Shown piece by piece: positions 1 to 40,223 of a stretch of DNA of 40,223 bases. The notes beneath the pieces are model-generated. The model had not been told where the DNA came from. It saw nothing but the letters and a program-made list of their open reading frames with translations, and did not search any database. The stretch's first letter is position 1; each line of letters begins with the position of its first letter. A program made the position numbers and the translations under genes. The stretch comes from a virus, in IMG/VR virus record IMGVR_UViG_3300042876_000240, positions 1 to 40,223 of that record. One strand, 5' to 3'.

Positions 1-8
1 ATTCTTTT
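1..8. repeat. eight-base end repeat (left copy)
   Basis: ATTCTTTT at the first eight bases equals the last eight (40216-40223). It is short enough to be chance by itself, but merging the copies restores an open gene, so it probably marks the closure point of a circular sequence. Confidence 0.65.
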
Positions 9-242
9 GGCGCGCATCGCCTCACCGCTTCCATCGAAGCGGCCACAGCGTTGATACAGCGGGAACTGCCAGAGATTGATGGGGTCTTGCCTCTTCGCGC
101 TGGCGGCGAGGCATGGCTGTGGCCCGCTCGCGGCCCGTCCTACAAGGGCTGGCGCGTCACCGCCGCCACGCCCGCGCTGTCGGCCTGCGCCGCCTTCTGC
201 CGCGCGAAAGCTGCCATGACCTCTCAGGAGCCCACGCTATGA
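3..242 (+). CDS. C-terminal part of a phage hypothetical protein that continues from the right end of the window
   Basis: The reading frame is open from the first bases of the window to TGA at 240-242 with no convincing start. It encodes ...FGAHRLTASIEAATAL and later YKGWRVTAATPALSACAAF. From memory this resembles a widespread phage family of unknown function with an FTASLDAA-type motif and a C-terminal ATPALALCAAALRA-type helix. The missing N-terminus matches the gene at 40005-40223: overlapping the shared ATTCTTTT gives one uninterrupted frame of about 150 codons. The gene ends in the EPTL/GGAGCCCACG junction used by its neighbours, and its stop overlaps the next ATG. The protein is probably soluble; its function is unknown. 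Confidence 0.8.
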   Translation, partial: SFGAHRLTASIEAATALIQRELPEIDGVLPLRAGGEAWLWPARGPSYKGWRVTAATPALSACAAFCRAKAAMTSQEPTL

Positions 243-388
243 GCGAGACGGCGCGACTGATTGACGAGGTGCGCAGGGTTGTCAGGCGTGTTGGCGCGAC
301 ATTCACGCCGGATGCCGAGAAGATCAAAGCCTACGAAGCGGCCATGACAGCAAGACGTAAGCTCAACCACCCGGAGCCCACGCCATGA
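239..388 (+). CDS. small hypothetical protein (49 aa)
   Basis: A 49-residue, basic, mostly helical protein (MSETARLIDEVRRVVRRVG...). The ATG overlaps the upstream TGA by four bases (ATGA), and GGAG lies eight bases before it. Its own stop again overlaps the next ATG, and the last four residues are EPTP, encoded by the recurrent junction sequence. I recognise no family. The coupled position in the accessory series is the main evidence that it is translated. Confidence 0.6.
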   Translation: MSETARLIDEVRRVVRRVGATFTPDAEKIKAYEAAMTARRKLNHPEPTP

Positions 389-900
389 GCGACACGCCTC
401 AACCCGCCCCCTCCCCTGATGGATGGGGGCAACCGCCGACCATTGAACAAGGGCGGGTGTACGAGGTTGCCGCCCCATTCATTCGGGTTGTCGCGTCGCG
501 GTATGAAGAAGACGAAGACGGCAGGGGGACGCTCTTTTTCGCATCATGGCGTCCCGGCGTCCTTTATGAATGCGCTGGGCCATACGGTGACGACACGCGC
601 GCCTACTGCCACGGCGTTGGTAAAGCCATTTTTCGTTGCGTGTCCATCGCCACGCTGCCGCGCCCTTACCCTGCGCGGGTTTTCTTTACTAGGAGCTTCA
701 TCACTCCGGATAAGAAGGCTTTCGGCAAGCAGACGCTGCGCCTAACCACCGTCCCGGCCTTCCGGCGGCGCATCAGCGGATGGGGTCAGCATTATGAAGT
801 GGAGCCGATGCCCGACGACGACGTTCGCGCCATGGTCGAGCAGGAACGCGCTCGCTTCTACGTTTCTCCCCTCCCTCCCTCCCTGGAGCCCACGAGATGA
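385..900 (+). CDS. hypothetical accessory protein (171 aa)
   Basis: A 171-residue soluble protein with a mixed hydrophobic pattern, several aromatic residues (GTLFFASWRPGVLYE, ARVFFTRSFITPDKKAFG) and no membrane segment. It starts at an ATGA overlap preceded by CCGGAGCCCACGCC and ends with EPTR at the next junction, where its TGA overlaps the following ATG. It is the largest gene of the left accessory series. I do not recognise a domain. Confidence 0.65.
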   Translation: MSDTPQPAPSPDGWGQPPTIEQGRVYEVAAPFIRVVASRYEEDEDGRGTLFFASWRPGVLYECAGPYGDDTRAYCHGVGKAIFRCVSIATLPRPYPARVFFTRSFITPDKKAFGKQTLRLTTVPAFRRRISGWGQHYEVEPMPDDDVRAMVEQERARFYVSPLPPSLEPTR

Positions 901-1112
901 GGTGCGATCAGATGCCAGACCGCAGCTCCGAACAGCACTGGCGAGCGCAGCGCCTACGCAAGGCGGAGTCCGCGATCCAGAAGATCATCACGGACCTCTA
1001 CACCGAAGACTTCATCCGCGTCGAGCATGTCAGGATCGACACGCGCGAGTGGAGCTACGGAAGCGTCACCCTTCTCACTGCCGATGATCTCGACCCGGAG
1101 CCCACGCCATGA
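897..1112 (+). CDS. small hypothetical protein (71 aa)
   Basis: A 71-residue protein with an N-terminal helix rich in Arg, Gln and Lys (HWRAQRLRKAESAIQKII) followed by a short strand-rich part (FIRVEHVRIDTREWSYGS) and the EPTP ending. The ATG at 897 overlaps the upstream stop and has GGAG eight bases before it. A second in-frame ATG at 912 is possible but lacks that spacing. No family is recognised. Confidence 0.6.
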   Translation: MRCDQMPDRSSEQHWRAQRLRKAESAIQKIITDLYTEDFIRVEHVRIDTREWSYGSVTLLTADDLDPEPTP

Positions 1113-1390
1113 GCGACATAACCAAAATCTGGATCACCAAGTACGCGCTGACTGGCGGCATCCACGAGGCGCAGGCGCGGATCAGGGCCGACGGCTACTG
1201 CCAAGAAGTTGATGCGGAAGGCAATGTCGTGCCGCTGCACAAGGGCGGCTTCTGGGGCTTTCCCGGCTACACCACGAGCCGGGAAGACGCGATCAAGCAG
1301 GCCGAGGCCATGCGCTTGAAGAAGATCAAGAACCTGGAGGCCCAGTTGGACAAGCTCAGGGAGATGACGTTCGCGGAGCCCACGCCATGA
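1109..1390 (+). CDS. hypothetical phage protein, strand-rich with C-terminal helix (93 aa)
   Basis: The N-terminal half looks like a small beta domain that opens with KIWITKYALTGGIHEAQARI and has a glycine/aromatic loop GGFWGFPGYTTS. The last 30 residues form a charged helix (KKIKNLEAQLDKLREM). KIWVTKYALT-type openings occur in small accessory proteins of many phages; the function is unknown. The start is ATGA-coupled after CCGGAGCCCACGCC, and the protein ends in EPTP at the next junction. Confidence 0.65.
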   Translation: MSDITKIWITKYALTGGIHEAQARIRADGYCQEVDAEGNVVPLHKGGFWGFPGYTTSREDAIKQAEAMRLKKIKNLEAQLDKLREMTFAEPTP

Positions 1391-1683
1391 GCAGCGAACA
1401 ACCACGAGAGAACGCACTTCGCCGCATCGTGGCTTTCTTGGACAGCATCGAAGGCGAAGGCGCTGGCTATGGCGGGATGGCTGAATACGAGACCGCCCGC
1501 AAGGCGGCGCGCGACATGGCTGATGATGTCGAGTTGGCATACGGCATGTTGTGGCACGCATCCGGCGTGAGAGGCCGATGGGCGATGGAGGCCGTTGACG
1601 CCGCTCGGAAGGAACTGCTCAGGCACATTGACAAGCCCGGCCAGGCGCGCGGCATTACGAACGCGAGGGAGCTTTTGGAATGA
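1387..1683 (+). CDS. hypothetical helical protein (98 aa)
   Basis: A 98-residue acidic, helical protein (ALRRIVAFLDSIEGEGAG, ARKAARDMADDVELAYGM). It starts at an ATGA overlap after GCGGAGCCCACGCC. Its end is unlike its neighbours: it finishes ARELLE with GAGCTTTTGGA before the next ATG, so the following junction kept the overlap but not the repeated sequence. No family is recognised. Confidence 0.6.
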   Translation: MSSEQPRENALRRIVAFLDSIEGEGAGYGGMAEYETARKAARDMADDVELAYGMLWHASGVRGRWAMEAVDAARKELLRHIDKPGQARGITNARELLE

Positions 1684-2051
1684 GCGATCGTGAGATGGGA
1701 GACCTGTCGATATCGGGCGTCCTGAAAACGACGAACGACGATCACGCGGGCGAACTCGCTTCCCTGCGAACCAAGCTGGCGAAGGCGGAGCGAGAACGGG
1801 ACGAGGCAATTGCCGAGGAAGCGCGCAAGCGTCGCAAGCTCCACGAGGATGCTTGGGCCGAGGCCCGCAAGTTCTTAGCTCGCGCCAAAGCCGCCGAGGC
1901 CCGCGTCAAGGCGCTGGAGGAGGCGTTGGTCTGGTACGGCGAACAGGCCCGCCTTGCCCGCCTAATCCATAGCGAGGGCGACAAAGGCCGACATGCGCTG
2001 GCAGACGACGGAGGTCGCCGCGCCCGCGCCACCTTGGAGGAGCCCACATGA
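1680..2051 (+). CDS. coiled-coil hypothetical protein (123 aa)
   Basis: From about residue 25 to 90 the protein is a long charged heptad-type helix (ELASLRTKLAKAERERDEAI, then RRKLHEDAWAEARKFLARAK), consistent with a coiled coil. Proteins of this type, resembling Ea22-like accessory proteins, are common in phage early regions without known roles. It is coupled to the genes on both sides by ATGA overlaps, and its end carries the GGAGCCCAC junction in a slightly shortened form. Confidence 0.65.
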   Translation: MSDREMGDLSISGVLKTTNDDHAGELASLRTKLAKAERERDEAIAEEARKRRKLHEDAWAEARKFLARAKAAEARVKALEEALVWYGEQARLARLIHSEGDKGRHALADDGGRRARATLEEPT

Positions 2052-2431
2052 CGCGAGAGCAATTGGACGAGCTGGAGAAGCTGGCCGCCGAGGCGACACC
2101 GAGGCCATGGTTCGTCCACAACTTCGCGGACCCCGCCGTCTCTAGCGACCCGAGCGCGCATGACGTGACAATCTCCTGCGTCACGCCGGATCATATCACG
2201 GTCGCCAGCATGGGCGGCGGGTTCCACGGATACAAGAGCATTGAGCAGGCCGTTGCCGACGCCAGATTCATTGATGCCGTCGGCAACGCCTTCCCCGAAC
2301 TCATCCGCCTCGCGCGGATCGGGATGGACGCGGAGGAGAGGATCAAGGAACTGCAAGAGGAGCTTACGGACGCGAAGGCTGATGCCGAGCGCTGGGCCGA
2401 TGCCTATGCGGAAGGGGGATTCCACCTATGA
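2048..2431 (+). CDS. Ea22-like hypothetical protein (127 aa)
   Basis: It begins MTREQLDELEKLAAEATPRP, contains an ATPRPWFVHN motif followed by a strand-rich centre (VTISCVTPDHITVASMGGG), then IEQAVADARFIDAVGNAFPE and a charged C-terminal helix. The combination PRPW...DARFI..A...PELI is typical of Ea22/Ead-like phage accessory proteins, whose role is unknown. A 33-base stretch coding ELIRLARIGMDAE at 2304-2336 is repeated exactly in the next gene, indicating recent duplication or recombination. Confidence 0.7.
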   Translation: MTREQLDELEKLAAEATPRPWFVHNFADPAVSSDPSAHDVTISCVTPDHITVASMGGGFHGYKSIEQAVADARFIDAVGNAFPELIRLARIGMDAEERIKELQEELTDAKADAERWADAYAEGGFHL

Positions 2432-2649
2432 CGCGAGAGCAACTGGACAAGCTCGCGAGCGATTTGTTGTCGCAGCCGCCGCGAACGAACCAATCAGTTT
2501 GCCTCTTAGTAGATCAAGCCGCCGAACTTATCCGCCTCGCGCGGATCGGGATGGACGCGGAGAACGAACGGAAGCGCCGCGAGAGGCTCAAATTCCTCGG
2601 GTTGCTGGCGGGATCAAACTCGGATCAAACTAGGGAGCCCCGCCCATGA
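2428..2649 (+). CDS. shortened paralogue of the preceding Ea22-like protein (73 aa)
   Basis: Both ends of this short protein match the preceding gene: it opens MTREQLDKL (MTREQLDEL upstream) and later has AELIRLARIGMDAE, encoded by DNA identical over 33 bases. The central strand domain of the upstream copy is absent. It therefore looks like a deletion derivative that kept start and tail, or a cassette built by recombination at short identities. It ends REPRP with a variant junction (GGGAGCCCCGCCC) and overlaps the next start. Confidence 0.6.
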   Translation: MTREQLDKLASDLLSQPPRTNQSVCLLVDQAAELIRLARIGMDAENERKRRERLKFLGLLAGSNSDQTREPRP

Positions 2650-2978
2650 GCGCCCCTGACACGAGCACCGCCGCAGGCGAGGCGATGGCAGACAAGCTGG
2701 AGAACTGGCAACGCTATGGCGCTTCGGGCATGGGGAAGACGCTCCCCGAGGTCACTTCCGACGCCGCCGCCCTGATCCGCTCCCTATGCGCGGAAAACGA
2801 TGAACTGAAGGGGCACCTGGCGAAAGCCGTGATTCTATCACGGCGCGTCAGGTACGCTCTGCAATCGAGCGTGATGGACGCAGACTGGCGCGCGGTTATG
2901 GAGGCGGTCCGCGCCTACGATGACAGCGTGATAGGGGCCGTGAACCGCGCCGCCATGAAAGGACCCGCCCATGACTGA
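2646..2978 (+). CDS. hypothetical helical accessory protein (110 aa)
   Basis: A 110-residue protein with short helices (GEAMADKLENWQRYGASGMG, DAAALIRSLCAENDELKGHL, WRAVMEAVRAYDDSV). The motif AALIRSL.AENDELK resembles the DAAALIR..ENERL helix common in small phage accessory proteins. It starts at an ATGA junction and ends eight bases inside the next gene. Function unknown. Confidence 0.6.
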   Translation: MSAPDTSTAAGEAMADKLENWQRYGASGMGKTLPEVTSDAAALIRSLCAENDELKGHLAKAVILSRRVRYALQSSVMDADWRAVMEAVRAYDDSVIGAVNRAAMKGPAHD

Positions 2979-3270
2979 CAGAGAGAAGATCATTGAGGCG
3001 ATGGCGAAGGCGATCGCTGGGGCGCAAGGGTACTCAGCCGACAACTGGCGAGGTTTCTTCTATACCGCCCGCGCCGCCCTCTCCGCTATTGAGGGGATGG
3101 GATGCGTGGTGGTGCCGAGGGAAATTGACGACGGGACTGCCGAGGCGATTTGGGCAGGCGCTTACGGTGAATGGGCGGAGTTCGGCGCTTCTGACAAGGA
3201 TGGAGGCCGCGCCGCTCATCGAGCAGCTATTGCCGCCTCCCCCTTCGCGAAGGAGACGAGCGATGGATGA
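2971..3270 (+). CDS. hypothetical protein, first of a tandem paralogue pair (99 aa)
   Basis: It opens MTDREKIIEAMAKAIAGAQGY, closely matching MDDREKQIEAIARAVCRAHGY of the next gene, so the pair arose by tandem duplication. A second block, FFYTARAALSAIEGM, matches the pattern in which VYVHAATAAHAAVAPLI follows downstream. The ATG at 2971 overlaps the previous gene by eight bases and follows GGACCCGCCC. The function of this family of short phage proteins is unknown. Confidence 0.65.
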   Translation: MTDREKIIEAMAKAIAGAQGYSADNWRGFFYTARAALSAIEGMGCVVVPREIDDGTAEAIWAGAYGEWAEFGASDKDGGRAAHRAAIAASPFAKETSDG

Positions 3271-3571
3271 CAGAGAGAAACAGATCGAGGCGATTGCGCG
3301 GGCGGTATGCCGAGCGCACGGCTACGACCCTGACGAGCCCTCTATCAACGTCGATACGGGAGAAAGGCTCCCGTCTTGGCGCGTGTATGTTCATGCGGCA
3401 ACTGCCGCCCATGCCGCCGTCGCCCCTCTCATCCGAGCGGAGGCGTATGAGCGAGCGGCGAAATACCTTGAGGCCCAGCCAGACAACGGCATTTCGCATC
3501 AGGCGCTATGGCGTCACGCCGCCGCCATCCGCGCGCTAGGGGATTCCCCCTCGCCAGGAACTGAGGTATAA
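3263..3571 (+). CDS. hypothetical protein, second of the tandem paralogue pair (102 aa)
   Basis: The start at 3263 is chosen because MDDREKQIEAIARAVCRAHG aligns with the start of the preceding gene and AGGAGACGAGCG lies just upstream. It has a predicted helix-rich C-terminus (EAYERAAKYLEAQPDNGISH). It is the last gene of the left plus-strand series; the following 600 bases carry no convincing gene. Function unknown. Confidence 0.65.
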   Translation: MDDREKQIEAIARAVCRAHGYDPDEPSINVDTGERLPSWRVYVHAATAAHAAVAPLIRAEAYERAAKYLEAQPDNGISHQALWRHAAAIRALGDSPSPGTEV

Positions 3572-3599
3572 GGCGGCCGGCCGGTTGAGCTGACGATGG

Positions 3600-3960
3600 C
3601 AATAGGGCTTGTCCCTCGCCGGAGGCAAGTGGGGCAACCCCCCGGCATCAGGATCTCCGGAGGCTTCGGCTTCTGGCACTATTCGCCCGAAAGGGCAACG
3701 AGAAGGGTTGGACGCGGGTGCAAATCCCGCCCCGAAGGCGCAAGCCTTCGGGTGGCTGAGAAGCATAGGCGCAACCCGCCTGTATGAGCGCGGTTCCGAG
3801 GGGATGGGGTTCTATCCCGTCCGCGAGGCAACCTGATTAGGCCGCGCTCATACAGTTCATGCGGGCGGCACGGAAGGACGTGCGTTCCGAAGGCGGGCAG
3901 TCCGGTTGATCTGGACGTGGGGTCTCGCCAGCTGGTATCAAGCCCAGCCCCGCATGATCC
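3600..3960 (+). ncRNA. candidate large structured RNA, class unknown
   Basis: There is no convincing gene here, but stable plus-strand hairpins are packed end to end. GCCGG/CCGGC (3618-3622, 3642-3646) encloses GGGG-CAA-CCCC. An eight-pair stem with a TTCG loop spans 3657-3676, and GCCC-GAAA-GGGC spans 3685-3696. A five-pair stem with the seven-base loop TGCAAAT (3714-3730) resembles a tRNA T-arm. A nine-pair stem with a GCAA loop spans 3731-3752. A perfect 14-pair stem joins 3780-3793 to 3842-3855 and encloses GGGAT...ATCCC. GCACG...CGTGC spans 3868-3883. UUCG and GNRA loops appear only on the plus strand. The boundaries are guesses, and I could not assign a known family. Confidence 0.6.
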
Positions 3961-4021
3961 TTACAGACCTTACCCCAGTTTACCACGGGGCGCTATAATC
4001 GGCGCGCCTCCCTGAAACGGC

Positions 4022-4054
4022 AAAAAGCCCGCCGCCCCTTCCGGGACGACGGGC
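4022..4054 (-). terminator. Rho-independent terminator of the leftward late operon
   Basis: On the minus strand GCCCGTCGTCCC pairs with GGGGCGGCGGGC around a short CGGAA-type loop, followed by TTTTT. The two positions that are C/A mismatches on the plus strand become G-U pairs on the minus strand, so the fold belongs to minus-strand RNA. It lies about 110 bases past the stop of the last late gene at 4167. Confidence 0.85.
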
Positions 4055-4166
4055 CTCGCTTGCTGTTCCGGCGAAGCGGGATACTCAGCCAGGATTCCGA
4101 AGATGGCTCTCCGTCGCTGTAAGATGCCCGGGCACGCCCCGGCGCGCTTGCCCTTCCGGGCGAAGA

Positions 4167-4769
4167 TCAGGGGCGGTTCACTCGCTCTTGCGCCTCGCGC
4201 GCCACGCGCGGGCCACGAGCGCGAAGAGCCAGATGTCGAGCACGATCGCGCCAGCCCAGAAGAGCGCCTTTAAAAGTCCCCCATCCCCCAAGAACGATAA
4301 GGCTGGCATACTGAAGGCCCGTCGCGATGTCAGTGTAAGACCAGCCGATGAGCGGGCGCGGCCTTGGCAGGCCAACAGGTATCACGCCTTTGTAGGCGAG
4401 GAATGCTGTCAAAACGATAACGCCGTGTAGCCCTGCCATCACCAGCGATGGCAGCCTGACGGATTCCCATAGGAGGGATATCAGAATCAGCGCTGCGAAC
4501 GTAGTGAGGTTCTTGATCGTGAGGTCAATGAGCGGATCGGCGGAGAACTTCCACGCGAGCATGGAAGCGACCCAGCCGGCCGCCATCACGCCCCATACGG
4601 GGATGAGGCCGGGCTCGCGCGTGCGGACGGCGTCAGCCCCCGCCGCGAGCAAGACGGCGAGAAACCACGCCGTCCAGACGGTCAAGCCGAGCCCGACGCT
4701 CGGCCCGATCCACGCATGATGCAGCGCGGCCAGGACCCCCGCGATGGGGAACGTGAGGAGCGCGATCAC
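4167..4769 (-). CDS. multi-pass membrane protein of the lysis region, possibly frameshifted at its end (200 aa)
   Basis: At least four hydrophobic segments are visible (IALLTFPIAGVLAALHHAWI, LTVWTAWFLAVLLAAGADAV, LTTFAALILISLLWE, LVMAGLHGVIVLTAFLAY). The start overlaps the upstream stop as ATGA. The last 35 residues in this frame are charged and arginine-rich. The +1 frame over the same bases gives a better membrane end (ALFWAGAIVLDIWLFALVAR) and stops at 4178. The switch could occur at the GGGGGATGGGGG stretch near 4280. As the last gene of the late operon, beside endolysin and spanins, it may act in lysis (holin or antiholin) or be an unrelated membrane protein. Confidence 0.65.
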   Translation of the reverse strand: MIALLTFPIAGVLAALHHAWIGPSVGLGLTVWTAWFLAVLLAAGADAVRTREPGLIPVWGVMAAGWVASMLAWKFSADPLIDLTIKNLTTFAALILISLLWESVRLPSLVMAGLHGVIVLTAFLAYKGVIPVGLPRPRPLIGWSYTDIATGLQYASLIVLGGWGTFKGALLGWRDRARHLALRARGPRVAREAQERVNRP

Positions 4770-5038
4770 TTGTTGCCCCCGCCGTCCATCTTCTGCGGGC
4801 GGGGATCAAACGGCGTGATGTCGAGATGGATTTTCCCAAGCTCCCCCTCGACGCCGGAGCAGCGGTCGATGAACGTCTTGCGCTGAAGCGGGCCGAGATT
4901 GGGATGCAGGCTGACGAAGGCCCGCATGGTTTCGGTCACGCGCTGATTGCCACGGTGAGCTGCTGCCAGAGCGCGCGCCAAGTCCTCTGCCCTACGGTTC
5001 AGGTCTGCCGCCGCAGCGGCGGCTTTAGGCTCGGTCAT
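4766..5038 (-). CDS. small soluble protein of the lysis region (90 aa)
   Basis: The start at 5038 is set by a strong ribosome-binding site, GGAGGAAGGGAA immediately before ATG. The N-terminal half is an alanine-rich helix (LNRRAEDLARALAAAHRGNQ); the rest is polar (LGPLQRKTFIDRCSGVEGEL). There is no membrane segment. It overlaps the 53-residue membrane gene upstream by 14 bases and the membrane gene downstream by four. No family is recognised. Confidence 0.6.
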   Translation of the reverse strand: MTEPKAAAAAADLNRRAEDLARALAAAHRGNQRVTETMRAFVSLHPNLGPLQRKTFIDRCSGVEGELGKIHLDITPFDPRPQKMDGGGNK

Positions 5039-5186
5039 TTCCCTTCCTCCATGTCCTGTTGAAATACGCGACGGCTCCGGCGAAGACAACGATTGACCAC
5101 GCCACCCCGCTCCATCCCCACAGATCATATGCCGTGTCGCAATAGGCGAGCACCGAACAGACGGCGGCGGCCTTGATCGTGTTCAT
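5025..5186 (-). CDS. small membrane protein, holin candidate (53 aa)
   Basis: The protein reads MNTIKAAAVCSVLAYCDTAY, then DLWGWSGVAWSIVVFAGAVA and a basic tail (FNRTWRKGNDRA). One clear membrane helix is present, preceded by a weaker hydrophobic stretch. The start overlaps the XhlA-like gene's stop as ATGA. A short membrane protein with a basic C-terminus in the lysis cassette could be a holin, but sequence alone cannot separate it from the other membrane genes here. Confidence 0.65.
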   Translation of the reverse strand: MNTIKAAAVCSVLAYCDTAYDLWGWSGVAWSIVVFAGAVAYFNRTWRKGNDRA

Positions 5187-5362
5187 TTGCCGAGCGCCTT
5201 CAATGCTTGCTGGATGCGATCCCAATAAGTCAGAACCAGAGTGCCGATCAGGCCAAGCGCTGCCTTGATCCCCCAGCTTTCGACCGACTTCAACTTGTCT
5301 TCGATAGCCTTGACGCGATGATTGAGCAGCGCCAGCTTGGTTTCGGAGCTTTCCTCGGTCAT
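5183..5362 (-). CDS. XhlA-like coiled-coil/membrane protein (59 aa)
   Basis: The N-terminus is a coiled coil (TKLALLNHRVKAIEDKLKSV) and the C-terminus is one membrane helix (IKAALGLIGTLVLTYWD) ending KALGK. This is the layout of XhlA/haemolysin-type phage proteins, which associate with the membrane and assist holin-mediated lysis. ATGA overlaps link it to Rz1 upstream and the 53-residue membrane protein downstream. The start at 5362 is chosen for that overlap. Confidence 0.75.
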   Translation of the reverse strand: MTEESSETKLALLNHRVKAIEDKLKSVESWGIKAALGLIGTLVLTYWDRIQQALKALGK

Positions 5363-5556
5363 GGCCAGCAACCTTGCCGAGCGCCGAACGTGTTGTGAGA
5401 GACGATGGCGCGAGACAAGACGGGTTCGCGCTGGACAAGCCCAGCCGGATCGTTAGGGCGCGGCATTCGGGAAAACCCGGCGCAATTCTCGGCATTCGGC
5501 AGGCAGCCCGCCAAGATCAATGCACAGGCCAACGTCATCGCGAGACGCGGTTTCAT
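5359..5556 (-). CDS. Rz1: o-spanin, Rz1-like outer-membrane lipoprotein (65 aa)
   Basis: It starts MKPRLAMTLACALILAGC: a basic start, a hydrophobic core and the lipobox LAGC with Cys18 as the predicted lipidation site. The mature part is short and lacks transmembrane segments. It begins inside the Rz gene in another frame and overruns its end, the classic nested Rz/Rz1 arrangement. Rz1 sits in the outer membrane and joins Rz across the periplasm to fuse the membranes at the last step of lysis. The mature part is less proline-rich than lambda Rz1. Confidence 0.8.
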   Translation of the reverse strand: MKPRLAMTLACALILAGCLPNAENCAGFSRMPRPNDPAGLVQREPVLSRAIVSHNTFGARQGCWP

Positions 5557-5725
5557 TATCAACGCTCCGGCGGTTCTGAAAGGCTTCGATGGTCTTTTGA
5601 GCGCGGGCGGCGCGCTCGGCTTGGACGGCGCTATCCCGGATGGCGAGGACGATCCAACCGCAAAGCAGGACGAAGGCCACGCCGCCCGCCAGCATGGCGT
5701 AGATGCGAAAGGGGATGGCAGGCAT
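5453..5725 (-). CDS. Rz: i-spanin, Rz-like inner-membrane protein (90 aa)
   Basis: There is an N-terminal membrane helix (IYAMLAGGVAFVLLCGWIVL), then a periplasmic helix (RDSAVQAERAARAQKTIEAF) and a Cys-containing C-terminus (DVGLCIDLGGLPAECREL). This is the usual i-spanin layout, and the nested Rz1 supports it. The ATG at 5725 overlaps the preceding stop as TGATG. Confidence 0.8.
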   Translation of the reverse strand: MPAIPFRIYAMLAGGVAFVLLCGWIVLAIRDSAVQAERAARAQKTIEAFQNRRSVDNETASRDDVGLCIDLGGLPAECRELRRVFPNAAP

Positions 5726-5928
5726 CAGAAGTCCTCCCACTCGTCAGGCCGAACATAGACTTGCGCGTCATGGACAGCGCCGAACCGCTTGGGCGCTTCC
5801 TCGGCTTCAATGAGGCGCGGCAGATAGCGGCCGGTGTAGAGCGGCGGGCGCGACGGCAGGTTGCTTTGCCGAGTGTCGTTGTGGCGACGGATCGGCTTTG
5901 TGCAATGGGGGCGGAGCTGGCGGGGCAT
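5725..5928 (-). CDS. small hypothetical protein between endolysin and spanins (67 aa)
   Basis: A basic, proline-rich, soluble protein beginning MPRQLRPHCTKPIRRHNDTR and ending VYVRPDEWEDF. TGATG overlaps join it to endolysin upstream and Rz downstream. The alternative upstream start at 5955 would lie inside the endolysin gene and lacks coupling. No family is recognised. Confidence 0.55.
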   Translation of the reverse strand: MPRQLRPHCTKPIRRHNDTRQSNLPSRPPLYTGRYLPRLIEAEEAPKRFGAVHDAQVYVRPDEWEDF

Positions 5929-6695
5929 CACGCATCCTCCCCCGCACCGCGCCACGGCAGCGGGCGGCCGGCGTCATCCCAGCGGCGATAGAGCGCATAC
6001 CCTGCGCTGGCGAGGATCGTGACGCCGAGCGCGAGGCCGATCCATGTCCCGGCGCTGATATGCGGCTCCGCCGTCGTCAGGGCCTCTTGCGCGCTGCCGA
6101 TCGCGACGCCAGCGCCGCCGAGGCCGGCCACGCCCGCGCCCTGCGCCGTGCCTGACTGGCGCAACTTCTCGCGCGACCGCCCGACCTTCTGCGGCATGGC
6201 CCCATAGATCGGTTCGTCGCTGTCATGGCGGCCGTTGAAGTTCGCGTCCTGAATGCCCTGGTACGCCAGCGCTTCCGAGGATCGGCGGCGCGTCAGGCCG
6301 GGCAGCGCCTGCCGCTTGCCGGCGACCTTGGCCTTGTTCCACAGCGCGAACGCGCCGGCCGCCTGCTCGTCCTCCCGCCGGTTGAAGAACTTCAGCACCG
6401 ACGATCTGGCGAACGCGCCAAGCCCGATGTTGAAGGCGAGCGACACCATGGCGTCGAACTGCCCCTGTGTCGGCTCCCGCTTCAGGAGCTTCCGAACGCC
6501 GGGCTCGTATTCCGTGGCGAGGAACTGGCGGAACATCCTGAAAGCTTCCTCGCGCGTGATCCGGCGGCCGGGCCGCGCCTCGGAGCCCGTGACGCCGATG
6601 CCGATCGTGAGCACGCCCGCCGGGCAGCGGTAGGTTTCAAGGCGCACGCCTTCAAAGGCCGCGATCATCTTGCGGCCAAAATCCGAGGTGTTCAT
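5928..6695 (-). CDS. endolysin, GH24 lysozyme with C-terminal membrane segment (255 aa)
   Basis: It degrades peptidoglycan at the end of infection. Residues 1-150 fit the T4/P22 lysozyme family: the catalytic Glu15 lies in AAFEGVRLETYRCPAG and is followed by TIGIGV; further on come ARSSVLKFFNRRE and the family signature LWNKAKVAGKRQALPGLTRR. The position of T4 Asp20 is Cys24, and Thr30 corresponds to Thr26. Residues 151-210 form a low-complexity linker, and about 215-236 are one hydrophobic segment (WIGLALGVTILASAGYALY) with a basic tail. There is no signal peptide, so release should need a holin. AAAGG lies seven bases before the ATG. Confidence 0.88.
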   Translation of the reverse strand: MNTSDFGRKMIAAFEGVRLETYRCPAGVLTIGIGVTGSEARPGRRITREEAFRMFRQFLATEYEPGVRKLLKREPTQGQFDAMVSLAFNIGLGAFARSSVLKFFNRREDEQAAGAFALWNKAKVAGKRQALPGLTRRRSSEALAYQGIQDANFNGRHDSDEPIYGAMPQKVGRSREKLRQSGTAQGAGVAGLGGAGVAIGSAQEALTTAEPHISAGTWIGLALGVTILASAGYALYRRWDDAGRPLPWRGAGEDA

Positions 6696-6775
6696 CGGGA
6701 TGCCTTTCTGCGGGGATCAGGCGTCGTCCGCCGGGATGGTGCGAGGGGAAGTGCATGTAACTGATTTGTTCATTA

Positions 6776-7945
6776 TCAGAGCCTCGCGCTTGCCGCCGAG
6801 CGATAGCCGATATGCTGGCAATTTCCGGACGCGGTTGCTGTCAGATTTGCAAATCCTGATCTTGTTGAACTATATGAGCCGTTGAATGCGGCTCCAGAAC
6901 TATTTGCTATAAACTGGGCTTTGGCAGGATCAGCTACTATTGATCCGAATACAGGGGTCGCACGCTTATCGACAACAAATGGAACGGATAGCTGCAAGAT
7001 GTTATTCGCTCCCGAAGACGTGAACCCTATGTCGAAAGGCACCCATTCGAAATACCGCTGACATGCGCGCAAATCTGCATCCCACGCCGGCAATTCCCAA
7101 GGCGGGGCCGCGCCGATGTTCAGCGGATCGACATAAAGCCCGACGTCGAACAGATCGAAGGTCGCGCCAGCGGTCGCCATCAAATTCGTCTGCGCCGATG
7201 TTGTCGCGGCATTGCCGTTCTGCCACCCGGCGACGCCATGCCACGTCGCGCCGGCAGCCAAACAAATTTGGAAAGACATTCCGAGCCCGGCATCTGTCAG
7301 CCACGTCCCTGTTGTGGAACCAGGCACCACGAATGTCCTCACGACATCTGTGTTGATCTCGCCGGCTGCAATGGTGAACATCGCGATCCAAGAGCGGCTC
7401 GAGTCATGGTTGTGGATGCGGGCGGCGAACGTCCCGGCGACGGATGATCTTACGCCGAAGCGAAGAATCAACTGGCGGGCCGAGGCGGAGCCGAACCGAG
7501 CATCGGCGACCATCCAGCCTTCGATGGGCTGGGTTATGACATAGACATCACCCGCCGCGATGCTTGTATCCGCGACCTGAACCGTATGCCGCAGCCTGAA
7601 CGGAGACCCGCCGGGCGTCACGCTGGCGACCTGTTGCGCCCGCAGCGTCCCGCCTGGGGTCGCGGACAGCCCCGCGATCCACTGATCGACGGTGTAAACG
7701 CCGCCAGTCGTCACATCGACCGACGTTGCCCCGCGCTCTTGGCTGATCTGCATCGCGCCGTTGACGATGCGGTTGCGGTAGGTGCCGCCGGGAGGCCCGG
7801 CCGGGCCTTGCGGGCCAGTTGCTCCAGTAGGCCCGGCCGGCCCAGTCGGCCCCTGCGGCCCAGTCGGCCCCTGCGGCCCTTCTGCCCCAGGAGCGGCGCG
7901 CATTCGGAACGTGGCGGTATTCCGCTGGCGGAGCGTGACTTTCAT
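6776..7945 (-). CDS. collagen-like tail fibre protein (389 aa)
   Basis: Residues 19-53 are Gly-X-Y triplets ([16 protein letters not shown] and on), about eleven in a row, typical of trimeric phage fibre stalks. The rest is a beta-rich domain that opens [16 protein letters not shown], the usual start of a fibre head module, and runs to the end without known catalytic motifs ([33 protein letters not shown]). It probably forms a trimeric fibre or adhesin for host recognition. It overlaps the upstream structural gene by four bases. Confidence 0.85.
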
Positions 7946-8283
7946 GCGAAGTTCCCTTCTGAAACAGTCACGGTTCCGTCGAGATATTGCTTTGTCACGA
8001 GCGTTCCGTCATGGGTAACAAGAAGGCCGTGCTTGTAGACGCCGACCGGGAGGCGGTAGGTGGGATCAGGCGTCGTGATGATCAGCACGTTTGAGCCCGT
8101 GTCGATCGTTACGCCGGAGCCCTCGGTCAGCAAGAGGCTTACGGAACCGCCGACAAGCGAGTATTTGAACGTGAAATCTTCCCACACCAGCGGGCTTCCG
8201 GCGGCGTCAACGATTTCGAGACGGGGGAGCATGAACGTTTCATCGTCCGTCATCTGGATATCGAGGCAATAAGGTGCGGACAT
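7942..8283 (-). CDS. virion structural protein, beta-sandwich fibre-associated type (113 aa)
   Basis: The start [20 protein letters not shown] at 8283 has GGAGAA six bases upstream; a TTG further up is unlikely. The pattern of alternating strands, with [33 protein letters not shown] and GTVTVSEG, resembles small Ig-like/BppU-type proteins encoded next to phage fibres. It probably attaches or supports the collagen-like fibre, whose ATG overlaps its stop. Confidence 0.65.
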
Positions 8284-8336
8284 AGGGTTCTCCAAGACGG
8301 GAGAGCCCGCCGGGGATGGCGGGGCGGGGAGGTCGG

Positions 8337-8648
8337 ATGCAGTTTCTGCTAAAGGTGGTTCAGGGCTCGATTATCTTGGGAGTGGCCTGCTTGGCGGCAT
8401 ATGACGAAGGGGCGCATATGTTCATGCCGGGCCTCATTGTCACGACATTGATGCTATGGATGCTTCACCTAATTGGATGGGCGATTGCCGACGGCATTCG
8501 TTGGCTCGCGGCTAAACGCCCGTTCGCCCATGTACGTCAGGCGCGTGGCGAGCCCCAAGGAAGCGGGGGCGCTCAGGCTTTCATCCGCGAGACGCCGGAA
8601 CAGCGCGGCAGACTTGGGATCGATGAGGATATCCGCAAGCTGCGCTGA
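8337..8648 (+). CDS. small two-helix membrane protein on the opposite strand to the late operon (103 aa)
   Basis: It starts MQFLLKVVQGSIILGVACLA and has a second membrane helix FMPGLIVTTLMLWMLHLIGW, then a basic tail. GGGGAGG lies four bases before the ATG. It is the only plausible plus-strand gene between 4.1 and 31.7 kb. Its last 180 bases run antisense to the end of the large ejection protein gene, so that part may simply be a read-through tail. Two clean membrane helices in otherwise non-coding sequence favour a real gene such as a cargo or superinfection gene, but this is uncertain. Confidence 0.45.
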   Translation: MQFLLKVVQGSIILGVACLAAYDEGAHMFMPGLIVTTLMLWMLHLIGWAIADGIRWLAAKRPFAHVRQARGEPQGSGGAQAFIRETPEQRGRLGIDEDIRKLR

Positions 8649-11180
8649 GTTCTTCCCCATCTGCACTTGCTCATACCAGCCCTTGATGCGCCCCGGAACC
8701 TTGATGCCGCCGGTCGCAATGGCGTTGCCGATCTCGCCGACCAACTTGCCGGATTTCATGGCGTCTTGCGCGGCGAGCTTGTCGGCAGTGTTGGACCCGC
8801 CCCGCGCGGCCTTGCCGGTCGTTTCAAGAATGTCCAGGAACGTGCGGAAGCCCTTCCACACTTCCGGCCCGCGCGCCGCCGTGATCGCGGCCTCAAGGTT
8901 CTGGGCCTGCTGAGAATTGCCCGCGATCTTGGCCGCGAAGTTTGCCCCGCCATAGGCGCTCAAGCCGCCCTGAAGTTTCTCCGCTGCATCGTTGAACACC
9001 ATTTCAGCGTGTTGGCGGATAAGCTGGTTCGCGACGACGGGCTTTTGCTTAACAAGGGCTGCAACGGCGCTGCCAACCTCTCCCGCGCTGCCGGGAAGCG
9101 GATTGGTCGGGAACAATGCCTCCACGGCCTGCTTGGTCGTCACGTCGCGCTGGGCAAGCCGCCCGATGGGCGTCTTGTTCAGCTTGTCGAGGGCTTCGCG
9201 AGATGCCGCGATTTCGGTTAGCCGATCGCGCACGCCGGGGAACTGAGCTAGGGCGTCTTCGTTTTGGCGGAGCGCGGCGCGGATCGCAGACGCCGACACA
9301 TCAAGCCCCTGCCCCCCCGCCCGGTCCAGCACTTGCGTTACAAGATACTGCTCATATGAACGGCGGGCTTCGCTGCTTGCCACTTGCCCGAAAGCGCGGG
9401 CCGTGGATGCGCCGCCAGCGTCCAACGCGCCCGGAACGCGCTCGGAGGCCATCTCAAAACGCTTCCCATATTGGTCGCGTTGGACGACGCTGCCGATGGG
9501 GGAACCCTCGCGGAACGGCTCCAAGGGGCGCGACGCGGCCTCGAAATTGCGGCGCGCTTGGCCATATGCCGGAACGCGCTCAAGAGCCTGATCAAGCGTG
9601 CCAAGCGCGCCTTCCAACTCGCGGACAGCGCCGTTTGCCCCTGCCCTCTTGGCTTGGTCGATAAGGTCAGTGATCGCGACGCGGGAATTGTGGAGCCCCG
9701 CAACGGTATTGTCTATGTTGCCTTCCGCGTCCATCAGCGCGCGGCGGGCGGCGGTCAGCCCATCGCGGACAGAACCTTTCGCCGTCGCGAGCTGTGCATC
9801 AAGCGTCTGCAAGACGGAAGACGCATCAACTTGGCCGAACTGCGTCGGGCGGAGCCCAACAACCGGCATTCGCTCTGTTTGGTTCAGCGCGGCTTGACGC
9901 GCGGCAATAGCCGCTTGGCGCTCGGCAGGGTCGAGGAGGATCGGGATTTCCGGTCCGTCATTATGCTTCGTCACATTGCGGAAGCCGAAGCCGCCGTCGA
10001 GCGGGATCGTTGCCGGGGCGTTGCGAGCCGCGCCATAGTCTTGATCGGCAAGCGCCGCGCGCATTCCCTCGCGGCCTTCATAGACGCGGCGAAGCTCAGG
10101 CTGGATAACCTGCCCTGCTTGCTCTGGCGTCACGCGCGGCCCGGCAGCCCATTCCGCCTGAAAAAGGGCGCGGCCTTGTGGCGTATCCATGACCGCGCCG
10201 CGCGCCGCTGCGCTTACATCATCAGCAAGGCCAGAGGGTGACGCCGGGAGCGTGCCGATATTGTCGAACTGCTGGCGTGCGGCGGCTTCGATTTGGCCGG
10301 CGCGCTGCGACATGACTTCATTGAACCGCGCCGCGCCTTCCGGTCGAGAGGCCGCGCCCGCGCGAATGCCGCCAAGGTTCACGGCTCCGTTCGTGACTTG
10401 GTTCAGCGCTTCATCCCACGTCACTGTGATGCCTTGGGCGGCGGCCTCATCAATGCGAGCGGCGGCGGCTTCCACTACCTGACGGTTCAACTGAGGGCCG
10501 GCGGCCGTGCGAAGGGCTTCGTTCGTGGGCCGGCGGCCCATGGCCTGAACACCCGCCGTAGCAAGGCCGCCCGCAAGAGCGCCGCCAAGACGGGCATAGG
10601 GCTCCGCAGCCGTCCCCTGTGTGACTTGCCCAGCCGTCTCCGATGCGAGCGCCGGAACAACCGCCATCGCCGCCCGCTGGCCTACCGTGCCGCCGGGCAG
10701 GACCATGCCGGGGATGAATTCGGCGATCGTGCCCGCGTACTGGCCGGGGACGGTCTGCGGCTTGTAAAGCGGGCCTGTGACCTTTTCGATCCCGGCCTGG
10801 ATTTGGTCGCCCGTTTTCAGGCCCTGCCCTGCTCCGCCCCAGCGCCTGATTTGCTCTTCGTAGCTCGGCGCATCCCAATTCTGGCCGTCAGAGCGAACGC
10901 CACTTTCCACGCGGCCAAGGGTATTGCGGTAAACCCAGTTGTACCCCTGCTGCGCAGCGCCCGGCAGCCCCGCCAAGCCCGCGACGCCCTTCGCCAGCCC
11001 GGACGGGACCGCCTTCGCAACATCGGTCGCCGTGGCCGCCATGGCCGACTGTGGAGCGGTCGCCCCCGCCGCCTTGCGCTGCGCTGTCTGCTGTCTGACA
11101 ACGTTCTGGATCACATCCGGCGACGTGCCGGGCGGGAACTCCAGAACCGTACCGTCGAAAAGCTCGGCTTCAATGGTCAT
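8469..11180 (-). CDS. large internal virion / DNA ejection protein (903 aa)
   Basis: It opens MTIEAELFDGTVLEFPPGTS followed by PDVIQNVVRQQTAQRKA, the common N-terminal tag of large ejection or internal virion proteins. Residues 50-200 are Ala/Gly-rich with membrane-active-looking stretches (AKGVAGLAGLPGAAQQGYNW), and the remainder is long alpha-helical repeats with GALGTLDQALERVPAYGQAR-like segments. It occupies the place of P22 gp16/gp20. Such proteins leave the capsid at infection and help form a DNA channel across the envelope. Its ATG overlaps the transglycosylase protein's stop. Confidence 0.82.
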   Translation of the reverse strand: MTIEAELFDGTVLEFPPGTSPDVIQNVVRQQTAQRKAAGATAPQSAMAATATDVAKAVPSGLAKGVAGLAGLPGAAQQGYNWVYRNTLGRVESGVRSDGQNWDAPSYEEQIRRWGGAGQGLKTGDQIQAGIEKVTGPLYKPQTVPGQYAGTIAEFIPGMVLPGGTVGQRAAMAVVPALASETAGQVTQGTAAEPYARLGGALAGGLATAGVQAMGRRPTNEALRTAAGPQLNRQVVEAAAARIDEAAAQGITVTWDEALNQVTNGAVNLGGIRAGAASRPEGAARFNEVMSQRAGQIEAAARQQFDNIGTLPASPSGLADDVSAAARGAVMDTPQGRALFQAEWAAGPRVTPEQAGQVIQPELRRVYEGREGMRAALADQDYGAARNAPATIPLDGGFGFRNVTKHNDGPEIPILLDPAERQAAIAARQAALNQTERMPVVGLRPTQFGQVDASSVLQTLDAQLATAKGSVRDGLTAARRALMDAEGNIDNTVAGLHNSRVAITDLIDQAKRAGANGAVRELEGALGTLDQALERVPAYGQARRNFEAASRPLEPFREGSPIGSVVQRDQYGKRFEMASERVPGALDAGGASTARAFGQVASSEARRSYEQYLVTQVLDRAGGQGLDVSASAIRAALRQNEDALAQFPGVRDRLTEIAASREALDKLNKTPIGRLAQRDVTTKQAVEALFPTNPLPGSAGEVGSAVAALVKQKPVVANQLIRQHAEMVFNDAAEKLQGGLSAYGGANFAAKIAGNSQQAQNLEAAITAARGPEVWKGFRTFLDILETTGKAARGGSNTADKLAAQDAMKSGKLVGEIGNAIATGGIKVPGRIKGWYEQVQMGKNSAQLADILIDPKSAALFRRLADESLSAPASLGLATRLTYMGERAFSREPTNAVGNRPSN

Positions 11181-13018
11181 TGGATCTGGTTTCCGTTTTC
11201 ATCGAAGCGGAGGCGCTGGCGAGGCGCTGTGGCGGGAGGATTGCCAGGGGCGGCCTGAGTAGACGGAGCGCCGCCTTGAGAGCCCGCAGGGGCCTTGCCG
11301 CCCGTCTTGGCGGCGTCAATCACGACGCGCTCTAGCGACTTCGCCTGCTTCTGCACTTCGTTAAGCTGCCGGAACCCCTCTTTGCGGTCGATATCGCCGT
11401 TCAGGATCATGCCCGAGATTTCGGCGCGGCGAAGCCGGTTATCCGCCAGAGCGTCAAGGGTATCAACGATGATGCGGTTGCCTTCGGGGGTGCGGACAAG
11501 CGACGGCAGCGCGCTCTTGAACATGCGCGCATCGAAATCGGAGGTCGCGCCAGAGCCGGGAACGCGCTGCTGCGGCGTCAGCTTGTCAACGAGCGCCGTG
11601 TAGGCTTCAATCTCACTGACGTTCGGGCCAACCTTAATGCCGCGCTCGGCAAGCCATCCCTGGATGGCCGCGCCGGAACCTAGCAGCTTGATCTGCCCCC
11701 CAAGCTCGCGAAGCTGCCCGACAAGGGCCTTATCCGTAACCGCCGCGTCGCCGTCTTCCATGAGCTTTGCCGCGCGCTCGGCCAAAGCCTTTCCTGCTGT
11801 CTCCTGGAATTTTGTTTCGCCCTTGGTATCGACATTGACTGACGTTCCGGGGCGGATGTCCCTCTGGTACTGGACGATATCGCCCTGATAGCCTTGCCTG
11901 ACAGCGCGCTCGTAATTGCGCTGAAGGTCGGTCGGGCGGTCGCCGCTGCGCTGCTCCTTCGCCCATTCGTTGCGGCGGTCGAGGATCATCTTCGCGTAAT
12001 CGCGCTGACGGTCGCTCGCCCCGCTGCTGCCCATGATGCCCATCAGCGTCCGGTTGTCCAGATCAGGGCGCGGATCATCCGGGGGGAGCGCTTGCCGGGC
12101 CTGTGCATTGATGGCAGGCGGCGCGGCGTCGGTCGCAACTGCGGGCTGCGCTTGCGCCATCTGCGGGCGTGGCGTGAAGTTCTGGCCGGGCGACATAGGC
12201 GCGGCTGCTTCAACCGGAGCCGCAGCCTGCATTGCCGGGGGCATCGCGGGCTCGACCGCATTCGGGTTGAAGGCGCTCATGAACTTGCGCTCGTAATTGG
12301 CGACAGACGTCCCGAGGATGTCCTTCCGGTTCGGGTCGTTCATGCCGCCTTCGCCAGCGAACCACGCGCGCGCCGCGCCCGCAGGGCCGTGCCTGGCTTG
12401 CAAGCGCCCGAACTCGCCACGGAAAACCGCTTCCTGCGCTTCAGGCGAGGCAAGAAACTCCTGCGGGGTCATGCGGCGGCCGACGTACTTCTCCGTCCAT
12501 GGGCCAACGTTCGCGCCCATCACCTGATACTTGCCGAACGCGCGGTCGCCGGTCCTTGTGGACGGGCCGACTGCATCGTACCGCCCGCCGCTTTCGATGC
12601 GAGCGATCGCGGCCGAAGCGTCGCCGCCTTCGCTAGCCGAAGCAGGGCGCGCGCCAGACTGCCCCCCTCCGAACAACATCTCGTCAATGCGCTGCTGAGA
12701 TGTGGACCTGTTCTGGGCCTGCCCTATCTCGAATTCGAGCTTCTTCCGCTGGAGGTCGCGCAAGCCGCCTTGCTCCGCCATCGCGAGCGCCTGCAACGCC
12801 GAACCCGTATCGCCAGTTCGATACGCGATAGCCGCAAGGTCGCCAAGGCCGGGCATGGCTCCGCCGTTCTTCGCGATGGCTTCCTCTGTCAGGCGACGGC
12901 GCTCGTTGTCGTCAGCAATGGCCCGGCTCTGCTTGAAGCTGCCGAAGAACTGATTGCCGAGCTGCCCCAAAGGGGCGAAGTCCATGACCGGAGGCCCCAA
13001 GCGCCAAGGTTGCACCAT
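11177..13018 (-). CDS. internal virion protein with lytic transglycosylase domain (613 aa)
   Basis: Residues about 130-245 form an SLT-type transglycosylase domain: IARIESGGRYDAVG with the catalytic Glu in the IES motif, then RAFGKYQVMGANVGPW and RHGPAGAARAWFAGEGG. The surrounding regions are helical and Gln/Ala/Pro-rich. The domain would cleave peptidoglycan locally to let the ejection apparatus cross the cell wall. Its position between the DNA transfer protein and the large ejection protein matches P22-like gene order. Confidence 0.85.
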   Translation of the reverse strand: MVQPWRLGPPVMDFAPLGQLGNQFFGSFKQSRAIADDNERRRLTEEAIAKNGGAMPGLGDLAAIAYRTGDTGSALQALAMAEQGGLRDLQRKKLEFEIGQAQNRSTSQQRIDEMLFGGGQSGARPASASEGGDASAAIARIESGGRYDAVGPSTRTGDRAFGKYQVMGANVGPWTEKYVGRRMTPQEFLASPEAQEAVFRGEFGRLQARHGPAGAARAWFAGEGGMNDPNRKDILGTSVANYERKFMSAFNPNAVEPAMPPAMQAAAPVEAAAPMSPGQNFTPRPQMAQAQPAVATDAAPPAINAQARQALPPDDPRPDLDNRTLMGIMGSSGASDRQRDYAKMILDRRNEWAKEQRSGDRPTDLQRNYERAVRQGYQGDIVQYQRDIRPGTSVNVDTKGETKFQETAGKALAERAAKLMEDGDAAVTDKALVGQLRELGGQIKLLGSGAAIQGWLAERGIKVGPNVSEIEAYTALVDKLTPQQRVPGSGATSDFDARMFKSALPSLVRTPEGNRIIVDTLDALADNRLRRAEISGMILNGDIDRKEGFRQLNEVQKQAKSLERVVIDAAKTGGKAPAGSQGGAPSTQAAPGNPPATAPRQRLRFDENGNQIQ

Positions 13019-13047
13019 TGTCTATGCCTCGCTATTCAAATTCGCCG

Positions 13048-13929
13048 TCAGGTTCCGGCGAAAAGGCTCCAAACGCCCATATTGCCCATCGGGCCAGCCC
13101 CGCCGCCGCTCATGCTGCCAAGGGAGCCCAGCCCCCCGCCCCCCATCATGCCGCCGAGCAATTGCGTCCCGAGGCTGCCCAACTGCATCCCGAAGTTGAG
13201 CCGGTTCTGTGCGGCCGTCTGCCCCGCCATCAGCGCGCCGGTTCCCGCGCCCGTAATAGTCTGGGACCGCTGGCCTATGTTTGCGAGAGTTTGCCCCGTA
13301 GCGTTCTGAAGAACGCCGCTTTCAAGCCCGGCGAAGCCAGTGTTCACGCCCGCGCGGTCGCGGCCATATTGAGCTTCAAGATTAGCAAGCCCCTGCTGGA
13401 TACCCGCCTGCGCTCCTGTTGCAGCGAAGCCCCTGTCGGAAATCCCCCTGACGCGATCCTGCCAGTTTCCGTATTCTTGGTCGGCCATATTGCCGGCGCG
13501 GTCAGAGATGGCAGCCATCGTGTTGCCTGAACCAAGCGCGCCAAGAGCAGATTGCCTGCGGGCGACCGCATCGCTGGCCTGATCAACGCGGAATTGATAG
13601 CCCGGCCCCGCCCGGAACGCGGCGACAGCGCTATCGCGCGCCGCAGGCCCCCCGAGACCAAGCGAGCCTTGATAGATCGCATCCGCAGCCCGCCCGTCCT
13701 GCACATACGGGTTGAAGCGGTCAATCGCGCCCTGATATTGCGGACGCGCCGCGTCTATTCCTTGGCCAAGGAACGCAAGGGACCCTTCGCGGCCCCGCCC
13801 GAGCGCGGCAAGACTTTCCGCCCTGCCCGCTTCGATTGCGCGCTGCATCTCGGCGGCGTCCTGTTGGGCCTGCGTAGCCGCCCACATACCGGCAAGCCTG
13901 CCGGCGCGGCCTGAAAACGGTGAAGCCAT
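13048..13929 (-). CDS. DNA transfer / ejection protein (293 aa)
   Basis: A glutamine/alanine/glycine-rich helical protein containing RAGPGYQFRVDQASDAVARR, SALGALGSGNTMAAISDRAG and MADQEYGNWQDRVRGIS. This block is characteristic of phage DNA transfer proteins near the tail genes of podoviruses and related phages. The C-terminus is a glycine/methionine-rich hydrophobic stretch (LLGGMMGGGGLGSLGSM) that could insert into membranes. GAGG lies seven bases before the ATG. Confidence 0.82.
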   Translation of the reverse strand: MASPFSGRAGRLAGMWAATQAQQDAAEMQRAIEAGRAESLAALGRGREGSLAFLGQGIDAARPQYQGAIDRFNPYVQDGRAADAIYQGSLGLGGPAARDSAVAAFRAGPGYQFRVDQASDAVARRQSALGALGSGNTMAAISDRAGNMADQEYGNWQDRVRGISDRGFAATGAQAGIQQGLANLEAQYGRDRAGVNTGFAGLESGVLQNATGQTLANIGQRSQTITGAGTGALMAGQTAAQNRLNFGMQLGSLGTQLLGGMMGGGGLGSLGSMSGGGAGPMGNMGVWSLFAGT

Positions 13930-13983
13930 GGTGGAACCTCGCGCTTCTGAGAATTTTTGGTTGCGCCAGCGAGCGCGATCAGT

Positions 13984-14103
13984 TTACAATTTCCATTGTT
14001 CGATTTCCTCAGGGGAGATTGACGCCTTGGCCGGGGGAGCGTTGCACCGCTTTTCCGGCCTACTTATTTGCGCTTTGGGTGCCGTTCCTTTACGGCCAGA
14101 CAC
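13984..14103 (-). CDS. possible small overlapping protein (39 aa)
   Basis: A GTG-started frame overlapping the last 40 bases of the 57-residue gene: it begins VSGRKGTAPKAQISRPEKRC and ends SISPEEIEQWKL. The composition (basic start, Pro-rich centre, amphipathic end with a Trp) looks coding. Otherwise this 130-base gap would be empty. The start codon and weak Shine-Dalgarno (AAGG almost at the start) keep confidence low. Confidence 0.35.
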   Translation of the reverse strand: MSGRKGTAPKAQISRPEKRCNAPPAKASISPEEIEQWKL

Positions 14104-14237
14104 GCCTTAAAGTATGCCTTCAGATTGGTGTCATCGCCAGTTGCGGACTGATGAACGAGCGCATCGGCAAGGTCAGACAATGGCGGATATGCGGCAGCGC
14201 GTGCGGCCTTGTAACCAACACTAACCTTTATCTTCAT
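14064..14237 (-). CDS. small phage protein with YPPLSDLADAL motif (57 aa)
   Basis: It opens MKIKVSVGYKAARAAAYPPL and contains SDLADALVHQ, then a helix ending LAVKERHPKRK. The layout Y-P-P-x-x-D-x-x-D-A-L followed by a C-terminal VKxxxPK is shared by small proteins, often annotated XkdW-like, next to fibre genes in many phages. The role is unknown, perhaps in fibre assembly. ATG overlaps the upstream stop (ATGA). Confidence 0.7.
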   Translation of the reverse strand: MKIKVSVGYKAARAAAYPPLSDLADALVHQSATGDDTNLKAYFKACLAVKERHPKRK

Positions 14238-14635
14238 GGCTTGGTTAGCCTGTATTTGCCGGTCAAGTGCGTTGCACTTTCAACGATGACATCATACTGG
14301 CCGGGCTGGTCGAAGTCGAAATCCGCCACGCCGTCGTCAATTTGATGCTGGTCAAAGCCGACGATCACCCGGCATGGAACGGGGAGACCGCGCAACGAAA
14401 GGCCGTCGATGACAGCGGGGCATTCCGTCTTCGGCTCGATAGTTTTCGTCACGACGTTGACGCGAGAGTTAAGCGGGGGCGCTGGCCCGCCGATAATCCA
14501 GTTCCCGCCACGAGCCTGCATGTCCTCAACAAATCCGAGCGCCATGGAGCCATGTTGGATTATCGCCCCGTTATCGGCATACTCTAGGAAATTGACATAT
14601 GGCCAAACGTACGGCGACACGCTTGTTTCGCTCAT
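14234..14635 (-). CDS. hypothetical tail-associated protein (133 aa)
   Basis: A strand-rich protein: YADNGAIIQHGSMALGFVED, then GNWIIGGPAPPLNSRVNVVT and FDFDQPGQYDVIVESATHLT. It follows the J-like fibre gene with a TAATG overlap and precedes the YPPL protein with an ATGA overlap. The C-terminal FDQPGQYDVIVE strand pair looks like an Ig-like fold. It is probably a fibre accessory or virion protein; no named family is recognised. Confidence 0.6.
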   Translation of the reverse strand: MSETSVSPYVWPYVNFLEYADNGAIIQHGSMALGFVEDMQARGGNWIIGGPAPPLNSRVNVVTKTIEPKTECPAVIDGLSLRGLPVPCRVIVGFDQHQIDDGVADFDFDQPGQYDVIVESATHLTGKYRLTKP

Positions 14636-15588
14636 TACCGCGCTAGCTCCAGAACTGAAATCGTATTTTCGCCAGTTCCATTAGTAATGCCGTTCCATAC
14701 GTTTTGCGAATCGAACGTATACACCCCCGCCGCGCCTGCGGTGTATTCCGCCTGATATGTTGTCGGCAATGGGGCTCGATATGTAAACGACGGATTCGCG
14801 GGAATATCTTGGAAAAATCCACATGGTTTCTGGAAAAAAAGCCCGCCGTTAACATATATATTGACTAGCCCCGTCGCTGTGGCCGGATATATGTTAATCC
14901 CGCCGGGGTTGCCCGTCCACGAGGCTATTACCAGAACGCGAGCGCTTGCCCGCAACGTCATCGATACGGTCGCATTTCCTGTCGATGTATTAGTGGCGAG
15001 CTGTGTAATCGCGTTGGAAGCCACCTTGTCGGTCGCGATCGTTCCATTGACGGTCAGCGCGCCGTTAATGGCCACATCGGCGGTAAACTGAAACTTTCCG
15101 CCGCTGTATGTCCAAACGGGCGTTGCGCTTCCGCTATCCACAAACCGGAACTTGTCAGCAGTGAAGGCCAGCGCAGAGCCGCCGCCTGATAGGGCGATAG
15201 CTTCCATCCCGGCGAAGGCGTCACCTGCCGCGATAAACCAACCATACGCGGCCGTTGCGCCGCCAGGGGCGGCCTTGGCGGCAAGGTAAACCGCTCCGTT
15301 TGCCGAAATGTCGCCAACGCTGGCCTCAACCGCCGAGACTTGAGTTGCCAAGGCTGCATCGGCATCGGCGCGGGCCATGGCCTCCGTAGCGACTGCGGCG
15401 GCCACGCCATCAACGCCATCAGAAACTGAATTAATCCTCGTGTTGGTGTTCGCGACATTGGCCTTCATCCAAGCGCGGACAGCCTGCTCATCGTTTAGAA
15501 GAAAATCAGTTGGCAAGCCCCTTTCGTCCGTCCGACGAACCGATTTCGGCATAACCGCTGGAATGGTAAGCGGGTCGAAATCAGTCAT
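14635..15588 (-). CDS. tail fibre protein with gpJ/DUF1983-like segment (317 aa)
   Basis: The N-terminus is polar and helical (NDEQAVRAWMKANVANTNTR, then alanine-rich VATEAMARADADAALATQVS). From about residue 95, ANGAVYLAAKAAPGGATAAY...WFIAAG...DKFRFVDSG resembles the central fibre segment (DUF1983) of lambda gpJ-type tip proteins. It ends in a beta-rich head (GLVNIYVNGGLFFQKPCGFF). It probably forms part of the short-tail fibre. A TAATG overlap joins it to the gp10-like gene. Confidence 0.75.
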   Translation of the reverse strand: MTDFDPLTIPAVMPKSVRRTDERGLPTDFLLNDEQAVRAWMKANVANTNTRINSVSDGVDGVAAAVATEAMARADADAALATQVSAVEASVGDISANGAVYLAAKAAPGGATAAYGWFIAAGDAFAGMEAIALSGGGSALAFTADKFRFVDSGSATPVWTYSGGKFQFTADVAINGALTVNGTIATDKVASNAITQLATNTSTGNATVSMTLRASARVLVIASWTGNPGGINIYPATATGLVNIYVNGGLFFQKPCGFFQDIPANPSFTYRAPLPTTYQAEYTAGAAGVYTFDSQNVWNGITNGTGENTISVLELAR

Positions 15589-16937
15589 TACGGCCGCCTC
15601 ACGTCAAGACGATCAGCCGCCGCCCCCATGAAGGAGAACGGCACGCTTTGATTCCATCGAAACCGCACGCTGATGCCATGATGCGTTGAGAGCCCGAGGT
15701 TGCTGACGGACAGCGGGTAGGCCTCCGCATCGGCGATTGACCGGGTTAATTCCGTTGACCAGGTTTTGCCGCCGTCATGGCTCCACGAAACATAGATGTT
15801 CATGTCGGCGGCCGTGAAATCAGCGAATAGTCGGGTCGCGACGCGCGACGGAAAGTCCTTCAGCGGCCCTGACTGGATAAGTCCCGATCCGGGCTCGCCG
15901 CCCAGACCAAGGATCGCGCCTGACGTATTGTCGCCAAAGAGCCATGAGCCCTGATGAAAAATGGACTGTTGAGCGCGCCAGCGGGCGGTTCCGGTCTGGC
16001 GCTCGTGCCATGCCTTTTCGGCAATGTCGTAAACCCAAGTGCCGAGGTTACTGGATACCGACACGAACTGCCGGCCCTGCCAAACGAACACGTCAACGTT
16101 GACCGTCGAGGCGGTTGAGGATGTTATGAAGCGGTCAACGTCGGGCGTCGATATCGTGGCCGTCTCGTAGCCTGACAGCGCCTTGACGGTCCTGTCTGAC
16201 GCCACGAAGAACAGCGGGCCAGACCACGCTTCCTGATAGCCGCCGACCGCCATCGTGGTGAGCAGCCCAACCGGGATGACCGTCGCCGCGCGTTGCAGCG
16301 GGAAGGGCGACGTTCCGACGTTCTGATAAGGCTCGATTGTCGATGCCCCGAAGGCGTATGCGATGTTCCCTTGGACCGCGATGCGAAGCAGCCCATCGGC
16401 CCGCGCTTCCGCCGTGGTGAAGCTCAGAGCGTTGACGGCGGTCGTGTTCAGGTCGGTCGCGAAAATGCGCCCATCGGGAACGCTGAACACGAAATAGCCG
16501 CCGAGGAAGTCAACGGAGTTGACCGTTTCCGGCAAGTCGGCGTCCGGGTAGCTGCTGACATCCGTGGTGGTAAGGACGTAGGCCCCGCCGCTTTCGCGAA
16601 CCGCCACCACGTTCGGCGCTGACGCGCCGGCCGCGACCCTGTTGTTGCGCGCCAGCGTGACGCCATCGGTTCCCGGTATAGTTCCGGTCAGAACGTTCGC
16701 CGTCCCGCCGTTGATGCGGACGACGGAGCCGTTGAACACGACATAGATATCGCTGTTGACGGACAGCAGCCCGCGAATGCCGCTCCCGGCCGTCGTGGCG
16801 AATGTCGTGACGCCGGGGGCGGGCCGAACGTAGCTCCTGCCGCCCTCCGTCACGCTGTAGCAGTTGAGGTAGCGCCCTTCGCCTTCGCCAGGGCGCGCGC
16901 CCGGCGTGGATGACTTGGGGAACGGAAGCGGGGGCAT
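15588..16937 (-). CDS. P22 gp10-like tail accessory (DNA stabilisation) protein (449 aa)
   Basis: The start at 16937, MPPLPFPKSSTPGARPGEGE, overlaps the gp4-like gene's stop as TGATG; a longer frame upstream runs antisense-like through that gene. Repeated beta units (IRGLLSVNSDIYVVFNGSVV, FFVASDRTVKALSGYETATI, VFVWQGRQFVSVSSNLGTWV, YISWSHDGGKTWS-like end) fit the beta-propeller-type P22 gp10 family, which plugs the portal/gp4 ring and keeps packaged DNA inside. It is close to P22 gp10 in size and in the same gene order. Confidence 0.8.
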   Translation of the reverse strand: MPPLPFPKSSTPGARPGEGEGRYLNCYSVTEGGRSYVRPAPGVTTFATTAGSGIRGLLSVNSDIYVVFNGSVVRINGGTANVLTGTIPGTDGVTLARNNRVAAGASAPNVVAVRESGGAYVLTTTDVSSYPDADLPETVNSVDFLGGYFVFSVPDGRIFATDLNTTAVNALSFTTAEARADGLLRIAVQGNIAYAFGASTIEPYQNVGTSPFPLQRAATVIPVGLLTTMAVGGYQEAWSGPLFFVASDRTVKALSGYETATISTPDVDRFITSSTASTVNVDVFVWQGRQFVSVSSNLGTWVYDIAEKAWHERQTGTARWRAQQSIFHQGSWLFGDNTSGAILGLGGEPGSGLIQSGPLKDFPSRVATRLFADFTAADMNIYVSWSHDGGKTWSTELTRSIADAEAYPLSVSNLGLSTHHGISVRFRWNQSVPFSFMGAAADRLDVRRP

Positions 16938-17308
16938 CAGTAAACGCCGTCGTTCCTGCGCATCATCAGGGCGGGGTCGACGCGAAGCGGAGCCCCCGGA
17001 ACGTTCTGCATCCTGTAGATGCGGCGCAATTCGTCTTCCGCCTGCGCAATGGCCTGATAGTTGCGGGCGCGGCCGAATTTGGGAGCTGCGGCTTCCGCAA
17101 GGCAAACGGCCAATGCGTTGAACGCCTCATCGGGGACCGTATCGGCGTCGGCCAAGTAATAAATATTGCGGGCCGCCAGCGAGGCTAGAACGGCTTCGAT
17201 GCGCTGCTCTACCCATGTCACATCGTCGGCGTTAGGCGTCTGACCGGACGCCAGCGAAAACAATTCGCCTAAGGCTTCACGGGTCAAATCGGCTTTGACA
17301 TAGGCCAT
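16937..17308 (-). CDS. head-tail connector, P22 gp4-like position (123 aa)
   Basis: A small helical protein: REALGELFSLASGQTPNADD, then WVEQRIEAVLASLAARNIYY and an EDELRRIYRMQ helix. The placement between coat and gp10-like genes and the helical pattern fit the gp4/tail accessory factor that extends the portal. Shorter than P22 gp4 (about 166 residues) and lacking its muralytic features as far as can be seen. AAGCATGG-type start with a modest Shine-Dalgarno (GGCGGCAAGC). Confidence 0.75.
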   Translation of the reverse strand: MAYVKADLTREALGELFSLASGQTPNADDVTWVEQRIEAVLASLAARNIYYLADADTVPDEAFNALAVCLAEAAAPKFGRARNYQAIAQAEDELRRIYRMQNVPGAPLRVDPALMMRRNDGVY

Positions 17309-17366
17309 GCTTGCCGCCTCCGCACAAAAAGAAGCGGCGGGAGCCGAAGCCCCCGCCGTCCAATCA

Positions 17367-18602
17367 TCAGCCGCCGAAGCGGGTCACAAGGCGCGGGTCG
17401 ATCAGGCGACGGCCATAAAGCACGTCCATGCGCCACGTGCTGCGGTCGTTCGTGCCGTCATAGAACGGAATCACGCGGATGCTGATGCCATTCTTGGACT
17501 CGCGAGCGCCGTCAACGGAGCCGGGCGGCAGAACCATCGGGACCATCGCAAGAGCAAAAGCATTCTTGTGATAGGCGATGTTCTGACGGGCCGAAGAGCC
17601 GCCTGTGCCCAGCACCGTGATAGCCGCGTTGTCGGCCGGGGCCGCGTTCACGGTCTGATACGGGCCAGACGTGATGATGGGCGGGCTGATCGTCAGCGTC
17701 GCCGGGCCGGTCGAAGCGCCAGAGTTCGCGTCGGCCGTCACAACGAACTGTTGAAGGAACGGCAAAACGGCACGGGTTTTCGGGTTGACCGCGAACACGT
17801 TGGCGATGGTGAACACGTCACCGGCGCGAACAATATTCGTGGTCGAGTTGGTCCAGCCGTCCGTGACGAGCGTCTGCGTCCAACTGTTTCGGGCCGTGTC
17901 ATACGTGACGTTTTGCGCAGCGCCGTTGACCAGCGGGGTGCCCGTGGCGACGCCGACCGTATGCGTCGGCATGACCTGCGTCATCAGCGTTTCGACGCCG
18001 CCAAGCCGGCCGACCGACCCGTCGCGGTAAGCGGAAGTGACAAGCTGCGGCGCGTAGAGGTTCGTCTGAGAGCCGGAGAGCGCCCAGAAATCAGACGGGT
18101 TGAGCGCCGCATAGCGCATGTCGTTGGGGATCGCCATTTCGTCCATCCGCTGCGGGGCGGCAGCGAACTTGGCGAAGCTGTTGACCGCCGCGCCGGGCGT
18201 GCCGACAAAATTGTAAGCGCCCTGGTACATGACGGCCATGCAATCGCGCGCAACTTCGTTCACGATGTTGATGACCGCAGGCTTCAGAATGCGCTCACCA
18301 ACATCCTTGATCGAAAGCGTGAGGTCCTGCGAAGTAAGCTGGAAATCAACGCCGCGCACCTGATCGACGGTAAGCGGGACCTTCCCCTCGATGACAGCCT
18401 GAGGAGATGCCGTGATGGTGTTGCGAACCGTGAAATCGGCGGGCCGACGAATGTCGACCGTGGACCCAACTTCATAGCCGTTCACCCTCTTGTCGAACTC
18501 GGGCTCAATGGCGCGATAGAACGTGCCAAGAACGTCAAGCTCGTTGTCAAGGATGGCAAGCGACGCCTTCGCCAGAGCGTTGGTGGTAAGAATAGTAGAC
18601 AT
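17367..18602 (-). CDS. major capsid (coat) protein, P22 gp5 family (411 aa)
   Basis: The family is recognisable from STILTTNALAKASLAILDNE, VNGYEVGSTVDIRRPADFTV, the RGVDFQLTSQDLTLSIKDVG segment (which corresponds to the E-loop/P-domain region), the inserted beta domain in the middle, and the C-terminal STWRMDVLYGRRLIDPRLVT. It forms the HK97-fold capsid lattice and assembles on the scaffold encoded just upstream. About 20 residues shorter than P22 coat. Confidence 0.9.
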   Translation of the reverse strand: MSTILTTNALAKASLAILDNELDVLGTFYRAIEPEFDKRVNGYEVGSTVDIRRPADFTVRNTITASPQAVIEGKVPLTVDQVRGVDFQLTSQDLTLSIKDVGERILKPAVINIVNEVARDCMAVMYQGAYNFVGTPGAAVNSFAKFAAAPQRMDEMAIPNDMRYAALNPSDFWALSGSQTNLYAPQLVTSAYRDGSVGRLGGVETLMTQVMPTHTVGVATGTPLVNGAAQNVTYDTARNSWTQTLVTDGWTNSTTNIVRAGDVFTIANVFAVNPKTRAVLPFLQQFVVTADANSGASTGPATLTISPPIITSGPYQTVNAAPADNAAITVLGTGGSSARQNIAYHKNAFALAMVPMVLPPGSVDGARESKNGISIRVIPFYDGTNDRSTWRMDVLYGRRLIDPRLVTRFGG

Positions 18603-18609
18603 TTTTCAC

Positions 18610-19428
18610 CTATTTTCTCGCAAACATAGCCTTAAGCTCATCGTGGCTGGCGGTTTGCGCATTGAAGCCGGGGGAGGAGCCGCCGCCGACAGGTCGGATG
18701 GGCTCCGGTGCGTTTGTTTGAGTGCGAGCGCGCGGCATATGAAGCCGGCCCTCCAGGCGTCCAATCTGTCGCGCCAACTCTCGGCCAGATAGTTGATTGA
18801 TCTCCCGAAGGAGATTCCAGTTTTCTGGCCTGGAAAGATGGTATTGGAGAAGAGGTGCCTTTTCGGATGACATGATTTCCCTAGCCAATTCAGGCGTTGG
18901 GATGATCTGAGAATTTGCGCTTTCCGCTAAGACCTTATCGAAGTCCGGGATTACAGCGCGCACCTTGGCTTTGGCCTCGACGTAAGCCCGCTCTTGCTCA
19001 GCTGCCAGAAAGGCACGTTCAGCCTCGCGGGCTTGCTTCCCGGCTTCAGCTTGCGCTGTTAGGATGCGCTTCGCGGCTTCATACGCGGTTGACGCTCGCT
19101 CAAACGCCAAATAGTCGCCGGGATAGTCAGCTTCCTTTGGCGGGTCGCCTAGTCCGGGAATGGTCGGCTCGATGCCGCGCTGGGCTCGGGCTTGTTCAAG
19201 CTCGGCTTCCAGTGCAAGGGCGCGGGCCTTCCATTTCTGCGATCCGGGAACCGACTTGCGCTTGGGCTCGCCAGCGTCCTCCGTTTCGCTTGCCTCATTC
19301 GTTGCCGGCGTTTCGGACGGCTCATGGCCATCGGGCTTCGTCAGATCAACGGAGGCGGGCGTCGTTGCATTGTCGGCATTGGCCAGCGCTTCGCCAGCCC
19401 CAGCCGAAGCAAGGGTCTCGTCAGTCAT
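18610..19428 (-). CDS. scaffolding protein (272 aa)
   Basis: An acidic low-complexity N-terminus (residues 1-55, with SETPATNEASETEDAGEPKR), long charged helices in the middle (KARALALEAELEQARAQRG and AEAGKQAREAERAFLAAEQE), and a short C-terminal helix (SHDELKAMFARK) that would bind coat. This layout and the place immediately before the coat gene identify a P22-type scaffold, which directs procapsid assembly and exits before DNA packaging. Confidence 0.82.
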   Translation of the reverse strand: MTDETLASAGAGEALANADNATTPASVDLTKPDGHEPSETPATNEASETEDAGEPKRKSVPGSQKWKARALALEAELEQARAQRGIEPTIPGLGDPPKEADYPGDYLAFERASTAYEAAKRILTAQAEAGKQAREAERAFLAAEQERAYVEAKAKVRAVIPDFDKVLAESANSQIIPTPELAREIMSSEKAPLLQYHLSRPENWNLLREINQLSGRELARQIGRLEGRLHMPRARTQTNAPEPIRPVGGGSSPGFNAQTASHDELKAMFARK

Positions 19429-19461
19429 CCTATGTTTCAGGGGTTGCGGGCCGTGGCCCTA

Positions 19462-19557
19462 TCATCGGTTCGCCAGCCCCACGGCCAGCGTCTTCCGAAG
19501 CTCGGTTGCGGGCCGCGCTATGCGCGCCGCGAAATCAGTTATTCGGCCGCCGGCCAC
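19462..19557 (-). CDS. possible micro-protein between scaffold and fibre genes (31 aa)
   Basis: A GTG-started frame, MAGGRITDFAARIARPATEL and then RKTLAVGLANR, overlaps the end of the 128-residue gene by 19 bases. The helical composition and G/C third positions look coding, but no clear Shine-Dalgarno is present and no family is known. It otherwise fills an unexplained 110-base gap. Confidence 0.25.
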   Translation of the reverse strand: MAGGRITDFAARIARPATELRKTLAVGLANR

Positions 19558-19925
19558 AGGGTCGCGGCGTCTTCTTCGGTGAGCATCAGCGCGGCCCATT
19601 CGGGCGGGGTGATCTCCTGAAGCGTGACGGTCTGCCCCTCGCGGCTTGCGGCGAGGGCCATGATGGCGTCTGCGCTGGCCTGCAAAAGCTGCCCGGCGGC
19701 GACGAAGCCGGCGAGGATCGCGGCGAGGTCGCCAGAGCGCTCGGCATGGACGGGGATGGTGAGGGAGCCATCCCATTGCATCCACCACGATCCATCGAGC
19801 GCCTGCCGCCACGGGAAGGCATATTCGGTGACGTTGTCCGCCATCGCTGGCGATTGCGACAGATGATAGACCGAATAGCTGACGGCGGAGGCCGTCGCTT
19901 CGGTGTCGGCGGGCATGTAGTGCAT
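19539..19925 (-). CDS. hypothetical protein after the fibre gene, possible fibre chaperone (128 aa)
   Basis: It begins MHYMPADTEATASAVSYSVY and has a DGSWWMQWDGSLTIPVH strand pair, then helices (SGDLAAILAGFVAAGQLLQA). It starts one base after the GH54-like fibre gene's stop, suggesting that the two form a cassette. A fibre-assembly helper is plausible from position alone; the sequence shows no named domain. Confidence 0.6.
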   Translation of the reverse strand: MHYMPADTEATASAVSYSVYHLSQSPAMADNVTEYAFPWRQALDGSWWMQWDGSLTIPVHAERSGDLAAILAGFVAAGQLLQASADAIMALAASREGQTVTLQEITPPEWAALMLTEEDAATLWPAAE

Positions 19926-19926
19926 G

Positions 19927-21846
19927 TCAGGCTACCGGGATGTTGTAGGCCGCGGACTGCTCTTGCCGCAGGATTTGCTCGTCAGCGGCAGACAGCGCGC
20001 CTGCGAACCAGATGTACTGCTGCATGGAGCCCTGAAGGCCGCGGTTAGCCGTGTCCGACATCATCACGAGGATGTTTGTCGCGGGCCAGTTCAGCGTCCC
20101 GGCCGCCACGTCCACGACCGTCACGCCGTTGCGCCGCGCGGCGACACGGGCCGCGTCCTGCCGGAACAGCGCGACGGACGGGTCGGGCGAGTATGGCCAT
20201 GAGCCGGCCGACGAATAGGTGTTGCTCGCGCCATTGCGAATCCGGACGCGATTGGACCCGCCGAGCGCGTTGCCGAAATCGAGCATCGCTCCGGTGCCGG
20301 CTCCGGTCAGTTCGCCGTTGGGCAGGGTCGCGTCGATCCCGAAGACCGCCGCAATCGTCCGCTGCTCGCCGGATGCGACCGTGAGCGGGAAGGAGAAGCC
20401 TTGGTTGTTGCCTTGCGAGGTCAGCGCCGGGCGGCCGTTGCGGGTCTCCATGACGCCGGCATTGGCGAGCCGAAGCTGCGCGAGCTGCGTCGCCTGCACG
20501 CCATGGCGGACATTGCCGCTCTGATCGTAGGGTGTCGCCAGGAACAGGCTGCCGGGCTCCGTGACGGCTGTTCCCAGCGTCTGGATGTAGAAGCCGGCCG
20601 TCGAACCCGCGCTGACCTGAGAGCGGAGCACGCGGAGCGTCGCGCCGACCGTCGAGAGCAGGTTGGAGTTGCCGTTGGCAAGACGAATGAAGAACGTCGT
20701 GGAGCCGGCGACGAGCGTGCGCGTGATCGAAATGCGGAAATTGCCGTTGGCGAGCGCCTGCGTCGCGGCGGTGATACCAGCGTCAACCGCTCCGATCGCA
20801 CCCGTGGCGCGGTTGAACCATGCCTGAAGCGTGGAGCCATCGTTGAGGATGGCGAGCCGGACCCATGGCGACGTTCCGCCGGCAGGGTCGATTTCGGTCG
20901 ACAGCGTGGCCGGCCCGTTGGGGACGGTGAGGATTTGGGACGTGCCGGCTGAGTTGTTGGTCGTGACGGTCAGGTCCGTCGCCGTGGCCGTGACGAAGGT
21001 CTTGCTCCAGGCGGCGTTGCTCTGATCCTCTGACCAGAGAAACGCATTATTCGCGCCGACGAACGCCTCGACCTGATCCACATCAAGATCGCCGGGAGCG
21101 GCGACCACCGTGACCGCCGTGTCGGCCAGCGGGCGGGCATTCATTCTGCGGCCGATTTCGACGTTCGGCAGGTAGTAGCGAACGGTGAAATCGATGGCCG
21201 CGCCTGACGTGACCGTGATCTCGTTTTCAATATCGACGCGCCCGGTGTTCGCGACCGTCGTCCGCGACATGCCCCAGCGCTGAAGCACTGCGGTCGGTGA
21301 CATGGCGACACTCGTTGCGTTGATGAACGCGCCGCCGGAGTTCCGATAGGTCGCCCGCAGGACATTCGCCGTGACGCCAGCGAACGAGCCCGCCACCAGC
21401 CTGACGCCGAGCGAAGCGAAGAACTGGACCTCGGCCCCGACCGGGTTGACGAATCCGAGCACAGGCCGCAGCTGGCCCCCCGCCGTCGCCGTGCCGGCGA
21501 ACCGCACCTCGACGTAGGACTGCAAATCCTCCGTTCCGAGCCCCGTGACGCTCGGCGTGATGCCGAGCTGGACCGGGAGGCTCCACCCGGTCGGGGGCGG
21601 GCCGCCGACACCCGCGCCCGCTCCGGACGGGTTCGGGAGGATGTTCTGGCGCGTCTGGAACGTGGTCGCGAAGCCGATGTCCGTCTCGGCATTGTCGGTC
21701 GAGCGGCGCGGGCGAATGAGCGGGCCAATGTAGGCCATGCGCAGCCGATACAGCGCCCACGCGAAGGCGGCCGGCGTGCTGATCCGGTCGAGCGGCAGCG
21801 CTGGCGAGCCCCTCGGGGATCTGAACCGGCTTCGGAAACGGTTCAC
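19927..21846 (-). CDS. virion fibre/spike with split GH54-like (arabinofuranosidase-type) domain (639 aa)
   Basis: The N-terminus, STPAAFAWALYRLRMAYIGP followed by LIRPRRSTDNAETDIGF, matches the start of the AbfB/GH54 catalytic family (consensus roughly S-x-x-ALYSAYTGPLYQVRRGSD). The matching next block, LFLATPYDQSGNVRHGVQAT, appears only about 400 residues later. In between lie two beta modules opening NILPNPSGAG...PPPTGW and FLWSEDQSNAAWSKTFVT. The C-terminus (EQRTIAAVFGI...GALSAADEQILRQ) resembles a concanavalin/LamG jelly roll. I infer a host-glycan-binding or -degrading spike; whether it is catalytic cannot be judged. Confidence 0.72.
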   Translation of the reverse strand: MNRFRSRFRSPRGSPALPLDRISTPAAFAWALYRLRMAYIGPLIRPRRSTDNAETDIGFATTFQTRQNILPNPSGAGAGVGGPPPTGWSLPVQLGITPSVTGLGTEDLQSYVEVRFAGTATAGGQLRPVLGFVNPVGAEVQFFASLGVRLVAGSFAGVTANVLRATYRNSGGAFINATSVAMSPTAVLQRWGMSRTTVANTGRVDIENEITVTSGAAIDFTVRYYLPNVEIGRRMNARPLADTAVTVVAAPGDLDVDQVEAFVGANNAFLWSEDQSNAAWSKTFVTATATDLTVTTNNSAGTSQILTVPNGPATLSTEIDPAGGTSPWVRLAILNDGSTLQAWFNRATGAIGAVDAGITAATQALANGNFRISITRTLVAGSTTFFIRLANGNSNLLSTVGATLRVLRSQVSAGSTAGFYIQTLGTAVTEPGSLFLATPYDQSGNVRHGVQATQLAQLRLANAGVMETRNGRPALTSQGNNQGFSFPLTVASGEQRTIAAVFGIDATLPNGELTGAGTGAMLDFGNALGGSNRVRIRNGASNTYSSAGSWPYSPDPSVALFRQDAARVAARRNGVTVVDVAAGTLNWPATNILVMMSDTANRGLQGSMQQYIWFAGALSAADEQILRQEQSAAYNIPVA

Positions 21847-22160
21847 GCGCCGCGCCCCGTTGTCAGGACAAGCGTAGTCGAGCCGGCCTCTGTTATGGCT
21901 GCTACATGCGTTTCGGTTAGGTCAACCTGAAAAACTTCAGCCGTTCCGGGGAGAATAGGCATGCCAGCCGCGACCGTTGCCGCAACGTCCGAGCCGCCAA
22001 GCGCGATACGAGCGACGGTTGCCCCGATATTAGCGATGCGCAGGTCGGCCGTGTCAAAAGCGTTGACTTGGGGCGTGCGGGCGATGCTCGCCGTCGTGGC
22101 GCTGACATTTAGCGTCACGCTCGGGCCGAAGGGGTGAAAAACGTCAATGCGGCTAACCAT
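21843..22160 (-). CDS. small virion protein (105 aa)
   Basis: The start at 22160 overlaps the portal stop by eight bases. The sequence is beta-rich: SVTLNVSATTASIARTPQVN, then VNAFDTADLRIANIGATVAR, the motif GMPILPGTAEVFQVDLTETH, and a C-terminal HVAAITEAGSTTLVLTTGRG. Similar proteins follow the portal gene in several phages and are usually annotated as hypothetical; I infer a structural role. ATGA overlap with the fibre gene. Confidence 0.65.
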   Translation of the reverse strand: MVSRIDVFHPFGPSVTLNVSATTASIARTPQVNAFDTADLRIANIGATVARIALGGSDVAATVAAGMPILPGTAEVFQVDLTETHVAAITEAGSTTLVLTTGRGA

Positions 22161-24438
22161 TGTCGAACCTCTCAACAAACCCTGTGGGCGGCCTCCCGGC
22201 CTGCGCTTGCGCGCTGATCGCCTGTGCAAGCATTTCCATGCCCTGCCGGATGGCATCGCCTTGGGCCGCGATAGCCTGTGACAGAACCTCAACCGGCGTA
22301 GGGCCGACTGTCGATGGTTCGGCGGCTTCCTTGCCAAGTCCGACGGACGCCGTGCTTGCCATGTCGCGCTCCATGCGGCGGCGGATCGCTTCGGCGTTCA
22401 AATCGACCTCGGTCAACGCGGCCTTTTCCATGACCTTCAAGTTGATCGCCTCAACCGGATCGGGCTGCGGAGGCATCATGGGCTCGGCGGGCCGGGGAGC
22501 CATCAGCGACATTTGCGCCGCTTGCAGTTCAACCTCGGCTTTCATGGCGTCAGCTTCAGCCTTGCGGGCCTGAGCGGCCTTCATGGCGAACTCGGGGCGG
22601 GCCATCACTTCAGCCTCAACCTGCTGAGCGATCATTTCAGGCGGCTGGGCCTGCTGTTGCGTGCCCTCGCCCATCCCGTCCTCTTGCTCCGCAGCCTTGA
22701 TGACTTGCGGCGGAATGAGCGCCCTTAGGCGCTTCGCGAACTCATCCTTGTGCGGCCAATCCTGCGCTTGGGCGACCAGATCGCCGGCTACCTGCATCGC
22801 ATCGGGGAAGGCGCGGATGAATTCGATCATCCCCTCTTTCGCTTCCTCGCGCTTGGTCGTGTAGGACGGCCCTTGCTCCAGAACAACGTCGTATTCGCCG
22901 GCCGAAATGTCATTGATCAGCAGCGCCGCCGCCGCATCCTCGCCAGCGTCTTCAAGACCCCCAGGCTGGTTGATCGCAACCGTGTCGATTTTGCCATCAA
23001 CGCCCATGACGCGGAATACGCGCGTCGTGTCGTAAATCCTTGGCATCAGGTCGAGAAGAGCGCGACCGGTATGGCGGATCGCGCGGCCGAAGTTCTGAGA
23101 ATAGACGTAGCTGCCAACGTCGCTTTCACGCTGGCGGGCCATGATGGCTTTGCCGCTCGTCTCATTCGACCGCTGCCCGAGCGCCGCATCGTAAATGCCT
23201 GTGATCGCCTTCATTTCCTCGGCGGCGAGGGCAATGCCGTCGGAAATGCCCTGCGAGCTTACGGGAGGTTGAGAACGCTGCGGCGGGCCGGGCGCTTGCG
23301 GGTCTGGCGTGTACGGCAAAAACGGATGGTTTTGCGTATTGGCGGTCTGCCAAACCTCGGCATAATCCCCGAACTGCTTTTCCGTGCCGATGAACGGGCT
23401 TTTCGGCTGAAGCGCCACGATCTCCGTATGCGCACTGCTGAAATAGTTGTAGCGGCGCTGGGCATCCTTGATGAACTCGATCAGGCCCCAACGGATGCGC
23501 TCGCGGCCGATCTGCGTCTCCTCGCCAAAAACGGGAATAATCGGGAACTTGACGCCCGGCCATTTCTTCGGCGGCTCCAGCACATCAACGCCGGTAATGA
23601 CGGCGCGATAGATGCACGGGGCGTTTCTCTCGATTTCCTTGCCGCCAGCGGCGAGCGCTGCCCCCGCGTCCGGGTCATCAGCCGGGATCAAGCGGCCTTC
23701 GAGGTTGATGAATTTCCGCTTTTCCATCTTGCGGTAAAAATATTCCGCCACGCGAACCGTGTCGCTCGTGCACCAGTCGGTCCAGGTTCCGGCGAACTCG
23801 CTCGGCTCCGTCGTCATGCCGGTGATTGACGCATCCGGGTAGCGCTCTTTGAAAGCGTCAACCGTGAAATCAACCGGAACAAAGACGAACTCTGCGTCTT
23901 CGCGCGTCGGAAGGCGGCTGTCAGGGTCCCAAACGATGCCGACAGGATCGTCAACAGGGAGGATGCGAAGCTCCTGTTCCATTGACGTATCCGAGGCATA
24001 CTCGGTCACAATCCGCCACGCGCCATAGCCGCACGCGACCACATCATCCGCCGCCTTAGCGAACGCTATAGAAGGAGCATCGGAACGGTTTTCGACATGG
24101 CGAAGCAACTGCTGCCGCATTTCAGCGGCCTTCCGAGCGATAACTTCGCGGCGCTTTTCGTTTGGCTCATCGTCGCCAATGCCCCCAATGGCGATGACGC
24201 GGACGGCAGGCTGGGCCATGCGGATATCGTTGCTCACCTGCTTGACGAAGCTGGGGCATCGGTTGATTGTCTGGCAGGGGCGGCCTTCAGCCTCGCGCTG
24301 GGCTTTGACTTGGCTATCCCACTGGTCACCGGCCATGAACCGAAGCGCCTCGTAAGCGCGCAGTTTGTTCTTCCGGTCGGCTTCAATCGCGCGCTGGTAT
24401 TTCTTGACCGCATCGGCAATGAAGTCAGCGTCTGTCAT
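22153..24438 (-). CDS. portal protein, P22 gp1 family (761 aa)
   Basis: The start MTDADFIADAVKKYQRAIEA at 24438 is favoured; an upstream ATG at 24450 is possible. Typical P22-portal blocks are visible: AYEALRFMAGDQWDSQVKAQ, RPCQTINRCPSFVKQVSNDI, RMAQPAVRVIAIG, ITGIYDAALGQRSNETSGKA and REEAKEGMIEFIRAFPD. The C-terminal 150 residues form a long Ala/Glu/Gln helix (AAQARKAEADAMKAEVELQA) like the P22 barrel. It forms the dodecameric DNA channel at one capsid vertex. Confidence 0.9.
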   Translation of the reverse strand: MTDADFIADAVKKYQRAIEADRKNKLRAYEALRFMAGDQWDSQVKAQREAEGRPCQTINRCPSFVKQVSNDIRMAQPAVRVIAIGGIGDDEPNEKRREVIARKAAEMRQQLLRHVENRSDAPSIAFAKAADDVVACGYGAWRIVTEYASDTSMEQELRILPVDDPVGIVWDPDSRLPTREDAEFVFVPVDFTVDAFKERYPDASITGMTTEPSEFAGTWTDWCTSDTVRVAEYFYRKMEKRKFINLEGRLIPADDPDAGAALAAGGKEIERNAPCIYRAVITGVDVLEPPKKWPGVKFPIIPVFGEETQIGRERIRWGLIEFIKDAQRRYNYFSSAHTEIVALQPKSPFIGTEKQFGDYAEVWQTANTQNHPFLPYTPDPQAPGPPQRSQPPVSSQGISDGIALAAEEMKAITGIYDAALGQRSNETSGKAIMARQRESDVGSYVYSQNFGRAIRHTGRALLDLMPRIYDTTRVFRVMGVDGKIDTVAINQPGGLEDAGEDAAAALLINDISAGEYDVVLEQGPSYTTKREEAKEGMIEFIRAFPDAMQVAGDLVAQAQDWPHKDEFAKRLRALIPPQVIKAAEQEDGMGEGTQQQAQPPEMIAQQVEAEVMARPEFAMKAAQARKAEADAMKAEVELQAAQMSLMAPRPAEPMMPPQPDPVEAINLKVMEKAALTEVDLNAEAIRRRMERDMASTASVGLGKEAAEPSTVGPTPVEVLSQAIAAQGDAIRQGMEMLAQAISAQAQAGRPPTGFVERFDNG

Positions 24439-25997
24439 GCTGCCATCCATCCGCCAGAGACGCGGGGAATGCGCTTCGCATGAACCGGCGAGCGAGAGGC
24501 GCGCTCACGAACAGGCTCGGCGAATGTCAAGATGATCGCGTCCCACTCGTCAGGGGAACGAACGCCGCGAGCGCGCATCTTTTCTTTGCTTTCGATGATG
24601 AGCCGCTGATTGGCATCATAGCCGTATGTCGGCGCGCAAGCGTCAGCTTGGATCGCGTCGCTATCAGGCAGGGCAACGCCGCCTGGCTCTTTGAGCCATT
24701 CAAGAGAGCGCATATACATTTCCGCCCTCCTGTTTTTCGGGCCTGGGCGCTTATCGCCATTCTCGAGGATCGTAATGGGCTCCATTGGCTCGCCGCCGAA
24801 GTTCACGGCTACAGCAATGGACTCGTAAGGCTCGCCCCACGATTTCAGAATATCGAAGACGCCAGCGCCAACGCCGCCCACGTCGATAAAGACGCGATCC
24901 GGCTTATCGGCATCAATCACCTGTTTGACCCAGTTCGCGCCGGCCACGTTGTCGAGCTTCGTTCGGCTTTCCACCTTCTCGACCTTGCGGCCCCTTCGCC
25001 ACGCTATCGAGAAGCGGTCGTCACCGAAGCGAGCCGGGTCAACGCCAATGACAAGCGGCCCAATGGCTTGAACCTTGGCTTTACGGGCCGCGACGATAAG
25101 CTCCGGCGCAATGTAGCTGTCATGCCCGCTCATTTGGAAAGCCTCGGCGGCTGTGGCGGGATATTCCTGCTTAAACAGAACCGGGTCTTTCAGTTCTGCG
25201 ACCTTTGCGCGACGCCACGCCATTTGCTCTAGCGTCAAGCCGTAGGTGGTCGCGTAAGTCTGCTCTTCCTCGTCTAAGGCAAAGCCGGGCGGAACAGGGC
25301 GGGCATATTCAGCTTGCCAGAACCACGGGATGAAGATGGCTTCGTAATCACCGATGCCAGCTTCGGCCTGCTGCCAACGCTCGTGGAACTCGCCGCCAAC
25401 GCCATTGGCCGTGCTTTCCAGAACGACTTCTGTCCCCGGCAAATCAGGGATGGCCTGGACGACGCCCGCAAAGTGGCCTGATGCGTTAGGCCAGAACGCA
25501 ACTTCCGATCCATGGAACAACTGGACCGTTTGAGAGCGCCCAACTGACTTCGCACCAGCGGTGCCGACTGCATATCCACTATCGAGGCGAGGGAACGAAA
25601 GCTCTTTTGCGTTCGCTGCCCCGGTCTGCGGTTTGACCAATGGGCGGTTGTGCTCGTGATACCGCTCGACCATGCCGAACAGGTTGTCGGTCGCGTCCTG
25701 CTCATGTGTGAGAATGAACACGCGAACGCCGCGCTTGTGGGTTGCCCGATGGTAGAACCGCGCCCCAAGATAGGTTGAGATGCCTTGCTGTCTGCCCTTC
25801 AGGACAAGAGCGCGAACCTTGCCCGTCCGCTGCTTTTGGCTTTCCAGGCGACCGTGCAAATAGGATTGCGCACGGTTGAGAATAAGCGGCTCGACCGATC
25901 CGGCCTTGGTCCTGATTTTGAGACACTTTTCCGCATAGTGCGGGAAGTCGTCACGCAGTTTCAGGCGGACCCGCTTCTCCCTCTCCGTCAAGCTCAC
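24435..25997 (-). CDS. terL: terminase large subunit (520 aa)
   Basis: The packaging motor. The ATPase domain has the Walker-A variant KGRQQGIST (67-75) and a Walker-B-like VVLESTANG (191-199, E194 proposed). The nuclease domain has IGVDPARFGDD (Asp320) and VFIDVGGVGAG (Asp372), with a third acidic position in EWDAIILTF near the C-terminus. The start is GTG and lies 47 bases inside the small-subunit gene. With a P22-type portal, headful packaging and circular permutation are expected, which agrees with the circular contig. Confidence 0.93.
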   Translation of the reverse strand: MSLTEREKRVRLKLRDDFPHYAEKCLKIRTKAGSVEPLILNRAQSYLHGRLESQKQRTGKVRALVLKGRQQGISTYLGARFYHRATHKRGVRVFILTHEQDATDNLFGMVERYHEHNRPLVKPQTGAANAKELSFPRLDSGYAVGTAGAKSVGRSQTVQLFHGSEVAFWPNASGHFAGVVQAIPDLPGTEVVLESTANGVGGEFHERWQQAEAGIGDYEAIFIPWFWQAEYARPVPPGFALDEEEQTYATTYGLTLEQMAWRRAKVAELKDPVLFKQEYPATAAEAFQMSGHDSYIAPELIVAARKAKVQAIGPLVIGVDPARFGDDRFSIAWRRGRKVEKVESRTKLDNVAGANWVKQVIDADKPDRVFIDVGGVGAGVFDILKSWGEPYESIAVAVNFGGEPMEPITILENGDKRPGPKNRRAEMYMRSLEWLKEPGGVALPDSDAIQADACAPTYGYDANQRLIIESKEKMRARGVRSPDEWDAIILTFAEPVRERASRSPVHAKRIPRVSGGWMAA

Positions 25998-26253
25998 TCA
26001 GGGCATCCTCATGATGTAGCGTCATGTCGCCGGAATGCTCGACAGCGGCGAGACGTGGATGAATGTACGGCGCTGCGGCAGTTGCGGCAGCGAAGCGCTC
26101 TTTCGGATCAGCAAGCTCATTGCGAAGAACGGACAGCATGTATTCCAGCGGCGTAATCCCGCCTGCCGATGCAGCTTCCGCGATCTCCCGCGTCTTGGCT
26201 GTCAGGGAGCCCCTCTTGCGTCCAGCGCCGGGCCTATACCCACCATGCGCCAT
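25951..26253 (-). CDS. terS: terminase small subunit (100 aa)
   Basis: It opens MAHGGYRPGAGRKRGSLTAK, the basic GGxRPGAGRK start of many small terminase subunits, followed by helices (EYMLSVLRNELADPKERFAA) and an acidic tail. It would recognise the pac site and load TerL. It is shorter than P22 gp3 (162 residues). The next gene, terL, overlaps its end. Confidence 0.8.
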   Translation of the reverse strand: MAHGGYRPGAGRKRGSLTAKTREIAEAASAGGITPLEYMLSVLRNELADPKERFAAATAAAPYIHPRLAAVEHSGDMTLHHEDALSELDGEGEAGPPETA

Positions 26254-26274
26254 CTTGATTTGCCTTGATTGTTT

Positions 26275-26472
26275 TCAATGCGCTGTCTGCGGTTCGCCAA
26301 GCTCGACAAGGGAGCGCTGGCCTAATGCGTCTTCCACGAGGAAGGCGGCGGCTTCGTCTGGATCGTCAGTCTCTTCGCCGTTGTCGTCTAGCAGTTCGAT
26401 GATCTGGCCGGATGAGCCGTCATCGAAATGGATGATGCCCCTATCCCAATCGATATGGCAGCCATCGGACAT
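26275..26472 (-). CDS. small acidic protein (65 aa)
   Basis: The start MSDGCHIDWDRGIIHFDDGS at 26472 is preferred because the upstream frame is non-coding in composition. The rest is strongly acidic (IIELLDDNGEETDDPDEAAA) and then a short helix. It lies between the NusG-like and terminase genes. The motif FDDGSSGQIIELL suggests a small beta hairpin; no family is recognised. Confidence 0.55.
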   Translation of the reverse strand: MSDGCHIDWDRGIIHFDDGSSGQIIELLDDNGEETDDPDEAAAFLVEDALGQRSLVELGEPQTAH

Positions 26473-26504
26473 GGGCGGGCTCGCGATGTGAGGGAACGCG
26501 GCGG

Positions 26505-26529
26505 ACGCATGAGCACTGCTCCAATGCGT
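26505..26529. promoter_or_regulatory. inverted repeat in the gap before the terminase block
   Basis: ACGCATGAGC, a three-base spacer, then GCTC-CA-ATGCGT make a 10-pair inverted repeat with a two-base bulge. It lies in the 120-base gap between the NusG-like gene and the 65-residue acidic gene, one of the longest gaps in the leftward operon. A minus-strand TTGACA overlapping the end of the NusG-like gene (about 26590) lacks a good -10 box. The repeat may be an operator or RNA hairpin. Confidence 0.4.
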
Positions 26530-26594
26530 AGCACGCCGGCTGCGAAGCATTTTTGCCGACGACGGTTCAGGGATGCCGGAGCTTCGGCGCATTG

Positions 26595-27212
26595 TCAAGC
26601 CGCGATGTTCCGCTCATTCACAACCACGGGGGTAAGGCGGCCGAGCACGTTGATCAGGATTTCGATGCGCTCATGGGCGGCGCGGGTGACGATGCCGTTA
26701 AAGCTGGCGAATGGTCCGTCTGCGATCCTGACTGGCTTTCCGACAAGCGCCTGACGTGCTTGCTCTGCGGCGCGCTCGGCGTCGAACTCGCGGCCCGACT
26801 GGCGATCGTACAGCTCCGTGATCGTCTTCGCCGTAGGGCGGTAGGGAAGCAGGCCCGTGATGTGGCGGCAATCGCGGATCGGCTTGTCGGCGTTCGGGCG
26901 AAGGGCGACGAACAGATATCGCGGGAACAGAGGCTGGTTGAGCCTTGTCCTCTCGCGCTTGTCGCGGCGCTCGCGCCAGATCGTCTCCTGCGGATACCAT
27001 GCGCCGTAGCCGGCGCGTTCAAGCTCGATGGCGGCCTCGCGCTCGCGCCGGGGCTCGCTCATGGCGACGTGCCATTGGGCGGCCGACGGGGGAGCGACCA
27101 ACGGACTTTCGTCAGTGCGATCACGCTCGCGCATGAGCCGGGGCGTGCGGCCGGGCATGAGCTGCCGCTTGCGAAGCGGGCCGTCGTGCATCATGCGGTA
27201 GGCTTTGCTCAT
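26595..27212 (-). CDS. NusG/RfaH-like transcription elongation (antitermination) protein (205 aa)
   Basis: After a basic N-terminal extension (1-45), residues 46-110 fit the NGN domain: QWHVAMSEPRREREAAIELE, GYGAWYPQETIWRERR, then QPLFPRYLFVAL. The C-terminal 55 residues fit a KOW domain (GKPVRIADGPFASFNGIVTR, EILINVLGRLTPVVV). Such proteins bind the RNA polymerase clamp and suppress pausing or termination. Position at the end of the replication block, directly before terminase, suggests that it carries transcription through the late genes. ATGA overlap with the gene upstream. Confidence 0.85.
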   Translation of the reverse strand: MSKAYRMMHDGPLRKRQLMPGRTPRLMRERDRTDESPLVAPPSAAQWHVAMSEPRREREAAIELERAGYGAWYPQETIWRERRDKRERTRLNQPLFPRYLFVALRPNADKPIRDCRHITGLLPYRPTAKTITELYDRQSGREFDAERAAEQARQALVGKPVRIADGPFASFNGIVTRAAHERIEILINVLGRLTPVVVNERNIAA

Positions 27213-27472
27213 GCCCTGTCCTTTCGCTTGATGGACGCCTTCAGCCGGAAATAGGCTTTCAGCCTGCGATCAGATGCCTTGGCAGAAAATGCGGCGAAGG
27301 CGGCGCTCACGGTTTCGTTCACCCTGTCCAGCGCCTCTCGGCTGTAGAAGACGGGAACTTGCGCTGCGCCGGTCATCTTGGAAGACGGGAAGATGGTGGC
27401 GGCGGCGCTGAACCTCACGGCGTCGTATTCCCTCTCGGCTGACAGCATGTCGGCGTAGGTTGGCCGCTTCAC
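27209..27472 (-). CDS. small hypothetical protein (87 aa)
   Basis: A GTG start at 27472 overlaps the upstream stop as GTGA; the sequence opens (V)KRPTYADMLSAEREYDAVR and ends with a basic helix (KAYFRLKASIKRKDRA). The coupling pattern decides the start, since the frame upstream is unlike protein. Soluble; no recognised family. Confidence 0.6.
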   Translation of the reverse strand: MKRPTYADMLSAEREYDAVRFSAAATIFPSSKMTGAAQVPVFYSREALDRVNETVSAAFAAFSAKASDRRLKAYFRLKASIKRKDRA

Positions 27473-28026
27473 GCTGCGGTCCTTTCGGTCTGGCGGGCGG
27501 GGGTGGCGCGGGGCAGGTAGCTGCCGTCGAACTCCTGCGGCCATGCGGCGACGACCGTGAACCGCTCAGCTGTCTCCATGAGGCCGGCGCTCGCCTTCAT
27601 GCCGATGTGCCGGAAGTAGGCCCGCCACGCCTCCCACTGGTCGGGGTTAGCCTTGACGGTGATGACGGGGATTTTGCCCTTTTCGTAGCCCATGCGGCGG
27701 GCGAAATCCGTGGCGCGAGCTTCCCAGGTCTGCGGTGTCACGGGCTCTAGGTAGGAAACGCCTGCCCGTGGCTTCGTCTCGGCGGAGTGGGCCTCAATCT
27801 CAGAAAGGCAAGCCGGGAGCGCCGGGAATGCCCCGTTGTTGCGCTTGCGGATCACTGCGTTTGCCGCGGCGGTCAAGCCGGCCGGCGTGATCGTGCTAGG
27901 CGCTTTGTCTGCCAACTCGGCGGCAAGGCCCTCTTTGGGCTCGCCGTACAGCTTGCTTTCGATCAGACGAGCGAGGAAGACGCTTTCGATCAGGGTTTGC
28001 TTGTCAGTGGCGAGGGCCATTTCCAA
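27469..28026 (-). CDS. replication-block protein, unknown function (185 aa)
   Basis: It starts about 20 bases inside the end of the replisome-organiser-like gene. The N-terminal half is helical (TLIESVFLARLIESKLYGEP, PSTITPAGLTAAANAVIRKR). The C-terminal part, ANPDQWEAWRAYFRHIGM then AERFTVVAAWPQEFDGSYLP, is a pattern of Trp-rich helix plus strand that I know from phage genes adjacent to replication initiators. A helicase-loader-like role is only a guess from context. Confidence 0.6.
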   Translation of the reverse strand: MEMALATDKQTLIESVFLARLIESKLYGEPKEGLAAELADKAPSTITPAGLTAAANAVIRKRNNGAFPALPACLSEIEAHSAETKPRAGVSYLEPVTPQTWEARATDFARRMGYEKGKIPVITVKANPDQWEAWRAYFRHIGMKASAGLMETAERFTVVAAWPQEFDGSYLPRATPARQTERTAA

Positions 28027-28780
28027 CGATCCTCAATGCAGGGGGCTTGTCTCTCAGAAACTCGGCTCGGAAGCCGCGCCAGTTGCGCTCGACGCAAAGC
28101 CGGATTCCCTCGGTTTCGGTAATGCCGGCGCTCTCAAACTCGCGGATCATGCCGAGCACGGCGTTGTCGGTGAGGGGAGCGTTGTGGGCCTTCCGAACCT
28201 TCAAAAAGTCGGCAAGCAAGTCTTCCGGGACGCCAAGCGCGAGAAGCCTGCGCTTTCCTGCATCCTCGGATTTCAGCTTTGGGGCGGGGCTAGGCGCGCG
28301 CTCCGCGCGGTCCGAACGTAGTGAGGACTGTTTCTCGACCGTAGGGAGAGAAACATCTTCTCTACTCTCCTCTTCTCTGGGGCGTTCCGCTGCGTTCCCG
28401 TGCGTTCCGCTGCGTTCCGCATCGTTCAGCGGCGGGGCGTTTCGTTCCTTCCACGCCTGCTTGCGTGCTGCTGCGGTCGCGTCCTCACGCTTCGGCTGGC
28501 GTCGTTCCCAGCCGGATAGCCGCGCGCCGTCCAAAACCTTCCCCTGCATCGCCTGCATGATGGCGGTGACGGCCTCGGCGTCCATGTCAAGTGCGGCGGC
28601 GGCGTCTTCGTCATCCCAGCCAGCAAGCGACCCGCGATCGGCCGCGTTGGCGCTGGCATTGACCAGGACGAGGTTGAACACGGCAATGACGCAGGCAAGC
28701 GGCTGCCCGCTCTTGCGGGCGATCACGCGCCACTTCGGATCGGTCGGCATATCATGCCAGAGGCGAAGCCAATCGGTCAT
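28004..28780 (-). CDS. replisome-organiser-like replication protein (258 aa)
   Basis: Residues 1-90 form a winged-helix-like domain (MTDWLRLWHDMPTDPKWRVI, AVFNLVLVNASANA, LDMDAEAVTAIMQAMQGKVL, then WERRQPKREDATAAARKQAW). This start is typical of phage DnaD/replisome-organiser-type initiators. A charged linker follows, and the C-terminus has VLGMIREFESAGITETEGIR and WRGFRAEF. I infer that it initiates phage replication and recruits host helicase; no polymerase or helicase gene is present in the window. Confidence 0.72.
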   Translation of the reverse strand: MTDWLRLWHDMPTDPKWRVIARKSGQPLACVIAVFNLVLVNASANAADRGSLAGWDDEDAAAALDMDAEAVTAIMQAMQGKVLDGARLSGWERRQPKREDATAAARKQAWKERNAPPLNDAERSGTHGNAAERPREEESREDVSLPTVEKQSSLRSDRAERAPSPAPKLKSEDAGKRRLLALGVPEDLLADFLKVRKAHNAPLTDNAVLGMIREFESAGITETEGIRLCVERNWRGFRAEFLRDKPPALRIVGNGPRH

Positions 28781-28989
28781 ACCAGCTCCAGCTTCTCAAG
28801 AGCGACGATGGGAAACCGCAGGCGGGGGTTGACGCCCTCCCCCCGGTCAATCATGGCGCGGGCGACGGGATCGTTGGCGTGGGGCTCGTACAGGGCGGAG
28901 ATGGTGGCCTCCCCCAGGTGCGAGCGGACGCGGGAGCCGCTGGCGTAGGTCTTGCCGTTCAATGTGATCGCGTTGGGGCGGCGCTTCAT
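28777..28989 (-). CDS. small basic protein (70 aa)
   Basis: Starts MKRRPNAITLNGKTYASGSR and contains VRSHLGEATISALYEPHAND. ATGA overlaps join it to the VRR-NUC gene upstream and the replication gene downstream. A short basic protein in the replication block may bind nucleic acid, but no motif proves it. Confidence 0.6.
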   Translation of the reverse strand: MKRRPNAITLNGKTYASGSRVRSHLGEATISALYEPHANDPVARAMIDRGEGVNPRLRFPIVALEKLELV

Positions 28990-29348
28990 GCGGCCACCGT
29001 GGCGCGCGTTGGCACGCCCCATTCGGCGAGGCGGTCGGACATGTCTGAGACGCCGCGAACGATGGCTGTCATGTGTCCGAAGCCGGCAGCGCTCCGCAGG
29101 AATTCCGTCTGGGCTTCGGAGACGCGACCCTTGCCGGCCTTGACCTCGACGAACGCAACGCGGCCGTCGGGGAGCAAGATGATCAGATCGGAGACGCCAG
29201 CGACGACGCCCATTGACTTGAGGATGCCCGCCTCGGCGCGCGTGCGGTAGCCGCCGTTCGGGACGTGCGCGACGATGGCGCGCGGGATCGCCAGCCGGAG
29301 ATAGCGGACGATAGCCTGTTGGATAGCTTGCTCTGGGCGGGACGGCAT
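28986..29348 (-). CDS. VRR-NUC domain nuclease (120 aa)
   Basis: The PD-(D/E)xK core is readable: PEQAIQQAIVRYLRLAIPRA, then VVAGVSDLIILLPDGRVAFV with the catalytic Asp in GVSD and Glu-x-Lys in FVEVKAGKGRVSEAQTEFL. This is the stand-alone phage VRR-NUC form, thought to process branched DNA during replication or recombination. The start at 29348 lies just three bases before the end of the upstream gene. Confidence 0.88.
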   Translation of the reverse strand: MPSRPEQAIQQAIVRYLRLAIPRAIVAHVPNGGYRTRAEAGILKSMGVVAGVSDLIILLPDGRVAFVEVKAGKGRVSEAQTEFLRSAAGFGHMTAIVRGVSDMSDRLAEWGVPTRATVAA

Positions 29349-29350
29349 GG

Positions 29351-29719
29351 CTACCCGCCCCAGCCCATGTAGGCCGCCGGGGTAGCCTGCATCCGGGGGA
29401 TGATCTTCCCGGCCTTGGCGTCTGCGGCGGCCGTGGCAGCATCGCGGGCGATCAGAGCCGTCGCCTCGCGATAGAGGTCGGCCAAACGGTCGCCCTTGCC
29501 GATGATGACCCAGCCGTGGCCCCAACGGTATTCGATGAACGCCGCCGGCCCGTGCCGCTCGGCGGCGAGCCTCGCGTTGACGGCATGGAGGCTGATCTTG
29601 ACCGATGCCTGCGGGATATCGATCTGTGCGGCGATAGCCCCCGATGAGACGAACGCCCCGCCGGCCGCCAGCAAGCCCAGCACGCAATGCGCCTCGCGGC
29701 GCGTGAGGATGGTGCTCAC
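29351..29719 (-). CDS. hypothetical protein with winged-helix-like N-terminus (122 aa)
   Basis: MSTILTRREAHCVLGLLAAG then FVSSGAIAAQIDIPQASVKI and SLHAVNARLAAERHGPAAFI form a pattern like a winged helix (helix, helix, recognition helix, strand pair), followed by EYRWGHGWVIIGKGDRLAD. A DNA-binding regulator is plausible. It overlaps the upstream gene by four bases. Confidence 0.55.
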   Translation of the reverse strand: MSTILTRREAHCVLGLLAAGGAFVSSGAIAAQIDIPQASVKISLHAVNARLAAERHGPAAFIEYRWGHGWVIIGKGDRLADLYREATALIARDAATAAADAKAGKIIPRMQATPAAYMGWGG

Positions 29720-30105
29720 GGCCGCGCCTCCTTCATCAGCTTTTTGGCTTCGTCCAAGAGAGCTTGCGCCTCGTCCAGATAAGCCGCGCGAGGATCAGGG
29801 CCGCACGCCCGAGCCAACGCCAATTCATGTTCAAGCCTCTGTCTGTGTTCCTCGATCTGCCCAATGGCGTAGGCAGTGAGCTTGTCCCTGACGGCCGCGT
29901 CGATGCGCTTGGCACGGCCCTTGATGAGCCTCATGATCGTGCCGGGCGCTTCGCGGATGCGCCTTGCGACGCTCTTCGCGGCCTGTTCTTGCGTGACGCC
30001 GGACGCCCCCTGCTCACGCGCGATGATGCCTCTCGCCATGGTCCTGACGGCGATCGTCACGTCGATACTCCTGGTGTCGATTTGTCCGTGGTTAGGGACG
30101 CCCAT
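29716..30105 (-). CDS. putative DNA-binding early protein (129 aa)
   Basis: The central part, VTQEQAAKSVARRIREAPGT then IMRLIKGRAKRIDAAVRDKL, is a helix-turn-helix-like pattern found in small early proteins of alphaproteobacterial phages. It is followed by a long helix EHRQRLEHELALARACGPDP and a charged tail. First gene after the 380-base gap, so it may begin a separately controlled segment of the leftward operon. Confidence 0.6.
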   Translation of the reverse strand: MGVPNHGQIDTRSIDVTIAVRTMARGIIAREQGASGVTQEQAAKSVARRIREAPGTIMRLIKGRAKRIDAAVRDKLTAYAIGQIEEHRQRLEHELALARACGPDPRAAYLDEAQALLDEAKKLMKEARP

Positions 30106-30489
30106 GCACTCGCTCCTGTGATCCTGTGAGGGACCACGGAGGGCGAACGAATGGAGCGTGTAGGGTCGATTTCGCGGCGCGTGCTTGCGAGGCTGGTCGC
30201 CGCGAACGACAATCTGGAATGGGTTGCCGGGGATGCAGCGCGCACCCCTCCCCGGCTAGGGGTCAGACCCGACCTGCTGGCAGAGATCAGCTCCAGCGAG
30301 CCAGCCACGCGCTGCAATGAGGTTGCCGGGTCCGACAGCGGACCTCCCCGGCTGAGGCGGGGGCAGGAGATGGGGCCTGCCGCTGTCGAAGAAAGACCCG
30401 CCGGGCCGCGAGACAAGGACCGGCGGGGCCGCGCGAGGCTAGGGAGGATCGGTCGCGCGGACAAAGGGGATGAATAGGCGGGGCTCATG
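30106..30489 (-). promoter_or_regulatory. non-coding gap with terminator-like hairpins inside the leftward operon
   Basis: No convincing gene. The clearest structure is CCCGCCGG at 30397-30404 pairing with CCGGCGGG at 30420-30427; read leftward it is followed by TCTTTCTTC, like an imperfect Rho-independent terminator. Two related hairpins sit further left: CCGGGG/CCCCGG (30227-30255), and a partial copy near 30325-30360, both beginning GGTTGCCGGG and ending CCCCGGCT. Their position between the immediate-early genes and the replication block suggests a control point for leftward transcription. Confidence 0.45.
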
Positions 30490-30831
30490 TCAGCGCGCCA
30501 TTCTTATGGTGGCCTCAAACTCGGAAAAAACCTTGTTCGCCGCCATTTTGAGGTCTTTGGTGAGGCCCGTAACGCCGGTTCCCCTGCGTTGAACGCCAGA
30601 CCAATCCCCGGCCGCATCGAGCGCCTTTGCAAGCCAAAGGGCCTCGGCCTTTTCCAAATTCGACCAGCGGAAAGCCGCCGCAAAGCCGGATTGCAAATGC
30701 GTCACGCCCCATGCTTGGCGGAATGGATGCCGATGAGCCGCAAAGGCGCTGCTCTCGCTGGCGATCAGTCCGTCAACCAAGACAGGCCCATCAGGGGTTG
30801 CAAGCTCCACCTTTGTTTTAAGCGGGTTCAT
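30490..30831 (-). CDS. hypothetical early protein (113 aa)
   Basis: Reads MNPLKTKVELATPDGPVLVD, then GLIASESSAFAAHRHPFRQA and a helical C-terminus (ALWLAKALDAAGDWSG, LKMAANKVFSEFEATIRMA). Coupled to the 30-codon gene upstream by ATGA. No domain recognised. Confidence 0.6.
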   Translation of the reverse strand: MNPLKTKVELATPDGPVLVDGLIASESSAFAAHRHPFRQAWGVTHLQSGFAAAFRWSNLEKAEALWLAKALDAAGDWSGVQRRGTGVTGLTKDLKMAANKVFSEFEATIRMAR

Positions 30832-30920
30832 GCAGCCCTCTCTGGCTGGGCGGGGGTGGGAAGGGCGTTGAAGAAGTCCGGGCGGAGCGCTTCAGCGGGG
30901 GAAGGTGATTGAGGGGTCAT
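30828..30920 (-). CDS. micro-protein linked on both sides by ATGA overlaps (30 aa)
   Basis: A 30-residue frame (MTPQSPSPAEALRPDFFNAL, then PTPAQPERAA) whose ATG overlaps the HNH-AP2 stop and whose TGA overlaps the next ATG, each by four bases. It fills the gap exactly. The peptide is Pro/Ala-rich with no membrane segment. It could be functional or serve chiefly to pass ribosomes from one gene to the next. Confidence 0.55.
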   Translation of the reverse strand: MTPQSPSPAEALRPDFFNALPTPAQPERAA

Positions 30921-31447
30921 GCGGCTGACCGGCTGAGTGCGGCTTGATAGGCGTTGGCAGCGGCTTCTTCGCTACTGAAGCGGCCAAGATAAATTTGCCT
31001 GCCGCCCAATCGGATGCGGGCCATAAACAGGGAACTGCCCGGAACCCGGCTGTAACCCTTGCCTCGCCTTTGCCCGGCCCTCCGAGGCTCTTCGCCAGGT
31101 CGATGATAGTAGCAATTGCGAGAATTCTCGGCGCGAGTGCAAACCCGAAGGTTCAAGCGGCGGTTGTCCATCGTGTTGCCGTTAACGTGGTCAACAACCA
31201 AATCCGCAGGCGGCCCCGCAATCTCTCGGTGCAACCGCCAATGGCCCTTCTTCCCGTCAGGGAGGGTGCTTGTGCGTGCGGCATACCACGGGCCAGAAAC
31301 GCCGCCGCTTTTCAGGGCATACCAATTCCATTGGCCGATATGCGCCGCGTCAGCAGCATCGATGATCGCCACAAACCCTCTGGTCAGGGTCACAAATGCA
31401 GCATCACCGTCAATTCGAACTGGGCGAGGCTGAGGCTTCCTGCTCAT
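30917..31447 (-). CDS. HNH endonuclease with C-terminal AP2 DNA-binding domain (176 aa)
   Basis: The HNH core reads HREIAGPPADLVVDHVNGNT followed by MDNRRLNLRVCTRAENSRN, with the paired His and Asn residues. The AP2 domain is GYSRVPGSSLFMARIRLGGR, then QIYLGRFSSEEAAANAYQAA. This is the standard free-standing phage HNH-AP2 homing-type endonuclease, first of three in the window. It is the second gene of the leftward operon, ATGA-coupled to the Cro-like gene. Confidence 0.88.
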   Translation of the reverse strand: MSRKPQPRPVRIDGDAAFVTLTRGFVAIIDAADAAHIGQWNWYALKSGGVSGPWYAARTSTLPDGKKGHWRLHREIAGPPADLVVDHVNGNTMDNRRLNLRVCTRAENSRNCYYHRPGEEPRRAGQRRGKGYSRVPGSSLFMARIRLGGRQIYLGRFSSEEAAANAYQAALSRSAA

Positions 31448-31650
31448 GCTGCCTCCCCGAACACATCAGGGCGAAGCTGAGCAGCGGGAATGCCTGTCTT
31501 TTCCGAAACAGCCGGGACGCGGCGCGGGTCAATATTGCGGCGTCCCCGCTCAATGTCGGAAACAGCCCCGCGTGTAAGACCAATCAGAGCGCCCATTTCC
31601 TTGAGCGTCAGGTTTTGGTCCTTCCGGAACTTGGCAAGTGGATGCGTCAT
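31444..31650 (-). CDS. Cro-like XRE-family regulator (68 aa)
   Basis: A Cro/CI helix-turn-helix protein: MTHPLAKFRKDQNLTLKEMG, ALIGLTRGAVSDIERGRRNI (the recognition helix is around RGAVSDIE). The start at 31650 is chosen because it is the HTH start and lies at the predicted transcription start of the leftward promoter, with no room for a Shine-Dalgarno, implying a leaderless mRNA. As first gene of the lytic operon it would be the Cro counterpart of the rightward repressor. Confidence 0.8.
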   Translation of the reverse strand: MTHPLAKFRKDQNLTLKEMGALIGLTRGAVSDIERGRRNIDPRRVPAVSEKTGIPAAQLRPDVFGEAA

Positions 31651-31656
31651 GGCCCT

Positions 31657-31685
31657 TAAGTACGCTATATGCGTACCAAGCGCAA
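31657..31685 (-). promoter_or_regulatory. leftward promoter
   Basis: On the minus strand TTGCGC (31685-31680) and TACTTA (31662-31657) are separated by 17 bases. Operator 31660-31676 covers the spacer and the -10 box. The predicted start, about seven bases past the -10 box, falls on the ATG at 31650. The same -35, spacing and a similar -10 occur in the rightward promoter, which supports both. Confidence 0.6.
31660..31676. promoter_or_regulatory. operator OL
   Basis: GTACGC-TATAT-GCGTAC is a perfect inverted repeat with six-base arms. It lies between the divergently transcribed XRE genes and over the leftward -10 box, so repressor binding should block leftward transcription. Confidence 0.72.
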
Positions 31686-31743
31686 GCCCCTTGTTCGCAG
31701 GGCGCGTGACGACATGAGCCTTGCCCACGGGCATCATCGAGAA

Positions 31744-32082
31744 ATGGTCGAGAAGATTCATAACAAGCGGCCATTGCGTTGGTTTTTGCGCGAATGGCGG
31801 CAGCACCGAGGGTTTACGCTTGAGCAGGTCGCGGACCGGCTTGAGACGACACGGGGTGTTGTGTCAGAGCTTGAGCGCGGCGAACGGCGCATGAATGATG
31901 GATGGATATCCGGCTTCGCCTGGGTTTATGGATGCGAACCGGCTGATCTATTCCACGATCCGAAGCGCCCGACGCCAAACGAGCTATTAGCGCAATCGGC
32001 CAGTATGATGATGGACGCGACGCCTGAACAGACAGCGCGCATCGTGGACTTCATTCAATTTACCCTCCGCAAAGCCAGCTGA
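31744..32082 (+). CDS. XRE-family repressor (112 aa)
   Basis: The conserved start KRPLRWFLREWRQHRGFTLE runs into a helix-turn-helix (QVADRLETTRGVVSELERGE) and is followed by the usual WISGFAWVYGCEPADLFHDP. A C-terminal helical part (QSASMMMDATPEQTARIVDF) could support dimerisation. It has no LexA-type peptidase domain, so induction would not be by self-cleavage. The start at 31744 is favoured; an ATG at 31714 is possible, whereas one at 31669 would lie inside the operator. Flanked by operators on both sides, it is the likely lysogeny repressor. Confidence 0.8.
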   Translation: MVEKIHNKRPLRWFLREWRQHRGFTLEQVADRLETTRGVVSELERGERRMNDGWISGFAWVYGCEPADLFHDPKRPTPNELLAQSASMMMDATPEQTARIVDFIQFTLRKAS

Positions 32083-32139
32083 ATACCCCTTGAATTTTTG
32101 GGGGTCGCCCTGCGGCGATTCGCCCGCCATAAATTGCTT

Positions 32140-32156
32140 GTTCGCAAATAGCGTAT
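32140..32156. promoter_or_regulatory. operator OR1
   Basis: GTTCGC-AAATA-GCGTAT has the same 6-5-6 layout as the operator at 31660, with one changed base in each arm. It lies 34 bases (centre to centre) upstream of the second right operator, on about the same face of the helix after three turns. Confidence 0.6.
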
Positions 32157-32164
32157 TTTTCCGC

Positions 32165-32193
32165 TTGCGCACTGTCCGCACATAGCGTACATA
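32165..32193 (+). promoter_or_regulatory. rightward promoter
   Basis: TTGCGC (32165-32170), a 17-base spacer and TACATA (32188-32193). Operator OR2 overlaps the spacer and the -10 box. The start would be near 32200, with GGGAG six bases before the ATG at 32221. Confidence 0.55.
32174..32190. promoter_or_regulatory. operator OR2
   Basis: GTCCGC-ACATA-GCGTAC matches the left operator in 11 of 12 arm bases. It overlaps the rightward promoter, placing the rightward operon under the same repressor. Confidence 0.68.
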
Positions 32194-32220
32194 AGGCTTA
32201 CCGAACAACGGGAGCTACCG

Positions 32221-32577
32221 ATGACCGCCGCAGCCGACCTGAACCACACGCCAGTCAAGCCCCGGTTTGACCCGTTCGCAAAGAACTTCGTCGGCGGGTA
32301 TGCCCCCGATCACATCGCCCGCGCTCATGAGCGTCTGCTGGCTACCATCAAGGGGCCGGGCGTTCTGAAGCGCGATCTGCGCGGCTGCCCTGACATGACG
32401 GAGGAGTTGGCCGACGAAGCGCAGGAAAGCGTTCGGATCGTGCTCGCCGCCGTCGCCGCTTGGGCGAACGAAATCCGCGATGAATACAAGTCTCACGGCG
32501 CGGATGTCGGCTCCGAAATGGACGCCGACCCCTACCAGTACGACGTGTACGTGCGCTTCACCGGGGAGGATCGGTGA
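32221..32577 (+). CDS. hypothetical protein, first gene of the rightward operon (118 aa)
   Basis: GGGAG lies six bases before the ATG. The protein has a polar N-terminus (DPFAKNFVGGYAPDHIARAH), a helix (TEELADEAQESVRIVLAAVA) and an acidic end (DADPYQYDVYVRFTGED). Soluble; no domain recognised. Directly controlled by OR1/OR2. Confidence 0.65.
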   Translation: MTAAADLNHTPVKPRFDPFAKNFVGGYAPDHIARAHERLLATIKGPGVLKRDLRGCPDMTEELADEAQESVRIVLAAVAAWANEIRDEYKSHGADVGSEMDADPYQYDVYVRFTGEDR

Positions 32578-33236
32578 TGACCCTCGCCTGGCACTTCGTC
32601 GGCGACACGCTCCGCGACGGCCGCCCCATTCCCGCCGATGGCGAATGGCTGCGGCATGAGGGCAAAATTGAGCCTTGCAAATCCGGCCTTCACGCCAGCG
32701 TCAAGTTGATTGATGCGCTGCAATACGCGCCGGGCGGCACGCTCTGCCGTGTCGAGATGCGCGGCGATCTGATCGAGCACGACGGCAACAAGATCGTCGC
32801 CCGCGAGCGTCGCATTTTGTGGCGCTTCGACGCGACGGACATGCTGCGCGCATTCGCCCGCCAGTGCGCGCTTGATGTCATCCATCTGTGGGATGCCCCT
32901 CAGGTCGTCCGCGATTACCTGGAGACCGGCGACGAAAATCTCAGGGCCGCCGCGTGGGTCGCCGCGAGGGACGCCGCGTGGGTCGCCGCGAGGGACGGCG
33001 CGTGGGTCGCCGCGAGGGACGCCGCGTGGGACGGCGCGAGGGACGCCGCGAGGGCCGCCGCGAGGGACGCCGCGTGGGCCGCCGCGAGGGACGCCGCGTG
33101 GGCCGCCGCGTGGGACGGCGCGTGGGCCGCCGCGTGGGACGGCGCGAGGGACGGCCAATCAGCCCGCCTAGATCAAATGGTCGCGGCCGAAGCCGCCAAG
33201 CGCTGTTTCGCGCTCAACCCGGAGATCGCCCGATGA
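32577..33236 (+). CDS. protein with N-terminal DUF7666-like domain and tetrapeptide AAW/AAR repeats (219 aa)
   Basis: Residues 1-120 form a folded domain: LAWHFVGDTLRDGRPIPADG, then CKSGLHASVKLIDALQYAPG and GTLCRVEMRGDLIEHDGNKI, as in phage DUF7666-type proteins. Residues 124-195 are about 17 tetrapeptides of pattern (A/G)-A-(W/R)-(V/D/A), e.g. AAWVAARDAAWVAARD, encoded by a 12-base repeat. Units differ by single bases (TGG/AGG, GTC/GAC/GCC). The tail is ordinary (LDQMVAAEAAKRCFALNPE). Helical repeats of this kind occur in some phage and host proteins without known function. ATG at 32577 (TGATG) chosen over GTG at 32574. Confidence 0.75.
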   Translation: MTLAWHFVGDTLRDGRPIPADGEWLRHEGKIEPCKSGLHASVKLIDALQYAPGGTLCRVEMRGDLIEHDGNKIVARERRILWRFDATDMLRAFARQCALDVIHLWDAPQVVRDYLETGDENLRAAAWVAARDAAWVAARDGAWVAARDAAWDGARDAARAAARDAAWAAARDAAWAAAWDGAWAAAWDGARDGQSARLDQMVAAEAAKRCFALNPEIAR

Positions 33237-33583
33237 CCGCGAAGCACACCCCCGGCCCGTGGGTAGCGAAGCATGACTTTCGCCGCCACCGTCCACACTA
33301 TGTTGAATCTTCCGAGGCGCATATCGCTGACATTCTGCCCTGCGCCATTAATGAAAAGATGGACGCCGAGGCAGCCGCCAACGCCCGCCTGATCGCGGCG
33401 ACTCCTGATCTGTTGGAGGCGCTGCGTAATCTGCTCGCCGCCAACGACGCGGCTCAGCTGGCGCTTTGCGGAGGGCCAGATATCCCCGGCTTCGACCCGC
33501 AGGCTTTGCCTGAGGCTCAGAAGCAAGTGTGCATCGCCGAAGACGCCGCCCGCGCCGCCCTCGCCAAAGCAGGTGAAGCATGA
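33233..33583 (+). CDS. conserved phage protein of the HTPGPW family (116 aa)
   Basis: It starts MTAKHTPGPWVAKHDFRRHR and carries EAAANARLIAATPDLLEALR then a helix-rich end (VCIAEDAARAALAKAG). The H-T-P-G-P-W start together with ANARLIAAxPDLLEAL is a very common small phage protein of unknown role. ATGA-coupled at the start. Confidence 0.78.
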   Translation: MTAKHTPGPWVAKHDFRRHRPHYVESSEAHIADILPCAINEKMDAEAAANARLIAATPDLLEALRNLLAANDAAQLALCGGPDIPGFDPQALPEAQKQVCIAEDAARAALAKAGEA

Positions 33584-33678
33584 TCCGCGACATCCTGCGG
33601 GAAATCCCCGCGTTCATCGCCACTGGCATCGCGTGCGGCACCTTCGCGGCTGCAATCATTCTGATCGTTGGAGGGTGA
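33580..33678 (+). CDS. small single-helix membrane protein (32 aa)
   Basis: MIRDILREIPAFIATGIACG followed by TFAAAIILIVGG: a basic start and one hydrophobic helix. The ATG overlaps the upstream stop (ATGA), and GGAGGGTGAG at its end supplies the binding site for the next gene. A coupled, membrane-spanning mini-gene; function unknown. Confidence 0.6.
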   Translation: MIRDILREIPAFIATGIACGTFAAAIILIVGG

Positions 33679-33679
33679 G

Positions 33680-33811
33680 ATGGGCGACAACCGCTTCACC
33701 CGCTTCCTCGATTGGCTGGACGATACCGGACTTTCGATCGTCCCGGCTGTCATCACCATCATCGGCTGGCCGACGTTCATGATCCTCGTCCTTTCGGGAT
33801 GGAGGCGCTGA
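33680..33811 (+). CDS. small membrane protein (43 aa)
   Basis: Starts MGDNRFTRFLDWLDDTGLSI and has a membrane helix VPAVITIIGWPTFMILVLSG with an arginine tail. GGAGGG lies just upstream and the stop overlaps the next ATG (TGATG). With the preceding gene it forms a pair of tiny membrane proteins. Confidence 0.65.
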   Translation: MGDNRFTRFLDWLDDTGLSIVPAVITIIGWPTFMILVLSGWRR

Positions 33812-34026
33812 TGGACATCGCTTCCCTTGATCGCGTCCGCATGTCGGTCGTTTCAGACTGCAAGCGCCTGCCGCCCAAGAGCCTAGAGCGGATCATCTAC
33901 GGCAGAGTCCTGAGCTATCTGACCCGCGCCCGCAACGCTCTCGCCGCCGGCCGCGCCGACCTTGCCGAAACCCTAGCACAACACGCCGTCGCCGTCGCGC
34001 GCGGCTTGGAAAGGATCAACGCATGA
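33811..34026 (+). CDS. small helical protein (71 aa)
   Basis: The sequence opens MDIASLDRVRMSVVSDCKRL and continues with helices (RIIYGRVLSYLTRARNALAA, DLAETLAQHAVAVARGLERI). GGAGGCGCTG precedes the ATG. Soluble and helical; no recognised family. Confidence 0.62.
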   Translation: MDIASLDRVRMSVVSDCKRLPPKSLERIIYGRVLSYLTRARNALAAGRADLAETLAQHAVAVARGLERINA

Positions 34027-34751
34027 GCGTCGCAGTCGCCGAGATTGGGCACAACAACCCGCCGGAGCCAACGCCGTTTGAGCGCGTGTCCGGTCGCATC
34101 GCCGACCTCATGGCCGAGGCGCAAAATTGGCTTGACGGATCAGGCGTCACTTCGCAGGCCGAAGCCGATGGCGTGTCAAAGCTGCTGAGCGACATTCGTC
34201 GGGCATCGAATGACGCCGAGGATGCACGCAAGGCCGAGGCGAAGCCGTTCGATGACGGCAAGGCCGAAGTGCAGGCGCGATACAAGCCGCTGCTCGCCCG
34301 CGCCGACCTCGCATCCGACACATGCAAGCGGGCGCTGCGGCCGTTCCTTGAGAAGGTCGAAGCTGAAAAGCGCGCCGTAGCCGAGGCCGCTCGCAAGGAA
34401 GCCGAGGCCAAGGCTGCAGCGGCACGTCAGGCTATGGCCGAAGCTGACAGCCTCGACATTGCTGCCCGCGAAAAAGCCGAGGCGCTGGCGGCGCAAGCCA
34501 AGGCAGCAGAGAAGGCTGCCAGCAAGGCGGAAGCCGACAAGGCCGCCGGCAAGGGCGGGGCGCGCGCCGTCACGCTGCGGAGCGTCTGGCGAGCCGAAAT
34601 GACCGACCGCGCCGCCGCCTGCCGCCATTTCTGGAAACACCATCCCGAAGGCTTCGACGAAGCGCTGAACACCATGGCGGCGCAGGCCGTCCGTTCTGGC
34701 GCCCGCGAAATCCCCGGGTTCACCGTCACCGAAGAGAAGGTTGCGCAGTGA
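34023..34751 (+). CDS. coiled-coil protein upstream of the annealing protein (242 aa)
   Basis: It starts MSVAVAEIGHNNPPEPTPFE, a GHNNPP start that I associate with phage genes next to ERF/RecT in Alphaproteobacteria. The middle (residues 60-190) is a long alanine/glutamate/lysine coiled coil (KVEAEKRAVAEAARKEAEAK), followed by TLRSVWRAEMTDRAAACRHF and an end domain. It may assist the annealing protein (a nuclease- or SSB-related helper), inferred from position. Confidence 0.65.
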   Translation: MSVAVAEIGHNNPPEPTPFERVSGRIADLMAEAQNWLDGSGVTSQAEADGVSKLLSDIRRASNDAEDARKAEAKPFDDGKAEVQARYKPLLARADLASDTCKRALRPFLEKVEAEKRAVAEAARKEAEAKAAAARQAMAEADSLDIAAREKAEALAAQAKAAEKAASKAEADKAAGKGGARAVTLRSVWRAEMTDRAAACRHFWKHHPEGFDEALNTMAAQAVRSGAREIPGFTVTEEKVAQ

Positions 34752-35395
34752 TGCACACGATCATGTCAGAGAACATCGCCGACCTCGCCGTCGCACTCGC
34801 GAAGGCGCAGGGCGTGATCCAAAACCCGATCAAGGACAAGGCTAACCCGCACTTCAAATCCACTTATGCCGACATTGCGTCTGGCCTTGATGTGGTTCGA
34901 CCTGCGTTTTCTATGCACGGGCTTTCCGTGATGCAGATCCCCGAAGTCCATGAGGACCAAGTGATCATCCGCACTCAGATCACGCACGCAAGCGGGCAGT
35001 GGATCGCAGGCTTCTACCCCGTCAGCAAGATTGCCCAGCATCAGGCGATGGGCGCTGCCATGACCTATGCGAAGCGCCAAGCCTTGTTCGCCATGGCGGG
35101 CATTGCGGGCGATGATGACGACGACGGCAACACCGCATCCGAACCCGAGCGCGCGCCGCCCAAGCCGCAGGACAAGGCCGAACCTGTTGCCGACCGCATG
35201 ATAGCCGCCATCGCTAAGACGGACAGCGCCGTCGCGCTCGGCGAGTGGTGGATCAATCCAAAGGTGAAGGGCGCTTACGCCGGACTCGGCACGTCTGACA
35301 AGGCGCGCGTTGACAGCGCCCGCGTTCGCCGCCTCGCCGACCTGCAGGACGAAGCCCCGGCAGCCGGCGAAGACCCGTTTGCGGAGGCCGCATGA
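34751..35395 (+). CDS. erf: ERF-family single-strand annealing protein (214 aa)
   Basis: The ERF domain occupies residues 5-115: LAVALAKAQGVIQNPIKDKA, HFKSTYADIASGLDVVRPAF and SMHGLSVMQIPEV, then KIAQHQAMGAAMTYAKRQALFAMAGI. A C-terminal acidic stretch GDDDDDGN and a Pro-rich linker follow. ERF proteins anneal ssDNA for recombination and genome circularisation, as in P22, in keeping with headful-packaged DNA. ATG at 34751 (TGATG) preferred over GTG at 34748. Confidence 0.87.
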   Translation: MHTIMSENIADLAVALAKAQGVIQNPIKDKANPHFKSTYADIASGLDVVRPAFSMHGLSVMQIPEVHEDQVIIRTQITHASGQWIAGFYPVSKIAQHQAMGAAMTYAKRQALFAMAGIAGDDDDDGNTASEPERAPPKPQDKAEPVADRMIAAIAKTDSAVALGEWWINPKVKGAYAGLGTSDKARVDSARVRRLADLQDEAPAAGEDPFAEAA

Positions 35396-35604
35396 GGTAC
35401 GTCGCCCACTTGACTGTGAACGAGCGCCGCGTCTCGCCGATCAATGCGGCTCGACTGTTCCTGCTTCATAAGTTCGACACTTGCGAAATCGCTTGGGCGC
35501 TTGGAATCAAGGAAGCGCAGGCCGCGCGGCTGTTGCGCGCCGGCCTGTCTGACCCGGCGTCCGACAGGTTTCGCGCCGACAAGCGTTTCGGGGGTGCAGC
35601 ATGA
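35392..35604 (+). CDS. small HTH-like protein (70 aa)
   Basis: It begins MRYVAHLTVNERRVSPINAA and contains ARLFLLHKFDTCEIAWALGI then KEAQAARLLRAGLSD, consistent with a small helix-turn-helix unit (CEIAWALGIKEAQAARLL). ATGA-coupled both sides. Probably a DNA-binding accessory of the recombination group. Confidence 0.6.
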   Translation: MRYVAHLTVNERRVSPINAARLFLLHKFDTCEIAWALGIKEAQAARLLRAGLSDPASDRFRADKRFGGAA

Positions 35605-36107
35605 CCGCACCGCTCCCCCTCCGGTACATGGGCGACGGCGAGTTTGAAACGCCTCGCGGATGGAAGGCCCGCGCTGATGCGGCCTACGTCATTGGCCAGG
35701 TGTACCTGATGACGCCGCAGGAGGAACGGTCGCGTAAGATGCACGCGGCCTACTTCTGCCGTATCAAGGAAGCTTGGACGAACCTCCCGGAAAAACTGAC
35801 GCGGGATTACCCCAGCGACGAGCATCTGCGCAAAGCCGCGCTGATCCGCACCGGCTTCACCAAGTCGACGACGCCGATCCTCTGCGACAGCGACCAAGCC
35901 GCGTTCGAGCTTGCGCTCATGGCGAAGAAGCTTGACAGCTACGCCATCGCCGACGTGACCGGCCGTCTCTGCACGATCCACATCGCCGAGAGCCAGTCCT
36001 ACGCTTGCATGGGCAAGAAACGGTTCATGGGAAGCATGGACGCGACGGAAAACTGGATCGCTCAGCTGATCGGTTGCCACCCCTCGGAACTGCGGAGGGC
36101 GGCATGA
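35601..36107 (+). CDS. hypothetical recombination-region protein (168 aa)
   Basis: It starts MTAPLPLRYMGDGEFETPRG and contains YVIGQVYLMTPQEERSRKMH then AAYFCRIKEAWTNLPEKLTR. A YMGDGEFE-type start plus H-x-x-YF-x-x-I-x-E-A-W-x-N-LPE is known to me from alphaproteobacterial phages beside ERF genes; a distant resemblance to DUF1367 (H...FF) is possible. Function unknown. Confidence 0.65.
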   Translation: MTAPLPLRYMGDGEFETPRGWKARADAAYVIGQVYLMTPQEERSRKMHAAYFCRIKEAWTNLPEKLTRDYPSDEHLRKAALIRTGFTKSTTPILCDSDQAAFELALMAKKLDSYAIADVTGRLCTIHIAESQSYACMGKKRFMGSMDATENWIAQLIGCHPSELRRAA

Positions 36108-36640
36108 CAGCGCCACGGAGGTTCACCGCCGAGGACGTGCGATCGGCGATCGACTATGATCCAGAGGCCGGCGTTTTCCGATGGAAGCACCGGGCCGATC
36201 GTTCGACCCGGTGGAATGGTCGCTACGCTGGCAAGGTCGCCGGTCGCGCTTGGTCGCCGAAGCCAGGAAGCTTCTACTGGGTGATCCGCCTCAACGACTG
36301 GCCCCTGCTTGGCCATACCGCCGCATGGCTTTTCATGACCGGCGAGTACCCAGCCTTCGTGGTCGACCACAAGGATTTGGACGGGCTGAACAACAGGTGG
36401 GACAACCTTCGCGCAGCAACCTACCGGCAGAACAATTATAACCGGAGGCCTGCGCGAAATAACACATCGGGCGCCAAAGGCGTCTGCTACTGCCGGCGCA
36501 AAAATCGTTACCGGGCCTACATCACTGAAGGCGGGCGACAGAAGTACCTTGGTTACTTTCTGACGGTCGAGGAAGCCGCCCAAGCTTACGCTCGCGCCGC
36601 CTCTGTGGTGGCCGGAGAGTTTGCGAGGGGAGCCGCATGA
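36104..36640 (+). CDS. HNH endonuclease with AP2 domain (178 aa)
   Basis: The N-terminus (FTAEDVRSAIDYDPEAGVFR, WKHRADRS) is usual for phage HNH proteins. The core reads FVVDHKDLDGLNNRWDNLRA, then ATYRQNNYNRR. The AP2 domain follows as NTSGAKGVCYCRRKNRYRAY, GGRQKYLGYFLTVEEAAQAY. Second of three HNH-AP2 genes, inserted without breaking the ATGA coupling of its neighbours. Confidence 0.88.
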   Translation: MTAPRRFTAEDVRSAIDYDPEAGVFRWKHRADRSTRWNGRYAGKVAGRAWSPKPGSFYWVIRLNDWPLLGHTAAWLFMTGEYPAFVVDHKDLDGLNNRWDNLRAATYRQNNYNRRPARNNTSGAKGVCYCRRKNRYRAYITEGGRQKYLGYFLTVEEAAQAYARAASVVAGEFARGAA

Positions 36641-37026
36641 AGCGCCGCGAGTTCACGAAGGCGCAAAAGGCCGAAATGCTCCGCCGCGCGTCCGACCCGC
36701 AGAGCCGCATCAAATGCGAAGGCTGCGGCATTGACGTGACCGGGAAGGACATCGAGTTCGACCACACGATTGCCGAGGCGCTTATCCTCGACAAGACGCG
36801 ACCTCTGACGGCTGACGATGGAAAGCTGCTCGGCAAGGGCTGCTGCCACCGTGGCCCTGACGGGAAGACCGCGCGGGACGTGGCCGCCATTGCCGAGGCC
36901 AAGCGCCGGGAGGCGGCACGAGGCGGGTTCGCATCGTCGCGCCCGTCGGGCTTCCCGCCGCCCGCCCGCCGTGGCCGCGCCAGCGCGCCACTGGCGAAAC
37001 AACTGCCGCCGAGGAGGATGGGATGA
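36637..37026 (+). CDS. HNH endonuclease (129 aa)
   Basis: A compact HNH protein: SRIKCEGCGIDVTGKDIEFD then HTIAEALILDKTRP. Two Cys in KCEGCG suggest a zinc knuckle half, with the H in FDH as the first HNH His, and GKGCCHRGPDGKTARDVA supplying further Cys/His. The C-terminus is a basic Pro/Arg-rich tail. Such proteins near the integrase or terminase often nick DNA in recombination or packaging. Confidence 0.8.
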   Translation: MKRREFTKAQKAEMLRRASDPQSRIKCEGCGIDVTGKDIEFDHTIAEALILDKTRPLTADDGKLLGKGCCHRGPDGKTARDVAAIAEAKRREAARGGFASSRPSGFPPPARRGRASAPLAKQLPPRRMG

Positions 37027-37358
37027 GCTATTTCGACAAGATCATGGAAGTTGGCGATCTGCTGATCGTCGAAACTGGTGAATACGACGATTTCGGCTAT
37101 GACGCGCCGCTGCGAATGGTGGTTCCAATGTCGCGCCGCCAGATTGCAGATGCCTACCTGATGCACTGGCGTCGCCCAAAAGTCTCGCTTGGCAGCCCAG
37201 AAAAGAAGCCCCCATGCAAGGGCTTCCGCCCTTGGATCATTGCCGCTGGCTTCGCGGTGGAAGTTCCAAACTTCCACACTTGGCACATAGGGGGGTGTTA
37301 CGGGGACTATTTCTGCCCAGACACCGCAGGCGATTTTTGGGCGGGGGGCGATACATGA
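37023..37358 (+). CDS. hypothetical protein (111 aa)
   Basis: An aromatic-rich protein: MSYFDKIMEVGDLLIVETGE, PMSRRQIADAYLMHWRRPKV and an end EVPNFHTWHIGGCYGDYFCP. Two His/Cys-rich spots could bind metal. ATGA-coupled on both sides. No domain recognised. Confidence 0.6.
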   Translation: MSYFDKIMEVGDLLIVETGEYDDFGYDAPLRMVVPMSRRQIADAYLMHWRRPKVSLGSPEKKPPCKGFRPWIIAAGFAVEVPNFHTWHIGGCYGDYFCPDTAGDFWAGGDT

Positions 37359-37564
37359 CCCGCCGCCTCTCCCTTCGCTCCTACGCCAGCCGAGCCAAGG
37401 AAGCCGCCGCCGAGCTTGGGCAGATCGTCGCGGCAATCGAGGTGCAGCCGGACGGCCGCGTCCGTGTCGAGTTTGCGCCGCCGCCCGTGGTGAAGCAGGA
37501 TGGCCCGCCCAAACCGCAGATTGTCCCCGATGGCAAAGCTCCCCGTGTTCGAACCGCCGCCTAA
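37355..37564 (+). CDS. small protein preceding the integrase (69 aa)
   Basis: The sequence MTRRLSLRSYASRAKEAAAE, LGQIVAAIEVQPDGRVRVEF, then a Pro/Lys tail. A short basic helix followed by an IEVxPDGRVRVE strand is a pattern frequently found directly before integrases in alphaproteobacterial phages, possibly an excisionase-like or DNA-binding partner. Its end overlaps the integrase start. Confidence 0.65.
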   Translation: MTRRLSLRSYASRAKEAAAELGQIVAAIEVQPDGRVRVEFAPPPVVKQDGPPKPQIVPDGKAPRVRTAA

Positions 37565-38573
37565 CGTCTATGCCGTCAGGAAGCGGCTCGCCAACGGGAC
37601 CGTGCGGCTCTACTGGTATCACCAGCCGCACCGGAACGACCCCGCGCGCCGGAAGCCGGCGACACGCCTCCCCGAGCCGAACACGCCGGAATGGTTCGCC
37701 GCGCTCGCCGGGCTGGCGGGCAAGCCGGAAGCCATCGCCACGCCGACCGTGGATGACCTGTGGCACGCCTACTCGACCGGCCCGACATGGCCGGAAGCCG
37801 CCGGCAGTCAGCGCCTGTACCGGCTGATCTATCGGGCTCACATTCAGCCGAGCTTCGGCGCATCGGCCATATCCGCCATCACAGCGCCGCTCGTGGTCGA
37901 ACTGCGGGACAGCCGCGCCCACAAGCCGCAGACCGCGAACATGATCTTGTCTGTCATTTCCGCCATGTGGACGCGCGCCATCGAAAAGGGATGGGCGACA
38001 CAGAATGTCGGCAAGGTGTCGCGGCTTCGCGTTGACCCAAAAGAGGCCCGGCCCGTCAGCCCCGAGGCATGGGCGGCGCTCACGCATCCCGAAGCCCCGA
38101 TGGCGCTTCGCCGCTTCGCCTATCTCGCCAGGGGAACCGGACAGCGCATCAGCGACATCCTCACCATGCGCCCGTCCATGCGGGAGGATGACGGCATTCG
38201 CCATGCTGTTCAGAAGCTCGGCAAGGCCGACCATTGGTCGCCCGTCCGCCCCGATCTGCTTGCCGAGATCGATGGCTGGCGAGCATGGAAGACGCGCCCC
38301 TACATGCACGTTGGCAACGAGCCGATGACGGACGTCAGGTTCCGCCGGCTGTGGGATCGCTGGGCATCGGACGAGCGCGGCAAGGCGCTGGCGGATTATC
38401 GCCCGCACGACCTTCGGGCGACGTGCGTATGCGATGACCGCCTCGACGGATTGACCGAGCTGGAGATTTCCGTCCGGCGCTGCATGGATGTGGCGAACGT
38501 GCGGAAATACTCCCGCCACATCAATCAGAAGCAGGCCGCGCAAGCCCCGGAAAAAAGACGCAAAGGCGCTTGA
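37530..38573 (+). CDS. int: tyrosine-family integrase (347 aa)
   Basis: It catalyses site-specific recombination between phage and host attachment sites. The N-terminal part begins MAKLPVFEPPPNVYAVRKRL; a SAM-like core-binding domain follows (YRLIYRAHIQPSFGASAISA), then the catalytic domain with Arg206 in GTGQRISDIL, His293 and Arg296 in RPHDLRATCV, and nucleophile Tyr327 in RKYSRHINQ. Box II normally has GH before the Tyr; here the aligned residues are RRCMDVANV, so the usual His/Trp is a Cys. The upstream ATG at 37500 has a closer purine stretch and is an alternative start. Confidence 0.85.
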   Translation: MAKLPVFEPPPNVYAVRKRLANGTVRLYWYHQPHRNDPARRKPATRLPEPNTPEWFAALAGLAGKPEAIATPTVDDLWHAYSTGPTWPEAAGSQRLYRLIYRAHIQPSFGASAISAITAPLVVELRDSRAHKPQTANMILSVISAMWTRAIEKGWATQNVGKVSRLRVDPKEARPVSPEAWAALTHPEAPMALRRFAYLARGTGQRISDILTMRPSMREDDGIRHAVQKLGKADHWSPVRPDLLAEIDGWRAWKTRPYMHVGNEPMTDVRFRRLWDRWASDERGKALADYRPHDLRATCVCDDRLDGLTELEISVRRCMDVANVRKYSRHINQKQAAQAPEKRRKGA

Positions 38574-38575
38574 CC

Positions 38576-38597
38576 GCGTACTACGTTTAGCATACGC
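38576..38597. promoter_or_regulatory. everted repeat resembling phage operator half-sites
   Basis: GCGTAC and ATACGC face outward over 22 bases, immediately after the integrase stop and before the ribbon-helix-helix gene. The half-sites equal the right arms GCGTAC and GCGTAT of the repressor operators but in reversed arrangement. TTGACC at 38570-38575 with TACGCT 17 bases on could be a promoter beneath it. It may be an autoregulatory site for the downstream gene. Confidence 0.35.
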
Positions 38598-38605
38598 TTT
38601 GGGCC

Positions 38606-38761
38606 ATGGAAGAACCACGGAAACCGACCGCGATCAGACTGTCAGACGCCGAGCGCGCCTTGATGTCGAAGGCCGCGAAGGCGTCGTCAGAGACGCTCGC
38701 AGGATGGATGCGGCGCACTCTGGTTGAAGCCGCCAAGCGCGCGATCAAACGGGAGAAATAA
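38606..38761 (+). CDS. ribbon-helix-helix-like small regulator (51 aa)
   Basis: MEEPRKPTAIRLSDAERALM then SKAAKASSETLAGWMRRTLV, with a basic helix end. The pattern strand (PTAIRLS), helix (AERALMSKAAKA), helix (TLAGWMRRTLVEAAKRA) is that of Arc/CopG-type DNA-binding proteins. It lies directly after the integrase with its own small promoter-like region. It could control integration or lysogeny. Confidence 0.7.
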   Translation: MEEPRKPTAIRLSDAERALMSKAAKASSETLAGWMRRTLVEAAKRAIKREK

Positions 38762-38762
38762 G

Positions 38763-38990
38763 ATGGTGACAACACAACTGCCCACAAAAGAGAACCGCTA
38801 CGGCCAGACGTTGTATCCCGTCTTCGGGATGCAGCGCGCCGATTGGAAGCTAGGGGCAAAGCCTGATGGCTACCGGCGCTGCAGCGGCGGCGCGGCTGCC
38901 GTCATCCGCGACGCCATGGGCGACCCCGACATCGACGCGACATGCGTTGAATGGGATAGCGAGCTTGGCGCGTACTTCGCCGCCGGGTGA
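38763..38990 (+). CDS. hypothetical protein (75 aa)
   Basis: The sequence MVTTQLPTKENRYGQTLYPV, FGMQRADWKLGAKPDGYRRC, then an acidic end (DIDATCVEWDSELGAYFAAG). The ATG is one base after the preceding stop, with GGGAGAAATAAG upstream. No family recognised. Confidence 0.6.
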   Translation: MVTTQLPTKENRYGQTLYPVFGMQRADWKLGAKPDGYRRCSGGAAAVIRDAMGDPDIDATCVEWDSELGAYFAAG

Positions 38991-39027
38991 ACAGAACAAG
39001 AGCAGGATGGCGACGGGAGAAAGAGTG

Positions 39028-39294
39028 ATGGGCGATATCGCTAGGGCTGTTGAGATGCTGAGAATTGCAGCCAAGTATATCCGCGAGAGCGACGATTGTG
39101 ATCGGCTAGTCCCATACGACGGCGCTGAATGCGACGGCCTTTGCATTGCCGACGATTGCGACTTCGCGGCCGATGCACTCTCCGAACAGAACAAGTCCGA
39201 AACGCTTGCCGAACCTGAGAACCGCCGGCCAGAAATGAGAACTGCGCCACCTAAAGCATTGGAATCGTTAACTTCGGAATTAACGCCGGGTTAA
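39028..39294 (+). CDS. hypothetical Cys/Asp-rich protein (88 aa)
   Basis: Begins MGDIARAVEMLRIAAKYIRE and contains ESDDCDRLVPYDGAECDGLC then IADDCDFAADALSEQ: a helix followed by a short Cys-rich loop. GAGAAAGAG precedes the start; the in-frame ATG at 39007 is an alternative. The stop lies inside the TTAAC-rich repeat before the HNH gene. Confidence 0.6.
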   Translation: MGDIARAVEMLRIAAKYIRESDDCDRLVPYDGAECDGLCIADDCDFAADALSEQNKSETLAEPENRRPEMRTAPPKALESLTSELTPG

Positions 39295-39297
39295 CGA
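39265..39297. promoter_or_regulatory. TTAAC-rich inverted repeat containing a CtrA-like box
   Basis: TCGTTAAC (39265-39272) and GTTAACGA (39290-39297) form a perfect eight-base inverted repeat. Within it, TTAA-CGCCGGG-TTAAC at 39280-39295 fits the CtrA consensus TTAA-N7-TTAAC; a further TTAAC lies at 39334-39338 next to the start of the HNH gene. Confidence 0.5.
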
Positions 39298-39343
39298 TTT
39301 CGCAAAGCATGAAATATCAATCAAATCATGGGGTTAACGGGCG

Positions 39344-39958
39344 ATGGCAGACAAATCAGAATGCGAACTTTCGGCTCAAAAGGCCGGAACGCCAGCCGAA
39401 CAGAGCGCAAACGTGAAAAATGGATTGAGCATCGCAATCCATAAAACGCGGAATGCGCTTCGGCCAATTCGGCGCATCGGCGACATCGCAGAGGTGCCAC
39501 TGAGCAATGGCAGTGTGGCTGTCATCGACGCAGCCGACATCCCGTTGGTCGAAATGCGGAACTGGACGCGCTCTTGTCCGCAGAGGCGGCAAAGCTACGC
39601 CTTTTGCAGACTGTACAAGGACAAGAAGTCAATTCGTCTTACGCTTCACGGCGTGATCATGCAGCCCCCGCCTGGATATGTAGTGGATCATATTGATGGC
39701 GATGGGCTGAACAATCGTCGGCTGAACTTGCGCCTTGCCACCCTTGCGGAGAATGCGCGCAATCGGCGGCTCGATGTTGACAGCCGGTCTGGGCTCAAGG
39801 GCGTCACCTGGCACAAGAAGGGACGTAAGTGGAATGCCCGCATCAATGTTGGCGGGCAGATAATGCATCTTGGCCTTTTCGAAACTGCCGATGCGGCGCA
39901 CGCGGCCTACATGGAAGCGGCGAATTTTCATTTCGGCGAATTTGCGAGGGCAACATGA
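39344..39958 (+). CDS. HNH endonuclease with AP2 domain (204 aa)
   Basis: A polar N-terminal extension (1-40) is followed by a strand domain (IAEVPLSNGSVAVIDAADIP), the HNH core (LHGVIMQPPPGYVVDHIDGD, GLNNRRLNLRLATLAENARN) and the AP2 domain (GLKGVTWHKKGRKWNARINV, GGQIMHLGLFETADAAHAAY). Third HNH-AP2 gene; its HNH core resembles the copy at 30917. It has its own upstream TTAAC-rich region. Confidence 0.88.
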   Translation: MADKSECELSAQKAGTPAEQSANVKNGLSIAIHKTRNALRPIRRIGDIAEVPLSNGSVAVIDAADIPLVEMRNWTRSCPQRRQSYAFCRLYKDKKSIRLTLHGVIMQPPPGYVVDHIDGDGLNNRRLNLRLATLAENARNRRLDVDSRSGLKGVTWHKKGRKWNARINVGGQIMHLGLFETADAAHAAYMEAANFHFGEFARAT

Positions 39959-40008
39959 CTGAGACAAAGGAAATCACTGCCACCTCCCTCCCCGGAGCCC
40001 ACAGATGA
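39955..40008 (+). CDS. very short coupled frame (17 aa)
   Basis: MTETKEITATSLPGAHR: the ATG overlaps the HNH stop and the TGA overlaps the next ATG, both as ATGA. It contains the CCGGAGCCCACA junction repeat, here in another frame. It may be a translated linker between the HNH gene and the next cassette gene. Confidence 0.4.
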   Translation: MTETKEITATSLPGAHR

Positions 40009-40223
40009 CACGCGATGACTGGATTGACCTCGCCGAGCGATGCGAGAAGGCGGCGAGGCCGGATCGGGAGATAGACGCCCTGATCTGGCAGGCCGTCTAT
40101 CCGAATGCCTCGCTGAAGCATGCTCGCCGAGGCCTCATGATTATCGCGGCCGATGGTGAGGTGTCGCTGTCTGCAGTGACGGTGGGCGGGCATGACCACC
40201 CGGATGCTGTTGCCGATTCTTTT
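40005..40223 (+). CDS. N-terminal part of the phage hypothetical protein completed at the window start
   Basis: The start MTRDDWIDLAERCEKAARPD, then REIDALIWQAVYPNASLKHA and GLMIIAADGEVSLSAVTVGG runs open to the end of the window. GGAGCCCACAG lies before the ATG. The L-x-E/A-x-x-E-x-A-x-x-P-DREIDALI start is that of the phage family noted at the left end, whose later FTASLDAA-like motif is found at 9-60. Across the eight-base overlap the frame stays open. Confidence 0.8.
   Translation, partial: MTRDDWIDLAERCEKAARPDREIDALIWQAVYPNASLKHARRGLMIIAADGEVSLSAVTVGGHDHPDAVADSF

What the first reader, a model, noticed from the sequence alone, without database searches (positions are those of the whole stretch)
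3600..3960. Undescribed-looking large structured RNA next to the late terminator
About 360 bases without a gene hold at least seven strong hairpins, three capped by UUCG, GAAA or GCAA tetraloops on the plus strand, a T-arm-like stem-loop (loop TGCAAAT) and a perfect 14-pair stem closing an inner fold. Chance cannot easily give that density. CTTCGG upstream and CCGAAG downstream of the T-arm, plus CTTCT/AGAAG, offer an alternative tRNA-like fold competing with two of the hairpins. Large phage RNAs such as GOLLD and ROOL are known and often associate with tRNAs, but I cannot match this one to them.
Basis: partly seen in the sequence, partly recalled or inferred. Interest (0 to 1): 0.75.

Follow-up and report, generated by a model that had tools for sequence, protein, structure and literature searches.

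The report
New tRNA-shaped phage RNA family
A stretch of phage DNA without protein genes encodes a small RNA folded like a transfer RNA but lacking the amino-acid attachment end and the decoding arm; the same undescribed RNA occurs in dozens of unrelated phages, so phages appear to carry a widespread tRNA mimic that nobody has named.

Summary
Window 3572-3957 (+) is a non-coding array of separate RNA elements. The best defined, 3859-3955, belongs to a new family (RNA A) that I recovered from about 60 distinct phage and prophage loci, including Caulobacter phage DMCA, Komagataeibacter phages phiKX1/2, Pseudanabaena phage Pan3 and Acidovorax phage AP1; it is unannotated in all five records. A model built without the window scores it 67.9 bits (E about 9e-15). 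In 58 sequences 97.8% of helix cells pair (77% shuffled), with 190 double-sided changes (44.5 shuffled). The architecture is a tRNA's: 7-bp acceptor, 2-nt linker, D-arm with GG in the loop, and a T-arm with a TTCRANY-type loop plus one base. The anticodon arm is replaced by a variable 34-63-nt domain, and CCA is not encoded, although 22 of 22 tRNAs in the same loci encode it. Eleven copies start at a promoter and others sit inside tRNA arrays. Rfam 15 has no match. Element C (3786-3849) also covaries. Best mechanism, inferred: a stable tRNA mimic, matured by tRNA enzymes, that is not charged and whose variable arm carries phage-specific activity.

The parts
3263..3571 (+). last gene before the RNA array (102 aa, unknown function), end of the plus-strand operon
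   Evidence: ATGA overlap with the preceding gene and codon-position GC
3681..3702 (+). motif B: ATTCGCCCGAAAGGGCAACGAG, hairpin with GAAA loop
   Evidence: same motif in 43 viral stretches, many in phage non-coding arrays, some directly upstream of RNA A
3714..3730 (+).
   Evidence: sequence; no homologues found, status open
3731..3752 (+). 9-bp hairpin with GCAA loop
   Evidence: no homologues found
3786..3849 (+). element C: conserved core of the 14-bp-stem element (3780-3855), CGGTTCC...CGCGAGGCAAC
   Evidence: homologues in L217, L258, L265; 19 pairs, 100% paired, 8 pairs with double-sided change
3859..3955 (+). RNA A: tRNA-like RNA (whole)
   Evidence: held-out covariance model 67.9 bits, E 8.7e-15; covariation
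3859..3865 (+). RNA A P1 (acceptor-like), 5' strand, 7 nt, pairs with 3949-3955
   Evidence: all 7 pairs covary in 58 sequences
3866..3867 (+). 2-nt linker CG (family: C then G or A), like tRNA positions 8-9
   Evidence: CR in 59 of 64 rows, the exceptions including spurious pattern matches
3868..3883 (+). D-arm-like hairpin, 5 bp, loop GAAGGA
   Evidence: 4 of 5 pairs covary; loop variants keep GGA
3884..3930 (+). variable domain V in place of the anticodon arm; ends in the conserved A3930; middle arm 3892-3897 with 3924-3929
   Evidence: fold; helix abutting the A enriched across the family, 13.0 against 10.2 +/- 0.4 in shuffles
3931..3948 (+). T-arm-like hairpin, 5 bp, loop UAUCAAGC, stacked directly on P1
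3949..3955 (+). RNA A P1, 3' strand; no CCA follows

Best explanation
SHOWN: window 3859-3955 (+) is a member of a new, widespread phage RNA family with tRNA architecture: 7-bp acceptor stem, 2-nt linker, D-arm, T-arm stacked on the acceptor, and loops that could form a tRNA elbow. It lies in an array of other structured RNA elements (motif B, element C) behind a plus-strand operon. The anticodon arm is replaced by a hypervariable 34-63-nt (sometimes longer) domain, and no CCA is encoded. INFERRED: it is a trans-acting, non-coding tRNA mimic. Some copies start transcription at the first base of P1; in tRNA arrays the RNA would be cut out by the tRNA-maturation enzymes (RNase P type at the 5' end). 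The elbow keeps the RNA stable and is what a host factor that handles tRNA elbows recognises. Because the acceptor sequence is free to vary and CCA is missing, it is not aminoacylated. The variable arm is the phage-specific working part, carried on a tRNA-shaped scaffold. In this window, with no promoter just upstream, it is probably transcribed by read-through from the plus-strand operon. I put about 0.93 on what it is and about 0.4 on the mechanism; the figure below is for the whole statement.
For: Homologues: pattern scans gave about 55 phage loci and about 10 bacterial-genome loci, plus five isolated-phage records. Covariation: 97.8% of cells paired (77.2 shuffled), 14 of 17 pairs and 190 cells with double-sided change (44.5 shuffled), lost on any slide of the partner. 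P1 pairs in 56-59 of 64 sequences at positions 1-7 and drops to 41 of 64 at position 8. The held-out model finds the window (E 8.7e-15) and members found by other routes, L205-L209, L240, L253 and L217. T-loop variants UUUCGAGU, UAUCGAGU, UAUCAAGU and D-loop variants GAUGGA, GGAGGA, GAUAGGA keep the tRNA signature bases. No CCA at the expected place beyond chance (3 of 60) while 22 of 22 tRNAs in ten of the same loci encode it. Sigma-70-like promoters whose -10 ends 4-9 nt before P1 in 11 loci. In L138 it lies 1 nt after tRNA-Ser inside an 8-tRNA array; 9 nt before tRNA-Arg in L101; 5 nt before tRNA-Trp in L176.
Against: No transcript data. The anticodon-like arm has no conserved sequence that would name a target: V shows no excess match to its own phage DNA (9.7 against 9.6 nt in shuffles). 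No protein family is a consistent neighbour. Rfam's tRNA model does not match even at E<=10, so the tRNA likeness is architectural. Loop invariance is partly imposed by the exact-match pattern used for collection. RNase P processing and the elbow contact are inferred only. A pseudoknot in V is only weakly supported (10.6 against 9.4 +/- 0.5).
Confidence: 0.6

Rival explanations
1. A decoy or inhibitor: the conserved elbow itself is the working part, occupying a host tRNA-binding factor (RNase P, a tRNA-modifying enzyme, a tRNA-targeting defence nuclease, the ribosomal E site), and V is filler.
For: The loops and linker are the most conserved parts, while acceptor and V vary freely.
Against: V is not unstructured filler: a helix abutting the T-arm is enriched. 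Anticodon nucleases, the best known tRNA-cutting defences (from memory), would find no anticodon here.
Confidence: 0.25
2. A processing signal: a tRNA-like cis element cut by tRNA-maturation enzymes to release neighbouring RNAs or mRNAs, without a function of its own (like organellar t-elements).
For: Close packing with tRNAs in L138, L101 and L176; position between genes or RNA elements in arrays.
Against: 11 copies begin right at a promoter, where nothing upstream needs release. An elaborate V domain is kept. Many copies have no neighbouring tRNA.
Confidence: 0.12
3. A cis-acting leader (riboswitch-like) controlling the downstream gene.
For: In a dozen loci, such as L121, L130, L158 and L166, a ribosome site and start codon follow within about 40 nt.
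Against: Overall 11 of 67 against 8.7 expected at random places; often the next gene is convergent, as in the window and G002; no common downstream gene.
Confidence: 0.08
4. A decayed tRNA or attP remnant, no function.
For: tRNA shape; phages pick up tRNA genes and use tRNA ends as attachment sites (general knowledge).
Against: Compensatory changes in every helix across unrelated phages, a shared 8-base T-loop and long V unlike any tRNA, integrase among only 3 of 141 sampled neighbours.
Confidence: 0.02
5. One large ornate RNA of GOLLD/ROOL type.
For: Several structured elements in a row in a phage, near tRNA-type features.
Against: Elements occur separately elsewhere; no Rfam match to any large RNA.
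Confidence: 0.05

Closest known systems
tRNA (RF00005)
   Same: 7-bp acceptor, 2-nt linker, D-arm with GG, 5-bp T-arm stacked on the acceptor, T-loop of TTCRANY type, place in tRNA arrays
   Different: no CCA encoded, no anticodon arm, T-loop of 8, V of 34-63 nt or more, Rfam tRNA model does not match
tmRNA (10Sa RNA)
   Same: tRNA-like end with a large insert in place of the anticodon arm
   Different: proper D-stem, no sign of an alanine acceptor, little room for a tag frame at 34-63 nt, no Rfam tmRNA match
Bacterial Y RNA YrlA (tRNA mimic bound by Ro60; from memory)
   Same: non-coding tRNA mimic with D- and T-loop contacts
   Different: no Rfam match; no Ro60 (TROVE) gene seen among the neighbour families listed
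Phage T4 stable RNAs C and D (species 1 and 2)
   Same: stable RNAs of unknown function in a phage tRNA cluster; rnaD starts 1 nt from tRNA-Arg and rnaC carries a T-arm
   Different: not matched by the family model with filters off
Phage-associated Rfam sRNAs skipping-rope (RF02924) and DUF3800-VIII (RF03075)
   Same: found in the same kind of phage locus: DUF3800-VIII about 100 nt from RNA A in L146, skipping-rope in motif-B locus L257
   Different: different RNAs: neither model matches RNA A
GOLLD / ROOL
   Same: non-coding phage RNAs near tRNAs (from memory)
   Different: no Rfam match; RNA A is about 100 nt, not hundreds

Membership tests
RNA A (this family) | P1-CR-P2[GAAGGA]-V-A-P4[UAUCAAGC]-P1' scored by a model not containing the window | tested here: met
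   67.9 bits, E 8.7e-15
RNA A (this family) | helices supported by compensatory change | tested here: met
   window pairs differ from consensus at P1, P2 and P4 yet pair
tRNA | 7-bp acceptor, 2-nt linker, D-arm, T-arm stacked on acceptor | tested here: met
tRNA | 3'-CCA encoded as in the tRNAs of the same loci | tested here: not met
   22/22 tRNAs in ten loci, RNA A 3/60 by chance
tRNA | anticodon arm (5 bp, 7-nt loop) after the D-arm | tested here: not met
   no such arm in V; ARAGORN finds no tRNA in the window
tRNA | match to Rfam RF00005 | tested here: not met
   none at E<=10
tmRNA | match to Rfam or ARAGORN tmRNA models | tested here: not met
YrlA / Y RNA | Rfam match | tested here: not met
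   no Rfam family matches; presence of the YrlA model in the library is from memory
YrlA / Y RNA | Ro60 (TROVE) gene nearby | tested here: inconclusive
   absent from the 25 of 36 Pfam families shown for 141 neighbours; whole genomes not scanned
T4 stable RNA C/D | detectable homology | tested here: not met
   best 4.8 bits, E 7.4, not at rnaC/rnaD
GOLLD / ROOL | Rfam match | tested here: not met
Group II intron | Rfam match above cut-off | tested here: not met
   16.5 bits against 49 needed
Cis-regulatory leader | consistent start codon just downstream | tested here: not met
   11 of 67 against 8.7 by chance
tRNA mimic (functional class) | binds tRNA-handling proteins or is processed by RNase P | not testable with these tools
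   needs biochemistry

The most novel reading that the evidence does not exclude
Phages carry a natural tRNA scaffold: a conserved, uncharged tRNA-shaped body that displays an exchangeable RNA module in place of the anticodon arm, so that each phage presents its own payload (in L206 and L228 even another tRNA-like RNA sits in that place), as one member of a wider set of undescribed phage RNA modules.
Probability: 0.35. Interest if true: 0.9.

Novelty: new variant of a known kind. Interest (0 to 1): 0.78.

Why it matters
A conserved tRNA mimic present across phages of Proteobacteria and Cyanobacteria, absent from Rfam and unannotated in the published phage records where it was found, bears on an old question: what the stable non-tRNA RNAs of phage tRNA clusters (T4 RNAs C and D) are for. 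It gives a defined family with models, promoters and cultured phages to test. It also shows that phage non-coding intervals can be arrays of several covarying RNA classes (A, motif B, C) that standard annotation misses.

Tried and rejected
Plain DNA similarity of the interval in phages, plasmids and 44 related viral records gave nothing usable, except a 21-nt hit in G002 that proved to be the homologue. Protein-anchored scans with the neighbours found no relatives; the query was in the wrong frame (true gene 3263-3571). Group II intron (weak Rfam hit) rejected: below cut-off. A kissing contact of the T-loop with a UUGA in V: seen in the window and G002, not conserved. An antisense role of V against the phage's own DNA: no excess. 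A cis-leader role: no excess. Intrinsic-terminator role of P1: only a few copies have a T-run. A common protein partner: none. The second, weak window hit at 608-664 (-), 17.5 bits, E 0.09, is taken as chance.

Full report
WHERE IT LIES. The window is a temperate-type phage record (integrase, P22-like portal, terminase, scaffold, major head protein) of 63% GC. A plus-strand operon of small genes ends at 3571 and the long minus-strand operon ends at 4167. The 3572-4166 interval between these convergent operons has no credible gene. Rfam 15 gives no match over the whole window, and nothing credible at E<=10 over the interval; ARAGORN finds no tRNA or tmRNA.

THE OBSERVATION. The plus strand of 3600-3960 folds better than all 100 shuffles (z -3.84), the minus strand less so (z -2.75). 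The named hairpins and the 14-bp stem are there. This alone proves little in GC-rich DNA, so I looked for homologues.

FINDING THE FAMILY. Portal-based relatives were collected from IMG/VR. The nearest usable one, G002 (49% portal identity), gave only a 21-nt DNA hit, but it lies in the corresponding place, just past the lysis genes and on the opposite strand. There the hairpins GCAC-GGAAGGAC-GTGC and GCTGG-TATCAAGC-CCAGC of the window appear as GCGT-GGAAGGAC-ACGC and GCCGG-TATCAAGC-CCGGC: same loops, compensated stems, behind a TTGGTC-N17-TATAAG promoter. The two loops as a spaced pattern gave 58 stretches in IMG/VR and 46 in bacterial genomes. Nearly all of the former and about ten of the latter carry the full structure. 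Consensus BLAST found it in Caulobacter phage DMCA, Komagataeibacter phages phiKX1 and phiKX2, Pseudanabaena phage Pan3 and Acidovorax phage AP1; no annotated feature covers it in any of them.

STRUCTURE. In 58 aligned sequences the 17-pair structure is paired in 97.8% of cells (77.2% in shuffles). It has double-sided changes in 14 of 17 pairs and 190 cells (44.5 in shuffles), and sliding the partners by 1-3 columns destroys the signal. P1 is 7 bp in consensus (56-59 of 64 sequences pair at positions 1-7, 41 of 64 at position 8), although 15 of 59 copies extend it to 10-18 bp. A covariance model built without the window and without G002 finds the window at 3859-3955 (+) with 67.9 bits, E 8.7e-15. 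It also finds members that were not collected by the pattern: DMCA, Pan3, phiKX, AP1, L240, L253 and L217.

WHY tRNA-LIKE. The order is 7-bp P1, linker C-R (two nucleotides, as positions 8-9), D-arm-like hairpin, variable domain, a single conserved A, and a 5-bp T-arm-like hairpin joined to P1 without a gap. Variants found by other routes show which loop bases matter. The D-loops GAAGGA, GAUGGA, GGAGGA and GAUAGGA keep GGA with a length-variable part before it. The T-loops UAUCAAGC, UUUCGAGU, UAUCGAGU and UAUCAAGU keep U-C-R-A-R-Y, i.e. the tRNA pattern TTCRANY with one extra base. That the two loops touch as a tRNA elbow is inference. The single-sequence fold of the window RNA gives exactly the four-arm cloverleaf.

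WHY NOT A tRNA. No CCA follows P1 beyond chance (3 of 60), whereas 22 of 22 tRNAs in ten of the same loci encode it. The outer three acceptor pairs are free to be any base pair. In place of the anticodon arm there are 34-63 nt without sequence conservation, in which only a helix ending at the conserved A is enriched (13.0 against 10.2 +/- 0.4); a further pseudoknotted helix is only suggestive. The Rfam tRNA model does not match even at E<=10.

HOW IT IS EXPRESSED. In 11 loci a sigma-70-like promoter of good score ends its -10 box 4-9 nt before P1 (Poisson about 8e-6 against the density further upstream), so P1 begins at the transcription start. In others the RNA is packed among tRNAs on the same strand: between tRNA-Ser (1 nt) and tRNA-Asp (13 nt) in an eight-tRNA array in L138; 9 nt before tRNA-Arg in L101; 5 nt before tRNA-Trp in L176. 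There it must be cut out, and U is the commonest base before P1 (29 of 60), which fits RNase P but does not prove it. The window copy has no such promoter and probably depends on read-through.

WHAT IT IS NOT. It is not a general cis-leader (11 of 67 copies have a ribosome site and start codon within 60 nt, 8.7 expected). It is not tied to a protein family. V is not complementary to its own phage beyond chance. It is not detectably related to T4 RNAs C and D, although these stable RNAs in a tRNA cluster are the nearest known case by setting.

THE REST OF THE INTERVAL. Element C (core 3786-3849) has homologues in L217, L258 and L265, with all 19 proposed pairs kept and 8 with double-sided changes in only four sequences. 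Motif B (3681-3702) occurs in 43 viral stretches; it precedes RNA A in the window, L103, L109 and L148, and four of the new stretches contain RNA A at E<1e-5. In L257 it lies in a stretch with skipping-rope RNA, and RNA A lies next to DUF3800-VIII RNA in L146. The window therefore holds part of a wider, largely undescribed set of phage RNA modules.

DISTRIBUTION. Ten bacterial genomes with a copy hold one to three each, and 6 of 150 genomes of the family of one of them carry it. Terminase or other phage genes lie nearby in several loci where tested, so these look like prophage genes.

LIMITS. No expression data. Collection by exact loops overstates loop invariance. IMG/VR hosts are mostly unknown. 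The held literature library lacks many RNA-discovery papers (the 224-RNA paper was not held), so novelty rests on Rfam 15, on the lack of annotation in the phage records and on literature searches that found nothing. Function is inferred.

Noticed in passing
L206:4998-5158 and L228:599-785: The variable domain of RNA A contains another tRNA-like sequence (with U8-A9, D-loop AAACGGCAA and T-loop TTCAAAT in Pseudanabaena phage Pan3; a tRNA-Gly-like sequence in L228): a tRNA-like RNA nested in a tRNA-like RNA.
   Followed up: partly
window 4148-4164 (-): A near copy of motif B (TTCGCCCGGAAGGGCAA) lies on the minus strand just past the stop of the last late gene, so the motif marks the 3' end of both convergent operons; it is nearly complementary to 3682-3698.
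   Followed up: no
G047 (Bordetella trematum prophage), L284: Two RNA A copies about 100 nt apart on one contig, with long nearly repeated outer stems (CCATCAAG.../...CTTGATGG) around several elements, near what looks like a tRNA-Arg gene: looks like a duplicated RNA array.
   Followed up: no
L176:495-597 (-) and 6233-6332 (-): Two diverged RNA A copies in one Pseudoroseomonas contig, one with T-loop UUUCGAGU.
   Followed up: partly
L119:6995-7445 (-): ARAGORN predicts a permuted tmRNA with tag frame in this phage tRNA cluster near RNA A; not verified.
   Followed up: no
L109:11127-11450 (-): Upstream of RNA A: two T-arm-like hairpins (GGTGGGTTCAAATCCCACT, TTCAGGTTCAAATCCTGAA) and GACAGGCCGGAAAGACGGCC; similar GACAG...GAAAGACGGC modules in L149 and L229 suggest a further RNA class.
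   Followed up: no
element C, window 3833-3840: A self-complementary or nearly self-complementary 8-mer of changing sequence (CTGATTAG, GTTGCAAC, TGACGTCA, TGTTAACA) follows CGCGAGGCAAC: possible site for pairing between two RNA molecules.
   Followed up: no
window 3994-3999 (+): TATAAT just downstream of RNA A could be a plus-strand -10 box firing antisense into the end of the late operon.
   Followed up: no
window 30917-31447 (-) and 39344-39958 (+): Two HNH endonuclease genes of the same PHROG (phrog_99) in one phage record.
   Followed up: no
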